Positions 1 to 58,529 of a DNA stretch of 58,529 nt are shown piece after piece. Both the position numbers and the translations under genes were made by a program. Positions within the stretch are counted from its first letter, which is position 1, and every line of letters starts with the position of its first letter. The stretch is from positions 1 through 58,529 of the forward strand of contig JANQNV010000167.1 of assembly GCA_028279425.1 (NCBI GenBank), given 5' to 3'. This DNA is from Longimicrobiales bacterium (GTDB lineage: Bacteria; Gemmatimonadota; Gemmatimonadetes; Longimicrobiales; Gaopeijiaceae). The notes below the pieces were generated by a model that made no database searches, was not told the DNA's origin, and saw nothing but the letters and a program-made list of their open reading frames with translations.

Positions 1-920
1 GACGGGGTTGCCGCCCGGCCGGGGGCGAGAGAGCGACCCGTGGCGGACCGCGCGGTCGGCGACGGATTCGTCGCCACGACCGGGGCTCCGTTCCGCGGCC
101 GAGCCGTGCGACCGCCGGCGCTTCCGCCTCGTGCGCCGGGTGACTCCTTGTACACCGGTCCTGCCGGGCCCTGGGCCCAGGGGCTCACGGAGCGCCGACC
201 GCCCACCACGACCGCTCCACCGCCCCAGCCGCCCCAGCCACCCGCCCAACGCGAGCCGCCCCAGGCGCCGAAGCCTCGGTTCCAACCCCAACCGCCGCCC
301 CAACCCCACGCATTGTTCCACCCGTTGTTCCAGCCCCAGCCCGCCCAGGGGTCCTGCGCCCAGAAGGGACCCCACGTGGGCCAGAACGGATCAACCGTGT
401 GAATCAGGCCACCCGCCCAGACGTCGACCCCGACGCCCCAGCCGCCGCCCCAGCCTCCGCCCCAGGGGCGAAAGAAGCGGTTGCGGTTGAAGAAGCGGTT
501 CGCGGCGACGCCTCGGTAGCCGAAGGTCGGGCCCGCGACGATGCAGTCGTAGTACCAGGCCGAGCGCCACGTGGTCGTGAAGGTCCACACGTCCCACGCC
601 CATGGGTCGTAGTAGGCCGCACAGCCCGGTGCACCACCGAAGGCGGCCGACCCGTGGTATCCACCTCGAAAGCCGTAGTCGTAGTGTGCGTCCCAGCCGG
701 TATACAGCCCGAGGCCGCCACCCCCGAAGAGGGGAGCCCCGGTCGAAACGGAGACGCCCGTCCAGGTGCCACCGCCGCCAGCGGCGAAACCGAACCCGAC
801 CCCGTCCCAGAGGCCGCTGCCGAACCCGAGACCGAACGAAAACCCCTGTCCCGCCGCTCCGGCGGGAAGAAGGGCGAAAGAAAGCGCCGCCGCGGCGAAT
901 CGAACGCGTATCGTACGCAC
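1..920 (-). CDS. Gly/Trp-rich secreted protein, C-terminus cut by window edge
   Basis: An open frame runs from a GTG at 920 to the left edge with no stop (at least 306 aa). A GGAGG motif lies 9 nt before the GTG. The first 26 residues form a signal peptide (VRTIRVRF, then an Ala/Leu core ending near AGAAGQG). The mature part begins with FGLGFGSGLWDGVGFGF-type Gly/aromatic repeats, has a Tyr/Trp/Asp-rich middle with a few Cys, then a long stretch dominated by GGWGGGWG, WGWNNGWN and similar units. Such composition is typical of poorly characterised surface or vegetative-cell-wall-like proteins. No enzymatic domain is recognisable. The gene points away from rho. The reading frame and signal peptide are seen directly; surface location is inferred. 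Confidence 0.7.
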   Translation of the reverse strand, partial: MRTIRVRFAAAALSFALLPAGAAGQGFSFGLGFGSGLWDGVGFGFAAGGGGTWTGVSVSTGAPLFGGGGLGLYTGWDAHYDYGFRGGYHGSAAFGGAPGCAAYYDPWAWDVWTFTTTWRSAWYYDCIVAGPTFGYRGVAANRFFNRNRFFRPWGGGWGGGWGVGVDVWAGGLIHTVDPFWPTWGPFWAQDPWAGWGWNNGWNNAWGWGGGWGWNRGFGAWGGSRWAGGWGGWGGGAVVVGGRRSVSPWAQGPAGPVYKESPGARGGSAGGRTARPRNGAPVVATNPSPTARSATGRSLAPGRAATP

Positions 921-1083
921 CGTACCTGACCTCCGATAGTTGGACTCGCCCGCGTTAGGAGCAGGGACCGTGCCAGCCGTGGGCCGTCTCGACCAAGCTG
1001 TTGTACTCCGGACGGTTAGGCCGGTCTCAGGTGGCGTTGGCACCACCGAGCGCCAACGATTCTGTCCGACCCGGTGGACACCT

Positions 1084-1100
1084 GCCACACCAAGTGTGGC
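1084..1100. other. Perfect 7-bp inverted repeat
   Basis: GCCACAC-CAA-GTGTGGC is a perfect stem with a 3-nt loop, 23 bp beyond the stop of the putative 41-aa minus-strand frame. It could terminate that transcript or be a protein site. No T-run follows on either strand. Confidence 0.3.
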
Positions 1101-1122
1101 GCGAGTGGGACGCCCCACGTAT

Positions 1123-1248
1123 TCAACCGGCCAACCATCGAACCACGAACCAGATCAGCGCAGCGCCGAGGAAGGGGGTCGCTGTGAGGAGGAGCCGGGC
1201 GAGCGGCCCGGCCGGTACGGTGTCCTCGTGATCCTGGGAATGTCGCAC
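1123..1248 (-). CDS. Possible 41-aa small membrane protein
   Basis: A 41-codon frame with a GTG start encodes a charged N-terminus (VRHSQDHEDT) followed by a continuous hydrophobic stretch from about residue 16 to 40, including LLLTATPFLGAALIWFVVRW, then a TGA stop. The 930-1556 interval has no other convincing gene, and a single predicted membrane helix with a short polar head is the form expected of small bacterial membrane proteins. There is no strong ribosome-binding site (only CAGGGCAA just upstream), so this remains tentative. It is antisense-oriented to the downstream rho gene. Confidence 0.35.
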   Translation of the reverse strand: MRHSQDHEDTVPAGPLARLLLTATPFLGAALIWFVVRWLAG

Positions 1249-1556
1249 TTGCCCTGCCGCGCCCGAGGTGGAAGATTAACCTCCGTACCCGATAGCCATG
1301 GCACTCGTTCACTTCGGTCGCCGCTTCGGGTTTCCGACTCTCCTCTCGGAGGGTCGAGCCCCCTCACCGAAGACGCTGCATCGGACGGGCCCACAGGCCA
1401 TGGGGTCGAGTTCGGACGGTGCCGGCCCCCCTTCGCGATTGGTCCGAGGGGTTCATCTGCCGGGTCGGGCTGGGCTCGATCAAGCGCCCTCATCACGGCG
1501 AGCTCGCGGACGACCCGCGAGGCGCCCGACGAATCCCACAACGACGACGAACAGAC

Positions 1557-2699
1557 GTGAGCGACGAATCCCCCCTTGGGGTCCTGGAAGTGCTGGGTGG
1601 TGGCTCGGGCTTCATTCGCCGGCCGGAGGCTGGCTACGTACCGAGCAAGGAAGACATCTACGTCGGCTCCAGGGTCATCAACAAGTTCGGCCTGCGAACG
1701 GGCGACGAATTGAGCGGAGTGGTCGGCAATCGACCCAAGTCCGGCAAGAGCCCGCCTCTGCAACATCTCCGCACGGTCAACGGCCGCCCGCCGGAAGACG
1801 CCAAGAACCGACCGGATTTCGATCGCCTCAGCGCGATGCACCCCGACCATCAGCTTCGGCTCGAGTGCGGGCGCACGATCATGGGCCAGCCGGACCACAC
1901 GAATCGCGTGATCGATTTGTTCTGCCCCTTCGGCAAGGGCCAGAGGGCGATGATCGTCGCCCCGGCGAAGGCCGGTAAGACCACCGTCCTGCAGTCCGTG
2001 GCCGAGGGGATCGTCACCAACAACCCCGAGTGCACCCTCTTCATCCTGCTCGTGGACGAGCGCCCCGAAGAGGTGACCGAGATGGAGTCCGTCGGATTCG
2101 GGGAGGTGATCGCCTCCACCTTCGATCGGCAGGCCGACCGACATACCCAGGTGGCCGAGATGACGCTCGAACGGGCCCGCCGTCGGGTGGAGCACGGTGA
2201 AGACGTCGTCATCATTCTCGACTCGATCACGCGCCTCGCCCGCGCGTACAACACGTCGGAGCAGGGGAGTGGCCGTACCCTTTCGGGTGGGTTGGACGCG
2301 CAGTCCCTCGAGAAGCCGAAGCGTTTCCTGGGGAGCGCCCGCAAGATCGCCGATCACCAGGGGGGTGGCTCCCTCACGATCATCGCGACGGCCCTCGTCG
2401 ATACGGGAAGCCGGATGGATCAGGTGATCTTCGAGGAGTTCAAGGGCACCGGCAACAGTGAACTCGTGCTGTCTCGCGAACTGGCCGATCGTCGGATCTT
2501 TCCCGCAATCGACCTCAACGCGTCGGCCACGCGGAAGGAAGAGCTTCTGCTCGATCCCGACTACCTCGACCTGTCGAGAGCCCTGCGCCGGCAGCTCGCG
2601 GGGGTGGGGAATTCCGAGGCGATGACGGAGCTTCTCGGCGTGATGAAGCGAATGCCGACCAACCAGGATCTGGTCGACTACTACAAACAGCGCGTGTAG
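1557..2699 (+). CDS. rho: Transcription termination factor Rho, short form lacking the N-terminal helical domain
   Basis: RNA-dependent hexameric ATPase that terminates transcription. From a GTG at 1557 the protein is 380 aa. It opens almost at once with the cold-shock RNA-binding domain (GVLEVLGGGSGFIRRP ... DIYVGSRVINKFGLRTGD, residues 8-50). The RecA-like ATPase follows: P-loop APAKAGKTT (about 136-144), LFILLVDERPEEVTEM, and a Walker B region VIILDSITRLARAYN, then the conserved end LLGVMKRMPTNQDLVDYY. The usual Rho_N helical bundle (about 45 residues) is absent. The frame stays open to an ATG at 1419, but the extra 46 residues are Arg/Pro-rich and do not resemble Rho_N, so GTG 1557 is preferred. 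There is no clear Shine-Dalgarno. It may be the only Rho or a paralogue. Confidence 0.9.
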   Translation: MSDESPLGVLEVLGGGSGFIRRPEAGYVPSKEDIYVGSRVINKFGLRTGDELSGVVGNRPKSGKSPPLQHLRTVNGRPPEDAKNRPDFDRLSAMHPDHQLRLECGRTIMGQPDHTNRVIDLFCPFGKGQRAMIVAPAKAGKTTVLQSVAEGIVTNNPECTLFILLVDERPEEVTEMESVGFGEVIASTFDRQADRHTQVAEMTLERARRRVEHGEDVVIILDSITRLARAYNTSEQGSGRTLSGGLDAQSLEKPKRFLGSARKIADHQGGGSLTIIATALVDTGSRMDQVIFEEFKGTGNSELVLSRELADRRIFPAIDLNASATRKEELLLDPDYLDLSRALRRQLAGVGNSEAMTELLGVMKRMPTNQDLVDYYKQRV

Positions 2700-2702
2700 C
2701 CT

Positions 2703-2728
2703 CGACGGCGCCCCGGCGAGCGCCGTCG
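2703..2728. terminator. Hairpin between rho and the convergent SRPBCC gene
   Basis: CGACGGCG (2703-2710) pairs perfectly with CGCCGTCG (2721-2728) around a 10-nt loop, 4 nt after the rho stop and 7 nt before the stop of the convergent gene. It has no U-tract, so it may act as a bidirectional RNA-end stabiliser rather than a classical terminator. Confidence 0.45.
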
Positions 2729-2735
2729 CGCCGTG

Positions 2736-3260
2736 TTATCGCCCCGTGGTCGCGAGGAGTTCGGCCAGGGTCGCCAGGCTTTTTTCCATCTCCCGGCCCT
2801 GGAGGCGCTCCATGCCGAGCGCCATGTAGGCGAGAACCGGATTCCAGCCGAAATCGCCACGTTCGGTCCAGGCCAGGCGCGTCCCCTCGGTGACCGGTGT
2901 GAGAGTCACCTGGCCCTCGGTCACGAGGGCGCCGTCTTCCACGAGCACCTCGTAGGCCACACGGCGCTGGGGAGTGGTTTCCGTAATGCGCCACTCGCCC
3001 TGGCCCCACTCGTCGTCGTCCCAGCGAAGCGTCGCCCCCGGGCCCCGTGCAGGCCCAGAGCGGGTTCCCTCCACCTCGGCCAGCGGGGCCCAGCTCGCCC
3101 ACCCTTCGACCGAGTCGAGGTAGTCGAAGACCGCCTCGGGTGCGGCGCGGATGGTCACGTCGCGCTCGGTCTCCCAGGTGCCCGGCAGGACGAACCCGCC
3201 GATCACGAACCCCAGCAGCAGCAGCGCGATGATCGAGATGAGCCATCGGAAGAACTTCAT
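2736..3260 (-). CDS. SRPBCC (START/polyketide-cyclase-like) family protein with N-terminal membrane anchor
   Basis: 174 aa. An N-terminal helix (MKFFRWLISIIALLLLGFVIGGFVLPG) is followed by an SRPBCC fold: ERDVTIRAAPEAVFDYLDSVEGWASWAPL is the typical opening strand and helix, then WRITETTPQRRVAYEV, and finally an amphipathic C-terminal helix. Proteins of this superfamily bind hydrophobic ligands in a central cavity; the ligand here cannot be told. The start ATG overlaps the 3' end of the upstream tesA-like gene by 4 nt (3257-3260), so the two are cotranscribed. Acyl-chain chemistry of the neighbour makes a lipid ligand plausible, but that is inference. Confidence 0.8.
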   Translation of the reverse strand: MKFFRWLISIIALLLLGFVIGGFVLPGTWETERDVTIRAAPEAVFDYLDSVEGWASWAPLAEVEGTRSGPARGPGATLRWDDDEWGQGEWRITETTPQRRVAYEVLVEDGALVTEGQVTLTPVTEGTRLAWTERGDFGWNPVLAYMALGMERLQGREMEKSLATLAELLATTGR

Positions 3261-4030
3261 CGTGCGCCCGCCGTGAGGGTCCGAAGGAGTTGCTCGAAAT
3301 ACGGCCAAACCGTCTGGGCGATTCGCAGGTGGCCTTCGGCCGTGGGGTGGATTCGATCGGCCTGGTTGAGTTCGGGTACGCCGGCCACGCCATCGAGGAG
3401 GAAGGGGACCAGCGCCACCTCCTTCGCGCGGGCCACGTCGGCGAAGACGGTCCGGAAGCGTTGCGTGTACTCGACCCCGAGGTTGGTGGGCGCCTCCATT
3501 CCGACGAGAAGAATGCCGGCGTCCGGCCAGCGACGCCGGGTGCGGTCGACGATCTCGGAGAGGTTGTCGGACAGCGCTTCGGTCGGTTGCCCGCGCAGGC
3601 CGTCGTTGGCGCCGAGCTCGATCACCAGAAGGCCGACCGGCTCCGAGATCGCCCAGTCGAGGCGGGCCAACCCGCCCGCGCTGGTATCGCCGCTCCGGCC
3701 TGCGTTGACGACCTCGACCGCGAGCCCGGCGCTGTCGGCCATGCGCCCCAGCCTCTCGGGCCAGCGGTCCTCCGCCATGCGCAGCCCGAGACCCGCCGTC
3801 AGACTCGTCCCCAGGAAGACGACCCGAGGGGCCGCTGCGGTGGCGTCGTTGGCGGAAGACGGAACCGGCGGTGCCTCGGCGGTGTCGGCATCGCGAACCG
3901 TGGCTGCGATGCCGGCGCTCGTGCCGTCGACGTCCGAGGCCCGCCCGTTGGTGCGGCCGTCTTCGCAGCCCACGAAGACGAGGGTCACCCACATCGCCGC
4001 CACCGCCTTCACGCTGATCCGAAGCCGCAT
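3257..4030 (-). CDS. tesA: GDSL/SGNH-family arylesterase/lysophospholipase (TesA-like), lipoprotein
   Basis: 257 aa from the ATG at 4030. The N-terminus is a lipoprotein signal (VTLVFVGC lipobox), then a Thr/Ala-rich linker, then the SGNH hydrolase: block I VVFLGTSLTAGLG with the nucleophile Ser, block II Gly in NAGRSGDTSAGG, block III IELGANDGLRG with the oxyanion Asn, and block V DRIHPTAEGH with the Asp-His pair. This is the TesA/arylesterase pattern, a periplasmic esterase acting on acyl esters and lysophospholipids. A start 18 nt upstream (ATG 4048) is possible but would overlap ybbA. As in E. coli, the gene is divergent from ybbA-ybbP. Here the two start codons abut (CATATG), leaving no intergenic DNA. 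Confidence 0.88.
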   Translation of the reverse strand: MRLRISVKAVAAMWVTLVFVGCEDGRTNGRASDVDGTSAGIAATVRDADTAEAPPVPSSANDATAAAPRVVFLGTSLTAGLGLRMAEDRWPERLGRMADSAGLAVEVVNAGRSGDTSAGGLARLDWAISEPVGLLVIELGANDGLRGQPTEALSDNLSEIVDRTRRRWPDAGILLVGMEAPTNLGVEYTQRFRTVFADVARAKEVALVPFLLDGVAGVPELNQADRIHPTAEGHLRIAQTVWPYFEQLLRTLTAGAR

Positions 4031-4744
4031 ATGATCGTCGCTGAGCACCTTGTGAAGACCTACCGAAGCGGGGGGCGCCCGCTGCCCGTCCTGGAGGGGG
4101 TCGACCTGTCGATCGATGCCGAGAGTTTCGTTGCCATCGTCGGTCCCTCCGGCACCGGCAAGACGACTCTACTCGGCCTCCTGGCAGGCCTCGACGAGCC
4201 CACCGGAGGCCGCGTCCTCCTGGCCGGAGAGGACCTCTTCGCGCTCACCGAGGACGGCCGAGCGGAGTTTCGCGCCCGAAACGTAGGGTTTGTGTTCCAG
4301 ACGTTCCACCTCCTGCCCACACTCACGGCACTCGAAAACGTGATGGTGCCCCTCGAGCTGATGGGCCGGGAGCGACCGCGGGACTACCGCGAGCGGGCCC
4401 GGCAGCTCCTGGAGCGGGTCGGCCTGGGCGACCGGCTCGACCACTATCCGACCCAGCTATCGGGCGGCGAGCAGCAGCGCGTCGCGCTCGCTCGTGCTTT
4501 CGCCAATCGGCCCCGCATCCTTTTCGCCGACGAGCCGACCGGGAATCTCGATCCCAAGACCGGCGCCACCGTCGTGGCCCTGATGGAGGAGCTCAATCGA
4601 GAGGAGCGCACGACACTCGTGCTCGTGACACACGACCTCGAACTCGCGGAGCGTGCCCACCGCATCCTCGTGCTCGGCCGCGGGGGGATCGCATCCGACA
4701 CCGCGGGTCACGCGGCCCCACCCCCGCAGGCCGTCGCCCCGTGA
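4031..4744 (+). CDS. ybbA: ABC transporter ATP-binding protein, YbbA/LolD type
   Basis: 237 aa. Begins MIVAEHLVKTYRSGGRPLPV. Walker A is GPSGTGKTT (residues 36-44), the Q-loop lies in FVFQTFHLLPTLTALENV, the signature is LSGGEQQRVALARA, Walker B is ILFADEPTGNLD, and the H-loop is LVTHD. This is the MacB/LolD subgroup that powers FtsX-type permeases rather than import. The ATG directly abuts the start codon of the divergent tesA-like gene; its stop overlaps the next start (GTGA, 4741-4744), so it is coupled to ybbP. The E. coli tesA-ybbA-ybbP arrangement is conserved. Its substrate in E. coli is not firmly established. Confidence 0.9.
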   Translation: MIVAEHLVKTYRSGGRPLPVLEGVDLSIDAESFVAIVGPSGTGKTTLLGLLAGLDEPTGGRVLLAGEDLFALTEDGRAEFRARNVGFVFQTFHLLPTLTALENVMVPLELMGRERPRDYRERARQLLERVGLGDRLDHYPTQLSGGEQQRVALARAFANRPRILFADEPTGNLDPKTGATVVALMEELNREERTTLVLVTHDLELAERAHRILVLGRGGIASDTAGHAAPPPQAVAP

Positions 4745-7281
4745 ACTGGTTTCCGCTGAGGTTGGCCTGGTGGGAGGGCCGGGCCAGTCTGCGTCGGGTG
4801 GGGCTGTATGGTCTCTCGATCACCCTCGGCGTGGCGGCACTCGTCGCCGTCCGGAGCTTTCGGGAAGACGTCGAACGCTCGGTCAAGGCGCAGTCCCAGG
4901 TGCTGATGGGCGCGGACGCGAAATTCGAGGCCGATCAGCCCTTCCCGGATTCGGTCGTCGCGATTCTCGACTCCCTCCGCGCCGGGGGCGCCGGGACCGC
5001 CGACGTCGTGCACACCATCTCGATGGTGTCGGCCCCCAGGTCGGATGGCCTGCGCCTCCTGCAGGTTTGGTCGGTCGACGGCGAGTGGCCCTTCTACGGG
5101 CCCGTCGCCTCCGAACCGGAGGGGGCGTGGGATCGAACCGACGACGACGGCGCCATCGTCGACCGCGCCGTCCTCACGCAACTCGATGCCCGCGTGGGCG
5201 ACTCGATCACCGTGGGCCTGATCGACGTGGTGATCCGCGCGGTGGTCGACGACCTGCCGACGGACCCCGGCTTCCAGTCGGCGGTGGGACCGCGGGTATG
5301 GCTCACCCCCGCGGCACTCGATCGGGCAGGCCTCCTCGGCTTCGGCTCCCTCGCCCGGTGGGACACCTATATCCGGTCCGACGATCCCGCTTCGCTCGAG
5401 GTCCTCGACGAGCGGTATGATCTCCTGCTGGAGGGGGCGGGCATCGGCTTCTCGACGGCCGACCAGCGCGCCCGTCGGCTGACGCGCGCCGTCGGGTTTC
5501 TCGGTCGGTACCTCGGTCTCGTCGGGCTCGGCGCCCTCCTGCTCGGGGGGATCGGGGTCGCCAGCGCCATCCACGTCTTCGTGAAGGAGCGGGTGACGCA
5601 GGTCGCGGTCCTGCGATGCCTGGGGGCCCGGCAGACCGGGGTGTTTCTGGCCTATCTCGCCCAGGCCGCTGCGCTGGGCTTCCTGGGTGCGCTGGCAGGG
5701 GTCGTGCTCGGTGTGGGCATCCAGCTCAGCCTGCCGAGCCTCCTCGCGGGGGTGCTCCCGGTCGATGTCGAGCCCCGGATCTCCTGGTCGACGGCTGCTG
5801 CCGGGCTGGGTCTCGGGGTGTGGGTGGCCGGGATCTTCGCCCTCCTCCCCCTTCTGGCGGTCCGTGACGTCCCGCCGCTCCGGGCGTTTCGCCACACGGT
5901 CGAGGGGGGGACACGAGCGCTCGCGCCCAGCCGGGTGCTCGCCGTGCTGGCCCTGGCGGCCTCGGTCGCGGCCCTGGCCGTTCTCGAGGCACCGAGCGCC
6001 GAGGAGGGGCTCGGCTTCGCGCTGGCCCTGGCCTTCACGACCGGCGCCCTGTGGCTCGTGGGTACGGGGGCCATTCGGCTGTCGCGGCGCCTGTTTCCTG
6101 CAGGCGCCCCGTACCCGATTCGACAGGGATTCTCGAATCTGTTCCGCCCCGGCAATCAGACGGTGTCGATCACGCTCGCGCTGGGCTTCGGCGCGTTCAT
6201 CGTCGGCACGGTCCTGCAGGTCCAGGGCAACCTGGGGCGCGTACTGTCGCTGGATGCGGGGGAGGGTCAACCCAACCTGCTGTTGTTCGACGTTCAGCCG
6301 GATCAACGCGAGGGCCTGATGGATCTCCTCCCGCAGGAGTCTCGCGCGGGGACCGAGGTGACGCCTCTCGTCTCGGCTCGGCTGACCTCGATCGGTGGCG
6401 TCGACGTGGAAACCCTGCGGGTGGAAGGTGGTGCGGAGGCGCCCGCCGGGTGGGCGGTCCGACGCGAGTACCGTCACACCTGGCGCGACGAGGTGACGTC
6501 GGCCGAGTCCGTGGTCGCGGGAGCATGGTGGCCCGATGCGCAGCCCGCGCCCGACGGGGTCGCGCGCATCTCGATGGAACGCGACCTCGCCGAGGAACTG
6601 GGTGTGGGGCTGGGAGATCGGATCGCGTGGGAGGTGGAGGGGCGCAGAATTCCCTCGGTCGTCACCAGTCTCCGGGTCGTCGACTGGGATCGCTTCCAGA
6701 CCAACTTCTTCGTGGTGTTCGAACCGGGGACCCTCGATGACGCGCCGGCCAGTTGGGTGGTGCTGACCCGGTTGGCCGATGCGGAGCGCCTCGATCGCTT
6801 TCAGCGCGATCTGGTGCGGGCCTACCCCAACGTCTCGGCCATCGACCTCAGTCGGGTGCAGGAGGCCGTCGAGGGCATTCTCTCACGGGCACAGCAGGCG
6901 GTGGCGTTTCTCGCCGGCTTCGCGGCGCTGGCCGGGCTGGTGGTGCTCGCGGGCGCCCTCGCCGCGTCCCGCCACCAGCGCGTACGGGAAGGGGCTCTGC
7001 TGAAGACGCTCGGAGCACGCCGGCGCCAGCTGCTCACGGTCTTCTTTTCGGAGTACCTCGCGCTCGGGGCTGTCGCGGCGGCGAGTGGGCTGACCCTTTC
7101 GGTGCTGTCGGCGTGGGCGCTGATCTCGCAGGTGTTCGAGTTCGAGTACGCCCTCGATCCGGGCATCCCTGCGCTGGTCGCTCTCGCGATCGCAGGGCTG
7201 ACGGTGGTGACGGGGCTGGTCGGGAGCCGGGGCCTCCTCGACCGACCTCCACTCCCCACGTTGCGAGACCTCGTCGACTGA
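4741..7281 (+). CDS. ybbP: FtsX-family ABC permease, YbbP type
   Basis: 846 aa from a GTG start that overlaps the ybbA stop by 4 nt. One N-terminal membrane helix (LYGLSITLGVAALVAV), a large extracytoplasmic domain, an FtsX core of three helices (VGLGALLLGGIGVASAIHVFV to the LLPLLAVRDVPPLRAF segment), further hydrophobic helices around residues 400-490, a second extracytoplasmic domain, and a C-terminal FtsX core with EGALLKTLGARRRQLLTVFFSEY. The duplicated FtsX core and length (about 800 aa) fit YbbP. With YbbA it would form a lipid/lipoprotein-handling mechanotransmission-type ABC complex; substrate unknown. Confidence 0.88.
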   Translation: MNWFPLRLAWWEGRASLRRVGLYGLSITLGVAALVAVRSFREDVERSVKAQSQVLMGADAKFEADQPFPDSVVAILDSLRAGGAGTADVVHTISMVSAPRSDGLRLLQVWSVDGEWPFYGPVASEPEGAWDRTDDDGAIVDRAVLTQLDARVGDSITVGLIDVVIRAVVDDLPTDPGFQSAVGPRVWLTPAALDRAGLLGFGSLARWDTYIRSDDPASLEVLDERYDLLLEGAGIGFSTADQRARRLTRAVGFLGRYLGLVGLGALLLGGIGVASAIHVFVKERVTQVAVLRCLGARQTGVFLAYLAQAAALGFLGALAGVVLGVGIQLSLPSLLAGVLPVDVEPRISWSTAAAGLGLGVWVAGIFALLPLLAVRDVPPLRAFRHTVEGGTRALAPSRVLAVLALAASVAALAVLEAPSAEEGLGFALALAFTTGALWLVGTGAIRLSRRLFPAGAPYPIRQGFSNLFRPGNQTVSITLALGFGAFIVGTVLQVQGNLGRVLSLDAGEGQPNLLLFDVQPDQREGLMDLLPQESRAGTEVTPLVSARLTSIGGVDVETLRVEGGAEAPAGWAVRREYRHTWRDEVTSAESVVAGAWWPDAQPAPDGVARISMERDLAEELGVGLGDRIAWEVEGRRIPSVVTSLRVVDWDRFQTNFFVVFEPGTLDDAPASWVVLTRLADAERLDRFQRDLVRAYPNVSAIDLSRVQEAVEGILSRAQQAVAFLAGFAALAGLVVLAGALAASRHQRVREGALLKTLGARRRQLLTVFFSEYLALGAVAAASGLTLSVLSAWALISQVFEFEYALDPGIPALVALAIAGLTVVTGLVGSRGLLDRPPLPTLRDLVD

Positions 7282-7287
7282 CGAGCC

Positions 7288-7707
7288 TCAGGCCGCAGAG
7301 GTGCGGAGCCTCTCGAGTTCACCCGGCTCGACGGTGATCGAGACCGGGTTTCCGCAGGCATCGCAGGGAATCCGGTGCGGCATCTTGAGCGGCGGGGCAC
7401 CGGAGAGGTTCAGCCCCGCGCCGCACCGAGGGCAGATCCCTTCGACCCCGACGAAGGTGAAGCGCTCTCCCCACTTCCGCAGAGCCATGTAGAGGCCGCC
7501 GCCGCCCGCTCCCACCGCCCAGGGGGCGTGTGGCGGTAGAATGCCGAGAATCGGAGCGAGCACGATACCACCGACGAGAAAGGGAGCCGCTCTCACCGCG
7601 CGCCAGCGGGTGGTACGCGGCACGAGTGTGAGTTGCACCGACGTGGGATCGTGGCCGAAGACCTGGGCCTTCGCCGAGACGGTGGTCGGAGAGGAGGGTG
7701 CGGCCAC
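7288..7707 (-). CDS. Membrane protein with C-terminal zinc-ribbon motif
   Basis: About 139 aa if started at GTG 7707; the frame remains open to an ATG at 7791 but the extra part is Pro-rich and would overlap the promoter of the divergent gene. Middle region AAPFLVGGIVLAPILGILPP and AVGAGGGGLYMAL suggest one or two membrane helices. The C-terminal part has two CxxC knuckles, CPRCG and CDACG, 27 residues apart, the spacing of a zinc ribbon. No known function is recognised. It converges with ybbP, leaving only 6 bp between stops. The start is uncertain because neither candidate has a clear ribosome-binding site. Confidence 0.65.
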   Translation of the reverse strand: MAAPSSPTTVSAKAQVFGHDPTSVQLTLVPRTTRWRAVRAAPFLVGGIVLAPILGILPPHAPWAVGAGGGGLYMALRKWGERFTFVGVEGICPRCGAGLNLSGAPPLKMPHRIPCDACGNPVSITVEPGELERLRTSAA

Positions 7708-7769
7708 GGCGCAGATGGGAGGCTGTGGAAGGAGGTTGCGGGCAACCGGTCGCCCCGGGGGCCCCGGGC

Positions 7770-7775
7770 TACTAT
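7770..7775 (+). promoter_or_regulatory. Probable -10 element for the HEAT/HD-GYP operon
   Basis: TACTAT followed by CTTGG, in the divergent region upstream of the GTG at 7848. A very similar string, TAGTAT followed by CTTCG, lies upstream of the TonB receptor (32934). No convincing -35 is seen at 17 bp. Confidence 0.35.
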
Positions 7776-7847
7776 CTTGGGGTTCGAGCACTCAGAAGCC
7801 AATGGGCCGGCGTCGTTTCCCGGCCCTCAGCCCCAGTTCCCCGGCTC

Positions 7848-9917
7848 GTGACCGTTTCTTCGCCCGGACCCTCCGACGACGGCGTCGCAGCCTTTCCGCG
7901 CGACGTCGCCGAGTTTCTGTTGGAGCTGTCCATCGGCATCCACCGTCACGCGATGTATCCCCCGGAGCACCCGTCGCTCCAGCCCGTCGCCGAGTCGGTG
8001 CTTCAGCGGCTCGAGCCCGTGCTGGCGGAGCGTCACCTGGTGCGGATCGGCGTCCTGCGCGAGAGCTTCGTCATGTCGGATGCAGGGACCGACGTCGAGT
8101 CGGATCGCCGGCACCCCGTCCTTCGTGAGTTGGCGGCGCGCTTCCACAGCCACGAGGTGGCCGCGGTGTCGTTCGGTGAAGGGGTCGCGGCCGGCGAGAT
8201 CAAGGACTTCCTCGCACGCGTGGCACCCGAGGTGGATCGGGGCGCCTGGCCCCTCGGGCAGCGCCAACGAGCGGGGGCCGTATCGTGGCGCCACATCCTG
8301 ATCGAGCCGCTGGCCTACGACGAGCTGACCCTCGACGCGGGGCGCACCTCCGACGAGGAAGCGAACGTCGACGAATTGTGGCGGGCCCTCGTGCGTTCTG
8401 CGGGGAGCCATCTCGATCCCCAGAAGCCCGGGGTGTCCGGTCGTCTCGCGACCGCCCTGAAGGCCCAGGCCGACGACGCCCTTCAGGTGCGATTGGTGGG
8501 GGGCTACCTCGCCCCGCTGGTCGACGCGCTCGCCGAAGTGGAGCCCGGACGACTGCACGGAATCCGGCGGGGTCTCGCGGACTTCATCGGCTCGCTCGAC
8601 CCTCGCACTCGCGCGGCCCTGTTGCGAGAGGGTGGCGACATGCGGTGGCGACGTGGACTCGTGACGTCGGCGAGCCACGCACTCGATCGGGAGGCCGTGC
8701 TCCAGCTGCTCGACTCGGCGGCGGAGGCGTCTGGACAGACGATCTCCACTTCGATGACCCGACTCCTCACCAAGCTCGCCACGCACAAGGGGGGCGGCGA
8801 GGGAGAGAACCGTGCCGACGGAGCGCTGCGCGAGAACATTCGCGCACTGTTGGACGACTGGACGCTCGAGGATCCCAATCCCGACGCGTACAGCCGCATG
8901 TTGGATCGGATGGCGCGCGTGGCTCCGGAAGGGGATGGCGACGGTGACCCCTCGGCCCTGCTCGAGATTGCGGAGCGCGTCGTCATCATCGGCCTCGAAA
9001 TCGACGAGTGGTCGTCGAGCGGCGATCGGGCGCTCGTGACGCTTCTCGATGCGGGCCGCCTCTCCTTCGTCTTCGAGGTCGCCGATCAGGTGCCGCGCAA
9101 CGACGCCACCGATCGCTTGCTGGAGACACTCCGCAGGCCCGCCCTCGTGCGGAGGGCCGTGGGGAGCCACACGGTCGAGCCGGCGGCACTGAAGCGCCTG
9201 GCGCGCTCGACCGGTCACGCAGCGATTCCGCCGTTGGTCGACGGACTCATCGCCTCACAGAACAGGGCGGCGCGCAAGGCGATTTTCGACACGATCGTGC
9301 TCTTCGGCGACGCGCTCGTCCCGGAGGTGAAGGCGCGGCTGCCCAGCCCGTACTGGTACGTGACGCGCAACCTGCTCAACCTGCTCGCCTCCGTGCCCGG
9401 CGACGCGGCCGTCGACGCCATGCCGTTTCTCGACGATAGCGACCCGCGGGTGCGACGTGCTGCGCTCTCGTTGGCGCTGCGGTCGTCGGAGCAGACCGAA
9501 GAGGCACTCGTTCGCGCCCTCGGCGACCGGGACGAGCGTCTGGTGGAACGCGCGCTGATCCGCTTCCGGGGGGCCCCCACACCGGAGGTGCTCCGGACGG
9601 TGGTGACCCGCGTCATGCTGGCCGAACGCAGCCCCGATCTTCGGGTTCTTGCGATTCGCGCGCTGACCGGGCAGCACTCGCCCATGGTGCGCGAGTCGCT
9701 CCTGGAGGTGGTCGTACAGGGCTTCCGCCGGGCCGACCTGGAGGTCGCGGGACACGCCTCCGTCGTGGCGGCCGCGCTCGACGAGTTGAAGCTCGGGTGG
9801 CCGCAGGCCCCGGACGTGCGCGACCTCCTCGAGCAAGCTGCGGCTTCCACGTCTCCGGTCCTCCGGGCGCTCGTGTCCCGGCGGGCGACGCGGCAGGGGG
9901 GCTCGGCCCATGCGTGA
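7848..9917 (+). CDS. HEAT-repeat-containing protein of unknown function
   Basis: 689 aa from GTG 7848; the frame is open further upstream but that part lies over the presumed promoter and is low-complexity. The N-terminal 100 residues (FLLELSIGIHRHAMYPPEHPSLQPVAESV) resemble the N-terminus of the adjacent HD-GYP protein (AAFGTYSAGHPSRDRALDDL), so both share a helical module with an HPS motif. The second half consists of alpha-helical HEAT-like repeats, e.g. PFLDDSDPRVRRAALSLAL and ALGDRDERLVERALIRF. It overlaps the downstream HD-GYP gene by 8 bp, implying translational coupling and probably a partner scaffold role in cyclic-di-GMP signalling. No catalytic motif was seen. Confidence 0.8.
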   Translation: MTVSSPGPSDDGVAAFPRDVAEFLLELSIGIHRHAMYPPEHPSLQPVAESVLQRLEPVLAERHLVRIGVLRESFVMSDAGTDVESDRRHPVLRELAARFHSHEVAAVSFGEGVAAGEIKDFLARVAPEVDRGAWPLGQRQRAGAVSWRHILIEPLAYDELTLDAGRTSDEEANVDELWRALVRSAGSHLDPQKPGVSGRLATALKAQADDALQVRLVGGYLAPLVDALAEVEPGRLHGIRRGLADFIGSLDPRTRAALLREGGDMRWRRGLVTSASHALDREAVLQLLDSAAEASGQTISTSMTRLLTKLATHKGGGEGENRADGALRENIRALLDDWTLEDPNPDAYSRMLDRMARVAPEGDGDGDPSALLEIAERVVIIGLEIDEWSSSGDRALVTLLDAGRLSFVFEVADQVPRNDATDRLLETLRRPALVRRAVGSHTVEPAALKRLARSTGHAAIPPLVDGLIASQNRAARKAIFDTIVLFGDALVPEVKARLPSPYWYVTRNLLNLLASVPGDAAVDAMPFLDDSDPRVRRAALSLALRSSEQTEEALVRALGDRDERLVERALIRFRGAPTPEVLRTVVTRVMLAERSPDLRVLAIRALTGQHSPMVRESLLEVVVQGFRRADLEVAGHASVVAAALDELKLGWPQAPDVRDLLEQAAASTSPVLRALVSRRATRQGGSAHA

Positions 9918-11115
9918 GGCGCGTGAGGCCCTGCGCGCTCTGGGTCGGGCCATGGCCGCGTTCGGTACGTACTCGGCCGGGCATCCCTCGAGGGATCGGG
10001 CTCTCGATGATCTGTTCGAGTCGCTGGCCCGGCTTCAGGAAGACACGCCGAAGCCGGCGTACTCGTTCATCGAAGGCGAGATCATCTTCGGGGCCCAGCC
10101 GCTCCGTGGCGAAGGGGATTGGCCCTGGGCCCCCCGCCTGGAGGCCGTCGGTGTGCAGCGGGTCGAATTCGTCTCCGCCGTCGACCGGGACGATGTCGCC
10201 GCCTTCGTGGGGGAGCTGTCCTGGCGACTCCGCCGCGGCCGCGACGACGCCGAGGAACTCCGGACCCCGCCGCCCACGGGGATTCGCTACGGGCTCGTCT
10301 TCGTTGAAGGCGAACATGATGGGGCCGGGTCGGGCGAAGCGGAATCACCGGGGATCCGGCCCATCGACCTCCGCCCCGAGGTCGAAGCCGTCGCCTGGAT
10401 CGAAGAGGAGTTGCGCGGAGGAGCTCGCCTGCACCTCGCCGAGGCCGAGACGGTGATCTCGACTCTTACGCAGGCCATGCACGGGCAGGAGGCGATGCTT
10501 CTCCCGCTGGTCCGACTGAAGGAATTCGATCAGTACACGACCACCCATACCCTGAACGTCAGCGTGCTTGTGATGGCGCTCGCCAGTGAACTGGAGCTGT
10601 CGGCGGCGCAGGTTCGAGAGCTCGGGATCGCCGCGCTCCTTCACGACATCGGGAAGATTCGTATCCCGACCGGGGTGCTCAACAAGCCGGGGGCCCTGAC
10701 CGACGACGAGCGGAAACTGATCCAGGACCACACCGTCGAGGGCGCCCGCCTGCTTCTCGAACAGGACGCCGATCTCGACCTGGCCGCGATCGTCGCGTAC
10801 GAACACCATCGCCGGGTCGACGGGGGAGGGTATCCGGAGATGCGGGTGGGGCGCCGGTGCCACGACGCGAGCGATCTCCTGCACGTGTGCGACGTATACG
10901 ACGCACTCCGTACCCACCGCCCCTATCGCGACGGCTGGTCTCACGAACGGGTGATGTCGTATCTCGCCGAGGAGGCCGGCACCGAGTTCCGCGAAGACAT
11001 GGTGACGGCCTTCACACGGATGATGTCGAAGTGGTCGGAGGCGCCCACCAAGCTCGAGGGTGCGTCGCCCTCGGACCCCGTCTCGACCCCCGACGTCAGC
11101 TCCCCGCCCGGCTGA
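9910..11115 (+). CDS. HD-GYP domain cyclic-di-GMP phosphodiesterase
   Basis: 401 aa. The N-terminal about 180 residues are helical and related to the start of the preceding HEAT protein (TYSAGHPSRDRALDDLF). The C-terminal HD-GYP domain carries all expected metal and substrate motifs: THTLNVSVLVMALASEL, LLHDIGKIRIP, NKPGALTDDE, DHTVEGARLL, EHHRRVDGGGYP and CDVYDALRTHRPYR. It should hydrolyse c-di-GMP in the cytoplasm. The start ATG lies inside the last codons of the upstream gene. Its 3' end overlaps the convergent aminotransferase gene by 20 bp. Confidence 0.9.
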   Translation: MREAREALRALGRAMAAFGTYSAGHPSRDRALDDLFESLARLQEDTPKPAYSFIEGEIIFGAQPLRGEGDWPWAPRLEAVGVQRVEFVSAVDRDDVAAFVGELSWRLRRGRDDAEELRTPPPTGIRYGLVFVEGEHDGAGSGEAESPGIRPIDLRPEVEAVAWIEEELRGGARLHLAEAETVISTLTQAMHGQEAMLLPLVRLKEFDQYTTTHTLNVSVLVMALASELELSAAQVRELGIAALLHDIGKIRIPTGVLNKPGALTDDERKLIQDHTVEGARLLLEQDADLDLAAIVAYEHHRRVDGGGYPEMRVGRRCHDASDLLHVCDVYDALRTHRPYRDGWSHERVMSYLAEEAGTEFREDMVTAFTRMMSKWSEAPTKLEGASPSDPVSTPDVSSPPG

Positions 11116-12271
11116 AGCGCTCGAGCCGCTCGACGGCCTCGTGAAGCGTCTCGAGCTTCTTGCAGAAGGCGAACCGTACGAGGTGCCGCCCGAGCTCCGG
11201 CTCCGAGAAGAAGCTCGACCCGGGGACGGGAGCCACCCCGGCGACCCGAGCCAGGGTGCGGCTGAAGGTGACGTCGTCCTGCCCCTCGGCGAGCGAGGAG
11301 ATGTCGGCCATGACGTAGTAGGCTCCCTCGGGGGCTCGGCAGTTGAAGCCGGCCTTCTGCAAGCCGGGGACGAGTAGGTCACGTCGCTCCCCGTATTCGG
11401 CGCGGAGGCCCTCGTAGTAGCCGTCGTCGAACGTCTCCATCGCGTGGGCCACGGCATCCTGGAGGGGGGCGGGTGCGCCGACGGTCAGGAAGTCGTGCAC
11501 CTTCCGGATCGCGTCGGTGAGATCGGGCGGTGCAACGATGGTCCCCACCCGCCAGCCCGTGACCGCGAACGTCTTCGACGCCCCGCTGACCGTGATCGTG
11601 CGGTCGCGCATCCCCGACAGGGTGGCGAGCGGGATGTGGCGGCCCTCGTACGTGATGTACTCGTAGATCTCGTCCGTGATCGCGATGAGGTCGTGCGTGC
11701 GACACAACCGCGCGATGCTCTCGAGTTCGGCCCGGTTGAAGACGCGGCCGGTCGGATTGTTGGGACTGTTGATCACGATGGCCCGTGTGCGACGCGAGAC
11801 GCGATGCGCGAAGGCGTCGGCGTCGAACTGCAGATCCGGCTCCGTGAGCGGGACGAACACCGGCGTTGCGCCTGCGAGCACTGCGTCGGGCCCGTAGTTC
11901 TCGTAGAACGGCTCCGGGATGAGCACCTCGTCGCCGGGATCGAAGAGGGCGAGGAAGATCGCGGCCATCGCCTCGGTCGCCCCGCAGGTCACGACGACCT
12001 CGCGATCCGGGTCCACCTCCATCCGATACGCGTCGCGGTAGCGCCGCGACAGGGCAGCGCGGAGTCGAGGAGTACCCCAGGTGATCGCGTACTGGTTGTG
12101 GTCGGCCTGCACGGCGCGACACGCCGCTTCCTTCAGTGCGTCGGGGGCCGGGAAGTCCGGAAAACCCTGGGCGAGATTCACGGCGTCGTGCTCCCGCGCG
12201 ACTCTCGTCATCTCCCGGATGACGGATTCCGAGAAGGTGGACGACCGCTGAGAGGTGCGCTGAATGGCCAT
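11096..12271 (-). CDS. PLP-dependent aminotransferase, class I/II (kynurenine/methionine aminotransferase-like)
   Basis: 391 aa from ATG 12271. Fold-type I aspartate-aminotransferase-family protein: VNLAQGFPDFPAPDAL (the NLxxGxPD opening), VTCGATEAMAAIFLAL, INSPNNPTGRVF, DEIYEYITYEGR, and the PLP lysine in SGASKTFAVTGWRVG; the final Arg for carboxylate binding lies in LVRFAFCKK. NLAQGFPDF plus the SGASKTF lysine motif resembles kynurenine aminotransferase/glutamine transaminase K and YbdL-type methionine aminotransferases. The exact substrate is not determinable. It stands alone on the minus strand between convergent HD-GYP and divergent barrel-protein genes. Confidence 0.87.
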   Translation of the reverse strand: MAIQRTSQRSSTFSESVIREMTRVAREHDAVNLAQGFPDFPAPDALKEAACRAVQADHNQYAITWGTPRLRAALSRRYRDAYRMEVDPDREVVVTCGATEAMAAIFLALFDPGDEVLIPEPFYENYGPDAVLAGATPVFVPLTEPDLQFDADAFAHRVSRRTRAIVINSPNNPTGRVFNRAELESIARLCRTHDLIAITDEIYEYITYEGRHIPLATLSGMRDRTITVSGASKTFAVTGWRVGTIVAPPDLTDAIRKVHDFLTVGAPAPLQDAVAHAMETFDDGYYEGLRAEYGERRDLLVPGLQKAGFNCRAPEGAYYVMADISSLAEGQDDVTFSRTLARVAGVAPVPGSSFFSEPELGRHLVRFAFCKKLETLHEAVERLERFSRAGS

Positions 12272-12393
12272 ACGGAGAGGGGTGGAGGGAGGGAGGACTC
12301 CGAGAGTCTGCCGCTCCCCCCCGCCGGGGGCAACCGGCGAGGGTGGTGTCGGCTCGCCGGCCGCGCACGAGTGGCAGGGATCGGTTCGCCCCG

Positions 12394-12399
12394 TATACC
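12394..12399 (+). promoter_or_regulatory. -10-like TATACC, 8 nt before ATG
   Basis: TATACC followed by 8 nt and the ATG at 12408. That spacing would place transcription initiation at or next to the start codon (leaderless mRNA). No Shine-Dalgarno is present. The same layout, TGTACC plus 8 nt, precedes rpiA. Confidence 0.45.
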
Positions 12400-12407
12400 T
12401 TCCCGAC

Positions 12408-13013
12408 ATGTTGCCCTCCTGGTCTCGTCTGCGAGCATGCCGCCCCCTCTGGCCGAGCCCCCCCGTGGTGGCCGCGACGTGCGTGATGCTCGCGCTCCTG
12501 GCCGGGCCCATCGCCGGGCAGGGGGTGCTCGTCGTGGAGGGACGCGCGGGCTGGGCGCTCCCACGGGGCGCATTCGATCGGCCGCTCCCGGATACGGAGC
12601 TGGCGGCGGGTCCGGGCACGGGTGTGCACTTCGCGCTGCGCCGGGGATCGAGGGTGTACGTCTACCTCGGCTTCTCTCAGCTGCGCTTCGACTGCGCGGG
12701 TGCGGCGTGCCGGGGCTCCTGGATCTCTACGCAGTGGGACTCGGGAGTCCGGGTCGACCTCCGCACCCGTGGAGTGGTGCCGTGGATCCGGGTCGGCGTC
12801 GTGAGCCCCAGCGTCGAACACGTACCGGGTGAGCGGGGCGGGGCCCGGGGATGGGGGGGCGAGGCAGGTGGAGGCGTGCGGGTTCCGATGACCGAGCGGC
12901 TGTCGCTGAGTCCCGGGATACGGTTCGGGGTCGCCGATGTGTCACGCGACGAGCGAGACGATGTGTCCATGCGGTTCGTCGTGGCCGACCTCGGCCTCGT
13001 GGTGGCGTTTTGA
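12408..13013 (+). CDS. Outer-membrane beta-barrel-like secreted protein
   Basis: 201 aa. A signal peptide with a long n-region (MLPSWSRLRACRPLW, hydrophobic VVAATCVMLALLAG, cleavage near GPIAGQG) is followed by alternating beta-strand patterns: VLVVEGRAGWALPRGAF, VHFALRRGSRVYVYLGFS, SGVRVDLRTRGVVPWIRVGVV, RFVVADLGLVVAF. The protein ends with an aromatic residue (Phe), as outer-membrane barrels do. It has two Cys in a short loop (DCAGAACRG). It overlaps the next start by one base (TGATG at 13011-13015), so the two are an operon. Function otherwise unknown. Confidence 0.75.
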   Translation: MLPSWSRLRACRPLWPSPPVVAATCVMLALLAGPIAGQGVLVVEGRAGWALPRGAFDRPLPDTELAAGPGTGVHFALRRGSRVYVYLGFSQLRFDCAGAACRGSWISTQWDSGVRVDLRTRGVVPWIRVGVVSPSVEHVPGERGGARGWGGEAGGGVRVPMTERLSLSPGIRFGVADVSRDERDDVSMRFVVADLGLVVAF

Positions 13014-14965
13014 TGTGGTGGAGCCGGAAGGTGCGTAAGGGGCTCGGCGCGTCGGTGGGTGGCGTCCTGTTCTGTCTGGTCGCCGGGGCGTTTCTCACCC
13101 CGCTGCGGGCGGAGGTGGTCCGGGTCGTCGTGGATCGCCGCGAGGCGTTGCTCGACGGTCGCCCCTTCGGTGAGGCCGGCGCCTACGAAAAGCTGACCGG
13201 TCGTATCCTGTTCGCCTTCGACCCGGCCGACCCCGCCAACGCCCGGGTGGTCGACCTCGACCTGGCGCCGCGCAACGCGGAGGGCAAGGTGGAGGTGTGG
13301 GCCGCCTTCGTGGTACTCCAGCCCGTCGAGCCGGGGCGTCGGCGCGGTGTGGCCTGGGTCGACATCGCCGAGGGTGGGGTGGGGCGGTCGCTCGAGCTTC
13401 TCGGGGGTGCGGCGGAGCGCACGGCCGACCCGACCGAGGAGCGCCACGTGGGGGACGGGCTGATCCTCGACGAAGGTGTCACGCTCGTGTGGGTGGGCTG
13501 GGAGGCCGCCACACCCGCGGTATCGGGAGGGTTGAGTCTCCCGGTCCCCACCGCGAGGGAGGCCGACGGAGGCCCGGTCGTCGGCTGGGTTCGGGTGGCC
13601 TGGCAGGTCGAGGAGGCGCAGGAAGAACTCGCGCTCGCATCACCGGAGCAGGCCCCGTATCCCGTCGCGGTACCGGATGCCCCCGTCCACACGCTGACCG
13701 TGCGGGACGCTTCGACGGGAGCGCCGGACACGATCCCCAGCGACCAGTGGGAGTTCGTGGTCGCACCGGATGGACCGGCGGCGGGCCTCCCCGGTGGGAT
13801 CCGGCTCGCCGAGGGCTTCGAAGCGGGGCGGCTCTACGAGCTGGTGTATCGTGCCGAGGACCCTCGGGTGACCGGGTTGGGTTTCCTGGTCGTGCGCGAC
13901 GTCGCGGCGTACTCCCGCTACGACCTGAGGAGTGAGTTTCCCACCGACGCGGCCGTGGCCTTCGGCGTCGACGGTGGCGCTCGGTTCCTGCGGGACTTCG
14001 TGCGCGAGGGCTTCAACGTCGACGAAACGGGTCGAGGCGTGTTCGATGCGGTGTGGACGCACGGGGCGGGTGCACGCGGCTATGGGTACAACGTGCGCTT
14101 CGGCCCCTCGCCTCGGGGTGTGGACCACCACCGGGCGCTGTTTCAGCCGGATGCCGTCTTCCCCTTCAGCATCCAGGAGCAGGCCGATCCCGTGACGGGG
14201 CGGACCGAAGGGTTGATCGATCGCCTGCCGTCGACCGCGACCCCGCGTACGATCGCCACCCTGACCGATGCCGACTATTGGCGGCATGGCGCTGCTCTGA
14301 CCCACACTTCGGTCGACGGTCTGCGCGATCTCGACACCGATTCACTTCACCGGGTCTACGCTCTGGGCGTCGGGCGAGGTCACGCGGAGGGCTCGGGAGA
14401 AGCCGCGCGCGCTCTCCGAGCCGTCGCCATCGCCGTCAACGCCTGGGTGGCCGACGACGCGGCGCCCCCGCCGTCGCGCGTACCGCGCATCGCCGACGGG
14501 ACGCTCGTGCCCGTGGAGGCGATGGCTCCCCGTGCGGGTGGGGAGATCGCAGGACGAGGGGAGGGACGCTTCCATCGCCTCGACTTCGGGGAGCGCTTCC
14601 AGAGCGACGGCATCACCGACCGGCAGCCCCCGGGGATCGGCCCTCCGTACCCGTTTCTGGTGCCCCAGGTTGATCGCGTCGGCAATCCCCTCGGCGGTGT
14701 TCGGCCCGTGTCGGCGCGCGTTCCGCTCGCTACTCGGCGTCTCGACGCGGAGGCACTCGCGCTCCCCCTCGACGAGGAGTCGGCCCGTGCCACGGGCGAC
14801 GATCGGCCGAGTATCGAAGCGTTGTACGGAAGTGAGGCCGGCTACCTCGCCCGGGTTCGTTCCGCCCTCGAGGCGATGATCGGGGAGCGGTTCCTGCTGG
14901 AACGCGACCGCGAGGCCGTGATCGCCGAGGCGCGGGACGCGTGGCAGTGGCTGATCAGCCGTTAG
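13013..14965 (+). CDS. Secreted alpha/beta hydrolase-domain protein (Abhydrolase_10 type)
   Basis: 650 aa. Start ATG overlaps the preceding stop. Signal peptide: basic MWWSRKVRKG, hydrophobic VGGVLFCLVAGAFL, cleavage near PLRA. The mature protein starts VVRVVVDRREALLDGRPFGEAGAYEKLTGRILFAFDP, the typical opening of the large exported proteins annotated as alpha/beta hydrolase domain-containing, which are common in Gemmatimonadota and some Proteobacteria. Other conserved parts include LGFLVVRDVAAYSRYDL, GVDGGARFLRDFVREGFN, FDAVWTHGAGA, and FPFSIQEQADPVTGRTEGL. I see no certain catalytic triad, so enzymatic activity is not established. Confidence 0.8.
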   Translation: MWWSRKVRKGLGASVGGVLFCLVAGAFLTPLRAEVVRVVVDRREALLDGRPFGEAGAYEKLTGRILFAFDPADPANARVVDLDLAPRNAEGKVEVWAAFVVLQPVEPGRRRGVAWVDIAEGGVGRSLELLGGAAERTADPTEERHVGDGLILDEGVTLVWVGWEAATPAVSGGLSLPVPTAREADGGPVVGWVRVAWQVEEAQEELALASPEQAPYPVAVPDAPVHTLTVRDASTGAPDTIPSDQWEFVVAPDGPAAGLPGGIRLAEGFEAGRLYELVYRAEDPRVTGLGFLVVRDVAAYSRYDLRSEFPTDAAVAFGVDGGARFLRDFVREGFNVDETGRGVFDAVWTHGAGARGYGYNVRFGPSPRGVDHHRALFQPDAVFPFSIQEQADPVTGRTEGLIDRLPSTATPRTIATLTDADYWRHGAALTHTSVDGLRDLDTDSLHRVYALGVGRGHAEGSGEAARALRAVAIAVNAWVADDAAPPPSRVPRIADGTLVPVEAMAPRAGGEIAGRGEGRFHRLDFGERFQSDGITDRQPPGIGPPYPFLVPQVDRVGNPLGGVRPVSARVPLATRRLDAEALALPLDEESARATGDDRPSIEALYGSEAGYLARVRSALEAMIGERFLLERDREAVIAEARDAWQWLISR

Positions 14966-14975
14966 GCCTCCGCCT

Positions 14976-16997
14976 TCACCAGCCGTCGAGAGGCGTCGTC
15001 GGCTCGGCGTCGTCGCGGGCGGCCGAGGCGTGGATGGGTCGAAAGTCGTCGAGGTGATCGAGCACGAGGTCGGTGAGCGTCGGGTCGAAGCGCCGCCCTC
15101 TGTGGTCGCGCAGGTAGGCCTCCACCTCGCTCCACGGGAGAGCCGGTCGGAAGGCGCGGTCGTGCGACATCGCATGGATGACGTCGGCGAGGGCCACGAC
15201 CCGAGCGGCGAAGGGGATCTCCTCGCCGACGAGCCCGTCGGGGTACCCCGTGCCGTCCCACCACTCGTGATGCCAGGCGACCCCGTCGAGGACCACCCCG
15301 TCGTCCATGAGCGGTTCGAGGATGCGTCGGCCGGTCCGGGCGTGGGCGCGCACGATGGCGTGTTCTTCGTCGGACAGCGCGCCTGCCTTGTTCAGAATCT
15401 GGTCGGGGACCCCGATCTTGCCCACGTCGCGCAGCTCACAGGCGAGGCGCAGGAGATCCGGGTCGACCGCCGGCGCGCCCCCGGCCGCGTGCAGCTCGAG
15501 CAGTCGGATGGCGAGCGCGGCGACCTGACGCCCCTGACCGCGGATGTAGGGATCGCGAGCCTCGACGGCAGCGACCACGGCGCGCGCACTTCGGAGAATC
15601 GCGTCGCGCGTCGCCGATTCGCGGTGGCGACCTTCGGCGCTGAGGGGGCGAGCGTCGATCGCGCGTTCCAGCGCCGCCGCACGCTCCTGCATCATCTGCG
15701 AGAGATGCGCGCGGAGTTGCCCCGGGTCGAGCGGCTTGAAGAGCGTCCGATCGGCGCCCGCGTGAACGGCGTCGGCCGTCACGCGTGCGTCCTGCAGCGG
15801 GGTGAGGGCGAGGATCTGCAATCGCGGCCAACGTCCCCGAGCGATGCGAACGACCTCCTGGGCGGAGCCGTCCGGGAGGTGCATGTCGGCGGCGAGGAGG
15901 TCGAAGTCACGTGTGAGGCAGCGCATCGCCATGGCGGCCGACCGAGCCGTAACGACTTCGAGACCGAGGCCCGTCGCCATGGCCCCGATGACCTCGATGG
16001 CCTCGGCGTCGTGGTCGACCAGCAGCATGGAGCCGACCGGCTCGCCCTCGGGCTGTCGGCGCTCGGTGACCGCGTCGAGTCCGTCGCCGTCGGGAACCCA
16101 CGGGCGCCCGCGTGATGCCGCCGCGCCGTCGGGGGGTGTCTCGGGGAGGCCCCCCGACACCTTCACCTGATTTCGGCCCGCGCGCTTGGCTTCGTACAGC
16201 GCCGCGTCGGCGGCTCGCAGGAGCGCGGCGCCGTCGTCCACCCCCTCGTCGTAGACCGCGACCCCTGCGCTGACCGTCAGCGGGGGGTCTCCCAGTCTCT
16301 CCTCCAGCAGGGCCTCTCGCACCCGGTTCGCGAAGATCGCCGCTCCCTGCGGGTTCGAGCCCGCGAGGACGGCGAGGAACTCCTCGCCTCCGTAGCGCGC
16401 CGCGAGGTTCATGCGGCGGGTGTTGGCCTTGAGTACGGTCCCGAACATGCGCAGCGCCTCGTCGCCCGCGCTGTGCCCGTGACGGTCGTTGTACCCCTTG
16501 AAGTCGTCGAGGTCGAACAGCACGACGGCAACCGTGCGCCCCCGCTGGGCCGCCGCGAACTCGTCGCGAAGGAAGATGTCGGCGTGACGCCGGTTGGGCA
16601 GCCCCGTGAGGAGGTCGGTGAAGGCCATGTCTGCGGCCTCCTCGCGGTCGCGGTGCAGCTGTTCGGCCAGCCAGCCGAGCGCGAGGCTGATGAGGAGGTA
16701 GACGGCGACGACCCCGAGCAGCAGATCGGGTGGGGGACGACCGACCCACGCGGCGGCGGCCTGGGTCAGCGAAAGGGTCGCCATGCCGAGGGCCAGCGAT
16801 GTCGCAACCCCCCGCCAGCCCCGGTAGTAGGCCAGGAGAAATGCGGGGAGGAGCGCCGTCAGCCACAGGAGGGCCGAGTAGCTTCCGAGACTTTCCGGCG
16901 CGAAGAACGCCGCGGCGACGGGGGCGGCCAGGGCCGCCAGAGAGAAGAGCAGGGCTCGCCGGGGGACCTGGACCTCGCGCGATGGAACGAAGGTCAT
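14976..16997 (-). CDS. Hybrid GGDEF - receiver - degenerate HD-GYP signalling protein
   Basis: 673 aa from ATG 16997. Residues 10-115: several membrane helices. About 120-280: GGDEF domain with an intact active site RYGGEEF (about 201-207) but the inhibitory-site RxxD reads RRMN. About 322-435: receiver with Asp371 (AADMHLPDG) and Lys421 (LFKPLD). About 465-650: HD-GYP-like domain that keeps HHEWWDGTGYP but has lost metal ligands: the first His is Gln (YIRGQGRQV), the HD pair is RD (ELRDVGKIG), and the DAM motif reads HAM (ADVIHAM). So it probably makes c-di-GMP through GGDEF and uses the HD-GYP as a sensor or protein-interaction module. Convergent with the hydrolase gene, 10 bp apart. Confidence 0.88.
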   Translation of the reverse strand: MTFVPSREVQVPRRALLFSLAALAAPVAAAFFAPESLGSYSALLWLTALLPAFLLAYYRGWRGVATSLALGMATLSLTQAAAAWVGRPPPDLLLGVVAVYLLISLALGWLAEQLHRDREEAADMAFTDLLTGLPNRRHADIFLRDEFAAAQRGRTVAVVLFDLDDFKGYNDRHGHSAGDEALRMFGTVLKANTRRMNLAARYGGEEFLAVLAGSNPQGAAIFANRVREALLEERLGDPPLTVSAGVAVYDEGVDDGAALLRAADAALYEAKRAGRNQVKVSGGLPETPPDGAAASRGRPWVPDGDGLDAVTERRQPEGEPVGSMLLVDHDAEAIEVIGAMATGLGLEVVTARSAAMAMRCLTRDFDLLAADMHLPDGSAQEVVRIARGRWPRLQILALTPLQDARVTADAVHAGADRTLFKPLDPGQLRAHLSQMMQERAAALERAIDARPLSAEGRHRESATRDAILRSARAVVAAVEARDPYIRGQGRQVAALAIRLLELHAAGGAPAVDPDLLRLACELRDVGKIGVPDQILNKAGALSDEEHAIVRAHARTGRRILEPLMDDGVVLDGVAWHHEWWDGTGYPDGLVGEEIPFAARVVALADVIHAMSHDRAFRPALPWSEVEAYLRDHRGRRFDPTLTDLVLDHLDDFRPIHASAARDDAEPTTPLDGW

Positions 16998-17107
16998 GCG
17001 TTGAAGGTGTCGCGGCGCGAAGTGGAGGGTCAAGCGCGCCCGGACGCATGGCGCCCGGTTGGGACCGAACCTACGTTGAGCCGCCCCGAAAGCCCGATTC
17101 CCCGAAG

Positions 17108-17113
17108 TGTACC
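17108..17113 (+). promoter_or_regulatory. -10-like TGTACC, 5 nt before ATG
   Basis: TGTACC is followed by CCACC and the ATG at 17119, giving a leaderless-type spacing. It lies in the 121-bp divergent gap to the GGDEF-REC-HD-GYP gene. No Shine-Dalgarno precedes the ATG. Confidence 0.35.
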
Positions 17114-17118
17114 CCACC

Positions 17119-20100
17119 ATGCGACGTGATTCGCTCCCCGCTTCCGGATGCCGAGCACAGCCGCGGCGCGGAGCCGCCCGGCGGTCTCCCGCGATGATGT
17201 GGCCCCTGTTCGTCGCGCTCCTCTGGCCGGGACCATGGTCCGCGGTTCCTGCTCGGGCGCAGAGCGTGCAGGGCCTGGAGGCCCTCGCGGTACGCAACGT
17301 GGGGCCTGCCGGGATGAGTGGGCGGGTGGCGGCGGTCGCGGTCGTGGAGTCCGATCCCACCTCCATCTTCGTCGGCGCGGCCACCGGGGGCGTATTCCGG
17401 TCGCGTGACGGCGGCGTGACGTGGACCCCGGTGTTCGACGAGCAACCGGTGCTGGGCGTGGGGGCGATTGCGGTCTTTCAGCCGAATCCGGATCTCGTGT
17501 GGGTGGGGACGGGGGAAGGCAATCCCAGAAACAGCGCCGGGGTCGGCGACGGACTCTTCCGCTCGCGCGATGGTGGCGACACCTGGGAGCGCGTGGGACT
17601 CGAGGGGTCGGAGCGTATCCACCGGATCTTGACGCACCCCCACGACCCCGATCGGGTCTGGGTGGGTGTGATGGGACCCGCCTGGAGCGATGGAGATGTG
17701 CGGGGCGTCTACCGCACCTCCGACGGGGGCGACACGTGGGAACGGGTGCTCCACATCGACGGTGGCACCGGGGTCGCCGACCTCGTGATGGATCCCTCGA
17801 ATCCCGACAAGCTGCTCGCGGCCATGTGGGACTACCGCCGGTCGCCCGACTTCTTTCGTTCCGGCGGGCCGGGTAGCGGGCTCTACGTGACCTACGACGG
17901 GGGAGATCGGTGGGACCCCGTCGGGGTCGAGGCGGGACTGCCCGAAGGCGACCTGGGGCGCATCGGCGTGGCCTTCGCGCCCTCCGATCCCGACATCGTG
18001 TACGCCCTCGTCGAGGCGACCCGCAACGTCCTCCTTCGATCCGACGACGGCGCCCGCACCTTCGAGATCGTGTCGGACCGCCCCAACGTGAACCCCCGTC
18101 CGTTCTACTACGCCGACCTGCGCGTCGACCCCTCCGACCCCGACCGTCTGTACTCGCTCCATTCCACGATGCAGGTCAGCCACGATCGCGGGGTCAGCTT
18201 CCGGACCGTGGTGCCGTCGGCGATCCTGCACGGCGACGTGCACGAGCTCTGGATCGATCCCGACGATCCCGACCACATGATCATGGGCAACGACGGGGGG
18301 ATCGGCATTTCGTACGACCGCGGTGAGAACTGGCGCTTCGTCGAGAATCTGACCCTGGCGCAGTTCTACCACATCTCGCTCGATGACGCGGTTCCCTACA
18401 ACGTCTACGGGGGCCTGCAGGACAACGGCTCGTGGTATGGCCCGAGCGACGTCTGGGAGTCCAAGGGAATTCTCAACGCGCACTGGCGTCGGGTCGGTGG
18501 CGGGGACGGCTTTTCGGTGCTCGACGACCCCACGGATCCACGCTACGGCTACTCGATGTCGCAGGGGGGCAACCTCCAGCTCTTCGATCGCTCCACGGGG
18601 CGCCGCTTCGGGATTCGACCCGTGGCGGTCGACGGCGAGGCGCTCCGGTTCAACTGGAACGCGGCTCTGGCGGTGGATCCGCTCGACCCGGCCACGTTGT
18701 ATCTCGGAAGCCAGTTCGTGCATCGGACGCGCGACCGCGGGCGCAGCTGGGAAACGATCTCGCCCGACCTCACGACCGATGATACGTCGAAGCAGCGGCA
18801 GGACGTGAGCGGAGGGCTCACCCTGGACGCAACGGGCGCGGAGAACCATACGACGCTCATCGACATCTCCCCGAGTCCGGTCGCCTCGGGGGTGATCTGG
18901 GCGGGATCCGACGACGGGAACGTGCATCTCACGCGCGACGCCGGTGCGTCGTGGACCAACGTCGGTCGGAACATGCGGGGCGCGCCCGAGACGGGCTGGG
19001 TGGCCGACATCGAACCGTCCCCGCACGATGCCGACGTGGCGTGGGTCGTCTTCGACGAGCACCGCCGCGGAGACTGGACGCCCTACCTCTTCCGCACCGA
19101 CGACGGCGGGGCCTCGTGGACCCGACTCGGGAGCGAGATCGCCGGGTTCATCCACGCGGTCGAGCACGATCCGGTGGAGCCGAACCTCGTGTTCGTGGGC
19201 ACGGAGTTCGGGGCGTGGATGTCGCTCGACGGGGGGGCGAGCTGGGAGCGGCTCTCCAGCGTCCCCGCCGTCCCCGTGCGCGATCTCGAGATTCATGCGC
19301 GCGACGGCGATCTGGTGCTCGGAACGCACGGGCGGGGCATCTGGATCGTCGATGCCATCCACGCACTGCGTGAGCTCGCCGCCGACCCGGCTCGCGGTGA
19401 CGAGCCGGTGTGGATCGCGCCGGTGCCCACGACCTACCTCCACCCGACCGCTGAAGCCATCGGCTATCGATCGACGGGGATGGCGATGTGGCAGGGGGAG
19501 ACGCGCGCCCGAGGGGCCCTGATCACCTACGGGGTGGCCGCGCCGCAGGCGACCGGGGCGGAGATCTCGATCCTCGATGCCGAGGGTCGGGAGGTTGCGG
19601 CGCTCCGCGGGTCGGCCGAGGCGGGTCTCAACCGGGTCGCGTGGGATCTCGTCTCCCGCGACCCCGATGGCGCGACCGGGTTGGCCGACGGCGTCGCGGT
19701 GTGGCCCGGCGAGTACCGCGTCGAGGTCTCCGTGGGCGAGGCCTCCACCGGCCGGGACTTCGTGGTCCATCCCGATCCGAGGGTTCCCGCCACGGATCTG
19801 GTCGCGTGGAGGGAGCGACACGACGCGGTGCGCACCGCCCAGGCCATGGCGGACCTGGCGTCGGAGGCCGCGAGTCGCCTGTCGGAGCTACGCGCCGCGG
19901 TGGCCCGTGTCGTACCGCGGCTGAGCGACGATGAAGCCGCGCGGCAGGGGCGAGAGCTCGACGATGCCGTCGCGGCCCTCGAGGAACGCCTCTTCCGGGG
20001 GCCCGACTGTCAGGGCATCTGCGGAGGGTCGACGGTGTCGGATCCGGTGCGGGCGGCGGTGGGGCGTCTGCGGGGTGGGGTGGGCGCGGTGGCGCCCGTC

Positions 20101-20271
20101 GAACGCGCGGCCCTGGCCCTCGCCGAGGAGGCTCTCAACACGGTGCTCGCCGAGTTCAACGCGCTGGTCGAAGGGCCGGGGCGGTCGTTCGCCGGGGTGG
20201 TAGCCCGGGCCGAGGTGTCGGCCCTGCCCGACCTCACCCCTCTCGTGATCGGGGGTGGAGGGGCACCGTGA
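17119..20271 (+). CDS. VPS10/sortilin-like BNR-repeat exoprotein (glycosyl-hydrolase-like beta-propeller)
   Basis: 1050 aa. A basic N-terminus precedes a signal peptide (MMWPLFVALLWPGPWSAVPARA, starting at residue 25), so a start at 17194 is also possible. The mature protein opens with VRNVGPAGMSGRVAAVAV and contains many Asp-box/BNR repeats of the SxDGGxTW type (SRDGGVTW, SRDGGDTW, TSDGGDTW, TDDGGASW, SLDGGASW), giving a large beta-propeller. A C-terminal region (DFVVHPDPRVPATDL, then helices rich in Ala/Glu/Arg) follows. Such proteins are abundant in Gemmatimonadota and Bacteroidota and are usually annotated as glycosyl hydrolase or VPS10-domain protein. Biochemical role unknown; likely periplasmic or extracellular. 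Confidence 0.85.
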   Translation: MRRDSLPASGCRAQPRRGAARRSPAMMWPLFVALLWPGPWSAVPARAQSVQGLEALAVRNVGPAGMSGRVAAVAVVESDPTSIFVGAATGGVFRSRDGGVTWTPVFDEQPVLGVGAIAVFQPNPDLVWVGTGEGNPRNSAGVGDGLFRSRDGGDTWERVGLEGSERIHRILTHPHDPDRVWVGVMGPAWSDGDVRGVYRTSDGGDTWERVLHIDGGTGVADLVMDPSNPDKLLAAMWDYRRSPDFFRSGGPGSGLYVTYDGGDRWDPVGVEAGLPEGDLGRIGVAFAPSDPDIVYALVEATRNVLLRSDDGARTFEIVSDRPNVNPRPFYYADLRVDPSDPDRLYSLHSTMQVSHDRGVSFRTVVPSAILHGDVHELWIDPDDPDHMIMGNDGGIGISYDRGENWRFVENLTLAQFYHISLDDAVPYNVYGGLQDNGSWYGPSDVWESKGILNAHWRRVGGGDGFSVLDDPTDPRYGYSMSQGGNLQLFDRSTGRRFGIRPVAVDGEALRFNWNAALAVDPLDPATLYLGSQFVHRTRDRGRSWETISPDLTTDDTSKQRQDVSGGLTLDATGAENHTTLIDISPSPVASGVIWAGSDDGNVHLTRDAGASWTNVGRNMRGAPETGWVADIEPSPHDADVAWVVFDEHRRGDWTPYLFRTDDGGASWTRLGSEIAGFIHAVEHDPVEPNLVFVGTEFGAWMSLDGGASWERLSSVPAVPVRDLEIHARDGDLVLGTHGRGIWIVDAIHALRELAADPARGDEPVWIAPVPTTYLHPTAEAIGYRSTGMAMWQGETRARGALITYGVAAPQATGAEISILDAEGREVAALRGSAEAGLNRVAWDLVSRDPDGATGLADGVAVWPGEYRVEVSVGEASTGRDFVVHPDPRVPATDLVAWRERHDAVRTAQAMADLASEAASRLSELRAAVARVVPRLSDDEAARQGRELDDAVAALEERLFRGPDCQGICGGSTVSDPVRAAVGRLRGGVGAVAPVERAALALAEEALNTVLAEFNALVEGPGRSFAGVVARAEVSALPDLTPLVIGGGGAP

Positions 20272-20305
20272 GCGCGCATACTGAGAAGAACGGGGAGGCG
20301 GCTCG

Positions 20306-21445
20306 ATGACGGGGTACGACGTGGCGGTGGTGGGGGTGGGTGGCATCGGGTCTGCGGCGCTGTACCACCTCGCCAGCGCAGGACTCAAGGTCGTGGGCAT
20401 CGAACAGTTCACGATCGCGCACGACCGGGGGTCGTCGCACGGCGAGTCCCGGATCCTGCGCCTCGCCTACTTCGAGGATCCTGCCTACGTCCCCCTCGCG
20501 CGGCGCTCGCTGGAGCTGTGGCACATCCTCGAGAGGGAGAGTGGCGAGCGCTTGTTCACGGAGACCGGAGGGATCGACGGCGGCCCCGAAGACGGCCCGA
20601 TGTTCCAGGGCTCGTTGGCGGCCTGCCTGGAGCACGACCTCCCCCACGAGGTGCTCGACGGCGCAGCCCTCCGCGAGAGGTTTCCCGCGTTCCGGATGCC
20701 GCGCTCCCACCGTTTCGTGCTGCAGGGGCAAGCCGGGAGCCTCCACCCGGAGCGGGGCACCGAAGCGCACACGAGGATGGCCGAGGCCATGGGCGCCGAG
20801 ATGAGGGTCGAGTCGCCGGTCGAGGGGTGGGAGCGGAACGGGGCGGGCGTTCGAATCCATCTGCAGGACGGTGACCAGATCGAGGCCGCCCAACTCGTCG
20901 TGACCGCCGGTGCCTGGGCGCCACGGCTCATCGGCGCCGAGGGCCCCCGCCTCCGCGTCGAACGTCAGGTCGTCGCCTGGACGGAGCCGGAAGAGCCGGC
21001 GCTGTACGAGCCGGCTCGGTTCCCGGTGTTCAACATCGAGGTGGGTGGTGGGCACCACTACGGGTTCCCGTCGCTCGGTGGCCGTGGGCCCAAATTCGGG
21101 CGCTACCGCCACCTGGGGGAGGACACGGACCCCGACCACCTCCGTCGCGAAGCCACCGCCGCCGACCGCAGCCTTCTCTCCGGGTTCACCGACCTGTACA
21201 TGCACCGCGCGGGCCCGATCGTCGACACCGGCCCGTGCATGTTCACCTGGTCGGATGACGAACACTTCGTGGTGGACCGGATCCCCGATCAACCCGTGGT
21301 GGTCGGATGTGGCTTCAGCGGGCACGGGTTCAAGTTCGCGCCGGCCATGGGGGAGGCCATCGCCGCGCTGATCCAGAACCGTGATCCTGGCCCCGATGTG
21401 GCACACCTCCAGTGGGGGCGCGCCGCTTTGCGGGCGGCCGAGTGA
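20306..21445 (+). CDS. solA: Sarcosine oxidase / N-methyltryptophan oxidase-like FAD enzyme
   Basis: 379 aa, close to the 370-390 of the family. The N-terminal FAD-binding Rossmann fold has VVGVGGIGSAALYHLA, the conserved RGSSHGESRILRLAY loop follows, and GPCMFTWSDDEHFVVD carries Cys311, the residue that binds FAD covalently in monomeric sarcosine oxidase. The end GCGFSGHGFKFAPAMGE is also conserved. The enzyme would demethylate a secondary amine (sarcosine, N-methyl amino acid or pipecolate-like) producing formaldehyde and H2O2. A good ribosome-binding site (GGGGAGG) lies about 7 nt before ATG 20306. The next gene, proline dehydrogenase, starts 7 nt after its stop, so a shared role in catabolism of N-methylated or cyclic amino acids is likely. 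Confidence 0.87.
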   Translation: MTGYDVAVVGVGGIGSAALYHLASAGLKVVGIEQFTIAHDRGSSHGESRILRLAYFEDPAYVPLARRSLELWHILERESGERLFTETGGIDGGPEDGPMFQGSLAACLEHDLPHEVLDGAALRERFPAFRMPRSHRFVLQGQAGSLHPERGTEAHTRMAEAMGAEMRVESPVEGWERNGAGVRIHLQDGDQIEAAQLVVTAGAWAPRLIGAEGPRLRVERQVVAWTEPEEPALYEPARFPVFNIEVGGGHHYGFPSLGGRGPKFGRYRHLGEDTDPDHLRREATAADRSLLSGFTDLYMHRAGPIVDTGPCMFTWSDDEHFVVDRIPDQPVVVGCGFSGHGFKFAPAMGEAIAALIQNRDPGPDVAHLQWGRAALRAAE

Positions 21446-21452
21446 GGCGCAC

Positions 21453-22370
21453 ATGCTGAAGTCGGCGCTGCTGTGGGCATCGACCAACCCGACGATGGCG
21501 CAGCGACTCCCGAAGTACGGGTTCGTGCGGCGGGCGGTGCGACGCTTCATGCCGGGTGAGAACCCCGAAGACGCGCTTCGGGAGGGCGGCCGTCTCGCGG
21601 GTGAGGGGATCCCGACGCTCGTGACCTGCCTGGGTGAAAACGTCACGACCGAGAGCGAGGCCCAGAAAGTCGTCGACCACTACCGCTCCCTGTCGGCGTC
21701 GATCCGGGAGGCGGGGCTCGACATGGAGCTGTCGGTCAAGTTGACCCACCTCGGCCTCGATCAGGGAACGGCGCTGGCGGCGCGCAACCTCGCGACCCTG
21801 GCCGGAGAGGCATCGGGAATCGTCTGGGTCGACATGGAAGCCAGTCCCTACGTCGATGCGACGCTCGACGCGTGGCGAGAGGCGCGCGCGCGGCACGACA
21901 ACGTGGGGATCTGCCTGCAGGCCTATCTGCACCGGACGGAGCGGGACTTCGAGGAGATCCTCTACGAGACGCCGCATGTTCGGCTGGTGAAGGGGGCCTA
22001 TATGGAGCCTCCGGATATCGCCATGCCACAGAAGTCGGCGGTCGACGAGGCCTTCCGCAAACTGGCGAGTCGAATGCTCCGGGAGCGCCACGCCGGTCGC
22101 ATGGGGCGTCCGGCCATTGCGACCCACGACGAGCGCCTCATCGGCGATGCCAAGCGGATCGCCTTCGAGATCGGTCTGCCGGCCGACCGATGGGAGATCG
22201 ACATGCTGTACGGCATCCGGAGCCAGACCCAGCGCACCCTCGTGCGCGGAGGAGTCCCGGTTCGGGTTCTCATCTCGTATGGGACACACTGGTTTCCGTG
22301 GTACATGCGGCGGCTCGCCGAGCGCCCGGCCAACGTCGGGTTCGTCCTGCGACAGATGGTGTCGCGCTGA
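21453..22370 (+). CDS. Proline dehydrogenase, monofunctional
   Basis: 305 aa, the size of stand-alone bacterial ProDH (TIM-barrel flavoenzyme that oxidises proline to pyrroline-5-carboxylate). Family motifs: TLVTCLGENVTTESEA, MELSVKLTHLGLD, WVDMEASPYVDATL, VGICLQAYLHRTERD, VRLVKGAYMEPPDIA (the Lys-Gly-Ala-Tyr flavin region), ATHDERLI, EIDMLYGIRSQTQRTL, and the C-terminal substrate helix YGTHWFPWYMRRLAERPANV with the two Arg that bind the proline carboxylate. ATG 21453 is preceded by GTGAGGCGCAC. It lies between the sarcosine-oxidase-like gene and an MFS transporter in an apparent operon. No P5C dehydrogenase is adjacent. Confidence 0.9.
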   Translation: MLKSALLWASTNPTMAQRLPKYGFVRRAVRRFMPGENPEDALREGGRLAGEGIPTLVTCLGENVTTESEAQKVVDHYRSLSASIREAGLDMELSVKLTHLGLDQGTALAARNLATLAGEASGIVWVDMEASPYVDATLDAWREARARHDNVGICLQAYLHRTERDFEEILYETPHVRLVKGAYMEPPDIAMPQKSAVDEAFRKLASRMLRERHAGRMGRPAIATHDERLIGDAKRIAFEIGLPADRWEIDMLYGIRSQTQRTLVRGGVPVRVLISYGTHWFPWYMRRLAERPANVGFVLRQMVSR

Positions 22371-22438
22371 GCCGCTCGGTCGGGACCGACGTCGATAGGC
22401 CACCATTCGACCAGGATCCTCGGCGCTGGCGCAGCCTG

Positions 22439-23608
22439 ATGCTGGTGTCGGTCGCGCTCCTCCTTTCGATGAGCGCGTGGTTCACCGCCACCGCCGTCGG
22501 GGATGCCTTCGGGGTGCGTTGGGGACTCGATCCGAGCGGCGTCGCCTGGCTCACCACCGTGGTTCAGGTGGGTTTCGTGGTCGGGACCGCCCTGGCCGCC
22601 TTGCTCAACCTCGCCGACATCTGGCCGTCGGGGCGCTACTTCGGGCTTTCGGCTTTCGCCGCCGCGGCGGCCAACGCCGCCCTCCTCGTCGCCCCGAGCT
22701 ACCAAGCGGCGCTTGCGCTGCGCTTCTGCACGGGGTTGTTCCTCGCGGGTGTCTATCCGCCGGCCATGAAGATGATGGCCACCTGGTTTCGGTCTGCCCG
22801 GGGACTCGCCATCGGTACCGTGGTCGGCGCGCTCACCGTCGGAAAAGCCGCGCCGTACCTGCTCAAGGGCCTGGGGAGTACCACCGCCTCGGAACCCGTC
22901 GTGATCGGAGCGTCGCTCGGCGGGCTGGTCGGGGGTACCCTCATCCTCGTGGCCTACTCCGACGGCCCGTACCGCTTCGCCCGACGACCCTTCGAGTGGC
23001 GGCGGGTCGGGCGGGTGCTGCGCGACCCCGCTACGATGTGGGCCACCGGCGGCTACCTCGGTCACATGTGGGAGTTGTACGCGGGGTGGCTTCTGGTCGC
23101 ACCCTACTTCGCGGCCGTGCTCGCGGCGCGCGGTTCGGCCGATCCGGACGGGGCCGCTGCCCTGTGGGCGTTCGCCGTCATCGCGGTCGGCGGCGTCGGG
23201 GCGATCGTGGCGGGTCGGTGGGCCGACCAGTGGGGGCGCAGCCGGATCGCCAACGGGGCGATGGCGCTCTCGGGCGCCTGTTCGCTCACCCTCGGCTGGT
23301 TGGTGGGAGCGCCGCTGTGGGTCGTGGCTCCCATTGCGCTGCTCTGGGGGGCGACCATCGTCGCCGACTCGGCCCAGTTCTCGGCGGTCGTGACCGAGGT
23401 CGCGCCGCCCGACGCGGTGGGGACCGCGTTGACGCTCCAGACCATGCTCGGATTCGCGTTGACCGGTGTGTCGATGCAGCTCGGTGTGGCCGTGGTGGAC
23501 GCTGTGGGATGGGGCCCCGGACTGGGCCTGCTCGCCCTCGGCCCCATGGCGGGCATCGCCTCGATGCGCCGCCTTCGGAGGGCTTCGAGGTCTTCATCAG
23601 CTGCGTAG
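22439..23608 (+). CDS. MFS transporter
   Basis: 389 aa from the first in-frame ATG. About 12 hydrophobic segments, e.g. LVSVALLLSMSAWFTATAV, AWLTTVVQVGFVVGTALAALLNL, LIALLWG-type helices near the end, and the MFS loop motif GRWADQWGRSRIANGAMAL between helices. Homologues of this subfamily usually begin with a short cytosolic segment ending RRWR before helix 1; that segment is present in frame here (DQDPRRWRSL) but has no ATG, GTG or TTG nearby, only a CTG at 22367 overlapping the ProDH stop as CTGA, or a GTG at 22298. The true start may therefore be non-canonical. Position suggests uptake or efflux of an amine or amino acid, unproven. Confidence 0.8.
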   Translation: MLVSVALLLSMSAWFTATAVGDAFGVRWGLDPSGVAWLTTVVQVGFVVGTALAALLNLADIWPSGRYFGLSAFAAAAANAALLVAPSYQAALALRFCTGLFLAGVYPPAMKMMATWFRSARGLAIGTVVGALTVGKAAPYLLKGLGSTTASEPVVIGASLGGLVGGTLILVAYSDGPYRFARRPFEWRRVGRVLRDPATMWATGGYLGHMWELYAGWLLVAPYFAAVLAARGSADPDGAAALWAFAVIAVGGVGAIVAGRWADQWGRSRIANGAMALSGACSLTLGWLVGAPLWVVAPIALLWGATIVADSAQFSAVVTEVAPPDAVGTALTLQTMLGFALTGVSMQLGVAVVDAVGWGPGLGLLALGPMAGIASMRRLRRASRSSSAA

Positions 23609-23647
23609 CCGCGGCGTAACCCGGTGTCGGCCGGTCCGTCGGTGTCG

Positions 23648-23653
23648 TAGGTT
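23648..23653 (+). promoter_or_regulatory. -10-like TAGGTT, 5 nt before thrC ATG
   Basis: TAGGTT then GCGGC and ATG 23659. No Shine-Dalgarno is visible; the spacing suits a leaderless transcript. A weak -35 candidate (TGTCGG) is 17 bp upstream. Confidence 0.4.
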
Positions 23654-23658
23654 GCGGC

Positions 23659-24942
23659 ATGCACGATCCCCCCACCTATCGGTCCACCCGGGGGCACGGC
23701 CCGGTGGATCTCGGCGAGGCACTCGTCGCCGGCCTCGCCCTGGACGGCGGACTCTACCTGCCCGACCCCCTGCCACGGATCCCGCTACCTCCCGCAGGAC
23801 GCATCGGCGCGGTCGCCGTGCCGGTGCTGGAGGCGTTTCTGGGTCAGGGAAGGGCAGGCTGGGTGCCTGCGGCCCTCTCGTTCGACACCCCGCTCCGGCC
23901 GATGGGGCCGCGGCGCTACCTCCTCGACCTGACACGCGGGCCGTCGGCGGCCTTCAAGGACGTCGGGGCCCGTTTCCTCGCCGGGGCCCTCTCGGAGTTG
24001 GCAGCGGCCCCCGGGGGCTCGCGACGCACCGTTCTCGTCGCGACGTCGGGCGACACGGGCGGCGCGGTGGCCGCCGCCTTCCATGGGATGCCCGGCCTCC
24101 GCGTCGTCGTGCTCTTTCCGGCCGGCGCCGTGTCTCCGCGCCAGCGTCTCCAGTTCACGACCCTCGGAGACGATGTGATCGCCCTCGGCGTCGCGGGGCC
24201 CTTCGACGCTTGCCAGCGGCTGGTGAAGGAGGCGTTGAGCGATGAGGAGATGCGATCGCGACATCTGCTCACGAGCGCGAACTCGATCAACATCGGTCGT
24301 CTGCTCCCGCAGATGGTCTGGTACGTCAAGGCGCTTTCGGAACTCGAGGCCGACGGCGGCCCCGTGACCTTCGTGATACCGTCCGGAAACCTGGGAAACC
24401 TCTGCGCCGGCCTGCTCGCGTCGGAATTGGTCGGGCGGGAGGCTCGGCTGGTCGGGGCCGTCAACGAGAACCAGGCGTGGGTCGACTGGCTCGAGGGGCG
24501 GGCCCACAGGGGTCGAGACACCGTTGCGACCCCTTCATCCGCGATGGATGTGGGGCGGCCGAGCAACCTGGAGAGGATCGAGTTTCTCACCGATCGGACG
24601 CCGCGGCTGCGCGAGCGGCTCGGGGGCGTATCGATCGACACGACCGAGACGCTGCGCACCATGCGGCGCCACCATGCAGCCACGGGAGTCTTCGTCGACC
24701 CGCACACGGCGGTCGGGCTCGCCGCGGCCGATCGGGTGCGCACCCGCGGTCCGGTCGTCGTGCTCTCGACGGCCGACGCCGGCAAGTTTCCGGAAACGGT
24801 GCGGAGAGCCACGGGGGCGCTCCCCCCGGTTCCCACCGCTCTGGCCGGGCTCGACGGCCGCACCGAGATGTGGTCCCCGCTGGAGCCCACCCTGGACGCG
24901 CTGCGCGTGGCGCTCGATTCCGACCGCGAGAGTTCGACATGA
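23659..24942 (+). CDS. thrC: Threonine synthase
   Basis: 427 aa. PLP enzyme converting O-phosphohomoserine to threonine. Typical bacterial/plant-long form: YRSTRG at the N-terminus, LALDGGLYLPD, the PLP lysine in GPSAAFKDVGARF (Lys100), VATSGDTGGAVAAAF, SANSINIGRLLPQMVWY, VIPSGNLGNLCAGLLA, and GVFVDPHTAVGLAA. The next gene thrB overlaps by 4 nt (ATGA, 24939-24942), so the last two steps of threonine biosynthesis are translationally coupled. Confidence 0.94.
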   Translation: MHDPPTYRSTRGHGPVDLGEALVAGLALDGGLYLPDPLPRIPLPPAGRIGAVAVPVLEAFLGQGRAGWVPAALSFDTPLRPMGPRRYLLDLTRGPSAAFKDVGARFLAGALSELAAAPGGSRRTVLVATSGDTGGAVAAAFHGMPGLRVVVLFPAGAVSPRQRLQFTTLGDDVIALGVAGPFDACQRLVKEALSDEEMRSRHLLTSANSINIGRLLPQMVWYVKALSELEADGGPVTFVIPSGNLGNLCAGLLASELVGREARLVGAVNENQAWVDWLEGRAHRGRDTVATPSSAMDVGRPSNLERIEFLTDRTPRLRERLGGVSIDTTETLRTMRRHHAATGVFVDPHTAVGLAAADRVRTRGPVVVLSTADAGKFPETVRRATGALPPVPTALAGLDGRTEMWSPLEPTLDALRVALDSDRESST

Positions 24943-25910
24943 TGACACCGGCGAGGGAGATCCGCGTCGAGGTCCCCGGTTCGACCAGCAATCTGGGCCC
25001 GGGCTTCGACGTGCTCGGGTTGGCGCTCGATCGCACGCTGACGGCGCGATGGAGGCCGGGCGACCAGCCGCTCCGTGTGACGTCGGAGGGCCTCCTGGAG
25101 GGGCTGGATCCGTCGCACGATCTCGTCCACCGATCTGCCGCGGCGGCGCTCGGGGTCGATCCACGCGACCTCACGGGGGAGCTCCACCTCTCGTCGACCA
25201 TTCCCATGGCTCGTGGGCTGGGTTCATCGGCGGCCGCTCGGGTGGCCGGACGTGTTCTCGCGCTCGCCCTGCGGGACTCGCAGATGGCGGCCGGAAGCGC
25301 CGCCGCTGCGAAGGGACCGTGGCCGGTGTCTGCCCACGAACAACGAGCGCTGATCCGTGAGGTGAGCATCGGCGAGGGCCACCCCGACAACGCGGTGCCG
25401 GCCGTGGTCGGCGGTTTCGTCGCCGCCGCCCTCGACGAGGGTGAGGTGCGGTGGACGGCGCTTCCGATGAGTCCCGCCGTGGGTTTCGTCTTCGCCGCGC
25501 CCGGCGTCGAAGTGCGGACCGACGAGGCGCGGGAGGCGTTGCCGGGGAGTGTCCGCCACAGCAAGGCGGTCGACAACGTGGGGCGGATCGCGGTCCTGCT
25601 GGCCGGTTTGGCGCGGGGAGATGGAGACCGCATCGCCTGGGGGCTACACGATCGACTCCACATGCCGTGGCGGTGGCCGCTGGTCCCTCGGGCGGACGAA
25701 GCGCGCGACGCGGCGCAGGCCGCGGGCGCCTGGGGCGTCACCCTGTCGGGAAGCGGCTCGGGCTTGATTGCGCTGGCGCCCCGCGCCGCGTGCCTCGCGG
25801 TCGCGGCGGCCATGGGGGCCGTGTTCGCCGAAGTCGACGGCCCCGCCGAACACCACGCCTTCGAGGTGCGCCCCCGTGCGGTGGGTGCCACGGCGGTCCA
25901 CCCCGGGTAG
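24939..25910 (+). CDS. thrB: Homoserine kinase (GHMP family)
   Basis: 323 aa. Phosphorylates homoserine to O-phosphohomoserine, the substrate of the adjacent ThrC. GHMP motifs: EVPGSTSNLGPGFDVLGLAL at the N-terminus, the ATP loop PMARGLGSSAAARVAG (residues about 89-104), GHPDNAVPAVVGGF, and the C-terminal GAWGVTLSGSGSGLIAL. ATG 24939 overlaps the thrC stop; a second ATG is directly adjacent at 24942. The order thrC-thrB without hom nearby means homoserine dehydrogenase is encoded elsewhere. Confidence 0.93.
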   Translation: MMTPAREIRVEVPGSTSNLGPGFDVLGLALDRTLTARWRPGDQPLRVTSEGLLEGLDPSHDLVHRSAAAALGVDPRDLTGELHLSSTIPMARGLGSSAAARVAGRVLALALRDSQMAAGSAAAAKGPWPVSAHEQRALIREVSIGEGHPDNAVPAVVGGFVAAALDEGEVRWTALPMSPAVGFVFAAPGVEVRTDEAREALPGSVRHSKAVDNVGRIAVLLAGLARGDGDRIAWGLHDRLHMPWRWPLVPRADEARDAAQAAGAWGVTLSGSGSGLIALAPRAACLAVAAAMGAVFAEVDGPAEHHAFEVRPRAVGATAVHPG

Positions 25911-25919
25911 CCCCCCGGC

Positions 25920-27545
25920 TCATGCAGCCCCGGTGCCGGCGTCCTCGGCCCGGAGTCCCCGAGGGGTCACCCTGCGCTCCACCCGCTCCAGCGCGAGATC
26001 CACGGCGACCGCCAGCAGGGCCGCTGGGATCGCGCCCGAAAGAATGAGGCGAGTGTCGGAGAGGGCGAGTCCTGCGACGATCGGATCCCCGAGTCCTCCG
26101 GCCCCGATGAAGGCCGCGAGGGTGGCCGTACCGACGTTGATGACGGCCGCGGTACGCACCCCGGCGAGGATCACCGGCGCAGCCAGGGGCAGCCGTACCT
26201 CGAACAGCGCCTGGCGAGGGGTCATGCCGAGCGCGATCGCCGCCGACACCGCCACGGGGTCGGCGTCTCGTACGCCCGTGAAGGTGTTGCGCACGATCGG
26301 GAGCAACGAGTACAGGAAGAGGGCGACCACCGCGGGGACGAAGCCGATGCCGAGCAGGGGAATCATGAAGGCCAGCAGGGCGATACTCGGAATCGTCTGA
26401 AGCACGCCGACCGCACGGATCACCCCCTCGGCTCCACCGCGCGCCCGCTCCATCCCGAGGCCGAGGGGGAGCGCCACCAGGAGGGCTGCACCGAGGGAGG
26501 TCAGGACCAGTTGGAGGTGCCGGAGCGTGAGGCGCAGGGTCTCGCTCCGCCTCGACCAGAGGTAGGCGACGAACCCCGGTCGATCCGCTGCGGGGGCGCT
26601 GGCTCGCCCTCCCCCCTCGGAGGCCGTGGGCGCCTCCACGACGCCGAGCTCGACCAGCAGTTCCCGCGCAACGACCGCCGGCGCCGCACCCTCCACCTCG
26701 ACGCGTTCGTTCGCGCGCCGCATCCGCGCCACGCTCAAGCGTCCCGAGAGTTCGGTGAGGGCCGCGACCACCTCCGGCCGGGTCTCGAAGATGCGCCTCC
26801 CGACGAGCGCGGAGGCCTCGTAGGGCGGGAAGAAGCCTCGATCGTCACGAAGGACTCGAAGGTCGAACCGAGCAATCGCCCCATCCGTGGAGTATCCGTC
26901 GATCACGTCGACCGCACCTTCGGCCAGCGCCGAGTACTTCACCGCCTGGAGGAGGGGGCGGACCTCGGCGAGGTCGAGGCCGTAGGCACGCGCCAATCCC
27001 GGGAGTCCGTCGTCTCGACCTATGAAGTCGGGACTGAAGCCCCCGACCAGACCGGCGCCCCGGGCCGCCAGGTCGCTCAACGAGGTGATGCCGAGCGAAT
27101 CGGACGTGGCGGGGCGGATGGCGACGGCGTAGGTGTTTTCGAAGCCGAGGGGGGGCAGCCATCGGATGCCCCACTCGCTCGCGAACGTCTCGTAGACGGT
27201 GCGGAAGACCCGTTGGGCGTCGCCGATCGGGGCTTCGCCGAGGATGGCCAACAGCCCGGTCCCCGTGTACTCGGGATACACGTCGATGGCGCCCGTGCGA
27301 AGCGCCTCGAAGGCGATCTCGGTCGCGCCCAGACCCGGTCGGCGCTCCACCGCGAGTCCCCTCGCCTCGAGGAGTTGCGCGAACAGCTCGGCGAGCACGA
27401 ACGACTCGGCGAAGGGCTTCGAGGCCACCACGACGGGCAGCGGCTCCGCGATCGAACCCGGCTGCTGCGCCCCCGCAGGAGCGGCGCCCGCGACGATCGC
27501 CCCCAGGCCAGCCAGGTGCAGGGTCCAGCGGTGGGCCCGCTTCAC
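25920..27545 (-). CDS. OpuC/ProX-ProW-type ABC transporter, substrate-binding protein fused to permease (EgtU-like candidate)
   Basis: 541 aa. A signal peptide (MKRAHRW, then LAGLGAIVAGAAPAGAQQ) leads a periplasmic betaine-type binding domain (about residues 36-310): VVVASKPFAESFVLAELFAQ, RRPGLGATEIAFEAL, GAIDVYPEYTGTG, DVIDGYSTDG. A linker is followed by an inner-membrane permease domain (about 340-525) with the coupling motif AIALGMTPRQALFEVRLPLAAP. The OpuC/ProWX family imports quaternary ammonium compounds; EgtU, which imports ergothioneine (a trimethylated histidine betaine), belongs to the same family. It is followed in the operon sense by its ATPase (ATGA overlap, 27542-27545, ATPase gene first) and is divergent from the ergothioneine genes, which makes ergothioneine a reasonable substrate guess. 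In published EgtU the order is permease then binding domain; here it is reversed. Confidence 0.85.
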   Translation of the reverse strand: MKRAHRWTLHLAGLGAIVAGAAPAGAQQPGSIAEPLPVVVASKPFAESFVLAELFAQLLEARGLAVERRPGLGATEIAFEALRTGAIDVYPEYTGTGLLAILGEAPIGDAQRVFRTVYETFASEWGIRWLPPLGFENTYAVAIRPATSDSLGITSLSDLAARGAGLVGGFSPDFIGRDDGLPGLARAYGLDLAEVRPLLQAVKYSALAEGAVDVIDGYSTDGAIARFDLRVLRDDRGFFPPYEASALVGRRIFETRPEVVAALTELSGRLSVARMRRANERVEVEGAAPAVVARELLVELGVVEAPTASEGGGRASAPAADRPGFVAYLWSRRSETLRLTLRHLQLVLTSLGAALLVALPLGLGMERARGGAEGVIRAVGVLQTIPSIALLAFMIPLLGIGFVPAVVALFLYSLLPIVRNTFTGVRDADPVAVSAAIALGMTPRQALFEVRLPLAAPVILAGVRTAAVINVGTATLAAFIGAGGLGDPIVAGLALSDTRLILSGAIPAALLAVAVDLALERVERRVTPRGLRAEDAGTGAA

Positions 27546-28279
27546 GGTGCGACCCCTGCGCGCTCGAACAGCGCTTCGACGTAGGGGGAGTCCGGGCGCG
27601 CACGGACATCGGCGACCGACCCGTGGCGTTCGATGCGACCGTCGCGCATGACGGCGATGTCGTCGGCGAGGTGAAAGGCCTCGCGGAGGTCGTGGGTGAC
27701 GAGGACGGCGGTGAACGGGCGCGCTTCTCTGAGATCGAGGAAGAGTCGCTGGATGTCGGCCCGGGAGAGGGCGTCGAGCGCCCCGAACGGTTCATCGAGC
27801 AGCACCAGGCCGGGATCGGCAGCGAGCGCGCGCGCGAGGGCGACTCTCTGGCGCTGCCCGCCCGACATGCTGCGGGGCCACCGTTGCGAGAACTCGCCGG
27901 GATCGAGTCCCACCGCGCCGAGGGCCGCACGTGCTCGGCGAGTAGCGTCGGAATACCCGAGCAGCCGCGGCACCAGCGCCACATTCCGCTCGACCGTCCA
28001 GTGGGGAAGCAGACCGCCGTGCTGAGGCACGTAGCCGATCGTGCGACGGAGAGCCTCGGGGGACCAGTCGTCGACCGGCCGGCCGTCGATGCGCACCGTG
28101 CCCCGATCGGGCGAGACCAGGCGATTCACGCTGTGCAACAACGTGGTCTTGCCCGACCCGCTTTCGCCCACGAGGGCGAGGCAGCGACCGGAGTCGATGT
28201 GGACCTCGACGCCGTCGAGCGCCGCGATGGTCCCGTAGCGCTTGGACATCGCCTCGATCGAGATGGAGGGAGCGCTCAT
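27542..28279 (-). CDS. ABC transporter ATP-binding protein, OpuCA/ProV type without CBS domains (EgtV-like candidate)
   Basis: 245 aa. Walker A GESGSGKTT (about 38-46), Q-loop GYVPQHGGLLPHWTV, signature SMSGGQRQRVALARAL, Walker B GLVLLDEPFGALD, H-loop LVTHDLREAF. The sequence matches betaine/choline importer ATPases but stops after the core, with none of the C-terminal CBS domains that sense ionic strength in osmoregulated OpuA/ProV proteins. That makes an osmoprotectant role less compelling. It is first in a two-gene operon with the fused permease, and is 83 bp from the divergent egtB. Confidence 0.88.
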   Translation of the reverse strand: MSAPSISIEAMSKRYGTIAALDGVEVHIDSGRCLALVGESGSGKTTLLHSVNRLVSPDRGTVRIDGRPVDDWSPEALRRTIGYVPQHGGLLPHWTVERNVALVPRLLGYSDATRRARAALGAVGLDPGEFSQRWPRSMSGGQRQRVALARALAADPGLVLLDEPFGALDALSRADIQRLFLDLREARPFTAVLVTHDLREAFHLADDIAVMRDGRIERHGSVADVRARPDSPYVEALFERAGVAP

Positions 28280-28362
28280 CCGACGGCGTCGACGGGGGGA
28301 ACCGGGGGTGTGCGACGGGTATTGGATCCCTGGTCGATCTCCATTCCTCCGATCTCTCCTCC

Positions 28363-29679
28363 ATGGATCTGCACGCCGGTCGTGCCCTCAGTTCGCATCG
28401 GATCTCCGAACTCCTCCACGAAGCCCGCAGTCGCACCCTCCTCCTCGTCGCCTCCCTCTCGGACGACGACCTCCGACGGCAACACAGCCCCCTCATGAGT
28501 CCCATCATCTGGGACCTCGGGCATATCGCGCACTTCGAAGAAGTGTGGCTCCTCGAGAACATCGAAGGCGAGGGACCGGGAAGCGAGGGGCTTCGAGGCA
28601 TGTACGATCCGTTCCGCAATCCCAGGGCGAGCCGTGTCGGCCTGGATCTGCCCGGGCGCCGCGAGGCCTTCGGCTACATGGCCGAGACACGCAGGGCGGT
28701 GCTCGGCACGTTGGAGGCGGTCGATCTCTCGTCGTCGGCGCCGCTGCTCCGCGACGGGTTCGTCTTTCGCATGGTGTTGCAGCACGAGTACCAGCACGGC
28801 GAGACGATCCTGCAGACGCTCCAACTCAAGCAGGGTGAACCCTTCGCCGCACCCCGAGCCGTTGGTCTCCCCGCCCTCGGGGTCGTCGACGAGCGCATGG
28901 TGCAGGTACCCGGAGGACGCTACGAAGTGGGGAGCGACGATCGCAGTGCGGCGTACGACAACGAACGCCCCCGCCACGCGATCGAGTTGGGGGCCTTCGA
29001 GATCGATGTGACCCCGGTCACGAACCGCGCCTATCTGGAGTTCGTCGACGACGGTGGCTACTCCCGCGAGGAGTTCTGGGACCCGGTGGGTTGGGCCTGG
29101 TGCCGGGAGGAGGGCCTCGAGGCCCCGGCCTACTGGGCGCGAAGCCCCGACGGCGGTTGGTCGACGCGGGTCATGGACCGGGTCCGCGCGGTCGATCCGT
29201 CCCGCCCGGTCTGCCACGTGGGCTACTGGGAGGCCGACGCCTTCGCCCGCTGGGCGGGGAAGCGGTTGCCGACGGAGCAGGAGTGGGAGGTGGCCGCGTT
29301 GTGGGACCCCGCGACGGGGTCCATGCGGAGCTACCCGTGGGGCGAGGCTCCGCCCACATCGTTGGTCGCCAATGTGGATCAGTTGGCCTTCGACACTTCA
29401 CCGGTCGGGGCGCATCCCGCCGGGACGTCGGCGCTGGGGTGCACCGACATGATCGGCAACGTCTGGGAGTGGACCTCGTCGCCCTTCGTGGGCTACCCGG
29501 GCTACCAGACCTTCCCCTACCCGGAGTATTCCGAGGTGTTTTTCGGTGACGAGTACCGCGTGTTGCGGGGCGGATCTTGGGCCTCACGGTCCGGGGCCGT
29601 GCGCGGCACCTTCCGGAACTGGGACTACCCGATCCGTCGGCAGATCTTCTCCGGATTCCGGTGCGCCCGTGACACCTGA
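28363..29679 (+). CDS. egtB: EgtB, hercynine oxygenase (ergothioneine sulfoxide synthase)
   Basis: 438 aa. Non-haem iron enzyme joining hercynine to gamma-glutamylcysteine or cysteine with O2. The N-terminal DinB-like domain holds the iron triad: His in WDLGHIAHFEE (about residue 51) and the two His of MVLQHEYQHGET (about 134 and 138). The C-terminal FGE-sulfatase/C-type-lectin-like domain has VPGGRYEVGSD, the conserved NERPRHAIELGAFEIDVTPVTNRAYLEF, GNVWEWTSSPF and RVLRGGSWASR, ending FSGFRCARD. Start ATG 28363 follows a pyrimidine-rich stretch without a Shine-Dalgarno. egtD overlaps its 3' end by 11 bp. Because egtA is present downstream, the gamma-glutamylcysteine-using type is the likelier one. 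Confidence 0.93.
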   Translation: MDLHAGRALSSHRISELLHEARSRTLLLVASLSDDDLRRQHSPLMSPIIWDLGHIAHFEEVWLLENIEGEGPGSEGLRGMYDPFRNPRASRVGLDLPGRREAFGYMAETRRAVLGTLEAVDLSSSAPLLRDGFVFRMVLQHEYQHGETILQTLQLKQGEPFAAPRAVGLPALGVVDERMVQVPGGRYEVGSDDRSAAYDNERPRHAIELGAFEIDVTPVTNRAYLEFVDDGGYSREEFWDPVGWAWCREEGLEAPAYWARSPDGGWSTRVMDRVRAVDPSRPVCHVGYWEADAFARWAGKRLPTEQEWEVAALWDPATGSMRSYPWGEAPPTSLVANVDQLAFDTSPVGAHPAGTSALGCTDMIGNVWEWTSSPFVGYPGYQTFPYPEYSEVFFGDEYRVLRGGSWASRSGAVRGTFRNWDYPIRRQIFSGFRCARDT

Positions 29680-30634
29680 ATCCACGGCAGAGGCCGTCGA
29701 CGAGCAACTGAGGGACGAGGTGTGGGATCGGCTGCAGGCGCGCGTGCTGTCGGCTCGGTGGTTCTACGATCGCCGGGGCTCGGAGCTGTTCGAGCGCATC
29801 ACCCGGCTCCCCGAGTACTACCCCACCCGAACCGAGCTGGCGATCCTGGAGCGCCATGCGTCGGAGTGGATGCGGCAGCTTCGTCCCGGTGCCCTCGTCG
29901 AGCTCGGCGCGGGAAGCGCCCGGAAGACCCGGGTCCTGCTCGACGCCCTCGAGGTGGAGCGGCCCGGCGCGGTGTACGTACCGCTCGATGTGAGTGCCGA
30001 CTTCCTCCGGGCCACGGCGGAGCAACTCCGGTCGGAGTATCCTTCCTTGCGCATCGAGCCCGAGGTGGCCGACCTCACCCGCGCCCTGCGGCTGCACCCG
30101 CATGGAGAGCCACCGACGCTGTTCGCCCTCCTCGGGAGCACCCTCGGCAACTTTCCACCGCCGGCGGCGGTCGAGGTGCTCCGCCACATTCGCGACGCGA
30201 TGGTGGAGGGCGACACCTTCCTGTTGGGCGCAGACCTGCGGCCGAGCGAAGGGAAGTCCGTCGAGGAACTCGAGGCGGCCTACAACGATGCGGCGGGGGT
30301 GACCGCCGAGTTCAACCTCAACATGTTGGCCGTCCTGAACGAACGGGTGGGGACGAACTTCGACCCGACGCTCTTCCTGCACCACGCCTTCTACGATGCG
30401 CGGCACGGCTGGATCGAGATGCATCTCGTGACTCCGCAGGGGTGCACGGTTCGGGTACCGGGCCGGGGCTCGGTCGCCCTCGAGCCCGGTGCGTCGCTGC
30501 GCACGGAGATATCGGCCAAATACGACCGGCGCGTGCTCGTCGAGCTCTTCGAGGCGGCGGGGCTCGAAATGGAGCACTGGGTTACCGACGAACGAGGGCG
30601 TTACGCGATGGCCTTCGCGCATCGACTGGACTGA
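29669..30634 (+). CDS. egtD: EgtD, L-histidine N-alpha-methyltransferase
   Basis: 321 aa, equal to mycobacterial EgtD length. SAM-dependent trimethylation of histidine to hercynine, the first pathway step. Motifs: LFERITRLPEYYPTRTE, the SAM loop LVELGAGSARKTRVLLDAL, YVPLDVSADFL, LLGSTLGNFPP, and EFNLNMLAVLNERVGTNFDP with the Asn-Leu-Asn substrate segment. The GTG at 29669 lies inside the last codons of egtB, indicating coupling. egtA starts 4 nt after its stop. Confidence 0.94.
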   Translation: MTPESTAEAVDEQLRDEVWDRLQARVLSARWFYDRRGSELFERITRLPEYYPTRTELAILERHASEWMRQLRPGALVELGAGSARKTRVLLDALEVERPGAVYVPLDVSADFLRATAEQLRSEYPSLRIEPEVADLTRALRLHPHGEPPTLFALLGSTLGNFPPPAAVEVLRHIRDAMVEGDTFLLGADLRPSEGKSVEELEAAYNDAAGVTAEFNLNMLAVLNERVGTNFDPTLFLHHAFYDARHGWIEMHLVTPQGCTVRVPGRGSVALEPGASLRTEISAKYDRRVLVELFEAAGLEMEHWVTDERGRYAMAFAHRLD

Positions 30635-30638
30635 CGCG

Positions 30639-31937
30639 ATGTCCCGTCGCTCGGCCGAGGCTCTCGACCCTGCGGATCTGTATCGCCAGGTGGCTGCGTC
30701 GTTCGATGGGCCCGGGGGGACGCCGCGTATCGGCGTCGAGGTCGAAGCGCTGGTCCTCGATCGCACCACGGGGCGGCCCGTGCCCCCCTTTGCCGACGGT
30801 GGCGGGCGTGCCATCGGGCCGGTGCTGGCCGATTGGGCCGCCGGTCGCGGGTGGGTGCCGAAGTCGATTGCGACCGGTGCACCGGCATTCTCCGGACCCT
30901 GCGGGGCCACGGTTTCGTTCGAGCCCGGCGGACAACTCGAGTACGCATCGCCGGCGCTGACGTCGCTCGACCGCCTCGAGGGGGATCTGGTCGATGTGCT
31001 CTCGTCGGTGGAAGCCCACCTCCGCCTTGAGGGCATCGCACTCGTCGCACGCGGGGTCGACCCCAGGAATCGGTTGGCGGAGGCGGAGCTGTGGGTGTCG
31101 GGTGAGCGCTATCGACGCATGTCGGCACACTACGCGCGTCGCGGTCCCTGGGGTCGTCGCATGATGCGGCAGACCGCGGCGGTCCACGTCAACATCGATG
31201 CCGTCGGGCCTCGCTACGACGCCTGGCGCATCGTGAACGCCTCCGTGCCCGCCCTCCTCGCCGCCTTTGCGAACTCTCCCGTCGTCGAAGGTGTCTCGTC
31301 GGGCCACCGAAGCGCACGGGCGGGCCAGTGGAGGCGACTGGACCCGAGCCGCACGGGGCTCGTGGGCGTGGTCGAGCCGGATCCGGCCCGCGCCTACCTC
31401 GAGTTCGCCCTCGGGGCCGACGCGTTTCTCCTCGGAACCGAGGGGTCGCCCGCTCGACCGTTTCGCGAGCACCTGCACGACGCGACGATCGCCGACTGGC
31501 AGCGCCACCTCACCACCGTCTTCCCCGAGGTGCGGCCCCGGGGGTATCTGGAGATCCGGGCCGTCGATGCGCTCCCCCTCGACCTCTGTCTGCTCCCGGC
31601 GGCGGTGCTCATCGGCGTCGTGTTCGAGGCCTCGTCGCGCGACGCTGCACTCGAGCGGATCGTGGGGCGCGCGAAGGGGGGCGGACGGGCCGACCTGCTC
31701 GAGCGGGCGGGTCGTCTCGGGCTCTCCGATGCCGAGGTGGCCGCCGAAGTCGAAACGCTCTTCGACCTGGCGATCCAGGGGCTCTCCGCTCTGGGGCCCG
31801 ATGTGGCGGGGGCGCATTGGGCCGACCGGCTGGTCGAGTACCGCCGCCGCTTCACCTCGCGTGGGCTGGATCCCGGCCACGGGGACGACGAGCAGCTCGT
31901 ACCCGAGCCGCTGCGGCCCGACCCGACCTCGGCCTGA
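30639..31937 (+). CDS. egtA: EgtA, glutamate-cysteine ligase
   Basis: 432 aa, the size of actinobacterial EgtA. Makes gamma-glutamylcysteine, the sulfur donor for EgtB. Motifs of the GCS2/EgtA family: RIGVEVEALVLD at the N-terminus (Glu residues for Mg-ATP), ATVSFEPGGQLEYASP, MMRQTAAVHVNIDAVG, the helix WRIVNASVPALLAAFANSP, and EVRPRGYLEIRAVDALP. It ends the plus-strand egtB-egtD-egtA operon and is followed by a hairpin and the convergent egtC. Confidence 0.9.
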   Translation: MSRRSAEALDPADLYRQVAASFDGPGGTPRIGVEVEALVLDRTTGRPVPPFADGGGRAIGPVLADWAAGRGWVPKSIATGAPAFSGPCGATVSFEPGGQLEYASPALTSLDRLEGDLVDVLSSVEAHLRLEGIALVARGVDPRNRLAEAELWVSGERYRRMSAHYARRGPWGRRMMRQTAAVHVNIDAVGPRYDAWRIVNASVPALLAAFANSPVVEGVSSGHRSARAGQWRRLDPSRTGLVGVVEPDPARAYLEFALGADAFLLGTEGSPARPFREHLHDATIADWQRHLTTVFPEVRPRGYLEIRAVDALPLDLCLLPAAVLIGVVFEASSRDAALERIVGRAKGGGRADLLERAGRLGLSDAEVAAEVETLFDLAIQGLSALGPDVAGAHWADRLVEYRRRFTSRGLDPGHGDDEQLVPEPLRPDPTSA

Positions 31938-31972
31938 CGCGGAGGCGGACTCGACGCGACATGCGGCTCGTC

Positions 31973-32009
31973 GATCGTCGCCGTCCGCGGCGAGATCGCG
32001 GCGGCGATC
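31973..32009. terminator. Hairpin between convergent egtA and egtC
   Basis: GATCGTCGCCG (31973-31983) and CGGCGGCGATC (31999-32009) form an 11-bp stem with one G-U/A-C wobble and a 15-nt loop, in the 95-bp gap between the two stops. No U-tract. Possible bidirectional termination or RNA-end site. Confidence 0.4.
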
Positions 32010-32032
32010 AGCCCTGTGTGCGGGGCCGCGGG

Positions 32033-32818
32033 CTAATCGGCGTCTCGCCGGGCGATCTGGCCGTCGGGGGAGATCGACAGCGCGGTGTGAGGTGGCACTG
32101 CTTCCCAGCTCGAATCGTCGAGGGGCTCGGAGGCCACGATGGCTCCACCGGGCGCGAGCGCGCACTCCCGAGCGAGGTACAACGAATTGCAGGGGGACTC
32201 TCCGGCCGCGGTGTGAAGCACGTCCACCCCGCGGTTCGAGGCGAGCACCATCGTCAGTGGGGCGGCCTCGTCGACGGAAAGGCGCCCGCGCACCCGAGCG
32301 GCCACGCGGTGCAACGCGGCCGGCGGGGTGGCCCCCCCGATCAACTCGTCGACGACCAGCAGAAACAGGGTCTCGGCGTCGCTCACACCTCGCAGCTTCG
32401 CGTAACTTTCATCTGTGAGGGCGCCGCGGAGCCCGCGCATGTGGCGTTGGCGGAACGAGGGAACCCACCCGTTGAGCGAGAAGCTCCAACCCTCTGCGGT
32501 CAGGGGAAGTACACTCACGCGGTCGACGGGCAGCCCGGGGGTCGCATTGCGCAGAGTGGCCTGCACGACGGTACCTCGCTGTCGGCCCAGCAGACCCTCG
32601 AGATCGGGATCGAACCAGATCGGCTCGGCACGGCGGAGCACCGCCGGAGCCGGCTCGCCGGGGTCGTTCCACCACGCCACCCCGTAGCCGTCCACGTTGA
32701 CCGAGCCCGAGATCAACTCGCGCGAGGCCCAGCTCTGTCGGTAGAGGCTGTGGGGTCCACCGAAGACCAGTTGGGCGACCGGGACGGGCGCACCGGCGTA
32801 GGCGACGAGGCGGCACAT
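32033..32818 (-). CDS. egtC: EgtC, class II glutamine amidotransferase-fold hydrolase
   Basis: 261 aa. Removes the gamma-glutamyl group from the sulfoxide made by EgtB. Starts MCRLVAYAG, so processing exposes the N-terminal nucleophile Cys2; this fixes the start at 32818 even though the frame remains open 120 nt upstream. Other class II motifs: NVDGYGVAWW, LRNATPGLPVDRVSVLPL, WSFSLNGWVPSF (Asn-Gly oxyanion region), SDAETLFLLVVDEL and ASEPLDD. It is transcribed convergently to egtBDA from its own promoter, which is unusual since egtC normally sits inside the operon. No egtE (C-S lyase) is present in the window. Confidence 0.92.
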   Translation of the reverse strand: MCRLVAYAGAPVPVAQLVFGGPHSLYRQSWASRELISGSVNVDGYGVAWWNDPGEPAPAVLRRAEPIWFDPDLEGLLGRQRGTVVQATLRNATPGLPVDRVSVLPLTAEGWSFSLNGWVPSFRQRHMRGLRGALTDESYAKLRGVSDAETLFLLVVDELIGGATPPAALHRVAARVRGRLSVDEAAPLTMVLASNRGVDVLHTAAGESPCNSLYLARECALAPGGAIVASEPLDDSSWEAVPPHTALSISPDGQIARRDAD

Positions 32819-32933
32819 GGGAAAGAGGCTCCGTAACGGAGGGCGCGTGGGTCGGGTCACGAACGTGCGACCGGCGAACCGGGAAGTGGCGGCCGCAGCG
32901 GCTTCGATCAGGGTGTCCAAGATGTGGGCCCGG

Positions 32934-32939
32934 TAGTAT
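32934..32939 (+). promoter_or_regulatory. Probable -10 element (TAGTAT) in the egtC / TonB-receptor divergent region
   Basis: TAGTAT followed by CTTCG in the 206-bp divergent interval; nearly the same string as the element at 7770 (TACTAT, CTTGG). It would give a leader of roughly 80 nt for the TonB receptor gene. The interval contains nothing else I can name. Confidence 0.35.
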
Positions 32940-33024
32940 CTTCGCGCCATTCCGACCCTCCTGGGTATCCCTCGCTCCACACGGGTTGTCCCCCGCGAGT
33001 CGTCCAGAACACGGAGTCTTCCGC

Positions 33025-35685
33025 ATGCGATGTCCCTTCGTTCGGTCCGCCCTGTGCGGGGTGGCGCTCCTCTTCGCTTCCACGGTACCGGGCGCCGCGC
33101 AGGATGGGGTGTTGAGCGGAACCATCTTCGACGCCGAAACGTCCCAGCCGCTCGACGGCGTCCAGATCGAGATCCTCGGTGCAACGGAGGAGCAGGCGGG
33201 CGGGCTCCTGAGCGATGCGCAGGGACGCTTCAGAGTCGGTCTGGCGCCCGGCACGTATTCGGTCGTGGCCACCATGCTGGGCTTTGCGCAGCGCCGCATC
33301 GACGGCGTGTCGCTCGTTGCCGGCGAGACGACCGACATCGAGATCGACATGACGTCGCGAGCGGTGAGGCAAAACCCACTCATCGTGTCGGTGTCACGTC
33401 GTGAGGAGAAGGCGCTCGAGTCGGTCTCGACGATCGTCACTGTGGAGGGAGAACAGATCGAAGACCGGGTGGCGCTGAGCCCGATCGAGCATGTGAAGGC
33501 ACTCCCGGGCGTCGACGTGTCGCAGACCGGAATCACGCAGGCGAACATCGTGACCCGCGGCTTCAACAACGTTTTCTCGGGCGCGATGCTGGTTCTGACC
33601 GACAACCGGATCGCCAGCGTGCCGTCGCTCCGGGTCAACGCGTACAACATGATTCCGTCCACGAACTACGACGTGGACCGTGTGGAGGTGCTGCTCGGGC
33701 CAGCCGCAGCCCTCTACGGGCCCAACTCCGCCAACGGGGTGCTCCACGTCATCACGAAGTCTCCGATCGACGATCCGGGCACGAACGTGTCGGTGGCGAC
33801 GGGAGAGCGGGGCATCGTTCAGTTCGAGGGGCGCTCGGCCTTCAAGATCGGCGACAACGCCGGCCTGAAGATTTCGGGCAGCTTCATGCAGGGGGAGGAC
33901 TGGAACTACACCGACCCGGTCGAGGTGCAGCAGGCGATGGACAACCCGGATGTACTCAACATCGGGGCCCGCAACTTCGACGCAGAGCGGGCAGGAGGCG
34001 AGCTCCGCTTCGACTGGCGCCCGTGGGACGACGGGGACGGGGAGGTCATCTTCAACGCCGGCTACAACAACCTCGGCTCGTCGATCGAGCTCACCGGTCA
34101 GGGCGCGGGCCAGGCGGTCGACTGGGCGTACTCCTTTCTCCAGGGGCGCCTGACGAAGGGGCGGCTGTTCGCGCAGGCGTTCATGAACCGTTCCGACGCC
34201 GGCGAGAGCTTCCTGCTGCGCACGGGCCAGCCCATCGTCGACAACTCCACGATGATGGTGGGGCAGATCCAGCATGGGTGGGAGGCGAGCGAGAGCCAGG
34301 ACTTCATCTACGGCGTCGACCTCCAGCGAACCGAACCGAAGACGGAAGGCACGATCACGGGCCGCAACGAAGACGACGACATGATCGACGAGGTGGGCGG
34401 CTACATCCACTCCAAGACGGCGCTGTCGCCCACCGTCGACCTCGTCGGGGCGGTTCGCGTCGACTACCACAGCCGACTCGAGGATCTCGTGTTCTCGCCC
34501 CGGGCGGCCGTCGCCTTTCGACCGGCGGAGGGTCACAACATCCGCGTGACCTTCAATCGCGCCTTTTCGACGCCGACGACGAACAACCTGTTCCTCGACC
34601 TGCGGGCGGGTAGGATCCCGGTGGGGGCGGTCGGCTACGACATCCGGACCCTGGGTGTGCCCGAGTCCGGCTTCACCTTCCTCGATGAATGCGTCGGGGG
34701 CGTCCAGAACCTCTGCATGCAGAGCCCTTTCGCCCCGGGCCAGCTCCCCGCCAACGCAGGCGTCTTGTGGGACGGGTTGGTGGCAGCCCTCGTTCCCGAA
34801 GCACTGCAGCCGGCGCTCCTGAATCCCGATGCCGGCGCCCTCGGCACGGTGCTGCGTCGCTTCAACCAGGAGACGCTCGGCTTCGACCCCGACGCGGGTC
34901 CGAGTCCGATCGACCGAATGAAGCCGACGATCTCGAATACCTTCGAGCTTGGCTACAAGGGCCTGTTCGGTGACCGTCTCCTGATCGCGGCCGATGTGTA
35001 TTCGAACCGGTTGCGCGACTTCGTGGGTCCCCTTCGGGTGGAGACGCCCAGCGTGTTCTTCGACCCGGCGACGCTCCAGAGCTTCGTGCTTCAGCGGCTG
35101 GATCCGCTGATCCAGGGAGGGCTGGTCACGCCTGAGCAGGCGTCCGAAATCATCGGCAACTTCGCGATGCTGCCCGTGGGTACCGTCGCCCCGGACCAGG
35201 CGCCCAGTAGCGACCTGCTGTTGACGTATCGCAACTTCGGTGATGTCGATCTGTGGGGAGCGGATCTGTCGTTCCAGTTCTTCGCCACCGACCAGCTCAG
35301 CATCACCGGGTCGTATGCTCATGTGAGTCAGGAGTGCTTCGACTTCAATGACGACGGCGACTGCGGGAGTAGCAACGACATTGCGCTCAACGCGCCGGGC
35401 AACAAGGGGTCGATTGGAGCCCGCTACGAGGACAAGCTGCTGGGGCTCACGCTAGAGGGCCGCCTGCGCTTCTCCGAGGCGTTCCCGATGAACTCCGGGG
35501 TCTACGTGGGCGAAGTGCCTGGGTACGGTGTCGCAGACGCAAATGTGAGCTACCAGTTGCCGTGGGCGCCCCAGGCGACGGCGACCGTTACCGCCACGAA
35601 TGTGTTCGACAACCTTCGGCGTGAGTTCCTCGGTGCTCCCGAGGTGGGGAGGCTGGTCATGGTCCGGCTGGCCTACGCCTTCTAG
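33025..35685 (+). CDS. TonB-dependent outer-membrane receptor with N-terminal carboxypeptidase-regulatory-like domain
   Basis: 886 aa. Signal peptide MRCPFVRSALCGVALLFAST ending near PGAAQ; then a CarboxypepD_reg-like beta-sandwich (GVLSGTIFDAETSQPLDGVQIEILG); then the plug domain (ALESVSTIVTVEGEQIEDR ... VDVSQTGITQANIVTRGFNN, VDRVEVLLGPAAALYGPNSANGV); then a 22-strand-type barrel ending MVRLAYAF with terminal Phe. A GGAG 9 nt before ATG 33025 supports the start. Two Cys pairs occur in extracellular-type loops (DECVGGVQNLCMQ and QECFDFNDDGDCG), the latter an Asp/Asn-rich, calcium-binding-like loop. Substrate unknown; SusC-like domain order but no SusD partner is nearby, so siderophore, vitamin or peptide uptake are all possible. 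Confidence 0.9.
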   Translation: MRCPFVRSALCGVALLFASTVPGAAQDGVLSGTIFDAETSQPLDGVQIEILGATEEQAGGLLSDAQGRFRVGLAPGTYSVVATMLGFAQRRIDGVSLVAGETTDIEIDMTSRAVRQNPLIVSVSRREEKALESVSTIVTVEGEQIEDRVALSPIEHVKALPGVDVSQTGITQANIVTRGFNNVFSGAMLVLTDNRIASVPSLRVNAYNMIPSTNYDVDRVEVLLGPAAALYGPNSANGVLHVITKSPIDDPGTNVSVATGERGIVQFEGRSAFKIGDNAGLKISGSFMQGEDWNYTDPVEVQQAMDNPDVLNIGARNFDAERAGGELRFDWRPWDDGDGEVIFNAGYNNLGSSIELTGQGAGQAVDWAYSFLQGRLTKGRLFAQAFMNRSDAGESFLLRTGQPIVDNSTMMVGQIQHGWEASESQDFIYGVDLQRTEPKTEGTITGRNEDDDMIDEVGGYIHSKTALSPTVDLVGAVRVDYHSRLEDLVFSPRAAVAFRPAEGHNIRVTFNRAFSTPTTNNLFLDLRAGRIPVGAVGYDIRTLGVPESGFTFLDECVGGVQNLCMQSPFAPGQLPANAGVLWDGLVAALVPEALQPALLNPDAGALGTVLRRFNQETLGFDPDAGPSPIDRMKPTISNTFELGYKGLFGDRLLIAADVYSNRLRDFVGPLRVETPSVFFDPATLQSFVLQRLDPLIQGGLVTPEQASEIIGNFAMLPVGTVAPDQAPSSDLLLTYRNFGDVDLWGADLSFQFFATDQLSITGSYAHVSQECFDFNDDGDCGSSNDIALNAPGNKGSIGARYEDKLLGLTLEGRLRFSEAFPMNSGVYVGEVPGYGVADANVSYQLPWAPQATATVTATNVFDNLRREFLGAPEVGRLVMVRLAYAF

Positions 35686-35687
35686 CG

Positions 35688-36122
35688 GTGGCCTCCCATG
35701 TGACCCTGCGCTGCGGCTTCTGCCTCAGTCGCAACCGCATCGACTTGTTGCGCGCGTCGGATCGTCCGCAGTGCGGCAGTTGCGGTCGCCCCATGCTGCT
35801 CGACCGACCCGTGCCCGTCGCCGATGACGACTTCGAGGAGTCGGTGCTGGGTGCGGAGGCGCCCGTGCTCGTCGACTTCTACGCCGACTGGTGCGGCCCC
35901 TGCCGCATGATCGCACCCGTGCTCGACGAGGTGGCGCAAGACACGGTGGGTCGGTTGCTCGTGGTGAAGGTCGACACCGACCGGGCCCCGCGCACCGCCG
36001 AGCGTTTCGGGATTCGCAGCATCCCGACCCTGATCTTGTTCGAGAGCGGTGAGGAGGCCGAACGAATCGTGGGCGTCGACCTCGAGGCCCTCCGACGGAT
36101 CGGGCGGGACGCCGTCGCCTGA
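35688..36122 (+). CDS. trxC: Thioredoxin 2-like (TrxC) with N-terminal zinc ribbon
   Basis: 144 aa, the size of TrxC (about 139). GTG start 3 nt after the preceding stop. The N-terminal 35 residues have two CxxC knuckles (CGFC and CGSC), the zinc-binding extension typical of thioredoxin 2. The thioredoxin fold follows: VLVDFYADWCGPCRMIAPV with the redox WCGPC, VDTDRAPRTAERFGIRSIPTLILF with the cis-Pro. It reduces disulfides in the cytosol and is usually part of the oxidative-stress response. The argC start overlaps its stop (TGATG), placing it at the head of an arginine operon. Confidence 0.9.
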   Translation: MASHVTLRCGFCLSRNRIDLLRASDRPQCGSCGRPMLLDRPVPVADDDFEESVLGAEAPVLVDFYADWCGPCRMIAPVLDEVAQDTVGRLLVVKVDTDRAPRTAERFGIRSIPTLILFESGEEAERIVGVDLEALRRIGRDAVA

Positions 36123-37111
36123 TGGAGGCAGGAGTGAATCCAGGTGAGCCGGCCACCGCGGGTCGGCCTCGAGTCGGCGTCGCGGGGGGGAGCGGCTATA
36201 CGGGGCGAGAGCTACTCGCGATCCTTGCCGGCCACGGTGGTGTGGAGGTGGCGTGGGCGACGTCCCGAAGCGAGGTCGGCGTACCGACGGCGGTGCCAGG
36301 GGTGCACCTCACCGACCGGGGCCCCGATGCGCTCGACGTCGACCTGCTGTTCCTCTGCCTCCCGCACGGGGCCGCCGTCACCTGGATGGAGGCGGCGCGC
36401 GCCCAGGGAGTACGCGCGATCGACCTCACCTCCGACCACCGGCCGGGATCGGGCCGCGAAGACGGGGTGGAGTACGGGATGGCCGATCTCGCGCGCGAGC
36501 GGATCCAGGCGGCGTCGCAGGTGGCCAACCCGGGGTGCTACCCGACGGGGGTGATTCTCGCGCTGCGGCCCCTCCTCGACGAGGACCTCATCGAGAGCGG
36601 CACCCCGATCACGATCGCGGCTGCGTCGGGGGTGACGGGAGCCGGCCGCTCTCCGCGTCGTGACCTGCTGTTCGCCGAGGTGTCCGCCAACTACCGAGCC
36701 TACGGGCTCGGCAACGACCACCGGCACCTGCGCGAAATGCGGGCGTGGTTACCGGGACTCCCCCTCCTCTTCGTCCCCCACCTTCTCCCGGCGGCGCGGG
36801 GCATTCTCGAGACCATCACGGTCGGGATGCGGGAAGGGGTTGACGCGGCGCGGGTTCGCGAGGTGTGGCAGGCCCGCTATGCGGACAGCCCGACGGTGCG
36901 TATCCTTGCCGACGGTTCGCCCGAACTACGCGCGGTGGTCGACTCCGATGCCTTGATCCTCTCGGCACACGACAACGCCGGATTCGAGGCGCCGACGCTG
37001 ACCCTCGTCGTCGCCTTCGACAATCTCGGCAAGGGGGCCGCGGGGCAGGCGGTACACAACATGAACCTCATGCTCGGCTTCGACGCCGGGCAGGGACTCC
37101 GGTGTCGATGA
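36122..37111 (+). CDS. argC: N-acetyl-gamma-glutamyl-phosphate reductase
   Basis: 329 aa. Third step of arginine (ornithine) biosynthesis. NADP-binding RVGVAGGSGYTGRELLAIL near residue 17, FLCLPHGAAVTWM, DLTSDHRPG, and the catalytic Cys in VANPGCYPTGVILALRPLL, then SGVTGAGRSPRRDLLFAEVSANYRAYG and HRHLREM with the conserved His. The C-terminal end KGAAGQAVHNMNLMLG is diagnostic. The start overlaps trxC and argD overlaps its stop by ATGA. Confidence 0.94.
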   Translation: MEAGVNPGEPATAGRPRVGVAGGSGYTGRELLAILAGHGGVEVAWATSRSEVGVPTAVPGVHLTDRGPDALDVDLLFLCLPHGAAVTWMEAARAQGVRAIDLTSDHRPGSGREDGVEYGMADLARERIQAASQVANPGCYPTGVILALRPLLDEDLIESGTPITIAAASGVTGAGRSPRRDLLFAEVSANYRAYGLGNDHRHLREMRAWLPGLPLLFVPHLLPAARGILETITVGMREGVDAARVREVWQARYADSPTVRILADGSPELRAVVDSDALILSAHDNAGFEAPTLTLVVAFDNLGKGAAGQAVHNMNLMLGFDAGQGLRCR

Positions 37112-38304
37112 CGACGACGAAGACGGGACGAGAAGCGCTGCTCGCAGTGTATGCACCGCCCGAGGCGGTATTCGTGGAAGGGCGTGGCGCATGGCTGTTC
37201 GACGATGAAGGGCGAGGATACCTCGACTTCACATCGGGGATCGCCGTCACGTCGCTGGGGCACGATGCGCCCGAGGTGCGGCGCGCCATCGAACGGGTTC
37301 TCGACACCGGCGTCATCCACACCTCCAACCTGTTCCGCACGGAGCCGGCCGAAGCGCTCGCCCAGGAGCTGATCGAGCTGGCGTTTCCGGGTTCCGTCTT
37401 CTTCTGCAATTCGGGCGCGGAGGTGGGCGAGGCCGCCTTCAAGTTCGCTCGACGCTGGGCCCGCAGTGCGGGCGGTGCTGCAAAGCATGAGATCGTGTCC
37501 TTCGGGGGCGGCTTCCACGGCCGTCTCTTCGGAACGCTCGCCGCGACCGATCGTCCACGGTATCGCGAGCCGTTCGAGCCCTTGATGCCCGGGGTCCGGT
37601 GGGCGACCGTCGGCGATCTGGCCTCGGTCGATGCGGTCTGCTCGCGCGAGCGCACCGCCGCTGTCGTCATCGAGCCGGTCCAGGGCGAGGGCGGCGTCCG
37701 GCCGGTCGACCCGGAGTTCTTGCGGGGGCTGCGCCGGATCTGCGACGAGCGAGAGGTCGCACTCGTCTTCGACGAGATCCAGTGCGGCCTCGGCCGCACC
37801 GGCGACCTCTTCGCGCATGAGGCGTCGGGGGTACGCCCGGATGTGCTCGGGTTGGCCAAGCCGCTGGCCGGCGGGCTGCCGATGGGGGCCGTCATCGTCG
37901 CCCCCCACATCGCGGAGACCATCCGCCCCGGGGACCACGGGACCACCTTCGGGGGTGGGCCTCTCGTCGCGTCCGTGGCGCGAGCGATTCTGGCGAAGGT
38001 CTCGACCCCGGAGTTCCTGGCGGGCGTCCGGGACCGGGAGCGCGCCTTGAGCGAGGCGGTGGATGCCCTGATCGCGAGCGAGCCCCGCCTGAAGGGCCGC
38101 CGGGGTCGGGGGCTGATGCAGGGGCTTCTCGTCGACGAGGCGGCCGGTCCACTGGTAGCGGCGGCCCGAGACGAGGGTCTCCTGATCTGTTCGGCCGGCC
38201 CGGACGTGCTGCGCCTCCTCCCACCCCTCAACGTCCCGATCCACGAGCTCCACGAGGGCGTCGAGCGGCTGGCCCGAGCCTTCCAGCGGGTGCCAGCGCC
38301 GTGA
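37108..38304 (+). CDS. argD: Acetylornithine/succinylornithine aminotransferase
   Basis: 398 aa. Class III PLP aminotransferase: FTSGIAVTSLGHDAPEV, SNLFRTEPAEALAQ, FFCNSGAEVGEAAFKFARRW (usual NSGAEANEAA has Gly for Asn here), GGFHGRLFGTLAATD, EPVQGEGGVRP, LVFDEIQCGLGRTGDLFAHE, and the PLP lysine in LGLAKPLAGGLPMG (Lys251). Whether the acyl group is acetyl or succinyl cannot be told from sequence by eye. ATG 37108 overlaps the argC stop, and the argH GTG overlaps its stop (38301-38304). Confidence 0.93.
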   Translation: MTTTKTGREALLAVYAPPEAVFVEGRGAWLFDDEGRGYLDFTSGIAVTSLGHDAPEVRRAIERVLDTGVIHTSNLFRTEPAEALAQELIELAFPGSVFFCNSGAEVGEAAFKFARRWARSAGGAAKHEIVSFGGGFHGRLFGTLAATDRPRYREPFEPLMPGVRWATVGDLASVDAVCSRERTAAVVIEPVQGEGGVRPVDPEFLRGLRRICDEREVALVFDEIQCGLGRTGDLFAHEASGVRPDVLGLAKPLAGGLPMGAVIVAPHIAETIRPGDHGTTFGGGPLVASVARAILAKVSTPEFLAGVRDRERALSEAVDALIASEPRLKGRRGRGLMQGLLVDEAAGPLVAAARDEGLLICSAGPDVLRLLPPLNVPIHELHEGVERLARAFQRVPAP

Positions 38305-39698
38305 CGGACGGGCCGGACGAGGAGGCCGCCGCCCTCTGGGGCGGCCGCTTCGAGCGGGGGATGGCGCCCGCGATGGTGCCGCTCAATCTCTCTCTCGACG
38401 TCGACCGCGCCTTGTGGCGACACGACATCGTGGGCAGTCGGGCGTGGGCGCGTGCGCTCGGCGGGGCAGGGGTCCTCACCGCCCAGGAGGTGAGCGCGTT
38501 GGAAGTGGGGCTCTATGCCGTCGAGAACCGATTGGCTCGCGATGGCGTAGGCGACGCCCCGGACGAAGACATCCATTCCCTCGTCGAGCGCCTTCTCACC
38601 GAGGAGGCGGGAGAGGTCGCTCTGAAGCTGCATACCGGTCGCAGCCGGAACGACCAGGTCGCGACCGACCTACGGCTCTGGGTGCGCGACGCCGGGGGCG
38701 AACTCGGTGCGGCGGTCACGGGGCTGATGCGGGCTCTCGTGACCCTCGCGTCGACCGGGGTGGAGATCGTCATGCCGGGCTACACCCATCTCCAACAGGG
38801 TCAGCCCATCCGAGCCGCGCACTGGGCGCTCGGCCATCTGTGGCCACTGCTGCGCGATCGCCGGCGGATCGAGGCCGCGGTCGCATCGGCGGGGGTGCTT
38901 CCCCTCGGGAGTGGTGCGGTGGCCGGCTGCCCGTTCCCGATCGATCGGCAGGCACTCGCCGCCGATCTCGGCTTCTCGGCGATCACCGAGAACTCGCTCG
39001 ACGCGATCAGCGATCGCGACTTCCTCGCCGAGCTCCTCTTCGCCGGGGCGCTGCTCGGCGTGCATCTGTCGAGGCTCGCGGAAGACCTGGTCCTCTTCTC
39101 GTCGATCGAGTTCGGATTCGTGCGGCTCGACGACGGCTACTCCACTGGGTCGTCGTTGATGCCACAGAAGCGCAATCCCGACGTCGCCGAACTCACACGG
39201 GGGAAGACGGGCCGCCTCGTGGGCAACCTGATGAGCCTGCTCACCCTCCTGAAGGGACTTCCCACCGGCTACAACCGCGACCTCCAGGAAGACAAGTCGC
39301 TCGCCTTCGACACGGTCGACACCCTGCTGCTCGTACTTCCGGCTCTGGCCGGCGCGGTCCAGACCGCCCGCTTCCGCCCGGACCGCATCCAGGGCGCGCT
39401 CGACACGCAACTCATGGCGACCGACCTGGCCGACTATCTCGTGCGCAAGGGAGTGCCGTTTCGGCGCGCCCACGAGGCGGTGGGGCGGGTCGTGAAGGCG
39501 GCTGAGGACCAGGGGTGCGGCCTTCCGGACCTCTCGATCGACGACTACCGGGCCATCCACCCCGACTTCGACGACGACGTGCACGACGTGTTCGACTGGA
39601 CGCGTTCGGCCGATAGTCGGGCGACACCGGGTGGCACGTCGAAGTCGGCCGTGGAGACGCAGCTCGAGGGGGCCCGCGCCGCCGTCCAGCCCGCGTAG
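38301..39698 (+). CDS. argH: Argininosuccinate lyase
   Basis: 465 aa, usual length. Last step of arginine synthesis. ALWGGRFERG opening, EDIHSLVERLL, HTGRSRNDQVATDLRLW, MPGYTHLQQGQPI, LPLGSGAVAGCPFPIDR, and the fumarase/aspartase-superfamily signature GSSLMPQKRNPD, then TGYNRDLQEDKS. Starts with GTG overlapping argD. argB, argF, argG and argJ are not in the window, so the operon is partial. The 804-bp region after it holds an insertion-sequence remnant and repeats. Confidence 0.94.
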   Translation: MTDGPDEEAAALWGGRFERGMAPAMVPLNLSLDVDRALWRHDIVGSRAWARALGGAGVLTAQEVSALEVGLYAVENRLARDGVGDAPDEDIHSLVERLLTEEAGEVALKLHTGRSRNDQVATDLRLWVRDAGGELGAAVTGLMRALVTLASTGVEIVMPGYTHLQQGQPIRAAHWALGHLWPLLRDRRRIEAAVASAGVLPLGSGAVAGCPFPIDRQALAADLGFSAITENSLDAISDRDFLAELLFAGALLGVHLSRLAEDLVLFSSIEFGFVRLDDGYSTGSSLMPQKRNPDVAELTRGKTGRLVGNLMSLLTLLKGLPTGYNRDLQEDKSLAFDTVDTLLLVLPALAGAVQTARFRPDRIQGALDTQLMATDLADYLVRKGVPFRRAHEAVGRVVKAAEDQGCGLPDLSIDDYRAIHPDFDDDVHDVFDWTRSADSRATPGGTSKSAVETQLEGARAAVQPA

Positions 39699-39724
39699 CA
39701 GCAGTCGCGCGGGAGGGTCCGGCG

Positions 39725-39909
39725 CCCACAAGTCGCCAGGGTCGGGCGCTCGGGGAGATGCGGCCGGCCCCAGCCACCAGAACCCTCCAACGTTTCCGCG
39801 GAAACGTCATCGTGGAGGGAAAGTGTCGCTATACGACCACAAGTCTCCGCCATCGCGCCCATCGGCCCGACGTTGGCGCCTTGGGGCTGCATAGCGACCA
39901 CAACCCTCC
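39725..39909. repeat. Four imperfect direct repeats around an 18-bp palindrome
   Basis: Related 13-15 nt strings recur: CCCACAAGTCGCC (39725-39737), CCACCAGAACCCTCC (39774-39788), GACCACAAGTCTCC (39835-39848) and GACCACAACCCTCC (39896-39909), about 50-61 bp apart. They lie between argH and the IS481 remnant. Nothing coding is recognised here. They may be termini or debris of a mobile element, or an intergenic repeat family. Confidence 0.5.
39784..39818. other. 18-bp perfect palindrome with outer matching arms
   Basis: The core ACGTTTCCGCGGAAACGT (39790-39807) is a perfect palindrome; CCTCCA (39784-39789) and TGGAGG (39813-39818) extend the dyad asymmetrically. It could be the transcript end of the arg operon, a protein-binding dyad, or a mobile-element feature. 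No U-tract follows. Confidence 0.5.
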
Positions 39910-39949
39910 ACCGTCGGGATTCTACCCAGATCCTGGCGGCTTTCTGGTT

Positions 39950-40412
39950 GCTTTCGGACGTGACCGATGCCCCGGATCTTGCCGAACTTCTTGATGTCGA
40001 TGTGCATCAGTTGGCCCGGTCGCCGTTTCTCGTAGCGAACGATCGTCGGCCTTTGGGTCGAGGTCGCGAAGCCGGCTCAGACCGAGCCGCCGAAGCCACA
40101 GGCTGACCGTCGAGACGGCAAGCTCCAGGTGCGTCGCGATCTCCAGCCCCGTGATTCTCCGTCGGCGCAACCGGGCGATCCGACGCACACTCCCGGATCG
40201 AGACGTCGAGCGATATGGTGCGGACGGCTCGATCGATCCTTCAGGTCCTCGCGTCCTTCGCGGCGGAAGCGCCCCACCCACTTCGCGACCGTGCGCCGAC
40301 TCACGCCCATGTGACGGCCCACCAACCGCATCGGACGGCCCTTCTCCAACACCCTTCGGACGAGCTCCTCTCGACCTGAGGCCCTCAACTTCGCGTTGTG
40401 GTGCACGTTCAT
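39950..40412 (-). pseudogene. IS481-family transposase, N-terminal remnant with two frameshifts
   Basis: Starting at ATG 40412 the minus strand encodes MNVHHNAKLRASGREELVRR ... RTVAKWVGRFRREGREDLKDRSSRP, the helix-turn-helix start of IS481 transposases. Around 40190-40200 the homology shifts frame to SVRRIARLRRRRITGLEIA ... VSLWLRRLGLSRLRDLDP, and around 40040-40060 it shifts again to VRYEKRRPGQLMHIDIKKFG. After about 39950 the match ends, before the DDE catalytic core. So about 150 of roughly 320 residues survive in three frames: a dead fragment. It sits between argH and the stop of the DAHP synthase gene. Confidence 0.8.
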
Positions 40413-40502
40413 CGGGGGTCTCCTTCGGCTGGTCTGAAACGCTTCAAGCACCTCCAGCCCGCTCGGGGGAGTCCCCGGGAACAACCTGTTTAGGACGTAG
40501 AG

Positions 40503-41528
40503 TTATACGGCCGTCGCCACCGCCCGCCCAACCGCTTCGACGAAGGGGGTGAGGCCGTTCATCAGGGCTTCGAATTCGCTGAATGAGAGCGACTGATCGC
40601 CATCCGAGGTCGCGCGTTCGGGATCCGGATGCACTTCGACCAGGAGACCGTCTGCGCCCGCCGCGGCCGCCGCGTAGCTGAGGGGGGGCACCAGCGCTCT
40701 CGATCCGCCGGCGTGGCTGGGGTCGGCGAACACGGGCAGGTGCGTTTCCCGCTTGAGTACCGGGATCGCGGCGAGGTCGAAGGTATTGCGGGTGGCGGTC
40801 TCGAAGGTGCGAATCCCGCGCTCACACAGGATCACCTGCATGTTGCCCTGGCTCATCACGTACTCCGCAGCGAGAAGCAGGTCCTTGATCGTCGCGCTCA
40901 TCCCCCGCTTCAGGAGGACGGGGCGATGAAGGCGTCCCACCTCCGTGAGCAGGGCGAAGTTCTGCATGTTGCGCGCGCCGATCTGGAGCACGTCGGCGTA
41001 GCCGGCGACCAGCTCCACCTGCCGCGTATCCATCACCTCGGTTACGACGGGAAGCCCCGTCTCTTCACGCACCGCCGCGAGGATGCGTAGACCCTCCTCG
41101 CCGAGACCCTGGAAGGAGTAGGGTGAGGAGCGCGGCTTGAACGCTCCTCCGCGGACTCCGGCGGCCCCGCTGGCGCTCACATGCCGCGCCGTCGACTGCA
41201 TCATGTCGAAACCCTCCACGCTGCACGGGCCGGCGATGACCGAAAACCCATCGGGCCCGATCTCGCCGTGCCCCAGCGGGATCCGCGTCTCGCCCCCGGA
41301 GAACTCCCTCGACGCGAGCTTGTACGGCTTGAGCACCTCGTGAACGGCCTCGACCCCGGGAATCGACAGCAGAGGGATCGATTGGAGTCGCGCCTCGTCA
41401 CCGACGCATCCGATGATGGTGCGGTGCTCGCCGACCGAGAGGTGGGTGCGGAGGCCGAGCGATTCCACGCGCTCGCGAATGTGGTCGATGTCCTCGCGGG
41501 TCGCGCCCGCCTTCGTAACGATGATCAC
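40503..41528 (-). CDS. aroF: 3-deoxy-7-phosphoheptulonate (DAHP) synthase, class I-beta type
   Basis: 341 aa from GTG 41528, preceded by TTGGAG about 11 nt upstream. First committed step of aromatic amino-acid synthesis. Residues 1-70 are the ferredoxin-like regulatory extension ([17 protein letters not shown] ... [20 protein letters not shown]); the TIM barrel follows with [82 protein letters not shown] and [10 protein letters not shown] (metal His). This is the Thermotoga-type enzyme, inhibited allosterically through the N-terminal domain. A leader peptide rich in Trp and an intrinsic terminator lie directly upstream, so transcription is probably attenuated by tryptophan as well. Confidence 0.93.
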
Positions 41529-41542
41529 GGTGCTGTGTCTCC

Positions 41543-41582
41543 AAAAGAAAACGGGCCGCCAGGAAGAGGTCCCGGGGCCCGT
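41543..41582 (-). terminator. Intrinsic terminator in the DAHP synthase leader (attenuator)
   Basis: On the minus strand ACGGGCC (41582-41576) pairs perfectly with GGCCCGT (41557-41551); the inner CGGGA and TCCTG extend the stem with one wobble. The run TTTCTTTT follows at once (41550-41543), completing a classical rho-independent terminator 15 nt before the GTG. It starts 20 nt after the leader-peptide stop. Its 5' arm overlaps CCACGG, which can pair instead with CCGTGG at the third Trp codon (41621-41626), a candidate antiterminator. Confidence 0.75.
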
Positions 41583-41602
41583 GGGTCACCAAAGTGGGAG
41601 CG

Positions 41603-41701
41603 TCAGCACCCGTGTGGCGGCCACGGTCGTCGCCACGTCCAATACCGGAGGCCGGCCGTGCGGCGGCGCGAAGCGACAGGGTGTCGAGGCGAGTAGGTCA
41701 T
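41603..41701 (-). CDS. Trp/Tyr-rich leader peptide of the DAHP synthase attenuator
   Basis: A 32-codon frame from ATG 41701 to TGA 41603: MTYSPRHPVAS, then RYWTWRRPWPPHGC at the end. It has Tyr20, Trp21, Trp23 and Trp27 in eight codons (TAT TGG ACG TGG CGA CGA CCG TGG), far above chance. A stop 20 nt before a strong terminator and the following aroF gene fit the standard trp-type attenuation design: a ribosome stalled at the Trp codons when charged tRNA-Trp is scarce would favour an antiterminator. A near-consensus promoter puts the transcription start at or beside this ATG, so the leader peptide is probably translated from a leaderless end. The frame has no Shine-Dalgarno. Confidence 0.7.
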   Translation of the reverse strand: MTYSPRHPVASRRRTAGLRYWTWRRPWPPHGC

Positions 41702-41707
41702 GGTCGC

Positions 41708-41736
41708 AAGTTTCGCCCGCGATGGGCGCCCGTCAA
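41708..41736 (-). promoter_or_regulatory. Promoter of the DAHP synthase leader
   Basis: On the minus strand a -35 TTGACG (41736-41731), a 17-bp spacer and a -10 AAACTT (41713-41708) are followed after 6 nt by the leader-peptide ATG. The -35 matches consensus in 5 of 6 positions. Initiation 6-7 nt after the -10 falls on the ATG. Confidence 0.65.
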
Positions 41737-41798
41737 GCCGCTCCGGCACGAAACGAGGGTCCCCCGCGCCGCGGTCTAGCCCGGCTGCTCGGCGCCGC

Positions 41799-41804
41799 TG
41801 TACC
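41799..41804 (+). promoter_or_regulatory. -10-like TGTACC, 8 nt before rpiA ATG
   Basis: TGTACC, then TTCCTCGC and the ATG at 41813; the same arrangement as at 12394. No Shine-Dalgarno. It is divergent from the DAHP synthase leader promoter, 62 bp away. Confidence 0.4.
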
Positions 41805-41812
41805 TTCCTCGC

Positions 41813-42514
41813 ATGACTACACGAGAACAGTTGAAACGGGCGGCCGCCGGCGAGGCGCTGGCCCGCGTCGAGTCGGGGATGCGGCTCGGGCTCGGCACGG
41901 GCAGCACGATGCGACACTTCGTCGAGCTTCTGGCCGAGGCGGTCGAGGCGGGGCAGCTGAAGGACGTCGCGGGCGTTCCCACCTCGGTGGAGACGGCCGA
42001 CCAGGCGCGCGGCGCGGGGATCCCCCTCCTCGAACTCCACGAGGCCGGCCGCCTCGACCTCGCCATCGACGGGGCCGACGAGGTCGATCCGCGCCTCGAC
42101 CTCATCAAGGGCCTGGGCGGAGCCCTCCTCCGCGAGAAGATGGTGGCGCAGGCATCCGACCGCTTCGTGGTCGTGGCCGACGATTCGAAGTGGGTGTCGG
42201 GGCTGGGCACTCGGAGCCCGCTTCCGGTCGAGGTGGTCCGCTTCGGATGGCAGAGCCACCTGCCGAGCATCGCGGCGTTGGGCGGCGAGGCCACCCTCCG
42301 CACCGATGGGGCGGGGGAGCCCTTCGTGACCGACAACGGCAATGTGATTCTCGACTGCCGCTTCTGCGAGGGGATCGACGATCCGTTCGAGGTCCAGGAG
42401 CGGCTTCGCGCGCGTGCCGGCGTCGTCGACACGGGCTTGTTTCTGGGGATGGCCGACGAGGCCATCCTGGCGTCCGACACCGGTCTGACGGTCCGCACGC
42501 GCGAGGGCGTATGA
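41813..42514 (+). CDS. rpiA: Ribose-5-phosphate isomerase A
   Basis: 233 aa. Interconverts ribose-5-P and ribulose-5-P. Motifs: GMRLGLGTGSTMRHFVELL (phosphate-binding loop), VPTSVETADQA, LDLAIDGADEVDPRLDLIKGLGGALLREKMVA with the catalytic Asp/Glu/Lys, VVVADDSKWV, and VTDNGNVILDCRF. rpe overlaps its stop by ATGA (42511-42514), pairing the two non-oxidative pentose-phosphate isomerases. Erythrose-4-P supply for the neighbouring DAHP synthase is a functional link but the genes are divergent. Confidence 0.94.
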   Translation: MTTREQLKRAAAGEALARVESGMRLGLGTGSTMRHFVELLAEAVEAGQLKDVAGVPTSVETADQARGAGIPLLELHEAGRLDLAIDGADEVDPRLDLIKGLGGALLREKMVAQASDRFVVVADDSKWVSGLGTRSPLPVEVVRFGWQSHLPSIAALGGEATLRTDGAGEPFVTDNGNVILDCRFCEGIDDPFEVQERLRARAGVVDTGLFLGMADEAILASDTGLTVRTREGV

Positions 42515-43203
42515 GGGAGCGGCGGCCGACCCTCATCGCACCCTCGATCCTGTCTGCAGACTTCGGCGCTCTGGCCGGAGACGTCCGCGCCGTCGACGAG
42601 GCGGGGGCCGAATGGATCCACATCGATGTGATGGATGGACACTTCGTGCCCAACATCACGATGGGTCCTGCCATCACCGCTGCCGTTGGGCGCGCGACCG
42701 ACCGGCTGCTCGACGTGCACCTGATGATCGAAGCGCCCGAGCGCTACCTCGAGGCCTTCGCGGAGGCGGGTGCGCAGGTGTTGACGGTGCACTGGGAGAC
42801 GTGCCCCCACCTCCACCGCACCGTGCAGCAGATTCGCGAGCTCGGGGCGCGTGCGGGAGTCGCGATCAATCCTGCGACGCCGGTCCACCTCTTGCGAGAC
42901 ATCGTCGAAGAGCTCGACCTCGTGCTGGTCATGTCGGTCAACCCGGGCTTCGGCGGACAGAGCTTCATCGGGCGCTCGCTCGACCGGATCCGCGAGGTGC
43001 GGGCGATGCTCGACAACGTCGGGTCGTCGGCCCGGCTGCAGGTCGACGGCGGAGTCACTCCCGACAATGCGGCTGCCGTCGCCGCCGCCGGAGCCGACGT
43101 GCTCGTGGCCGGGTCGGCCGTATTCGGGCACCCCGACGGGCCGGCGGCCGGCGTCCGCGCGCTCCGGGCCGCGGCGAGTCAAACGGCGCTCCGGCGTGTG
43201 TGA
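42511..43203 (+). CDS. rpe: Ribulose-phosphate 3-epimerase
   Basis: 230 aa. TIM-barrel metal enzyme interconverting ribulose-5-P and xylulose-5-P. Motifs: IAPSILSADFGALAGD, WIHIDVMDGHFVPNITMGP, DVHLMIEAPERYLEAFAEAGA, VLVMSVNPGFGGQSFI, and LQVDGGVTPDNAAAVAAAGADVLVAGSAVFG. ATG 42511 overlaps the rpiA stop. The phosphorelay operon starts 54 bp downstream with its own promoter. Confidence 0.94.
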   Translation: MRERRPTLIAPSILSADFGALAGDVRAVDEAGAEWIHIDVMDGHFVPNITMGPAITAAVGRATDRLLDVHLMIEAPERYLEAFAEAGAQVLTVHWETCPHLHRTVQQIRELGARAGVAINPATPVHLLRDIVEELDLVLVMSVNPGFGGQSFIGRSLDRIREVRAMLDNVGSSARLQVDGGVTPDNAAAVAAAGADVLVAGSAVFGHPDGPAAGVRALRAAASQTALRRV

Positions 43204-43218
43204 AGGTCGAGTTTTCCT

Positions 43219-43248
43219 TTGCACGCCCGCCGGACACCGGGTTAGACT
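43219..43248 (+). promoter_or_regulatory. Promoter of the phosphorelay operon
   Basis: TTGCAC (43219-43224), 18-bp spacer, TAGACT (43243-43248), then 9 nt to the ATG at 43258. One of the best sigma-70-like promoters in the window. The predicted start site lies 2-3 nt before the ATG, leaving no room for a Shine-Dalgarno. Confidence 0.6.
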
Positions 43249-43257
43249 TGTAAACAT

Positions 43258-43620
43258 ATGATTAACTACAACGCCATCGATCGATCGGCGCTCGATCGCC
43301 TGACCGAGTGGGGAGGAGACAAGCTGCTGCGGCAGATGCTCCGCCTGTTTCTCGAAAACGCGCCCGAGCGACTCCAGCAAATCGAGCAGGGACTCGCCCC
43401 GGGCGGCGCGCTCGAGGAGGCGCATCGCGGCGCGCACTCCCTGAAGTCGAGTGCGGGCAACGTGGGAGCGATGAGCCTCAGCGAGAAGGCGGCCGCTCTC
43501 GAGGCGTCGACCAAGCAAGGCGACGCCGAGGCTTCGCAGTCGCTGTTCGCCGAGCTGAAGGTGCTCTGGAATGCGGTCGAGGCGGAGCTGAGCCAGGTGC
43601 TCGAGGGACTACCGGAATGA
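43258..43620 (+). CDS. HPt (histidine phosphotransfer) domain protein
   Basis: 120 aa, a single HPt helical bundle. The phosphoacceptor is His60 in EAHRGAHSLKSSAGNVGAMSL, the consensus HSLKSSAGNVGA segment. It would shuttle phosphate between a receiver and the hybrid kinase of the same operon. Its stop overlaps the receiver gene start (ATGA, 43617-43620). Confidence 0.92.
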   Translation: MINYNAIDRSALDRLTEWGGDKLLRQMLRLFLENAPERLQQIEQGLAPGGALEEAHRGAHSLKSSAGNVGAMSLSEKAAALEASTKQGDAEASQSLFAELKVLWNAVEAELSQVLEGLPE

Positions 43621-43969
43621 AGCCGCGTATCGCCGTCGTGGAAGACAATCCCGACAACCGCCTGCTCGTGGAGGCGATCCTGGACGACGAATTCGAGATC
43701 ATCGAGTTCGAGACGGGTGCCGAGGCCGTGGCCGGGCTCGAAGACGCCCGGGCCGATCTCGTGCTGCTCGACATCTCGCTCCCCGAGATGGACGGACCCG
43801 AGGTGTTGGCGTGGCTGCGCGGCCAGCCCTCGATTGCCGCGACGCCGGTCATCGCACTGACGGCACACGCCATGGCGGGGGACCGCGAACGGTATCTCGA
43901 GGCAGGGTTCGACGACTATGTCAGCAAGCCGATCGTGGATGAGGACGTCCTCTTGTCGTCCATCCGGCG

Positions 43970-43991
<22 letters not shown>
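43617..43991 (+). CDS. Single-domain response regulator (CheY-like)
   Basis: 124 aa receiver only, no output domain. Acidic pocket VVEDNPDNR (Glu9, Asp10), phosphoacceptor Asp52 in LVLLDISLPEMDGPEVL, Thr/Ser switch region VIALTAHAMAGD, and Lys104 in DDYVSKPI. This DivK-like form with the KPI signature usually works in kinase phosphorelays. It is sandwiched between the HPt and hybrid-kinase genes with overlaps on both sides (4 bp and 22 bp). Confidence 0.92.
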
Positions 43992-46930
<2,939 letters not shown>

Positions 46931-46962
46931 ACGGCTGGCGGTGTGGCGGGTAGTCGCGTCCC

Positions 46963-48432
46963 ATGATTGCGATTCCCACTTCGCGCCTTTCGGCGCTCAA
47001 CGATGCCCCGATCCACCCCGATCGAGACTACGTGCTCTACTGGATGGTGGCCCAGCGTCGCCTCCACTGGAACTATGCCCTCGATCACGCCGTCCACCGG
47101 GCCGCCGCACTGGGCGTCCCGCTCGTGGTGTTCGAGGCGCTGCGGATCGGATACCGGTGGGCCTCCCCACGCCATCACCGGTTCGCCCTCGACGGTATGG
47201 CCGAGCACCGGGAGGCTCTGCGCGGTGGGCCCGTGGCGTATCTACCCTACGTCGAGCCCGAAGCCGGGGCGGGGAAGGGGCTGCTCCGCGCCCTCGCCGA
47301 GCGGGCGTGCACGGTCGTGACCGACGACTACCCGGTCTTCTTCGTGCCCCGCATGCAAGCGGCGGCGGCGGACGTGATCGACTGCCGTCTCGAGCGGGTC
47401 GATTCGAACGGACTGCTGCCGATGCGGATGGCGGCGAGGACCTTCACCGCGGCCGTTCACTTCCGGCGCCACCTCCACAAGACTCTGGTCCCGCACCTCG
47501 GCGAGGCACCCTCTCCGGATCCTCTGCAGGGTGTCGACCTTCGCGCGGCACCCGATCTCTCGGCGGTGACCACCCGGTGGCCGATGGCCACGGGCGACCT
47601 CCTGGACGGGCGCGGTGGTGCTCTCGCGACGCTCCCCCTCGCGGGGCGGGTGCCGGTCGTCGAGCGACGGGGCGGGAGCCAGGCCGGGCGCCAACGCCTG
47701 GAGGCGTTCCTCCGGGTCGGGCTCGACGACTACCTCGAGGGGCGCAACCATCCCGATCGCGACGCCTCGAGTGGGCTGTCGCCCTGGTTGCACTGGGGAC
47801 ACCTCTCGGCTCACGAGATCTTTCACCGCGTGACCGAGCGGGAGGGCTGGACGCCGGCGTGCCTCTCGGGCGAGGTCACGGCCAAGCGGGAGGGGTGGTG
47901 GGGTATGTCGCCCGCCGCTGAGGCGTTTCTGGAGGAGCTGGTCACGTGGCGGGAGCTCGGTTTCAACTTCGCAGCCGAACGGGCCGACTACGACGACTAC
48001 GCGAGCCTCCCCAACTGGGCTCGGGCGACCCTGGCGGAGCACGCCGCCGATCCCCGTCCTGTGGTCTACGAGTTCGAGGCGTTCGATGGGGCCGAGACGC
48101 ACGACCCGATCTGGAACGCCGCGCAACGACAGCTGCGTGCGGAAGGCGTCATCCACAACTACCTGCGCATGCTGTGGGGCAAGAAGATTCTCGAGTGGTC
48201 ACACGACCCGCGGACGGCGCTCGCCACCATGATCGAGCTGAACAATCGATATGCGATCGACGGGCGTGATCCCAACTCGTACAGTGGCATCTTCTGGGTG
48301 CTGGGTCGCTTCGACCGGGGATGGCCGGAACGCGCGATTTACGGCACGGTACGTTCGATGTCGTCGGACTCGACTCGACGCAAGGTCGAACTCGACGAGT
48401 ATCTGAAGCGGTTTTCGAAGGAGTCCTCCTGA
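46963..48432 (+). CDS. phrB: Class II deoxyribodipyrimidine (CPD) photolyase
   Basis: 489 aa. Light-driven repair of cyclobutane pyrimidine dimers with FAD. N-terminal Rossmann-like domain (DYVLYWMVAQRRLHWNYALDHA, class II style); the FAD domain has GLSPWLHWGHLSAHEIF, ELGFNFAAERADYDDYASLPNWARATL, RMLWGKKILEWSHDP, LNNRYAIDGRDPNSYSGIFWVLGRFDRGWPE and IYGTVRSMSS, all class II hallmarks. The next gene overlaps by one base (TGATG). It heads a plus-strand pair converging on the carotenoid operon. Photolyases of this kind are commonly in CarH/LitR regulons, and a CarH-like gene is 6 kb away. Confidence 0.93.
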   Translation: MIAIPTSRLSALNDAPIHPDRDYVLYWMVAQRRLHWNYALDHAVHRAAALGVPLVVFEALRIGYRWASPRHHRFALDGMAEHREALRGGPVAYLPYVEPEAGAGKGLLRALAERACTVVTDDYPVFFVPRMQAAAADVIDCRLERVDSNGLLPMRMAARTFTAAVHFRRHLHKTLVPHLGEAPSPDPLQGVDLRAAPDLSAVTTRWPMATGDLLDGRGGALATLPLAGRVPVVERRGGSQAGRQRLEAFLRVGLDDYLEGRNHPDRDASSGLSPWLHWGHLSAHEIFHRVTEREGWTPACLSGEVTAKREGWWGMSPAAEAFLEELVTWRELGFNFAAERADYDDYASLPNWARATLAEHAADPRPVVYEFEAFDGAETHDPIWNAAQRQLRAEGVIHNYLRMLWGKKILEWSHDPRTALATMIELNNRYAIDGRDPNSYSGIFWVLGRFDRGWPERAIYGTVRSMSSDSTRRKVELDEYLKRFSKESS

Positions 48433-49808
48433 TGCCCGTGTTTCGCCATTCCTCAACGCTGCCCTACCCCGTTTCGGAGGTGTTCGATTGGCACACCCGC
48501 GCCGGAGCTCTGCAGCGACTCACCCCCCCGTGGGAAGACGTCCGGCTGATCCGCGCGACCGGTGGCATCGAGGACGGGGCCCGGGTGGAGTTGAGTATGA
48601 AGAAGGGGCCCATCGACCTCACCTGGGAGGTCGAGCACGTCGACTACGAGAAAGACGTGCAGTTCCGCGACGTGCAGCGGAAGGGTCCCTTCGAGAAGTG
48701 GGTCCACACCCACCGCTTCGCACCCGACGGGGCAGGGGGCACCCACATGGAGGATGAGGTCGAGTGGGAGCCGCCCCTCGGCGCCGCCGGCGAACTCTTC
48801 GCGGGGCCCATCGTCGAGAGGGATCTCGAGCGGAGCTTCGCCTTCCGGCATCGCCGACTCGCCCACGACCTCGACCTGCACGTGCGCTTCCAGGCGGTGC
48901 CGCGCCTCACCGTCGCGATCACGGGTGCCGGTGGCCTCATCGGCTCGGCGCTGTCCGCTCTTCTCACCACGGGTGGGCATCGCGTGGTGCCGATGGTGCG
49001 GAGCCGATCGCGAGCCGTGGATGGCGCGGTGTTCTGGGATCCCCGCAGCGGCGAAGTCGACACCCAGGGACTCTCGGGCGTCGACGCGGTGGTGCACCTC
49101 GCCGGTGAGCCGATCAACGGGGTCCGCTGGACCCGCGCGAAAAAGGCGGCGATCCGGGATTCACGTGTGGAGGGAACGCGCGTCCTGTCGGAGGCCATCG
49201 CGGGGATGCACGACGTGAAGTCTCTCGTGATGGCGTCGGCCGTCGGGTTCTACGGGGGACGCAAGGACGAGATCCTGACCGAATCCAGCAGCCGCGGGAA
49301 GGGGTTTCTTGCGGATGTCTGCGCGGCCTGGGAGGCGGCGCCGAAGCGCGCGGAGGGCGCAGGCGTGCGGGTCGTGAAGATCCGGAACGGCCTGGTGCTG
49401 AGCCCGGCCGGAGGGGCCCTTCCGGTGATGCTCACGGCGTTCAAGTCGGGGATGGCCGGGCGTGTCGGCAACGGACGTCAGTACGTGCCCTGGATCGATC
49501 TCGACGACTGCGTCGGGATCTTCTACCACGCGTTGATGAACCCCGCGATGAAGGGCATCCTGAACGGTACCGGACCCAATCCCGTGACCAACGCCACCTT
49601 CACCGACATTCTGGGTCGGGTGTTGAACCGACCGACGATCGTACCCCTGCCGAAGCTCGCAGTCCGCGCGATGCTCGGCGAGATGGGAGACGAGCTCCTG
49701 CTCCAGGGGCAGCGCGCCAAGCCGTCGGCGACGCTCGCGGCGGGCTACACCTTCCGGTACGAAGACCTCGAGCAGTCGCTGCGACATCAGCTCGGACGGG
49801 TGCGCTGA
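48432..49808 (+). CDS. TIGR01777 family protein: N-terminal SRPBCC domain fused to SDR epimerase
   Basis: 458 aa. Residues 1-155: SRPBCC/START-like domain (FRHSSTLPYPVSEVFDWHTRAGALQRLTPPW, typical of YfcH-associated cyclase-like domains). Residues about 158-458: NAD(P)-dependent SDR of the TIGR01777/YfcH family with VAITGAGGLIGSALSALL, VDAVVHLAGEPINGVRWT, the catalytic-region SAVGFYGGRKDEILTE, RNGLVLSPAGGALPVML, and YVPWIDLDDCV. Its start overlaps the photolyase stop. Members often sit beside photolyase, CarH/LitR and carotenoid genes; biochemical role not established. Confidence 0.88.
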   Translation: MPVFRHSSTLPYPVSEVFDWHTRAGALQRLTPPWEDVRLIRATGGIEDGARVELSMKKGPIDLTWEVEHVDYEKDVQFRDVQRKGPFEKWVHTHRFAPDGAGGTHMEDEVEWEPPLGAAGELFAGPIVERDLERSFAFRHRRLAHDLDLHVRFQAVPRLTVAITGAGGLIGSALSALLTTGGHRVVPMVRSRSRAVDGAVFWDPRSGEVDTQGLSGVDAVVHLAGEPINGVRWTRAKKAAIRDSRVEGTRVLSEAIAGMHDVKSLVMASAVGFYGGRKDEILTESSSRGKGFLADVCAAWEAAPKRAEGAGVRVVKIRNGLVLSPAGGALPVMLTAFKSGMAGRVGNGRQYVPWIDLDDCVGIFYHALMNPAMKGILNGTGPNPVTNATFTDILGRVLNRPTIVPLPKLAVRAMLGEMGDELLLQGQRAKPSATLAAGYTFRYEDLEQSLRHQLGRVR

Positions 49809-49809
49809 C

Positions 49810-49824
49810 CGCGACCGGGTCGCG
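49810..49824. terminator. Small hairpin between convergent TIGR01777 and crtI genes
   Basis: CGCGAC (49810-49815), CGG loop, GTCGCG (49819-49824), right after the TIGR01777 stop, in the 86-bp convergent gap. No T-run. Confidence 0.3.
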
Positions 49825-49894
49825 ACCACGTTCGACCGAGGCCCACTCCTGACCCGAGACCCCGGCCGGATGCTGGAGGGGCGGTGGAAGCGCG

Positions 49895-51562
49895 CTAGCG
49901 CGGCGTGAGGGCTTCGAGCGCCGACTCGTGACTCGGTCCGCGTGCCGCCTCCATTGCGACGTCTCCGGGCCGACCCCAATCCCACTGGTCGGGGAGTCCG
50001 AGGTCTTCGGCAATGCAGCCGTACGTGGTTTCGGCCGACAACACCACTCCGGGCACACCAGCGCCGGGGTGGGTACCGGCGCCCACCAGGTAGAGCCCCT
50101 TCACATCTTCCGAGCGATTCTGCGGCCGCAGGTAGGCCGTTTGCGTCAACTTGGGCTCGATCGCGAAGGCGTTGCCGTACGTGGCGTTCAACTCGGTCTC
50201 GAAATCGTCGGGCGTGAAGATGTGGAGCACCTCGAGGGCGTCGCGAAGACCCTCCATCCCCCATTCTTCGAGGAAGTCGATCACCTTGTCGGCGAACTGC
50301 TCCTTGATCGACGACCAGTCGATGTCGGCCTTCTTGTTCGCCACGGGGATGAGCACGTACATGCTCTCGCACCCCTCCGGAGCCATGTCGGGGTCGGTTC
50401 GAGTCGGTGCGTGCACGTACATGCTGAAGTCGTCGGGGAGGATCTTGCGATCGAAGATATCGCGCACCAGCTCCTTGTAGCGCTCCGACAAGATGAGGGT
50501 GTGGTGCTCCAACTGCGGGTACTGGCGGCGCGTGCCCAGGTAGAGCAGGAAGCAGCTCATCGTGTAACTCGTCTTGTCGACTTTCCGGTCGGTCCAATGC
50601 TTGCGCACCGAAGGGTCGACGAGCGCCTTGTAGGTATGCCCGACATCGGCGTTGGAGGCGACGATGTCGGCGGGGAGGTACTGGCCGCCCGCGTGAACCC
50701 CGACTGCGCGTCCGTCGTCGATCTCGATCCGCTCTGCGGCACAATCGGTACGGACCTCTCCTCCGATTTCCTCGAAGAGCTTCGCCATGGCCTCGACCAG
50801 CGAGTACATGCCCCCGCGGCTGAACCAGACGCCGCCGCGCTTCTCCAGGTAGGGGATCATGAGGTAGACGGCCGGCGTCGAAAACGGATTGCCCCCGACG
50901 AAGAGCGGGTGGAAGGAGTAGATGAACCGGTGCCGGAAGTCCTTGAAGTACTTCGAGACGAACGAATGCACGGGCCGCCAGGCCCCCAGCTTGACCACCT
51001 TGGGGACGAAGCGGAACATGCTCGCCCACGAGTCGAAGGGCTTGGACCCCAGCCGGTCGGCGATGATCGACTCGTAGATGGGCTCGACGGCCGTCATGAA
51101 GTCGTCGAACCGGGCGGCGTCTCCCGGGTCGAACTCCGCCATCTGCGCCTTCATCCGATCGGCGTCGGACACGTAGTCGAGGTGGGTCCCGTCGTGGAAG
51201 TAGATGCGGTAGAACGGGTCGAGCGGGATCAAGTCGATGTAGTCCACGAGGCGGCGACCCGCCGCTTCGAACACCCCGTCGAGAATCGCCGGTGCGGTGA
51301 TCAACGAGGGCCCCATGTCGAAGACGTATCCCCGATCGACCAATTGGTACGCTCGCCCCCCCAGCTTCTCGCGCTTCTCGACCAAGGTGACCTGAACGCC
51401 GGCCGCCTGGAGGCGGATCGCCAGGGCGAGGCCGCCGAAGCCTCCCCCGATGACCACCGCGCGTTTCGAGTCACCCGTGTCGCTGTCGGTGCCTGCGTCG
51501 GGGTGCGCCCCAGGCGCCGTGGCGCCGCGGGTGGCGGTCTGGGAGGGTGCCGCGTGTGACAT
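49895..51562 (-). CDS. crtI: Phytoene desaturase (CrtI family)
   Basis: 555 aa. A 30-residue Thr/Ala/Gly-rich N-terminal extension precedes the FAD Rossmann motif RAVVIGGGFGGLALAIRLQAAG and VEKREKLGGRAYQL; GPSLITAPAILDGVF follows, and the C-terminal bacterial-type phytoene dehydrogenase signature region is GLYLVGAGTHPGAGVPGVVLSAE. It would desaturate phytoene to lycopene or related acyclic carotenes. It is the last gene of the minus-strand operon cruF, crtE-B fusion, crtI, starting 2 nt after the fusion gene's stop. No cyclase is adjacent, so acyclic end groups are expected. Confidence 0.92.
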   Translation of the reverse strand: MSHAAPSQTATRGATAPGAHPDAGTDSDTGDSKRAVVIGGGFGGLALAIRLQAAGVQVTLVEKREKLGGRAYQLVDRGYVFDMGPSLITAPAILDGVFEAAGRRLVDYIDLIPLDPFYRIYFHDGTHLDYVSDADRMKAQMAEFDPGDAARFDDFMTAVEPIYESIIADRLGSKPFDSWASMFRFVPKVVKLGAWRPVHSFVSKYFKDFRHRFIYSFHPLFVGGNPFSTPAVYLMIPYLEKRGGVWFSRGGMYSLVEAMAKLFEEIGGEVRTDCAAERIEIDDGRAVGVHAGGQYLPADIVASNADVGHTYKALVDPSVRKHWTDRKVDKTSYTMSCFLLYLGTRRQYPQLEHHTLILSERYKELVRDIFDRKILPDDFSMYVHAPTRTDPDMAPEGCESMYVLIPVANKKADIDWSSIKEQFADKVIDFLEEWGMEGLRDALEVLHIFTPDDFETELNATYGNAFAIEPKLTQTAYLRPQNRSEDVKGLYLVGAGTHPGAGVPGVVLSAETTYGCIAEDLGLPDQWDWGRPGDVAMEAARGPSHESALEALTPR

Positions 51563-51564
51563 CG

Positions 51565-53514
51565 TTACTCTGCCTTGGCCGGGCTCGGGGACAAACCGAA
51601 CGCCGGAGTTGAACCTTCGGAGGTGGTGCGGCGGAGTTCGGCCAGTCCGCCGAAGCCCAGCCGCAGTTTCTGGGTGAGGCGGGTGTAGGCCCGCGTGGTG
51701 CCGTTGTCGTACTCGAGTCGGCGAATCTCGTCGTGGATCCCCTGGTACACCCGGGCGGCGACGGCGACCGGGCGGGCGAAGAAGGTGGGGAGGGCCGGCA
51801 GGGCGGTGAACGCTGCCGCGTATTGTCGGTCGGCGATCTCCATCAACGCTTCGCAGAGGTCTGCGTAAGGTTGAGGCACGGGCCCCCGCCCGGACGCGAC
51901 GTAGTCGACCATGGAGAGCCCGACGCCGTGTCGGTCCATCAGGTCACGAGGGAGATAGAGCCGGTCGGCGCGCCAGTCCTCGCCGACGTCGCGAAGGATG
52001 TTGGTGATCTGCATCGCATGCCCGAGGCCGTAGGCGCGGGCCAGGACGTCGGGGTCGCGAACGCCGAAGAGTTCCGTCACCCACCCTCCCACGACCGACG
52101 CCACACGATAGGTGTACACCTCGAGGTCTTCGACCCGGTTGAAGCAGATCGGCTCCAGGTCCATGCCCACCCCGCTGAGCAGTTCGTCGGGGTAGTGGAA
52201 GGGGACCTCTCGCTGCCGGGCCTCGCCCATCACCGCATCGGCGAGGGGGACGCCGGTGGGTACGCCATCGTAGGCCTGCCGCACGAGGCCTCTCCACGCC
52301 TCCAGGCGCGCCCGGGCGTGGCTGGGCTCCACATCCGTCTCGTCGACCAGATCGTCGGTGAAGCGGCAGAAGGCGTAGACGCCCTCGACCGATCGGCGAG
52401 GGTCGGGCGGAAACAGGCGCGAGGCGAAGCGAAAGGACTTGCTGTGCTCGGCGAAGAAGCGACCCCATGCCGAGGGATCTCCCACGCGCTGGGCGAGGGT
52501 CACCACCTCGCTCTCGACCGAGGCGGGCGTGGCCAGACGCTCGCGCTGGCGTTGCACGAACTCGGCCCTCTGCGCGGCCACGGCCCGATCCGCCACGTCG
52601 ACCCAGCTCTCGAGAATCTGCGCGAGGAGGCCGTCGTCTTCCGAGAAGGCGTCCACCACCTCGCGCGACTCCGACTCCAGCCGCGTCATGACTCTCGTCA
52701 TCGCGTCGCCACGCGCCGGGTCGAACAGTCGCTCGACCACCTCGGACTCATCGAGCGCGAAGCCGGTCAGGCCCGCCATGTCGAGCACGAAGCTCCACTT
52801 CTTCTGTCGATAGTCCTGGAGCGCCTTCTTGCCGGTCGAGGCCGCCGGACAGTAGTCCAGCGTGTCGTCGACCATCTGGTAGAGCGCTCCGATTCTGCGC
52901 CCCGCCGCCTCGGCTTCGATCTCGGTGACGGGGTGTCCTGCCCAGGCCGACGCGAGGGCCACCGCCGCCGCGAACAGCCCGCCCGACTTCCCTTCGATCG
53001 TCTCACGGTACTCGGGCGCCGTGAGGACCCGCCCAACGCCGCGATGCTGAGCGATTTCGCCCGCCACGGTTCGCTCTACCGCGACGACGAAGGTCTCGAT
53101 GAACGGTGCCAGCCCCGTCGAGGCGGCGATACGGTACGAGGCCGTGAGAAGGTGATCGCCTCGCACGAGCGCTGGAGCGATCCCATTCGTATGCGCCAAC
53201 GTGGGGCGTCCACGACGGGTCTCGGCCTCGTCGAGAATGTCGTCGTGGAGGAGCGACGCCTCGTGCACCATCTCGATCGCCAGAGCCCCCCGCCAGAAGC
53301 GGTCGTCGACCGCCGTCCGGGCCCGGGGAGGGAGGGCCGAGAAGGCGATCAAGGGCCGCAGAAGCTTGCCGTCGAGTTGCGTGACGGGGAGTCCCTGAGC
53401 CTCGGCCCACGCTGCGGCGTCGGCCAGACCTCGCCGAATCCGAGCGTGGACCGACGACGTCTCACGGTCCCGTTTCGGATCCGGTTCGGCCGTCCCGGCG
53501 CGAGCGGCGCCCAT
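51565..53514 (-). CDS. Fused geranylgeranyl diphosphate synthase - phytoene synthase (CrtE-CrtB)
   Basis: 649 aa in one uninterrupted frame. Residues about 20-310: trans-isoprenyl diphosphate synthase with GKLLRPLIAF, first Asp-rich motif SLLHDDILDEAETRRGRPT (DDILD about 91-95), the GKSGGLFAAA segment, and second Asp motif YQMVDDTLDY (about 216-220). Residues about 335-640: squalene/phytoene synthase with HSKSFRFASRLFPPD, first motif FTDDLVDETD (about 386-394), and second motif ITNILRDVGEDWRADRLYLP (about 503-522). Both catalytic centres look intact, so one polypeptide could make GGPP and condense it to phytoene. The ATG overlaps the cruF stop (TGATG). Separate crtE and crtB genes are the usual bacterial arrangement. 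Confidence 0.92.
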   Translation of the reverse strand: MGAARAGTAEPDPKRDRETSSVHARIRRGLADAAAWAEAQGLPVTQLDGKLLRPLIAFSALPPRARTAVDDRFWRGALAIEMVHEASLLHDDILDEAETRRGRPTLAHTNGIAPALVRGDHLLTASYRIAASTGLAPFIETFVVAVERTVAGEIAQHRGVGRVLTAPEYRETIEGKSGGLFAAAVALASAWAGHPVTEIEAEAAGRRIGALYQMVDDTLDYCPAASTGKKALQDYRQKKWSFVLDMAGLTGFALDESEVVERLFDPARGDAMTRVMTRLESESREVVDAFSEDDGLLAQILESWVDVADRAVAAQRAEFVQRQRERLATPASVESEVVTLAQRVGDPSAWGRFFAEHSKSFRFASRLFPPDPRRSVEGVYAFCRFTDDLVDETDVEPSHARARLEAWRGLVRQAYDGVPTGVPLADAVMGEARQREVPFHYPDELLSGVGMDLEPICFNRVEDLEVYTYRVASVVGGWVTELFGVRDPDVLARAYGLGHAMQITNILRDVGEDWRADRLYLPRDLMDRHGVGLSMVDYVASGRGPVPQPYADLCEALMEIADRQYAAAFTALPALPTFFARPVAVAARVYQGIHDEIRRLEYDNGTTRAYTRLTQKLRLGFGGLAELRRTTSEGSTPAFGLSPSPAKAE

Positions 53515-54401
53515 CAAGACCGTCCCTGCGACGTCGCAAGCACCGGGCCGGGGTCGATGCGCGCAGGCTCACCGTCGCCGCCCGCGATCGCCCGATGCAC
53601 GAGCCATAGAAGGGCGAGGACCCCCACCGTGCCGATCGACGACCACCACAGGCCGGCCGCGGTGACCATACCGAGGGGCATCAGGAGCACACCTCCGTAG
53701 TAGAACAGCGACCAGCTCGCCGACAGGTCTCCGCTCCATCCGGGACCCAGACGGTCCATGACCTCGAGCACGACCATGATGACGAGTCCCGTCAGCAGCC
53801 ATCCCAGGAGGTTGACCCACGGCATCCCGTAGAAGGGGCCGGTGCTTTCCCACAGCCAGTAGGGAGTGAGGAAGCTCATCGCGGGGTCGAGCGCCAGGTC
53901 CCACGTGACCAGGAGCACCGACGCGAGGAGGATGCGCGGAATCGCCCGTCGCGCGCCCGGAAAGGTCGCTCGTGCCATCACGAATGCCGGCGCGGACATC
54001 AGGAACCAGCTCAGCGGAATCACGTAGGGCACGCGGCCGGCCAGCTTGGGGCCGAGGAGGCCGGTGTAGCTGTAGCCGGAGAATGGAATCCCGTAGCCCG
54101 TGCCGATGTGCTCCGCGAGGAAGGACACCGCGTAGATCGCCAGGAGGGCGGGGATCCACGTGGCACCCGCGTGGCGTCCGAGGGCGACGAACAACACGAT
54201 CGCCGTCAAGATGATGTGCACGCGCGCGAAGAAGGGGAACGAGATCGCGTAGAAGTCGGTCGCCCATGATCCCGGCGGAAGGTTTTCGGGCCGGAGGCCG
54301 AAGAGCGTGTAGCCGGTCAGGGCCACCGCCGTGAAGACGAACAAGCCGATCAGGGCCCATCCGTCGGGAGTCTTCCAGGTCCACTCACCACGCGCGCTCA
54401 T
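53514..54401 (-). CDS. cruF: CruF-like carotenoid 1',2'-hydratase, membrane protein
   Basis: 295 aa with about 7-8 membrane helices. Family features include FFARVHIILTAIVLFVALG, the conserved FLAEHIGTGYGIPFSGYSYTGLLGPKLAGRVPYVIPLSWFLM, and LLVTWDLALDPAMSFLTPYWLWE, matching CruF/bisanhydrobacterioruberin-hydratase proteins that hydrate the 1',2' double bond of acyclic carotenoid ends. GGAG lies 8 nt before ATG 54401. First in the carotenoid gene order after the CarH-like regulator, 28 bp downstream of it; its stop overlaps the next start. No glycosyltransferase (CruC) is adjacent. Confidence 0.85.
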   Translation of the reverse strand: MSARGEWTWKTPDGWALIGLFVFTAVALTGYTLFGLRPENLPPGSWATDFYAISFPFFARVHIILTAIVLFVALGRHAGATWIPALLAIYAVSFLAEHIGTGYGIPFSGYSYTGLLGPKLAGRVPYVIPLSWFLMSAPAFVMARATFPGARRAIPRILLASVLLVTWDLALDPAMSFLTPYWLWESTGPFYGMPWVNLLGWLLTGLVIMVVLEVMDRLGPGWSGDLSASWSLFYYGGVLLMPLGMVTAAGLWWSSIGTVGVLALLWLVHRAIAGGDGEPARIDPGPVLATSQGRS

Positions 54402-54429
54402 CGTGTTCTCCACACCCTTTTCGGGATCC

Positions 54430-55509
54430 TCAAGCCACATCGTCCACGGGGATCTCGGGCGTGCGCGGCCCGAAGTCCTCCGAGAGCGCCCGATCGAAGT
54501 CCCGCATCGACCCGAGAATCCCGAGTTCACGGAAGGGCAGTTCGACGTCGTCGAGAAACGGGCTCTCCGACAGGTCGCCACCCAACGCCAGCGCGTAGGG
54601 ATGCGCCCGATCGTAGAACTCGCCCAGGATCCGAACTGCGCGCTTCATGTCGGCCGCTGTATTCGGCGGGGCAAAGGATATGCATACGAGGTCGGCATCG
54701 CGAGACTTCTGCATGGCAGCGAAGTCTTCGACGGGCACATCGGCCCCGAGAAAGAAGACCTTCCAGCCATGCCGCTCGAGCATCAGGCGGACGCACAGTC
54801 CCCCGATGTTGTGTCGGTCCCCCTCCATGCTGCCCACGACGGCGACACGGCGAGACTCGCCGGATTCCCGGGCCTCGAGGGCCACCTCGCGCATGCGGAT
54901 CAGCACCTCGATGAGCGCCTCCGTGGCCATGTGCTCTTCGCCCACACGGAGCCTCCCGGCCCGCCACGTTTCACCGACCTCCCGCATGAACCCGCGGACG
55001 CCCAGGTCGCAGAAGTCGGCGAAGGAGACGCCGGGATGCCGCCCCAATTCGGTGAAGAGCGCCGTGAGGCGGCGAATCTGCCCCCGGGTCAGCCATCCCA
55101 TGGCGAGCGAGTGGATGCGCGCGTAGGACCCCTCGTCGATCGCCTGGTTGACGGCGGTCCAGACGTGGCCCTCGTAAGGGGTGAAGGGGTCGAGAAACGT
55201 GGCGATCGAGCGCTCTCGAGCGAGTTCGAGAACGTCCTGCAGGTGCAGCCGGCGATGACCACCGTCGGTCTTGGTCACCTCGAGGTCCTTTTCGTTGCAC
55301 CATCGTTTGACCGTCGAGGGGTGCACCGACAGGAGCTCGGCCACCTGCGACGTCGTGAGGTACAGGTCGGAGTTGAAGCGTTCCATGGATTCCACGCGGG
55401 GTGTTCGCCTGCGGCCCACGGGGCGACCCCGCTTCCGCTTCACTGGTGGCGTTTTCGACGGCATTTGCACCCCGGGGCACGGATCGAGTTCCCCGTTCCG
55501 CTCAAACAC
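54430..55509 (-). CDS. CarH/LitR-type MerR-family B12-dependent photoreceptor repressor
   Basis: 359 aa from GTG 55509; ATG 55464 (MPSKTPPVKRKRGRP) or ATG 55386 are alternatives. MerR helix-turn-helix: LYLTTSQVAELLSVHPSTVKRW ... DGGHRRLHLQDVLEL (residues about 49-98). Then a helical domain with Trp182 and Glu192-His193 (TWRAGRLRVGEEHMATEAL), the W-x9-EH signature of the adenosylcobalamin cap in CarH, and a B12-binding Rossmann domain with DRHNIGG (DxHxxG; His233 axial ligand). Such proteins bind DNA as tetramers in the dark and fall apart when light breaks the Co-C bond. Before the HTH sits an unusual basic segment KRKRGRPVGRRR, like an AT-hook. It precedes cruF by 28 bp and is likely to autoregulate. 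Confidence 0.92.
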   Translation of the reverse strand: MFERNGELDPCPGVQMPSKTPPVKRKRGRPVGRRRTPRVESMERFNSDLYLTTSQVAELLSVHPSTVKRWCNEKDLEVTKTDGGHRRLHLQDVLELARERSIATFLDPFTPYEGHVWTAVNQAIDEGSYARIHSLAMGWLTRGQIRRLTALFTELGRHPGVSFADFCDLGVRGFMREVGETWRAGRLRVGEEHMATEALIEVLIRMREVALEARESGESRRVAVVGSMEGDRHNIGGLCVRLMLERHGWKVFFLGADVPVEDFAAMQKSRDADLVCISFAPPNTAADMKRAVRILGEFYDRAHPYALALGGDLSESPFLDDVELPFRELGILGSMRDFDRALSEDFGPRTPEIPVDDVA

Positions 55510-55529
55510 CCCAAAAGAGTCGTTTTGGG
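55510..55529. promoter_or_regulatory. Inverted repeat upstream of the carH-like gene, candidate operator
   Basis: CCCAAAA (55510-55516), 6-nt spacer, TTTTGGG (55523-55529): a perfect 7-bp dyad between the trmH stop and the GTG of the MerR-type gene. A/T-rich dyads in front of MerR-family genes are typical operators. On the minus strand TTGTAG (55538-55533) is a loose -35 candidate with the dyad between it and a TTTTGG -10-like sequence, a MerR-style layout. Confidence 0.4.
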
Positions 55530-55533
55530 CCGT

Positions 55534-56196
55534 CTACAAACCCACGGGCATTTCGATGATCTCTCCGGCCTCATCGAGAGGGGGGTAGGAGAGGCCGAGG
55601 TCCCGGCAGCGGCGCGCGATGCGCGGATGCGCCCACTCGAAGAGCAAGGACGCATAGCGCGCCGGCTCGAGACGACAGGCGGCGTACATACCGGCTTCCC
55701 GCCGCTGGCGCTGGGCTTCGAAGAGGAGGACAGCGGTCGCCACGCTCACGTTCAGCGAGCGAACCATGCCGACCATGGGTACGGCGACCGTGTGATCCAC
55801 GCGCGCGAGGGCGGCATCCGAGAGGCCGTACAACTCCGAGCCGACCACGACCGCCGTCGGCCTCGTGAAATCGATCTCCCGGAAGTCGACGGATCGGGGA
55901 TCGGTATGCGCCGCGACGAGCTGGAAGCCGTCCTCGCGAAGGGCCAGCGTGGCCGCCTCGGTCGAAGCGTGGATGTGCATCGGGATCCACTTCGACGTCC
56001 CCGCCGACACCTGGCGATTCAGTGGCCGGGGATCGTCGGCGGGAACCGCATGCAGCTCGAGCACCCCGACCGCGTCGCAACTTCTCGCCACGGCGGAGAG
56101 GTTGTACGGCTTGTGCACGCCGTCCATCAGCACGGTCAGGTCCGGCTGTCGCCGAGCCAGAACCTGCTGAAGGCGGGCGAAACGTTCCGGCGTCAT
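55534..56196 (-). CDS. trmH: tRNA (guanosine-18 2'-O)-methyltransferase TrmH
   Basis: 220 aa, close to E. coli TrmH (229). SPOUT-class SAM methyltransferase: MTPERFARLQQVLARRQPDLTVLMDGVHKPYNLSAVARSCDAVGV, SAGTSKWIPMHIHAST, VDFREIDFTRPTAVVVGSELYGLSDAAL (knot motif 2), and VAVPMVGMVRSLNVSVATAVLLFEAQRQR (motif 3 with the SAM-binding knot). Methylates the D-loop G18 of tRNAs. The start overlaps the preceding SDR gene by 4 bp (56193-56196), so it is cotranscribed with that stress-island gene. Confidence 0.93.
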   Translation of the reverse strand: MTPERFARLQQVLARRQPDLTVLMDGVHKPYNLSAVARSCDAVGVLELHAVPADDPRPLNRQVSAGTSKWIPMHIHASTEAATLALREDGFQLVAAHTDPRSVDFREIDFTRPTAVVVGSELYGLSDAALARVDHTVAVPMVGMVRSLNVSVATAVLLFEAQRQRREAGMYAACRLEPARYASLLFEWAHPRIARRCRDLGLSYPPLDEAGEIIEMPVGL

Positions 56197-57653
56197 GGCG
56201 TGATGGGCGTCGGGGGGATGGGAAGGCCGGCTTCGGCGTCGGCCACGACGGCGTCGACCAGGTCGCTGAAGATGAAACGATGCGCGGGATAGAGCGAGTA
56301 CCAGTACAAGACGCCGAACAACCCGTCCGGCACGAAGTACGCGGTCTGGACCAGGCGCGTACCCGCTCCTTCCGGGATCGCCTCCCATTGCAGCCAGGCG
56401 CGGCCCGGCACCTTCATCTCGGCACGCAGCCGCAGAACGTGCGGGGGGCGTGCCTGTTCCACTCGCCAGAAGTCGACGGCTTCTCCGGGTTCGAGGTCGA
56501 CGGGATGCCTGCGACCGCGCCGGAGCCCGGGACCCCCGATCAGCTGATCCATCAGGCCGCGAAGCGCCCATAGACGGTTCCACACCCGCCACCCCCGCTG
56601 TCCCCCGAGCGACGCGAACGCCCGGTAGACGGCGTCGGGCGCCGCCGACACCACCCGGGTGCGCACCTCCCGCACGACGCCTTCCTCGTCGGAGAACGAA
56701 TAGTGCGGCGCGGCACCGGCAGATCCGCTCCACCGCGTCGTGATCTGTCCTTCCCGCGTCCGCCGCAGCGCGAGTTCGACCGCGTCGGTGTACGACATCG
56801 GGGTCACATCCGGGAAGAGCTCGCGAGCGCGTCGCGTGTCGGCGAGCACCGGGTGCACGACCCCGCGCACGAGGGGGATCGCCAGATCGTTCGTAATCGG
56901 CGTCACCAGCCCGACCCAACGGGCCGCGAGACCCGGTGGGAGCACCGGCACGGGGATGATCCACCGCCGGAGTCCCCTGACCCGGGCGTATCCCAGGAGC
57001 ATGTCCTGAAACGACAGTGGGTCGGTGCCGATTTCCACCACTCCGACGGCGTCGGCGCGTTGAACCCCTTCACAAAGGTACACGAGCACGTTGCGGACGC
57101 CGATCGGCTGCACCTCGTTCTTGATCCACCGGGGCGCGATCATCGTGGGCAGCCGCTCCGTGAGGTAGCGCACCATCTCGAACGAGGCCGAGCCCGATCC
57201 GATGACGGGGCCCGCGCGGAACTCGAGGGTCGGCAGGCCCGCCCGCAGAATCTCACCCACCTCGGCGCGTGACGTGAGATGCTTCGACGCTCGTTTCGCA
57301 CCGGAGGTGGTCGGAAGCAGCCCACCCAGATACACGACCCGTTCGAGGGAGGTCGTCCGACGACCCGCCGCCACGAAGGTGTGGGCCCACGCCCGATCCC
57401 GTTGTGCGAAATCGCCCGGCCCGACCATGGCGTGGATGAGGTAGAACGCTGCGTCGACTCCGTCGAGCGCCTGTCGGACCGAGGCGGGGTCGTTCATGTC
57501 GCCCGGCGCGATCTCGACGTCGTCGCCCCACGGCAGCGCCCGGGCCCGCTCGGCGTCGCGCACGAACACCCGCACCCGATGCCCCCGGCGGAGGAGGCGA
57601 GGCACGAGCCTCCCGCCGACGTAGCCCGTCGCTCCGGTGACGAGAATGTGCAT
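56193..57653 (-). CDS. SDR-family NAD(P)-binding protein with C-terminal DUF2867/SRPBCC-like domain
   Basis: 486 aa. Residues 1-300: atypical SDR/NmrA-like Rossmann fold (MHILVTGATGYVGGRLVPRLLRRGHRVRVFVRD, DAAFYLIHAMVGPGDFAQRDR, VYLGGLLP, LEFRAGPVIGSGSASFEM). Residues about 330-486: a DUF2867-type domain (VRTRVVSAAPDAVYRAFASLGGQRGW, ALRGLMDQLIGGPGLRRGRR, FLYW-like YWYSLYPAHRFIF). Homologues commonly accompany photolyase and LitR/CarH genes. The domain order is the reverse of the TIGR01777 protein 7 kb away (SRPBCC then SDR). First gene of the minus-strand run; a promoter is expected just right of 57653. Confidence 0.87.
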   Translation of the reverse strand: MHILVTGATGYVGGRLVPRLLRRGHRVRVFVRDAERARALPWGDDVEIAPGDMNDPASVRQALDGVDAAFYLIHAMVGPGDFAQRDRAWAHTFVAAGRRTTSLERVVYLGGLLPTTSGAKRASKHLTSRAEVGEILRAGLPTLEFRAGPVIGSGSASFEMVRYLTERLPTMIAPRWIKNEVQPIGVRNVLVYLCEGVQRADAVGVVEIGTDPLSFQDMLLGYARVRGLRRWIIPVPVLPPGLAARWVGLVTPITNDLAIPLVRGVVHPVLADTRRARELFPDVTPMSYTDAVELALRRTREGQITTRWSGSAGAAPHYSFSDEEGVVREVRTRVVSAAPDAVYRAFASLGGQRGWRVWNRLWALRGLMDQLIGGPGLRRGRRHPVDLEPGEAVDFWRVEQARPPHVLRLRAEMKVPGRAWLQWEAIPEGAGTRLVQTAYFVPDGLFGVLYWYSLYPAHRFIFSDLVDAVVADAEAGLPIPPTPITP

Positions 57654-57679
57654 GGGGAATCCGAATTCCAGGCGGCGGG

Positions 57680-57707
57680 TTTGCGAGTTCGCCCGAGTCG
57701 TTATGTT
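57680..57707 (+). promoter_or_regulatory. Promoter of the small lipoprotein gene
   Basis: TTTGCG (57680-57685), 16-bp spacer, TATGTT (57702-57707), giving a leader of about 30 nt before ATG 57746. It lies in the 92-bp divergent gap to the SDR gene. Confidence 0.5.
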
Positions 57708-57745
57708 CGACCGTCGAACGCATCCAGTACGACCGAGGCCCTTAC

Positions 57746-58294
57746 ATGATCCGACGCCTGTTTCCTCTCCTCGTGCTTTCCCTCCTTTCGAGTGGGGCGT
57801 GCGATCGCACGACGTCGCTCGCCGTGACGCCGGAAGTCCAGGAGGAGACGTCGTTCGAGAACGGGCTCGACGGGTGGTCGATCGACCAGACGACGACGAG
57901 TACGGGAACCGCCACCGTCACCGGTGGGGGGGCGTCGGAGGGGGCCAACTACGTTCGAGTGACCCTGGCGCAGGGTTCGGACTTCGTGTGGCTCGAGCGC
58001 TCGTTCACCCTCGAGCCCAGCACCGCCTATTCCGTGACGCTGTCGGCCGACCTCACGACGTTCGCGGGCTCGGGAGACCTCCGCGTCTTCGCCGGCGCCG
58101 TCGACCCCGACGGATCCGGCTTCGGGTCGGAAGGTCCGCTCCCGGCCGACTGGACGCGGACACTGGCGCCGCGGCCCTTCACGACCGACGCGCAGGGGCG
58201 CGTCTGGGTTGCGCTCGGCGTCGCGGCGACGGGCCAGGCGGGCGAGTTCGGGATCGACCAGCTCGGTGTCGCATTCCTGCGCACCAGCGACTGA
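57746..58294 (+). CDS. Small lipoprotein with carbohydrate-binding-like beta-sandwich domain
   Basis: 182 aa. Lipoprotein signal MIRRLFPLLVLSLLSSGAC with the lipobox Cys19. The mature part starts SLAVTPEVQEETSFENGLDGWSID; the FENGLDGW phrase and following alternating strands (YVRVTLAQGSDFVWLERSFTLEPSTAYSVTLSADL) are typical of CBM-like jelly-roll domains. No catalytic motif. Likely an outer-membrane-anchored binding protein; ligand unknown. A long frame on the opposite strand (57701-58303) has no signal or family motif and is judged a shadow. Confidence 0.7.
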   Translation: MIRRLFPLLVLSLLSSGACDRTTSLAVTPEVQEETSFENGLDGWSIDQTTTSTGTATVTGGGASEGANYVRVTLAQGSDFVWLERSFTLEPSTAYSVTLSADLTTFAGSGDLRVFAGAVDPDGSGFGSEGPLPADWTRTLAPRPFTTDAQGRVWVALGVAATGQAGEFGIDQLGVAFLRTSD

Positions 58295-58309
58295 CCGACC
58301 CACCCCCGC

Positions 58310-58529
58310 TCAGCCCGACTTCGCCAGCGAGGCCTCTTCCAGCCGTTCGGAGAGGGCGTCGATGAGGGCGCTCGCACTACCCTCGCGGCCCCCGGTGAGC
58401 TCGTCGAGCGACGTCGCGTCGACCAGCGCCGCCGCCTCGCTTTCGGTGAGATCGCTCTTTTCGATCAGACCCTCGATGAAGCGCCGTTGCTTCGCGCTGG
58501 GGGGGCGACGCACGTCGTAAATGGCCTGT
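58310..58529 (-). CDS. C-terminal part of an unidentified protein, cut by the right window edge
   Basis: The minus-strand frame is open to the window end: QAIYDVRRPPSAKQRRFIEG at the edge, then a Glu/Ala-rich helical pair ending ASALIDALSERLEEASLAKSG. A GTG at 58513 could start a 67-aa protein, but the frame continues upstream with plausible residues (AIYDV), so this is more likely the tail of a longer protein. The PSAKQRRFIEGL ... ASALIDAL pattern resembles the small helical modules at the C-termini of some nucleic-acid enzymes. I cannot name the protein. Confidence 0.55.
   Translation of the reverse strand, partial: QAIYDVRRPPSAKQRRFIEGLIEKSDLTESEAAALVDATSLDELTGGREGSASALIDALSERLEEASLAKSG

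Follow-up and report, generated by a model that had tools for sequence, protein, structure and literature searches.

The gene for DAHP synthase (aroF) in the window, meaning here the whole 58,529-nucleotide stretch that was analyzed, is likely controlled by a ribosome-mediated transcription attenuator, the codon set of which is matched to the operon that follows. The family of leaders to which the window copy belongs is conserved and, as a family, probably functional. Somewhat more tentatively, we favor the view that these leaders represent a single leaderless design spread throughout the class of the window, with codons rewritten upon operon change, Phe-rich versions before pheA, and aroF leaders in Acidobacteriota as well.

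The window comes from Gemmatimonadota rather than Actinobacteria. It is one of the 339 contigs of a 5.4-Mb genome, and the named best relatives of its AroF are Gemmatimonadota records (L002 and L003, 75% to 76%; L005, 68%). The preliminary description had read upstream of aroF a promoter (TTGACG, 17 nt, AAACTT), an ATG 6 nt further on, a 32-codon frame with its stop, and a stem followed by a T-rich tail and the Shine-Dalgarno sequence and GTG of a DAHP synthase gene; all of these elements were recovered at the positions given for them, and the gene assignment is borne out by 2 protein models. The layout is as follows:

41813..42514, plus strand: rpiA, divergent from aroF, which limits the room for the aroF promoter
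41731..41736, minus strand: −35 element TTGACG, read from the sequence
41708..41713, minus strand: −10 element AAACTT, matching TATAAT at 2 of 6 positions (A2, T6), after a 17-nt spacer from TTGACG
41603..41701, minus strand: leader peptide open reading frame (ORF), 32 codons plus stop; its ATG (41701–41699), 6 nt past AAACTT, is the expected transcription start
41633..41644, minus strand: control codons Tyr-Trp-Thr-Trp, read from the sequence
41621..41626, minus strand: CCGTGG, candidate 5′ half of the antiterminator, including the third Trp codon
41579..41584, minus strand: CCACGG, candidate 3′ half of the antiterminator, overlapping the terminator stem at its base only
41571..41582, minus strand: terminator 5′ arm, ACGGGCC CCGGG, from reading and folding
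41551..41563, minus strand: terminator 3′ arm, CCTGG C GGCCCGT, from reading and folding
41543..41550, minus strand: T-rich tail TTTCTTTT, read from the sequence
41539..41542, minus strand: Shine-Dalgarno core GGAG of aroF, read from the sequence
40503..41528, minus strand: aroF, DAHP synthase, GTG start at 41528 (NF006421, TIGR01361)

The leader peptide reads MTYSPRHPVASRRRTAGLRYWTWRRPWPPHGC, and its stop codon, ending at 41603, is separated by 20 nt from the terminator stem, which contains a bulged C. With the aromatic cluster YWTWRRPW, the window leader is a Trp-rich member of its family without Phe. Because rpiA is divergent, the terminator most likely lies within the aroF transcript. Directly behind aroF, an N-terminal remnant of an IS481-type transposase (PF13011) occupies positions 40077–40484 of the minus strand.

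By itself, the window sequence is suggestive of an attenuator and falls short of proof. Among 1,000 dinucleotide shuffles of its upstream region, 14 equaled the window in carrying at least 4 aromatic codons within 8, and 10 reached 3 Trp codons within 8; a generic consensus scan of positions 41450–41900 reported no promoters and no terminators. CCGTGG (41626–41621) and CCACGG (41584–41579), which had been put forward as a 6-bp antiterminator, are indeed complementary, but the pairing is not beyond chance, since 525 of 2,000 shuffles contain a run of the same length, and it overlaps the terminator only partly. Folding of the 164-nt leader, which had been suggested as a check for competing structures, gave a z-score of −1.88 (12 of 200 shuffles were equally stable), and when the leader was folded at full length, the 6-bp pairing coexisted with most of the terminator; on account of this coexistence and of the overlap confined to the terminator base, the window switch may be weak or decayed. 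A competing structure did emerge when a ribosome was modeled with its A site on Tyr20 or Trp21: all free RNA through the terminator 5′ arm was then predicted to form a single hairpin (about −24 kcal/mol), with CCGTGG:CCACGG as its closing pairing. The same hairpin was not formed with Thr22 or Trp23 in the A site, and Arg24 or Arg25 gave another, weaker upstream pairing (−13.4), so that the modeled switch does not depend cleanly on the aromatic codons. The third Trp codon, being located inside CCGTGG, is probably not a control codon. Antitermination is the weak link of the model for the window copy.

The case for an attenuator is carried by the relatives. We analyzed 122 type-I aroF upstream regions (at least 59% identity, among the matches listed; one search sampled 249 genomes evenly), which belong to families f1 (66; the family of the window), f2 (5), f3 (4), f4 (9), f5 (37), and f9 (1); further f1 genomes, mostly of genus g25, and 6 less similar upstream regions (4 from f10, L220, and L221) were left out of this set. 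At least 4 Trp, Tyr, or Phe codons within 8 were found in 77 of the 122 regions, among the matches listed, versus 1 of 122 antisense controls and 119 of 6,100 shuffles, and at least 3 in 89 of 122. By family, the 4-in-8 cluster occurred in 31/66 (f1), 5/5 (f2), 4/4 (f3), 7/9 (f4), 30/37 (f5), and 0/1 (f9) regions. The 45 orthologs below this threshold include all 8 g11 loci and all 7 g25 loci examined, both groups being devoid of a leader. None of the 4 f10 copies, from Gemmatimonadota beyond the class of the window (L215, L217–L219), has a cluster, and upstream of them there appears to be the tail of a different gene. Among 23 less similar aroF copies, the cluster is absent in 21 and present in 2 (L236 and L240); L236 was rejected as a regulated gene, its ORF being long and chance-like. 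In place of a leader, the g11 loci L091, L093, L095, L096, L100, and L102–L104 have in common a TTGACTATATTGG-like stretch, which is strongly conserved, and behind it an inverted repeat of high GC content (GGGGCGCC ... GGGCGCC); this arrangement may represent a different type of control.

A terminator between the leader and aroF was detected with the stricter finder in 71 of the 77 cluster-bearing relatives. For the analysis of individual leaders, we assembled a set of 87, consisting of 81 with at least 3 aromatic codons within 8 and a terminator plus 6 added by hand that the terminator finder had missed (L083, L084, L179, L181, L184, and L197); L092, where the contig ends too near, and L105, where the terminator is absent, were not included. 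The looser finder placed a terminator in all 87 leaders, 81 of which had been preselected for having one. The segment following the control codons is predicted to pair with the 5′ arm of its own terminator with a mean energy of −24.3 kcal/mol, compared with −20.1 kcal/mol for segments from other genera (p = 3.6e-14) and −17.9 kcal/mol for shuffled segments (p = 2.7e-16; n = 87). Typical pairings are GGGAGCC with GGCTCCC in f1, CACGGGCCG with CGGCCCGTG in f2, f3, and f5, and GGGGTCG with CGGCCCC in f4. Taken singly, 56 of the 87 leaders beat 95% of their shuffles, and 16 of 87 beat 95% of the segments from other genera, which share similar sequences. When a stalled ribosome was modeled, the 5′ arm paired upstream with a mean probability of 0.79, as compared with 0.59 in shuffles; once the ribosome had reached the stop codon, the value was 0.36. 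The stalled value is the best over the control codons, a choice that favors it; leader by leader, this test was passed by 34 of 87 (for L082, the control cluster was restricted by hand to Tyr, Trp, Trp). In these models, the putative antiterminator exceeds its controls convincingly for the relatives as a set and weakly for single leaders.

The window copy scored poorly in the same tests: its stalled-state pairing (0.47) is the lowest of the 87 leaders, with 80% of 60 shuffles as good, its segment in the register of the relatives pairs at −11.3, with 36% of shuffles as good, and 4 aligned leaders of the same genus yielded no usable register against it. Together with the chance-level 6-bp pairing, this fits an alternative in which the family is real and the window copy decayed, having lost its antiterminator, with the terminator constitutively lowering aroF expression. 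The 45 orthologs without the cluster and the IS481-type remnant just behind the window aroF point the same way, as does locus L090, which by eye retains TTGACA, a leaderless-spaced ATG, and a terminator but has an ORF with one Tyr codon that runs into the terminator, and looks like a decayed attenuator. We consider decay of the window copy possible, though rather unlikely, given that the window retains the promoter–ATG spacing, the Tyr-Trp cluster, the stop codon, and the terminator, and that its modeled hairpin arises when Tyr20 or Trp21 occupies the A site but not when Thr22 or Trp23 does.

The attenuator reading further involves an unusual start of the leader peptide. TTGAC precedes the cluster in 73 of the 87 leaders (14 lack it there), and its distance to the first in-frame ATG, counted without choosing start codons for promoter fit, is 34 to 39 nt in 59 of the 73, with 33 at exactly 36 nt; 9 of the others have different distances, and 5 have no in-frame ATG. 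Promoter scores of at least 6.5 before the chosen ATG were obtained for 69 of 85 leaders versus 13 of 8,500 mononucleotide shuffles, a result tilted toward the leaderless reading because the starts had been picked for promoter fit within 4 to 9 nt. In the 70 well-scored promoters, the ATG mostly lies 6 nt (28) or 7 nt (28) behind the −10 element; the 17- to 18-nt spacer puts it 6 to 7 nt past that element, where transcription should start, and the window has the same geometry (TTGACG, 17, AAACTT, 6, ATG). A Shine-Dalgarno core accompanies just 4 of the 70 well-promoted leader ATGs, as opposed to 58 of 87 aroF starts. Judged from this arrangement of sequence elements, the leader peptides likely start leaderless, at the RNA 5′ end, and the leaderless start suggested in the preliminary description is probable; the attenuator-type leader and this start geometry both recur across the class.

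The 87 leader peptides contain a total of 264 Tyr, 138 Phe, and 71 Trp codons. Tyr is found in all 87 and Phe in 65; 42 leaders have all 3 aromatic residues, 23 have Phe and Tyr, 12 have Trp and Tyr, and 10 have Tyr only. Examples of clusters include FRWFYYF (L098), FYRWWYFY (L119), SYAYYYYY (L187), YYRFFWF (L194), and, from the genus of the window itself, RYWYF (L083). The earlier claim of a Trp attenuator is retained insofar as an attenuator-type leader precedes the DAHP synthase gene, whereas a Trp-specific type is not supported, since Tyr opens the window cluster and the codons in the relatives are mixed. A plain tryptophan attenuator, sensing Trp shortage alone, would fit the 3 Trp codons within 8 of the window and the Trp-dominated leaders of 3 f4 aroF-trpE loci (see below). 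It is nonetheless quite unlikely in view of this codon usage and of the position of the third window Trp codon inside the candidate antiterminator, and trpE, chorismate mutase, tyrA, and pheA were not found within the 1,500 nt downstream of the window aroF.

Two further alternatives bear on whether and how the leader is translated. The conserved stretch might be an untranslated DNA or RNA element, such as an operator or a riboswitch, and bases such as TGGTATCG do recur by eye in the Tyr-Trp stretch of f1. We regard this as very improbable, because synonymous codons are mixed (TAT 123, TAC 141, TTT 82, TTC 56), the codon alphabet tracks the operon content, and Rfam covariance models gave no match in the window, with the window leader and 10 relatives all below the gathering cut-off. 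Alternatively, the nascent peptide could arrest the ribosome upon binding a free aromatic amino acid, for which TnaC is the model. Arg often adjoins the aromatic residues by eye, which speaks for such arrest. Against it, the peptides differ greatly in sequence and yet retain their density of aromatic residues, and the enrichment of synonymous codons that are rare in the aroF genes accords with stalling during decoding: over the same 16 loci (2 further loci were omitted for length), TAT stands at 18:20 in the leaders versus 9:77 in the aroF genes, and TTT at 14:16 versus 13:129. TnaC-like arrest appears highly improbable, slightly more so than an untranslated element.

The composition of the control codons follows the genes behind aroF. 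Operon context was assessed for 60 of the 87 leaders and for 3 aroF-trpE copies; gene identity was checked with Pfam for 1 chorismate mutase, 1 tyrA, and 2 trpE genes and rests on tblastn for all others, “solitary” meaning that tblastn found none of chorismate mutase, tyrA, pheA, and trpE in the 437 to 1,600 nt downstream. Clusters before solitary aroF (n = 33) contain Trp in 28, Tyr in 33, and Phe in 25 cases, versus 3, 25, and 17, respectively, of those before aroF with chorismate mutase and/or tyrA (n = 25). The difference in Trp presence is significant (Fisher, 2.5e-8), including when family f1 is removed (9/12 solitary versus 3/25; p = 2.8e-4) and under permutation within families (p = 0.0036), the latter being the sole correction for relatedness within families. 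Two genomes contain both arrangements: G182 has YYRFFW before the solitary copy and FCYFSPFTF before the copy with chorismate mutase, and G279 has YYRFFWF and YFSPF, respectively. The 3 aroF-trpE leaders, all from family f4, are Trp-dominated, namely WWWPW (L240, genome G129), WWPW (L220, G189), and WYWSW (L221, G211), with TTGAC–ATG spacings of 36, 38, and 36 nt, respectively; these are less similar aroF copies, and among the 23 such copies mentioned above, the downstream region was read for L240 only. Two aroF-pheA loci, placed in neither the solitary nor the chorismate mutase/tyrA class, have all 3 aromatics. Among 30 pheA loci, 3 from family f4 have leaders rich in Phe, the promoter spacing of which is the same (FAFFFFGF in L282, DFWFFYF in L292, and SWFFGYF in L298), and a fourth match, L272, is doubtful; the aroF-trpE and pheA leaders together have spacings of 35 to 38 nt. 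The tyrA loci were retrieved for operon context alone. None of 30 trpE upstream regions (L241–L270, 420 nt each; 59 genomes with a match) reached 3 aromatic codons within 8, L241 scoring 2, and the trp link is therefore not a general feature of trp operons in the class of the window.

Similar leaders appear to extend beyond this class. A set of 80 named aroF loci spanning many phyla includes 15 with at least 4 aromatic codons within 8. Of these, 2 are from Gemmatimonadota and 5 are Acidobacteriota-type records (L041, L052, L054, L060, and L068; the other 2 records of this type, L040 and L077, fall short); the 8 other matches were taken for chance or left undecided. The 5 Acidobacteriota-type leaders, for example, SYASSFSFRFWPFA (L060) and FYASSFSYRFWHFA (L054), are followed by a terminator and look real as far as sequence can tell, and in 3 of them (L054, L041, and L068), the ATG follows a −10-like box at a distance of 9 nt. 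In a separate set of 34 Acidobacteriota loci, 3 of which are from genomes already among the 80, 13 reach 4 in 8. By eye, L391–L393 (NWFWWSWRF or close), L398, L400, and L402 look like real leaders; L377, L381, L386, and L399 do not.

From the codons, the spacing, the terminator, the pairing in the relatives as a set, and the correlation with the operon, all of which are displayed by the sequences, we infer the start point, ribosome stalling, termination, and antitermination. Transcription, to judge by the geometry, would start at or beside the A of the leader ATG, and the ribosome would load onto the RNA at its 5′ end rather than at a Shine-Dalgarno sequence. With ample charged aromatic tRNAs, it would reach the leader stop codon, allowing the terminator to form and transcription to end before aroF. 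A shortage of tyrosyl- or tryptophanyl-tRNA would instead halt the ribosome in the Tyr-Trp cluster, the RNA behind it could pair with the terminator 5′ arm, and aroF would be read. In relatives that also have Phe codons, scarcity of any end product would raise the enzyme, in the manner of an OR gate. Which codons are present follows the operon, with all 3 amino acids for solitary aroF, Tyr and Phe with chorismate mutase or tyrA, and mainly Trp for aroF-trpE.

In Escherichia coli, repressors, isoenzymes subject to feedback inhibition, and separate attenuators share the control of aromatic biosynthesis. If the proposed mechanism is true, a single cis-acting RNA would integrate all 3 aromatic end products where the pathway begins, and attenuation in this little-studied phylum would usually rely on leaderless initiation, providing a testable handle on its regulation. 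The agreement of the codon sets with operon content may be viewed as a natural experiment on attenuator evolution, with 2 within-genome pairs.

The classical leader-peptide attenuators are those of trp and pheA in Enterobacteria. In common with them, the aroF leaders have a terminator ahead of the first gene, a short ORF containing control codons, and, as predicted for the relatives as a set, an antiterminator that competes with the terminator; they differ in controlling the common first enzyme, in their mixed Tyr, Phe, and Trp codons, in that most starts have no Shine-Dalgarno core, and in their occurrence in Gemmatimonadota. Several end products per leader are also counted by the ilvGMEDA leader, which registers several branched-chain amino acids, belongs to a different pathway, and starts from a Shine-Dalgarno sequence. 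The control codons of trpL in Sinorhizobium meliloti are for Trp only. This trpL (peTrpL) ORF starts at the RNA 5′ end and acts as an attenuator (PMC7298713), both of which are predicted for the aroF leaders, and differs by its control of trpE(G); a leader peptide at the 5′ end, described earlier as unusual, therefore has a precedent.

Among Actinobacteria, leader-peptide attenuators are reported for trp operons of Corynebacterium and Streptomyces (PMC1262725). The statement in the preliminary description that Trp leaders before DAHP synthase are known in this phylum found no backing in that survey, which names trp operons and trpS and the main text of which does not mention aroF, aroG, or DAHP (PMC1262725). 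An aromatic leader peptide, quoted as Phe-Tyr-Phe, does precede aroF in Corynebacterium glutamicum (PMC4046766); it concerns one locus, for which 3 aromatic residues and no Trp are quoted, and the operon-matched codon sets seen here are not part of the description given there. The uORFC-13-1 motif, which precedes aroF in Acholeplasma, combines an upstream ORF (uORF), a terminator stem, and aroF, as do the leaders studied here, and differs by the presence of a ribosome binding site (RBS) and by at least 1 Phe codon from the U run; it comprises 24 sequences from one genus and environmental DNA (PMC8632094). In the open literature searched, we found no relevant report on Gemmatimonadota with a leader peptide, an attenuator, or leaderless, and no leader peptide with tyrosine codons. 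Amino acid-rich leaders for other amino acids are represented by the cysteine-rich uORFs of mycobacteria, included in a study of leaderless transcripts (PMC4633059) and without a conserved terminator hairpin in the actinobacterial survey (PMC1262725), and by the C. glutamicum ilvBNC leader, which, according to a title cited in PMC4046766, is initiated without an RBS, as is predicted for the aroF leaders. As far as we have seen, every ingredient has a precedent, and what is new is the operon-tuned, mixed aromatic codon set deployed as a leaderless, class-wide system.
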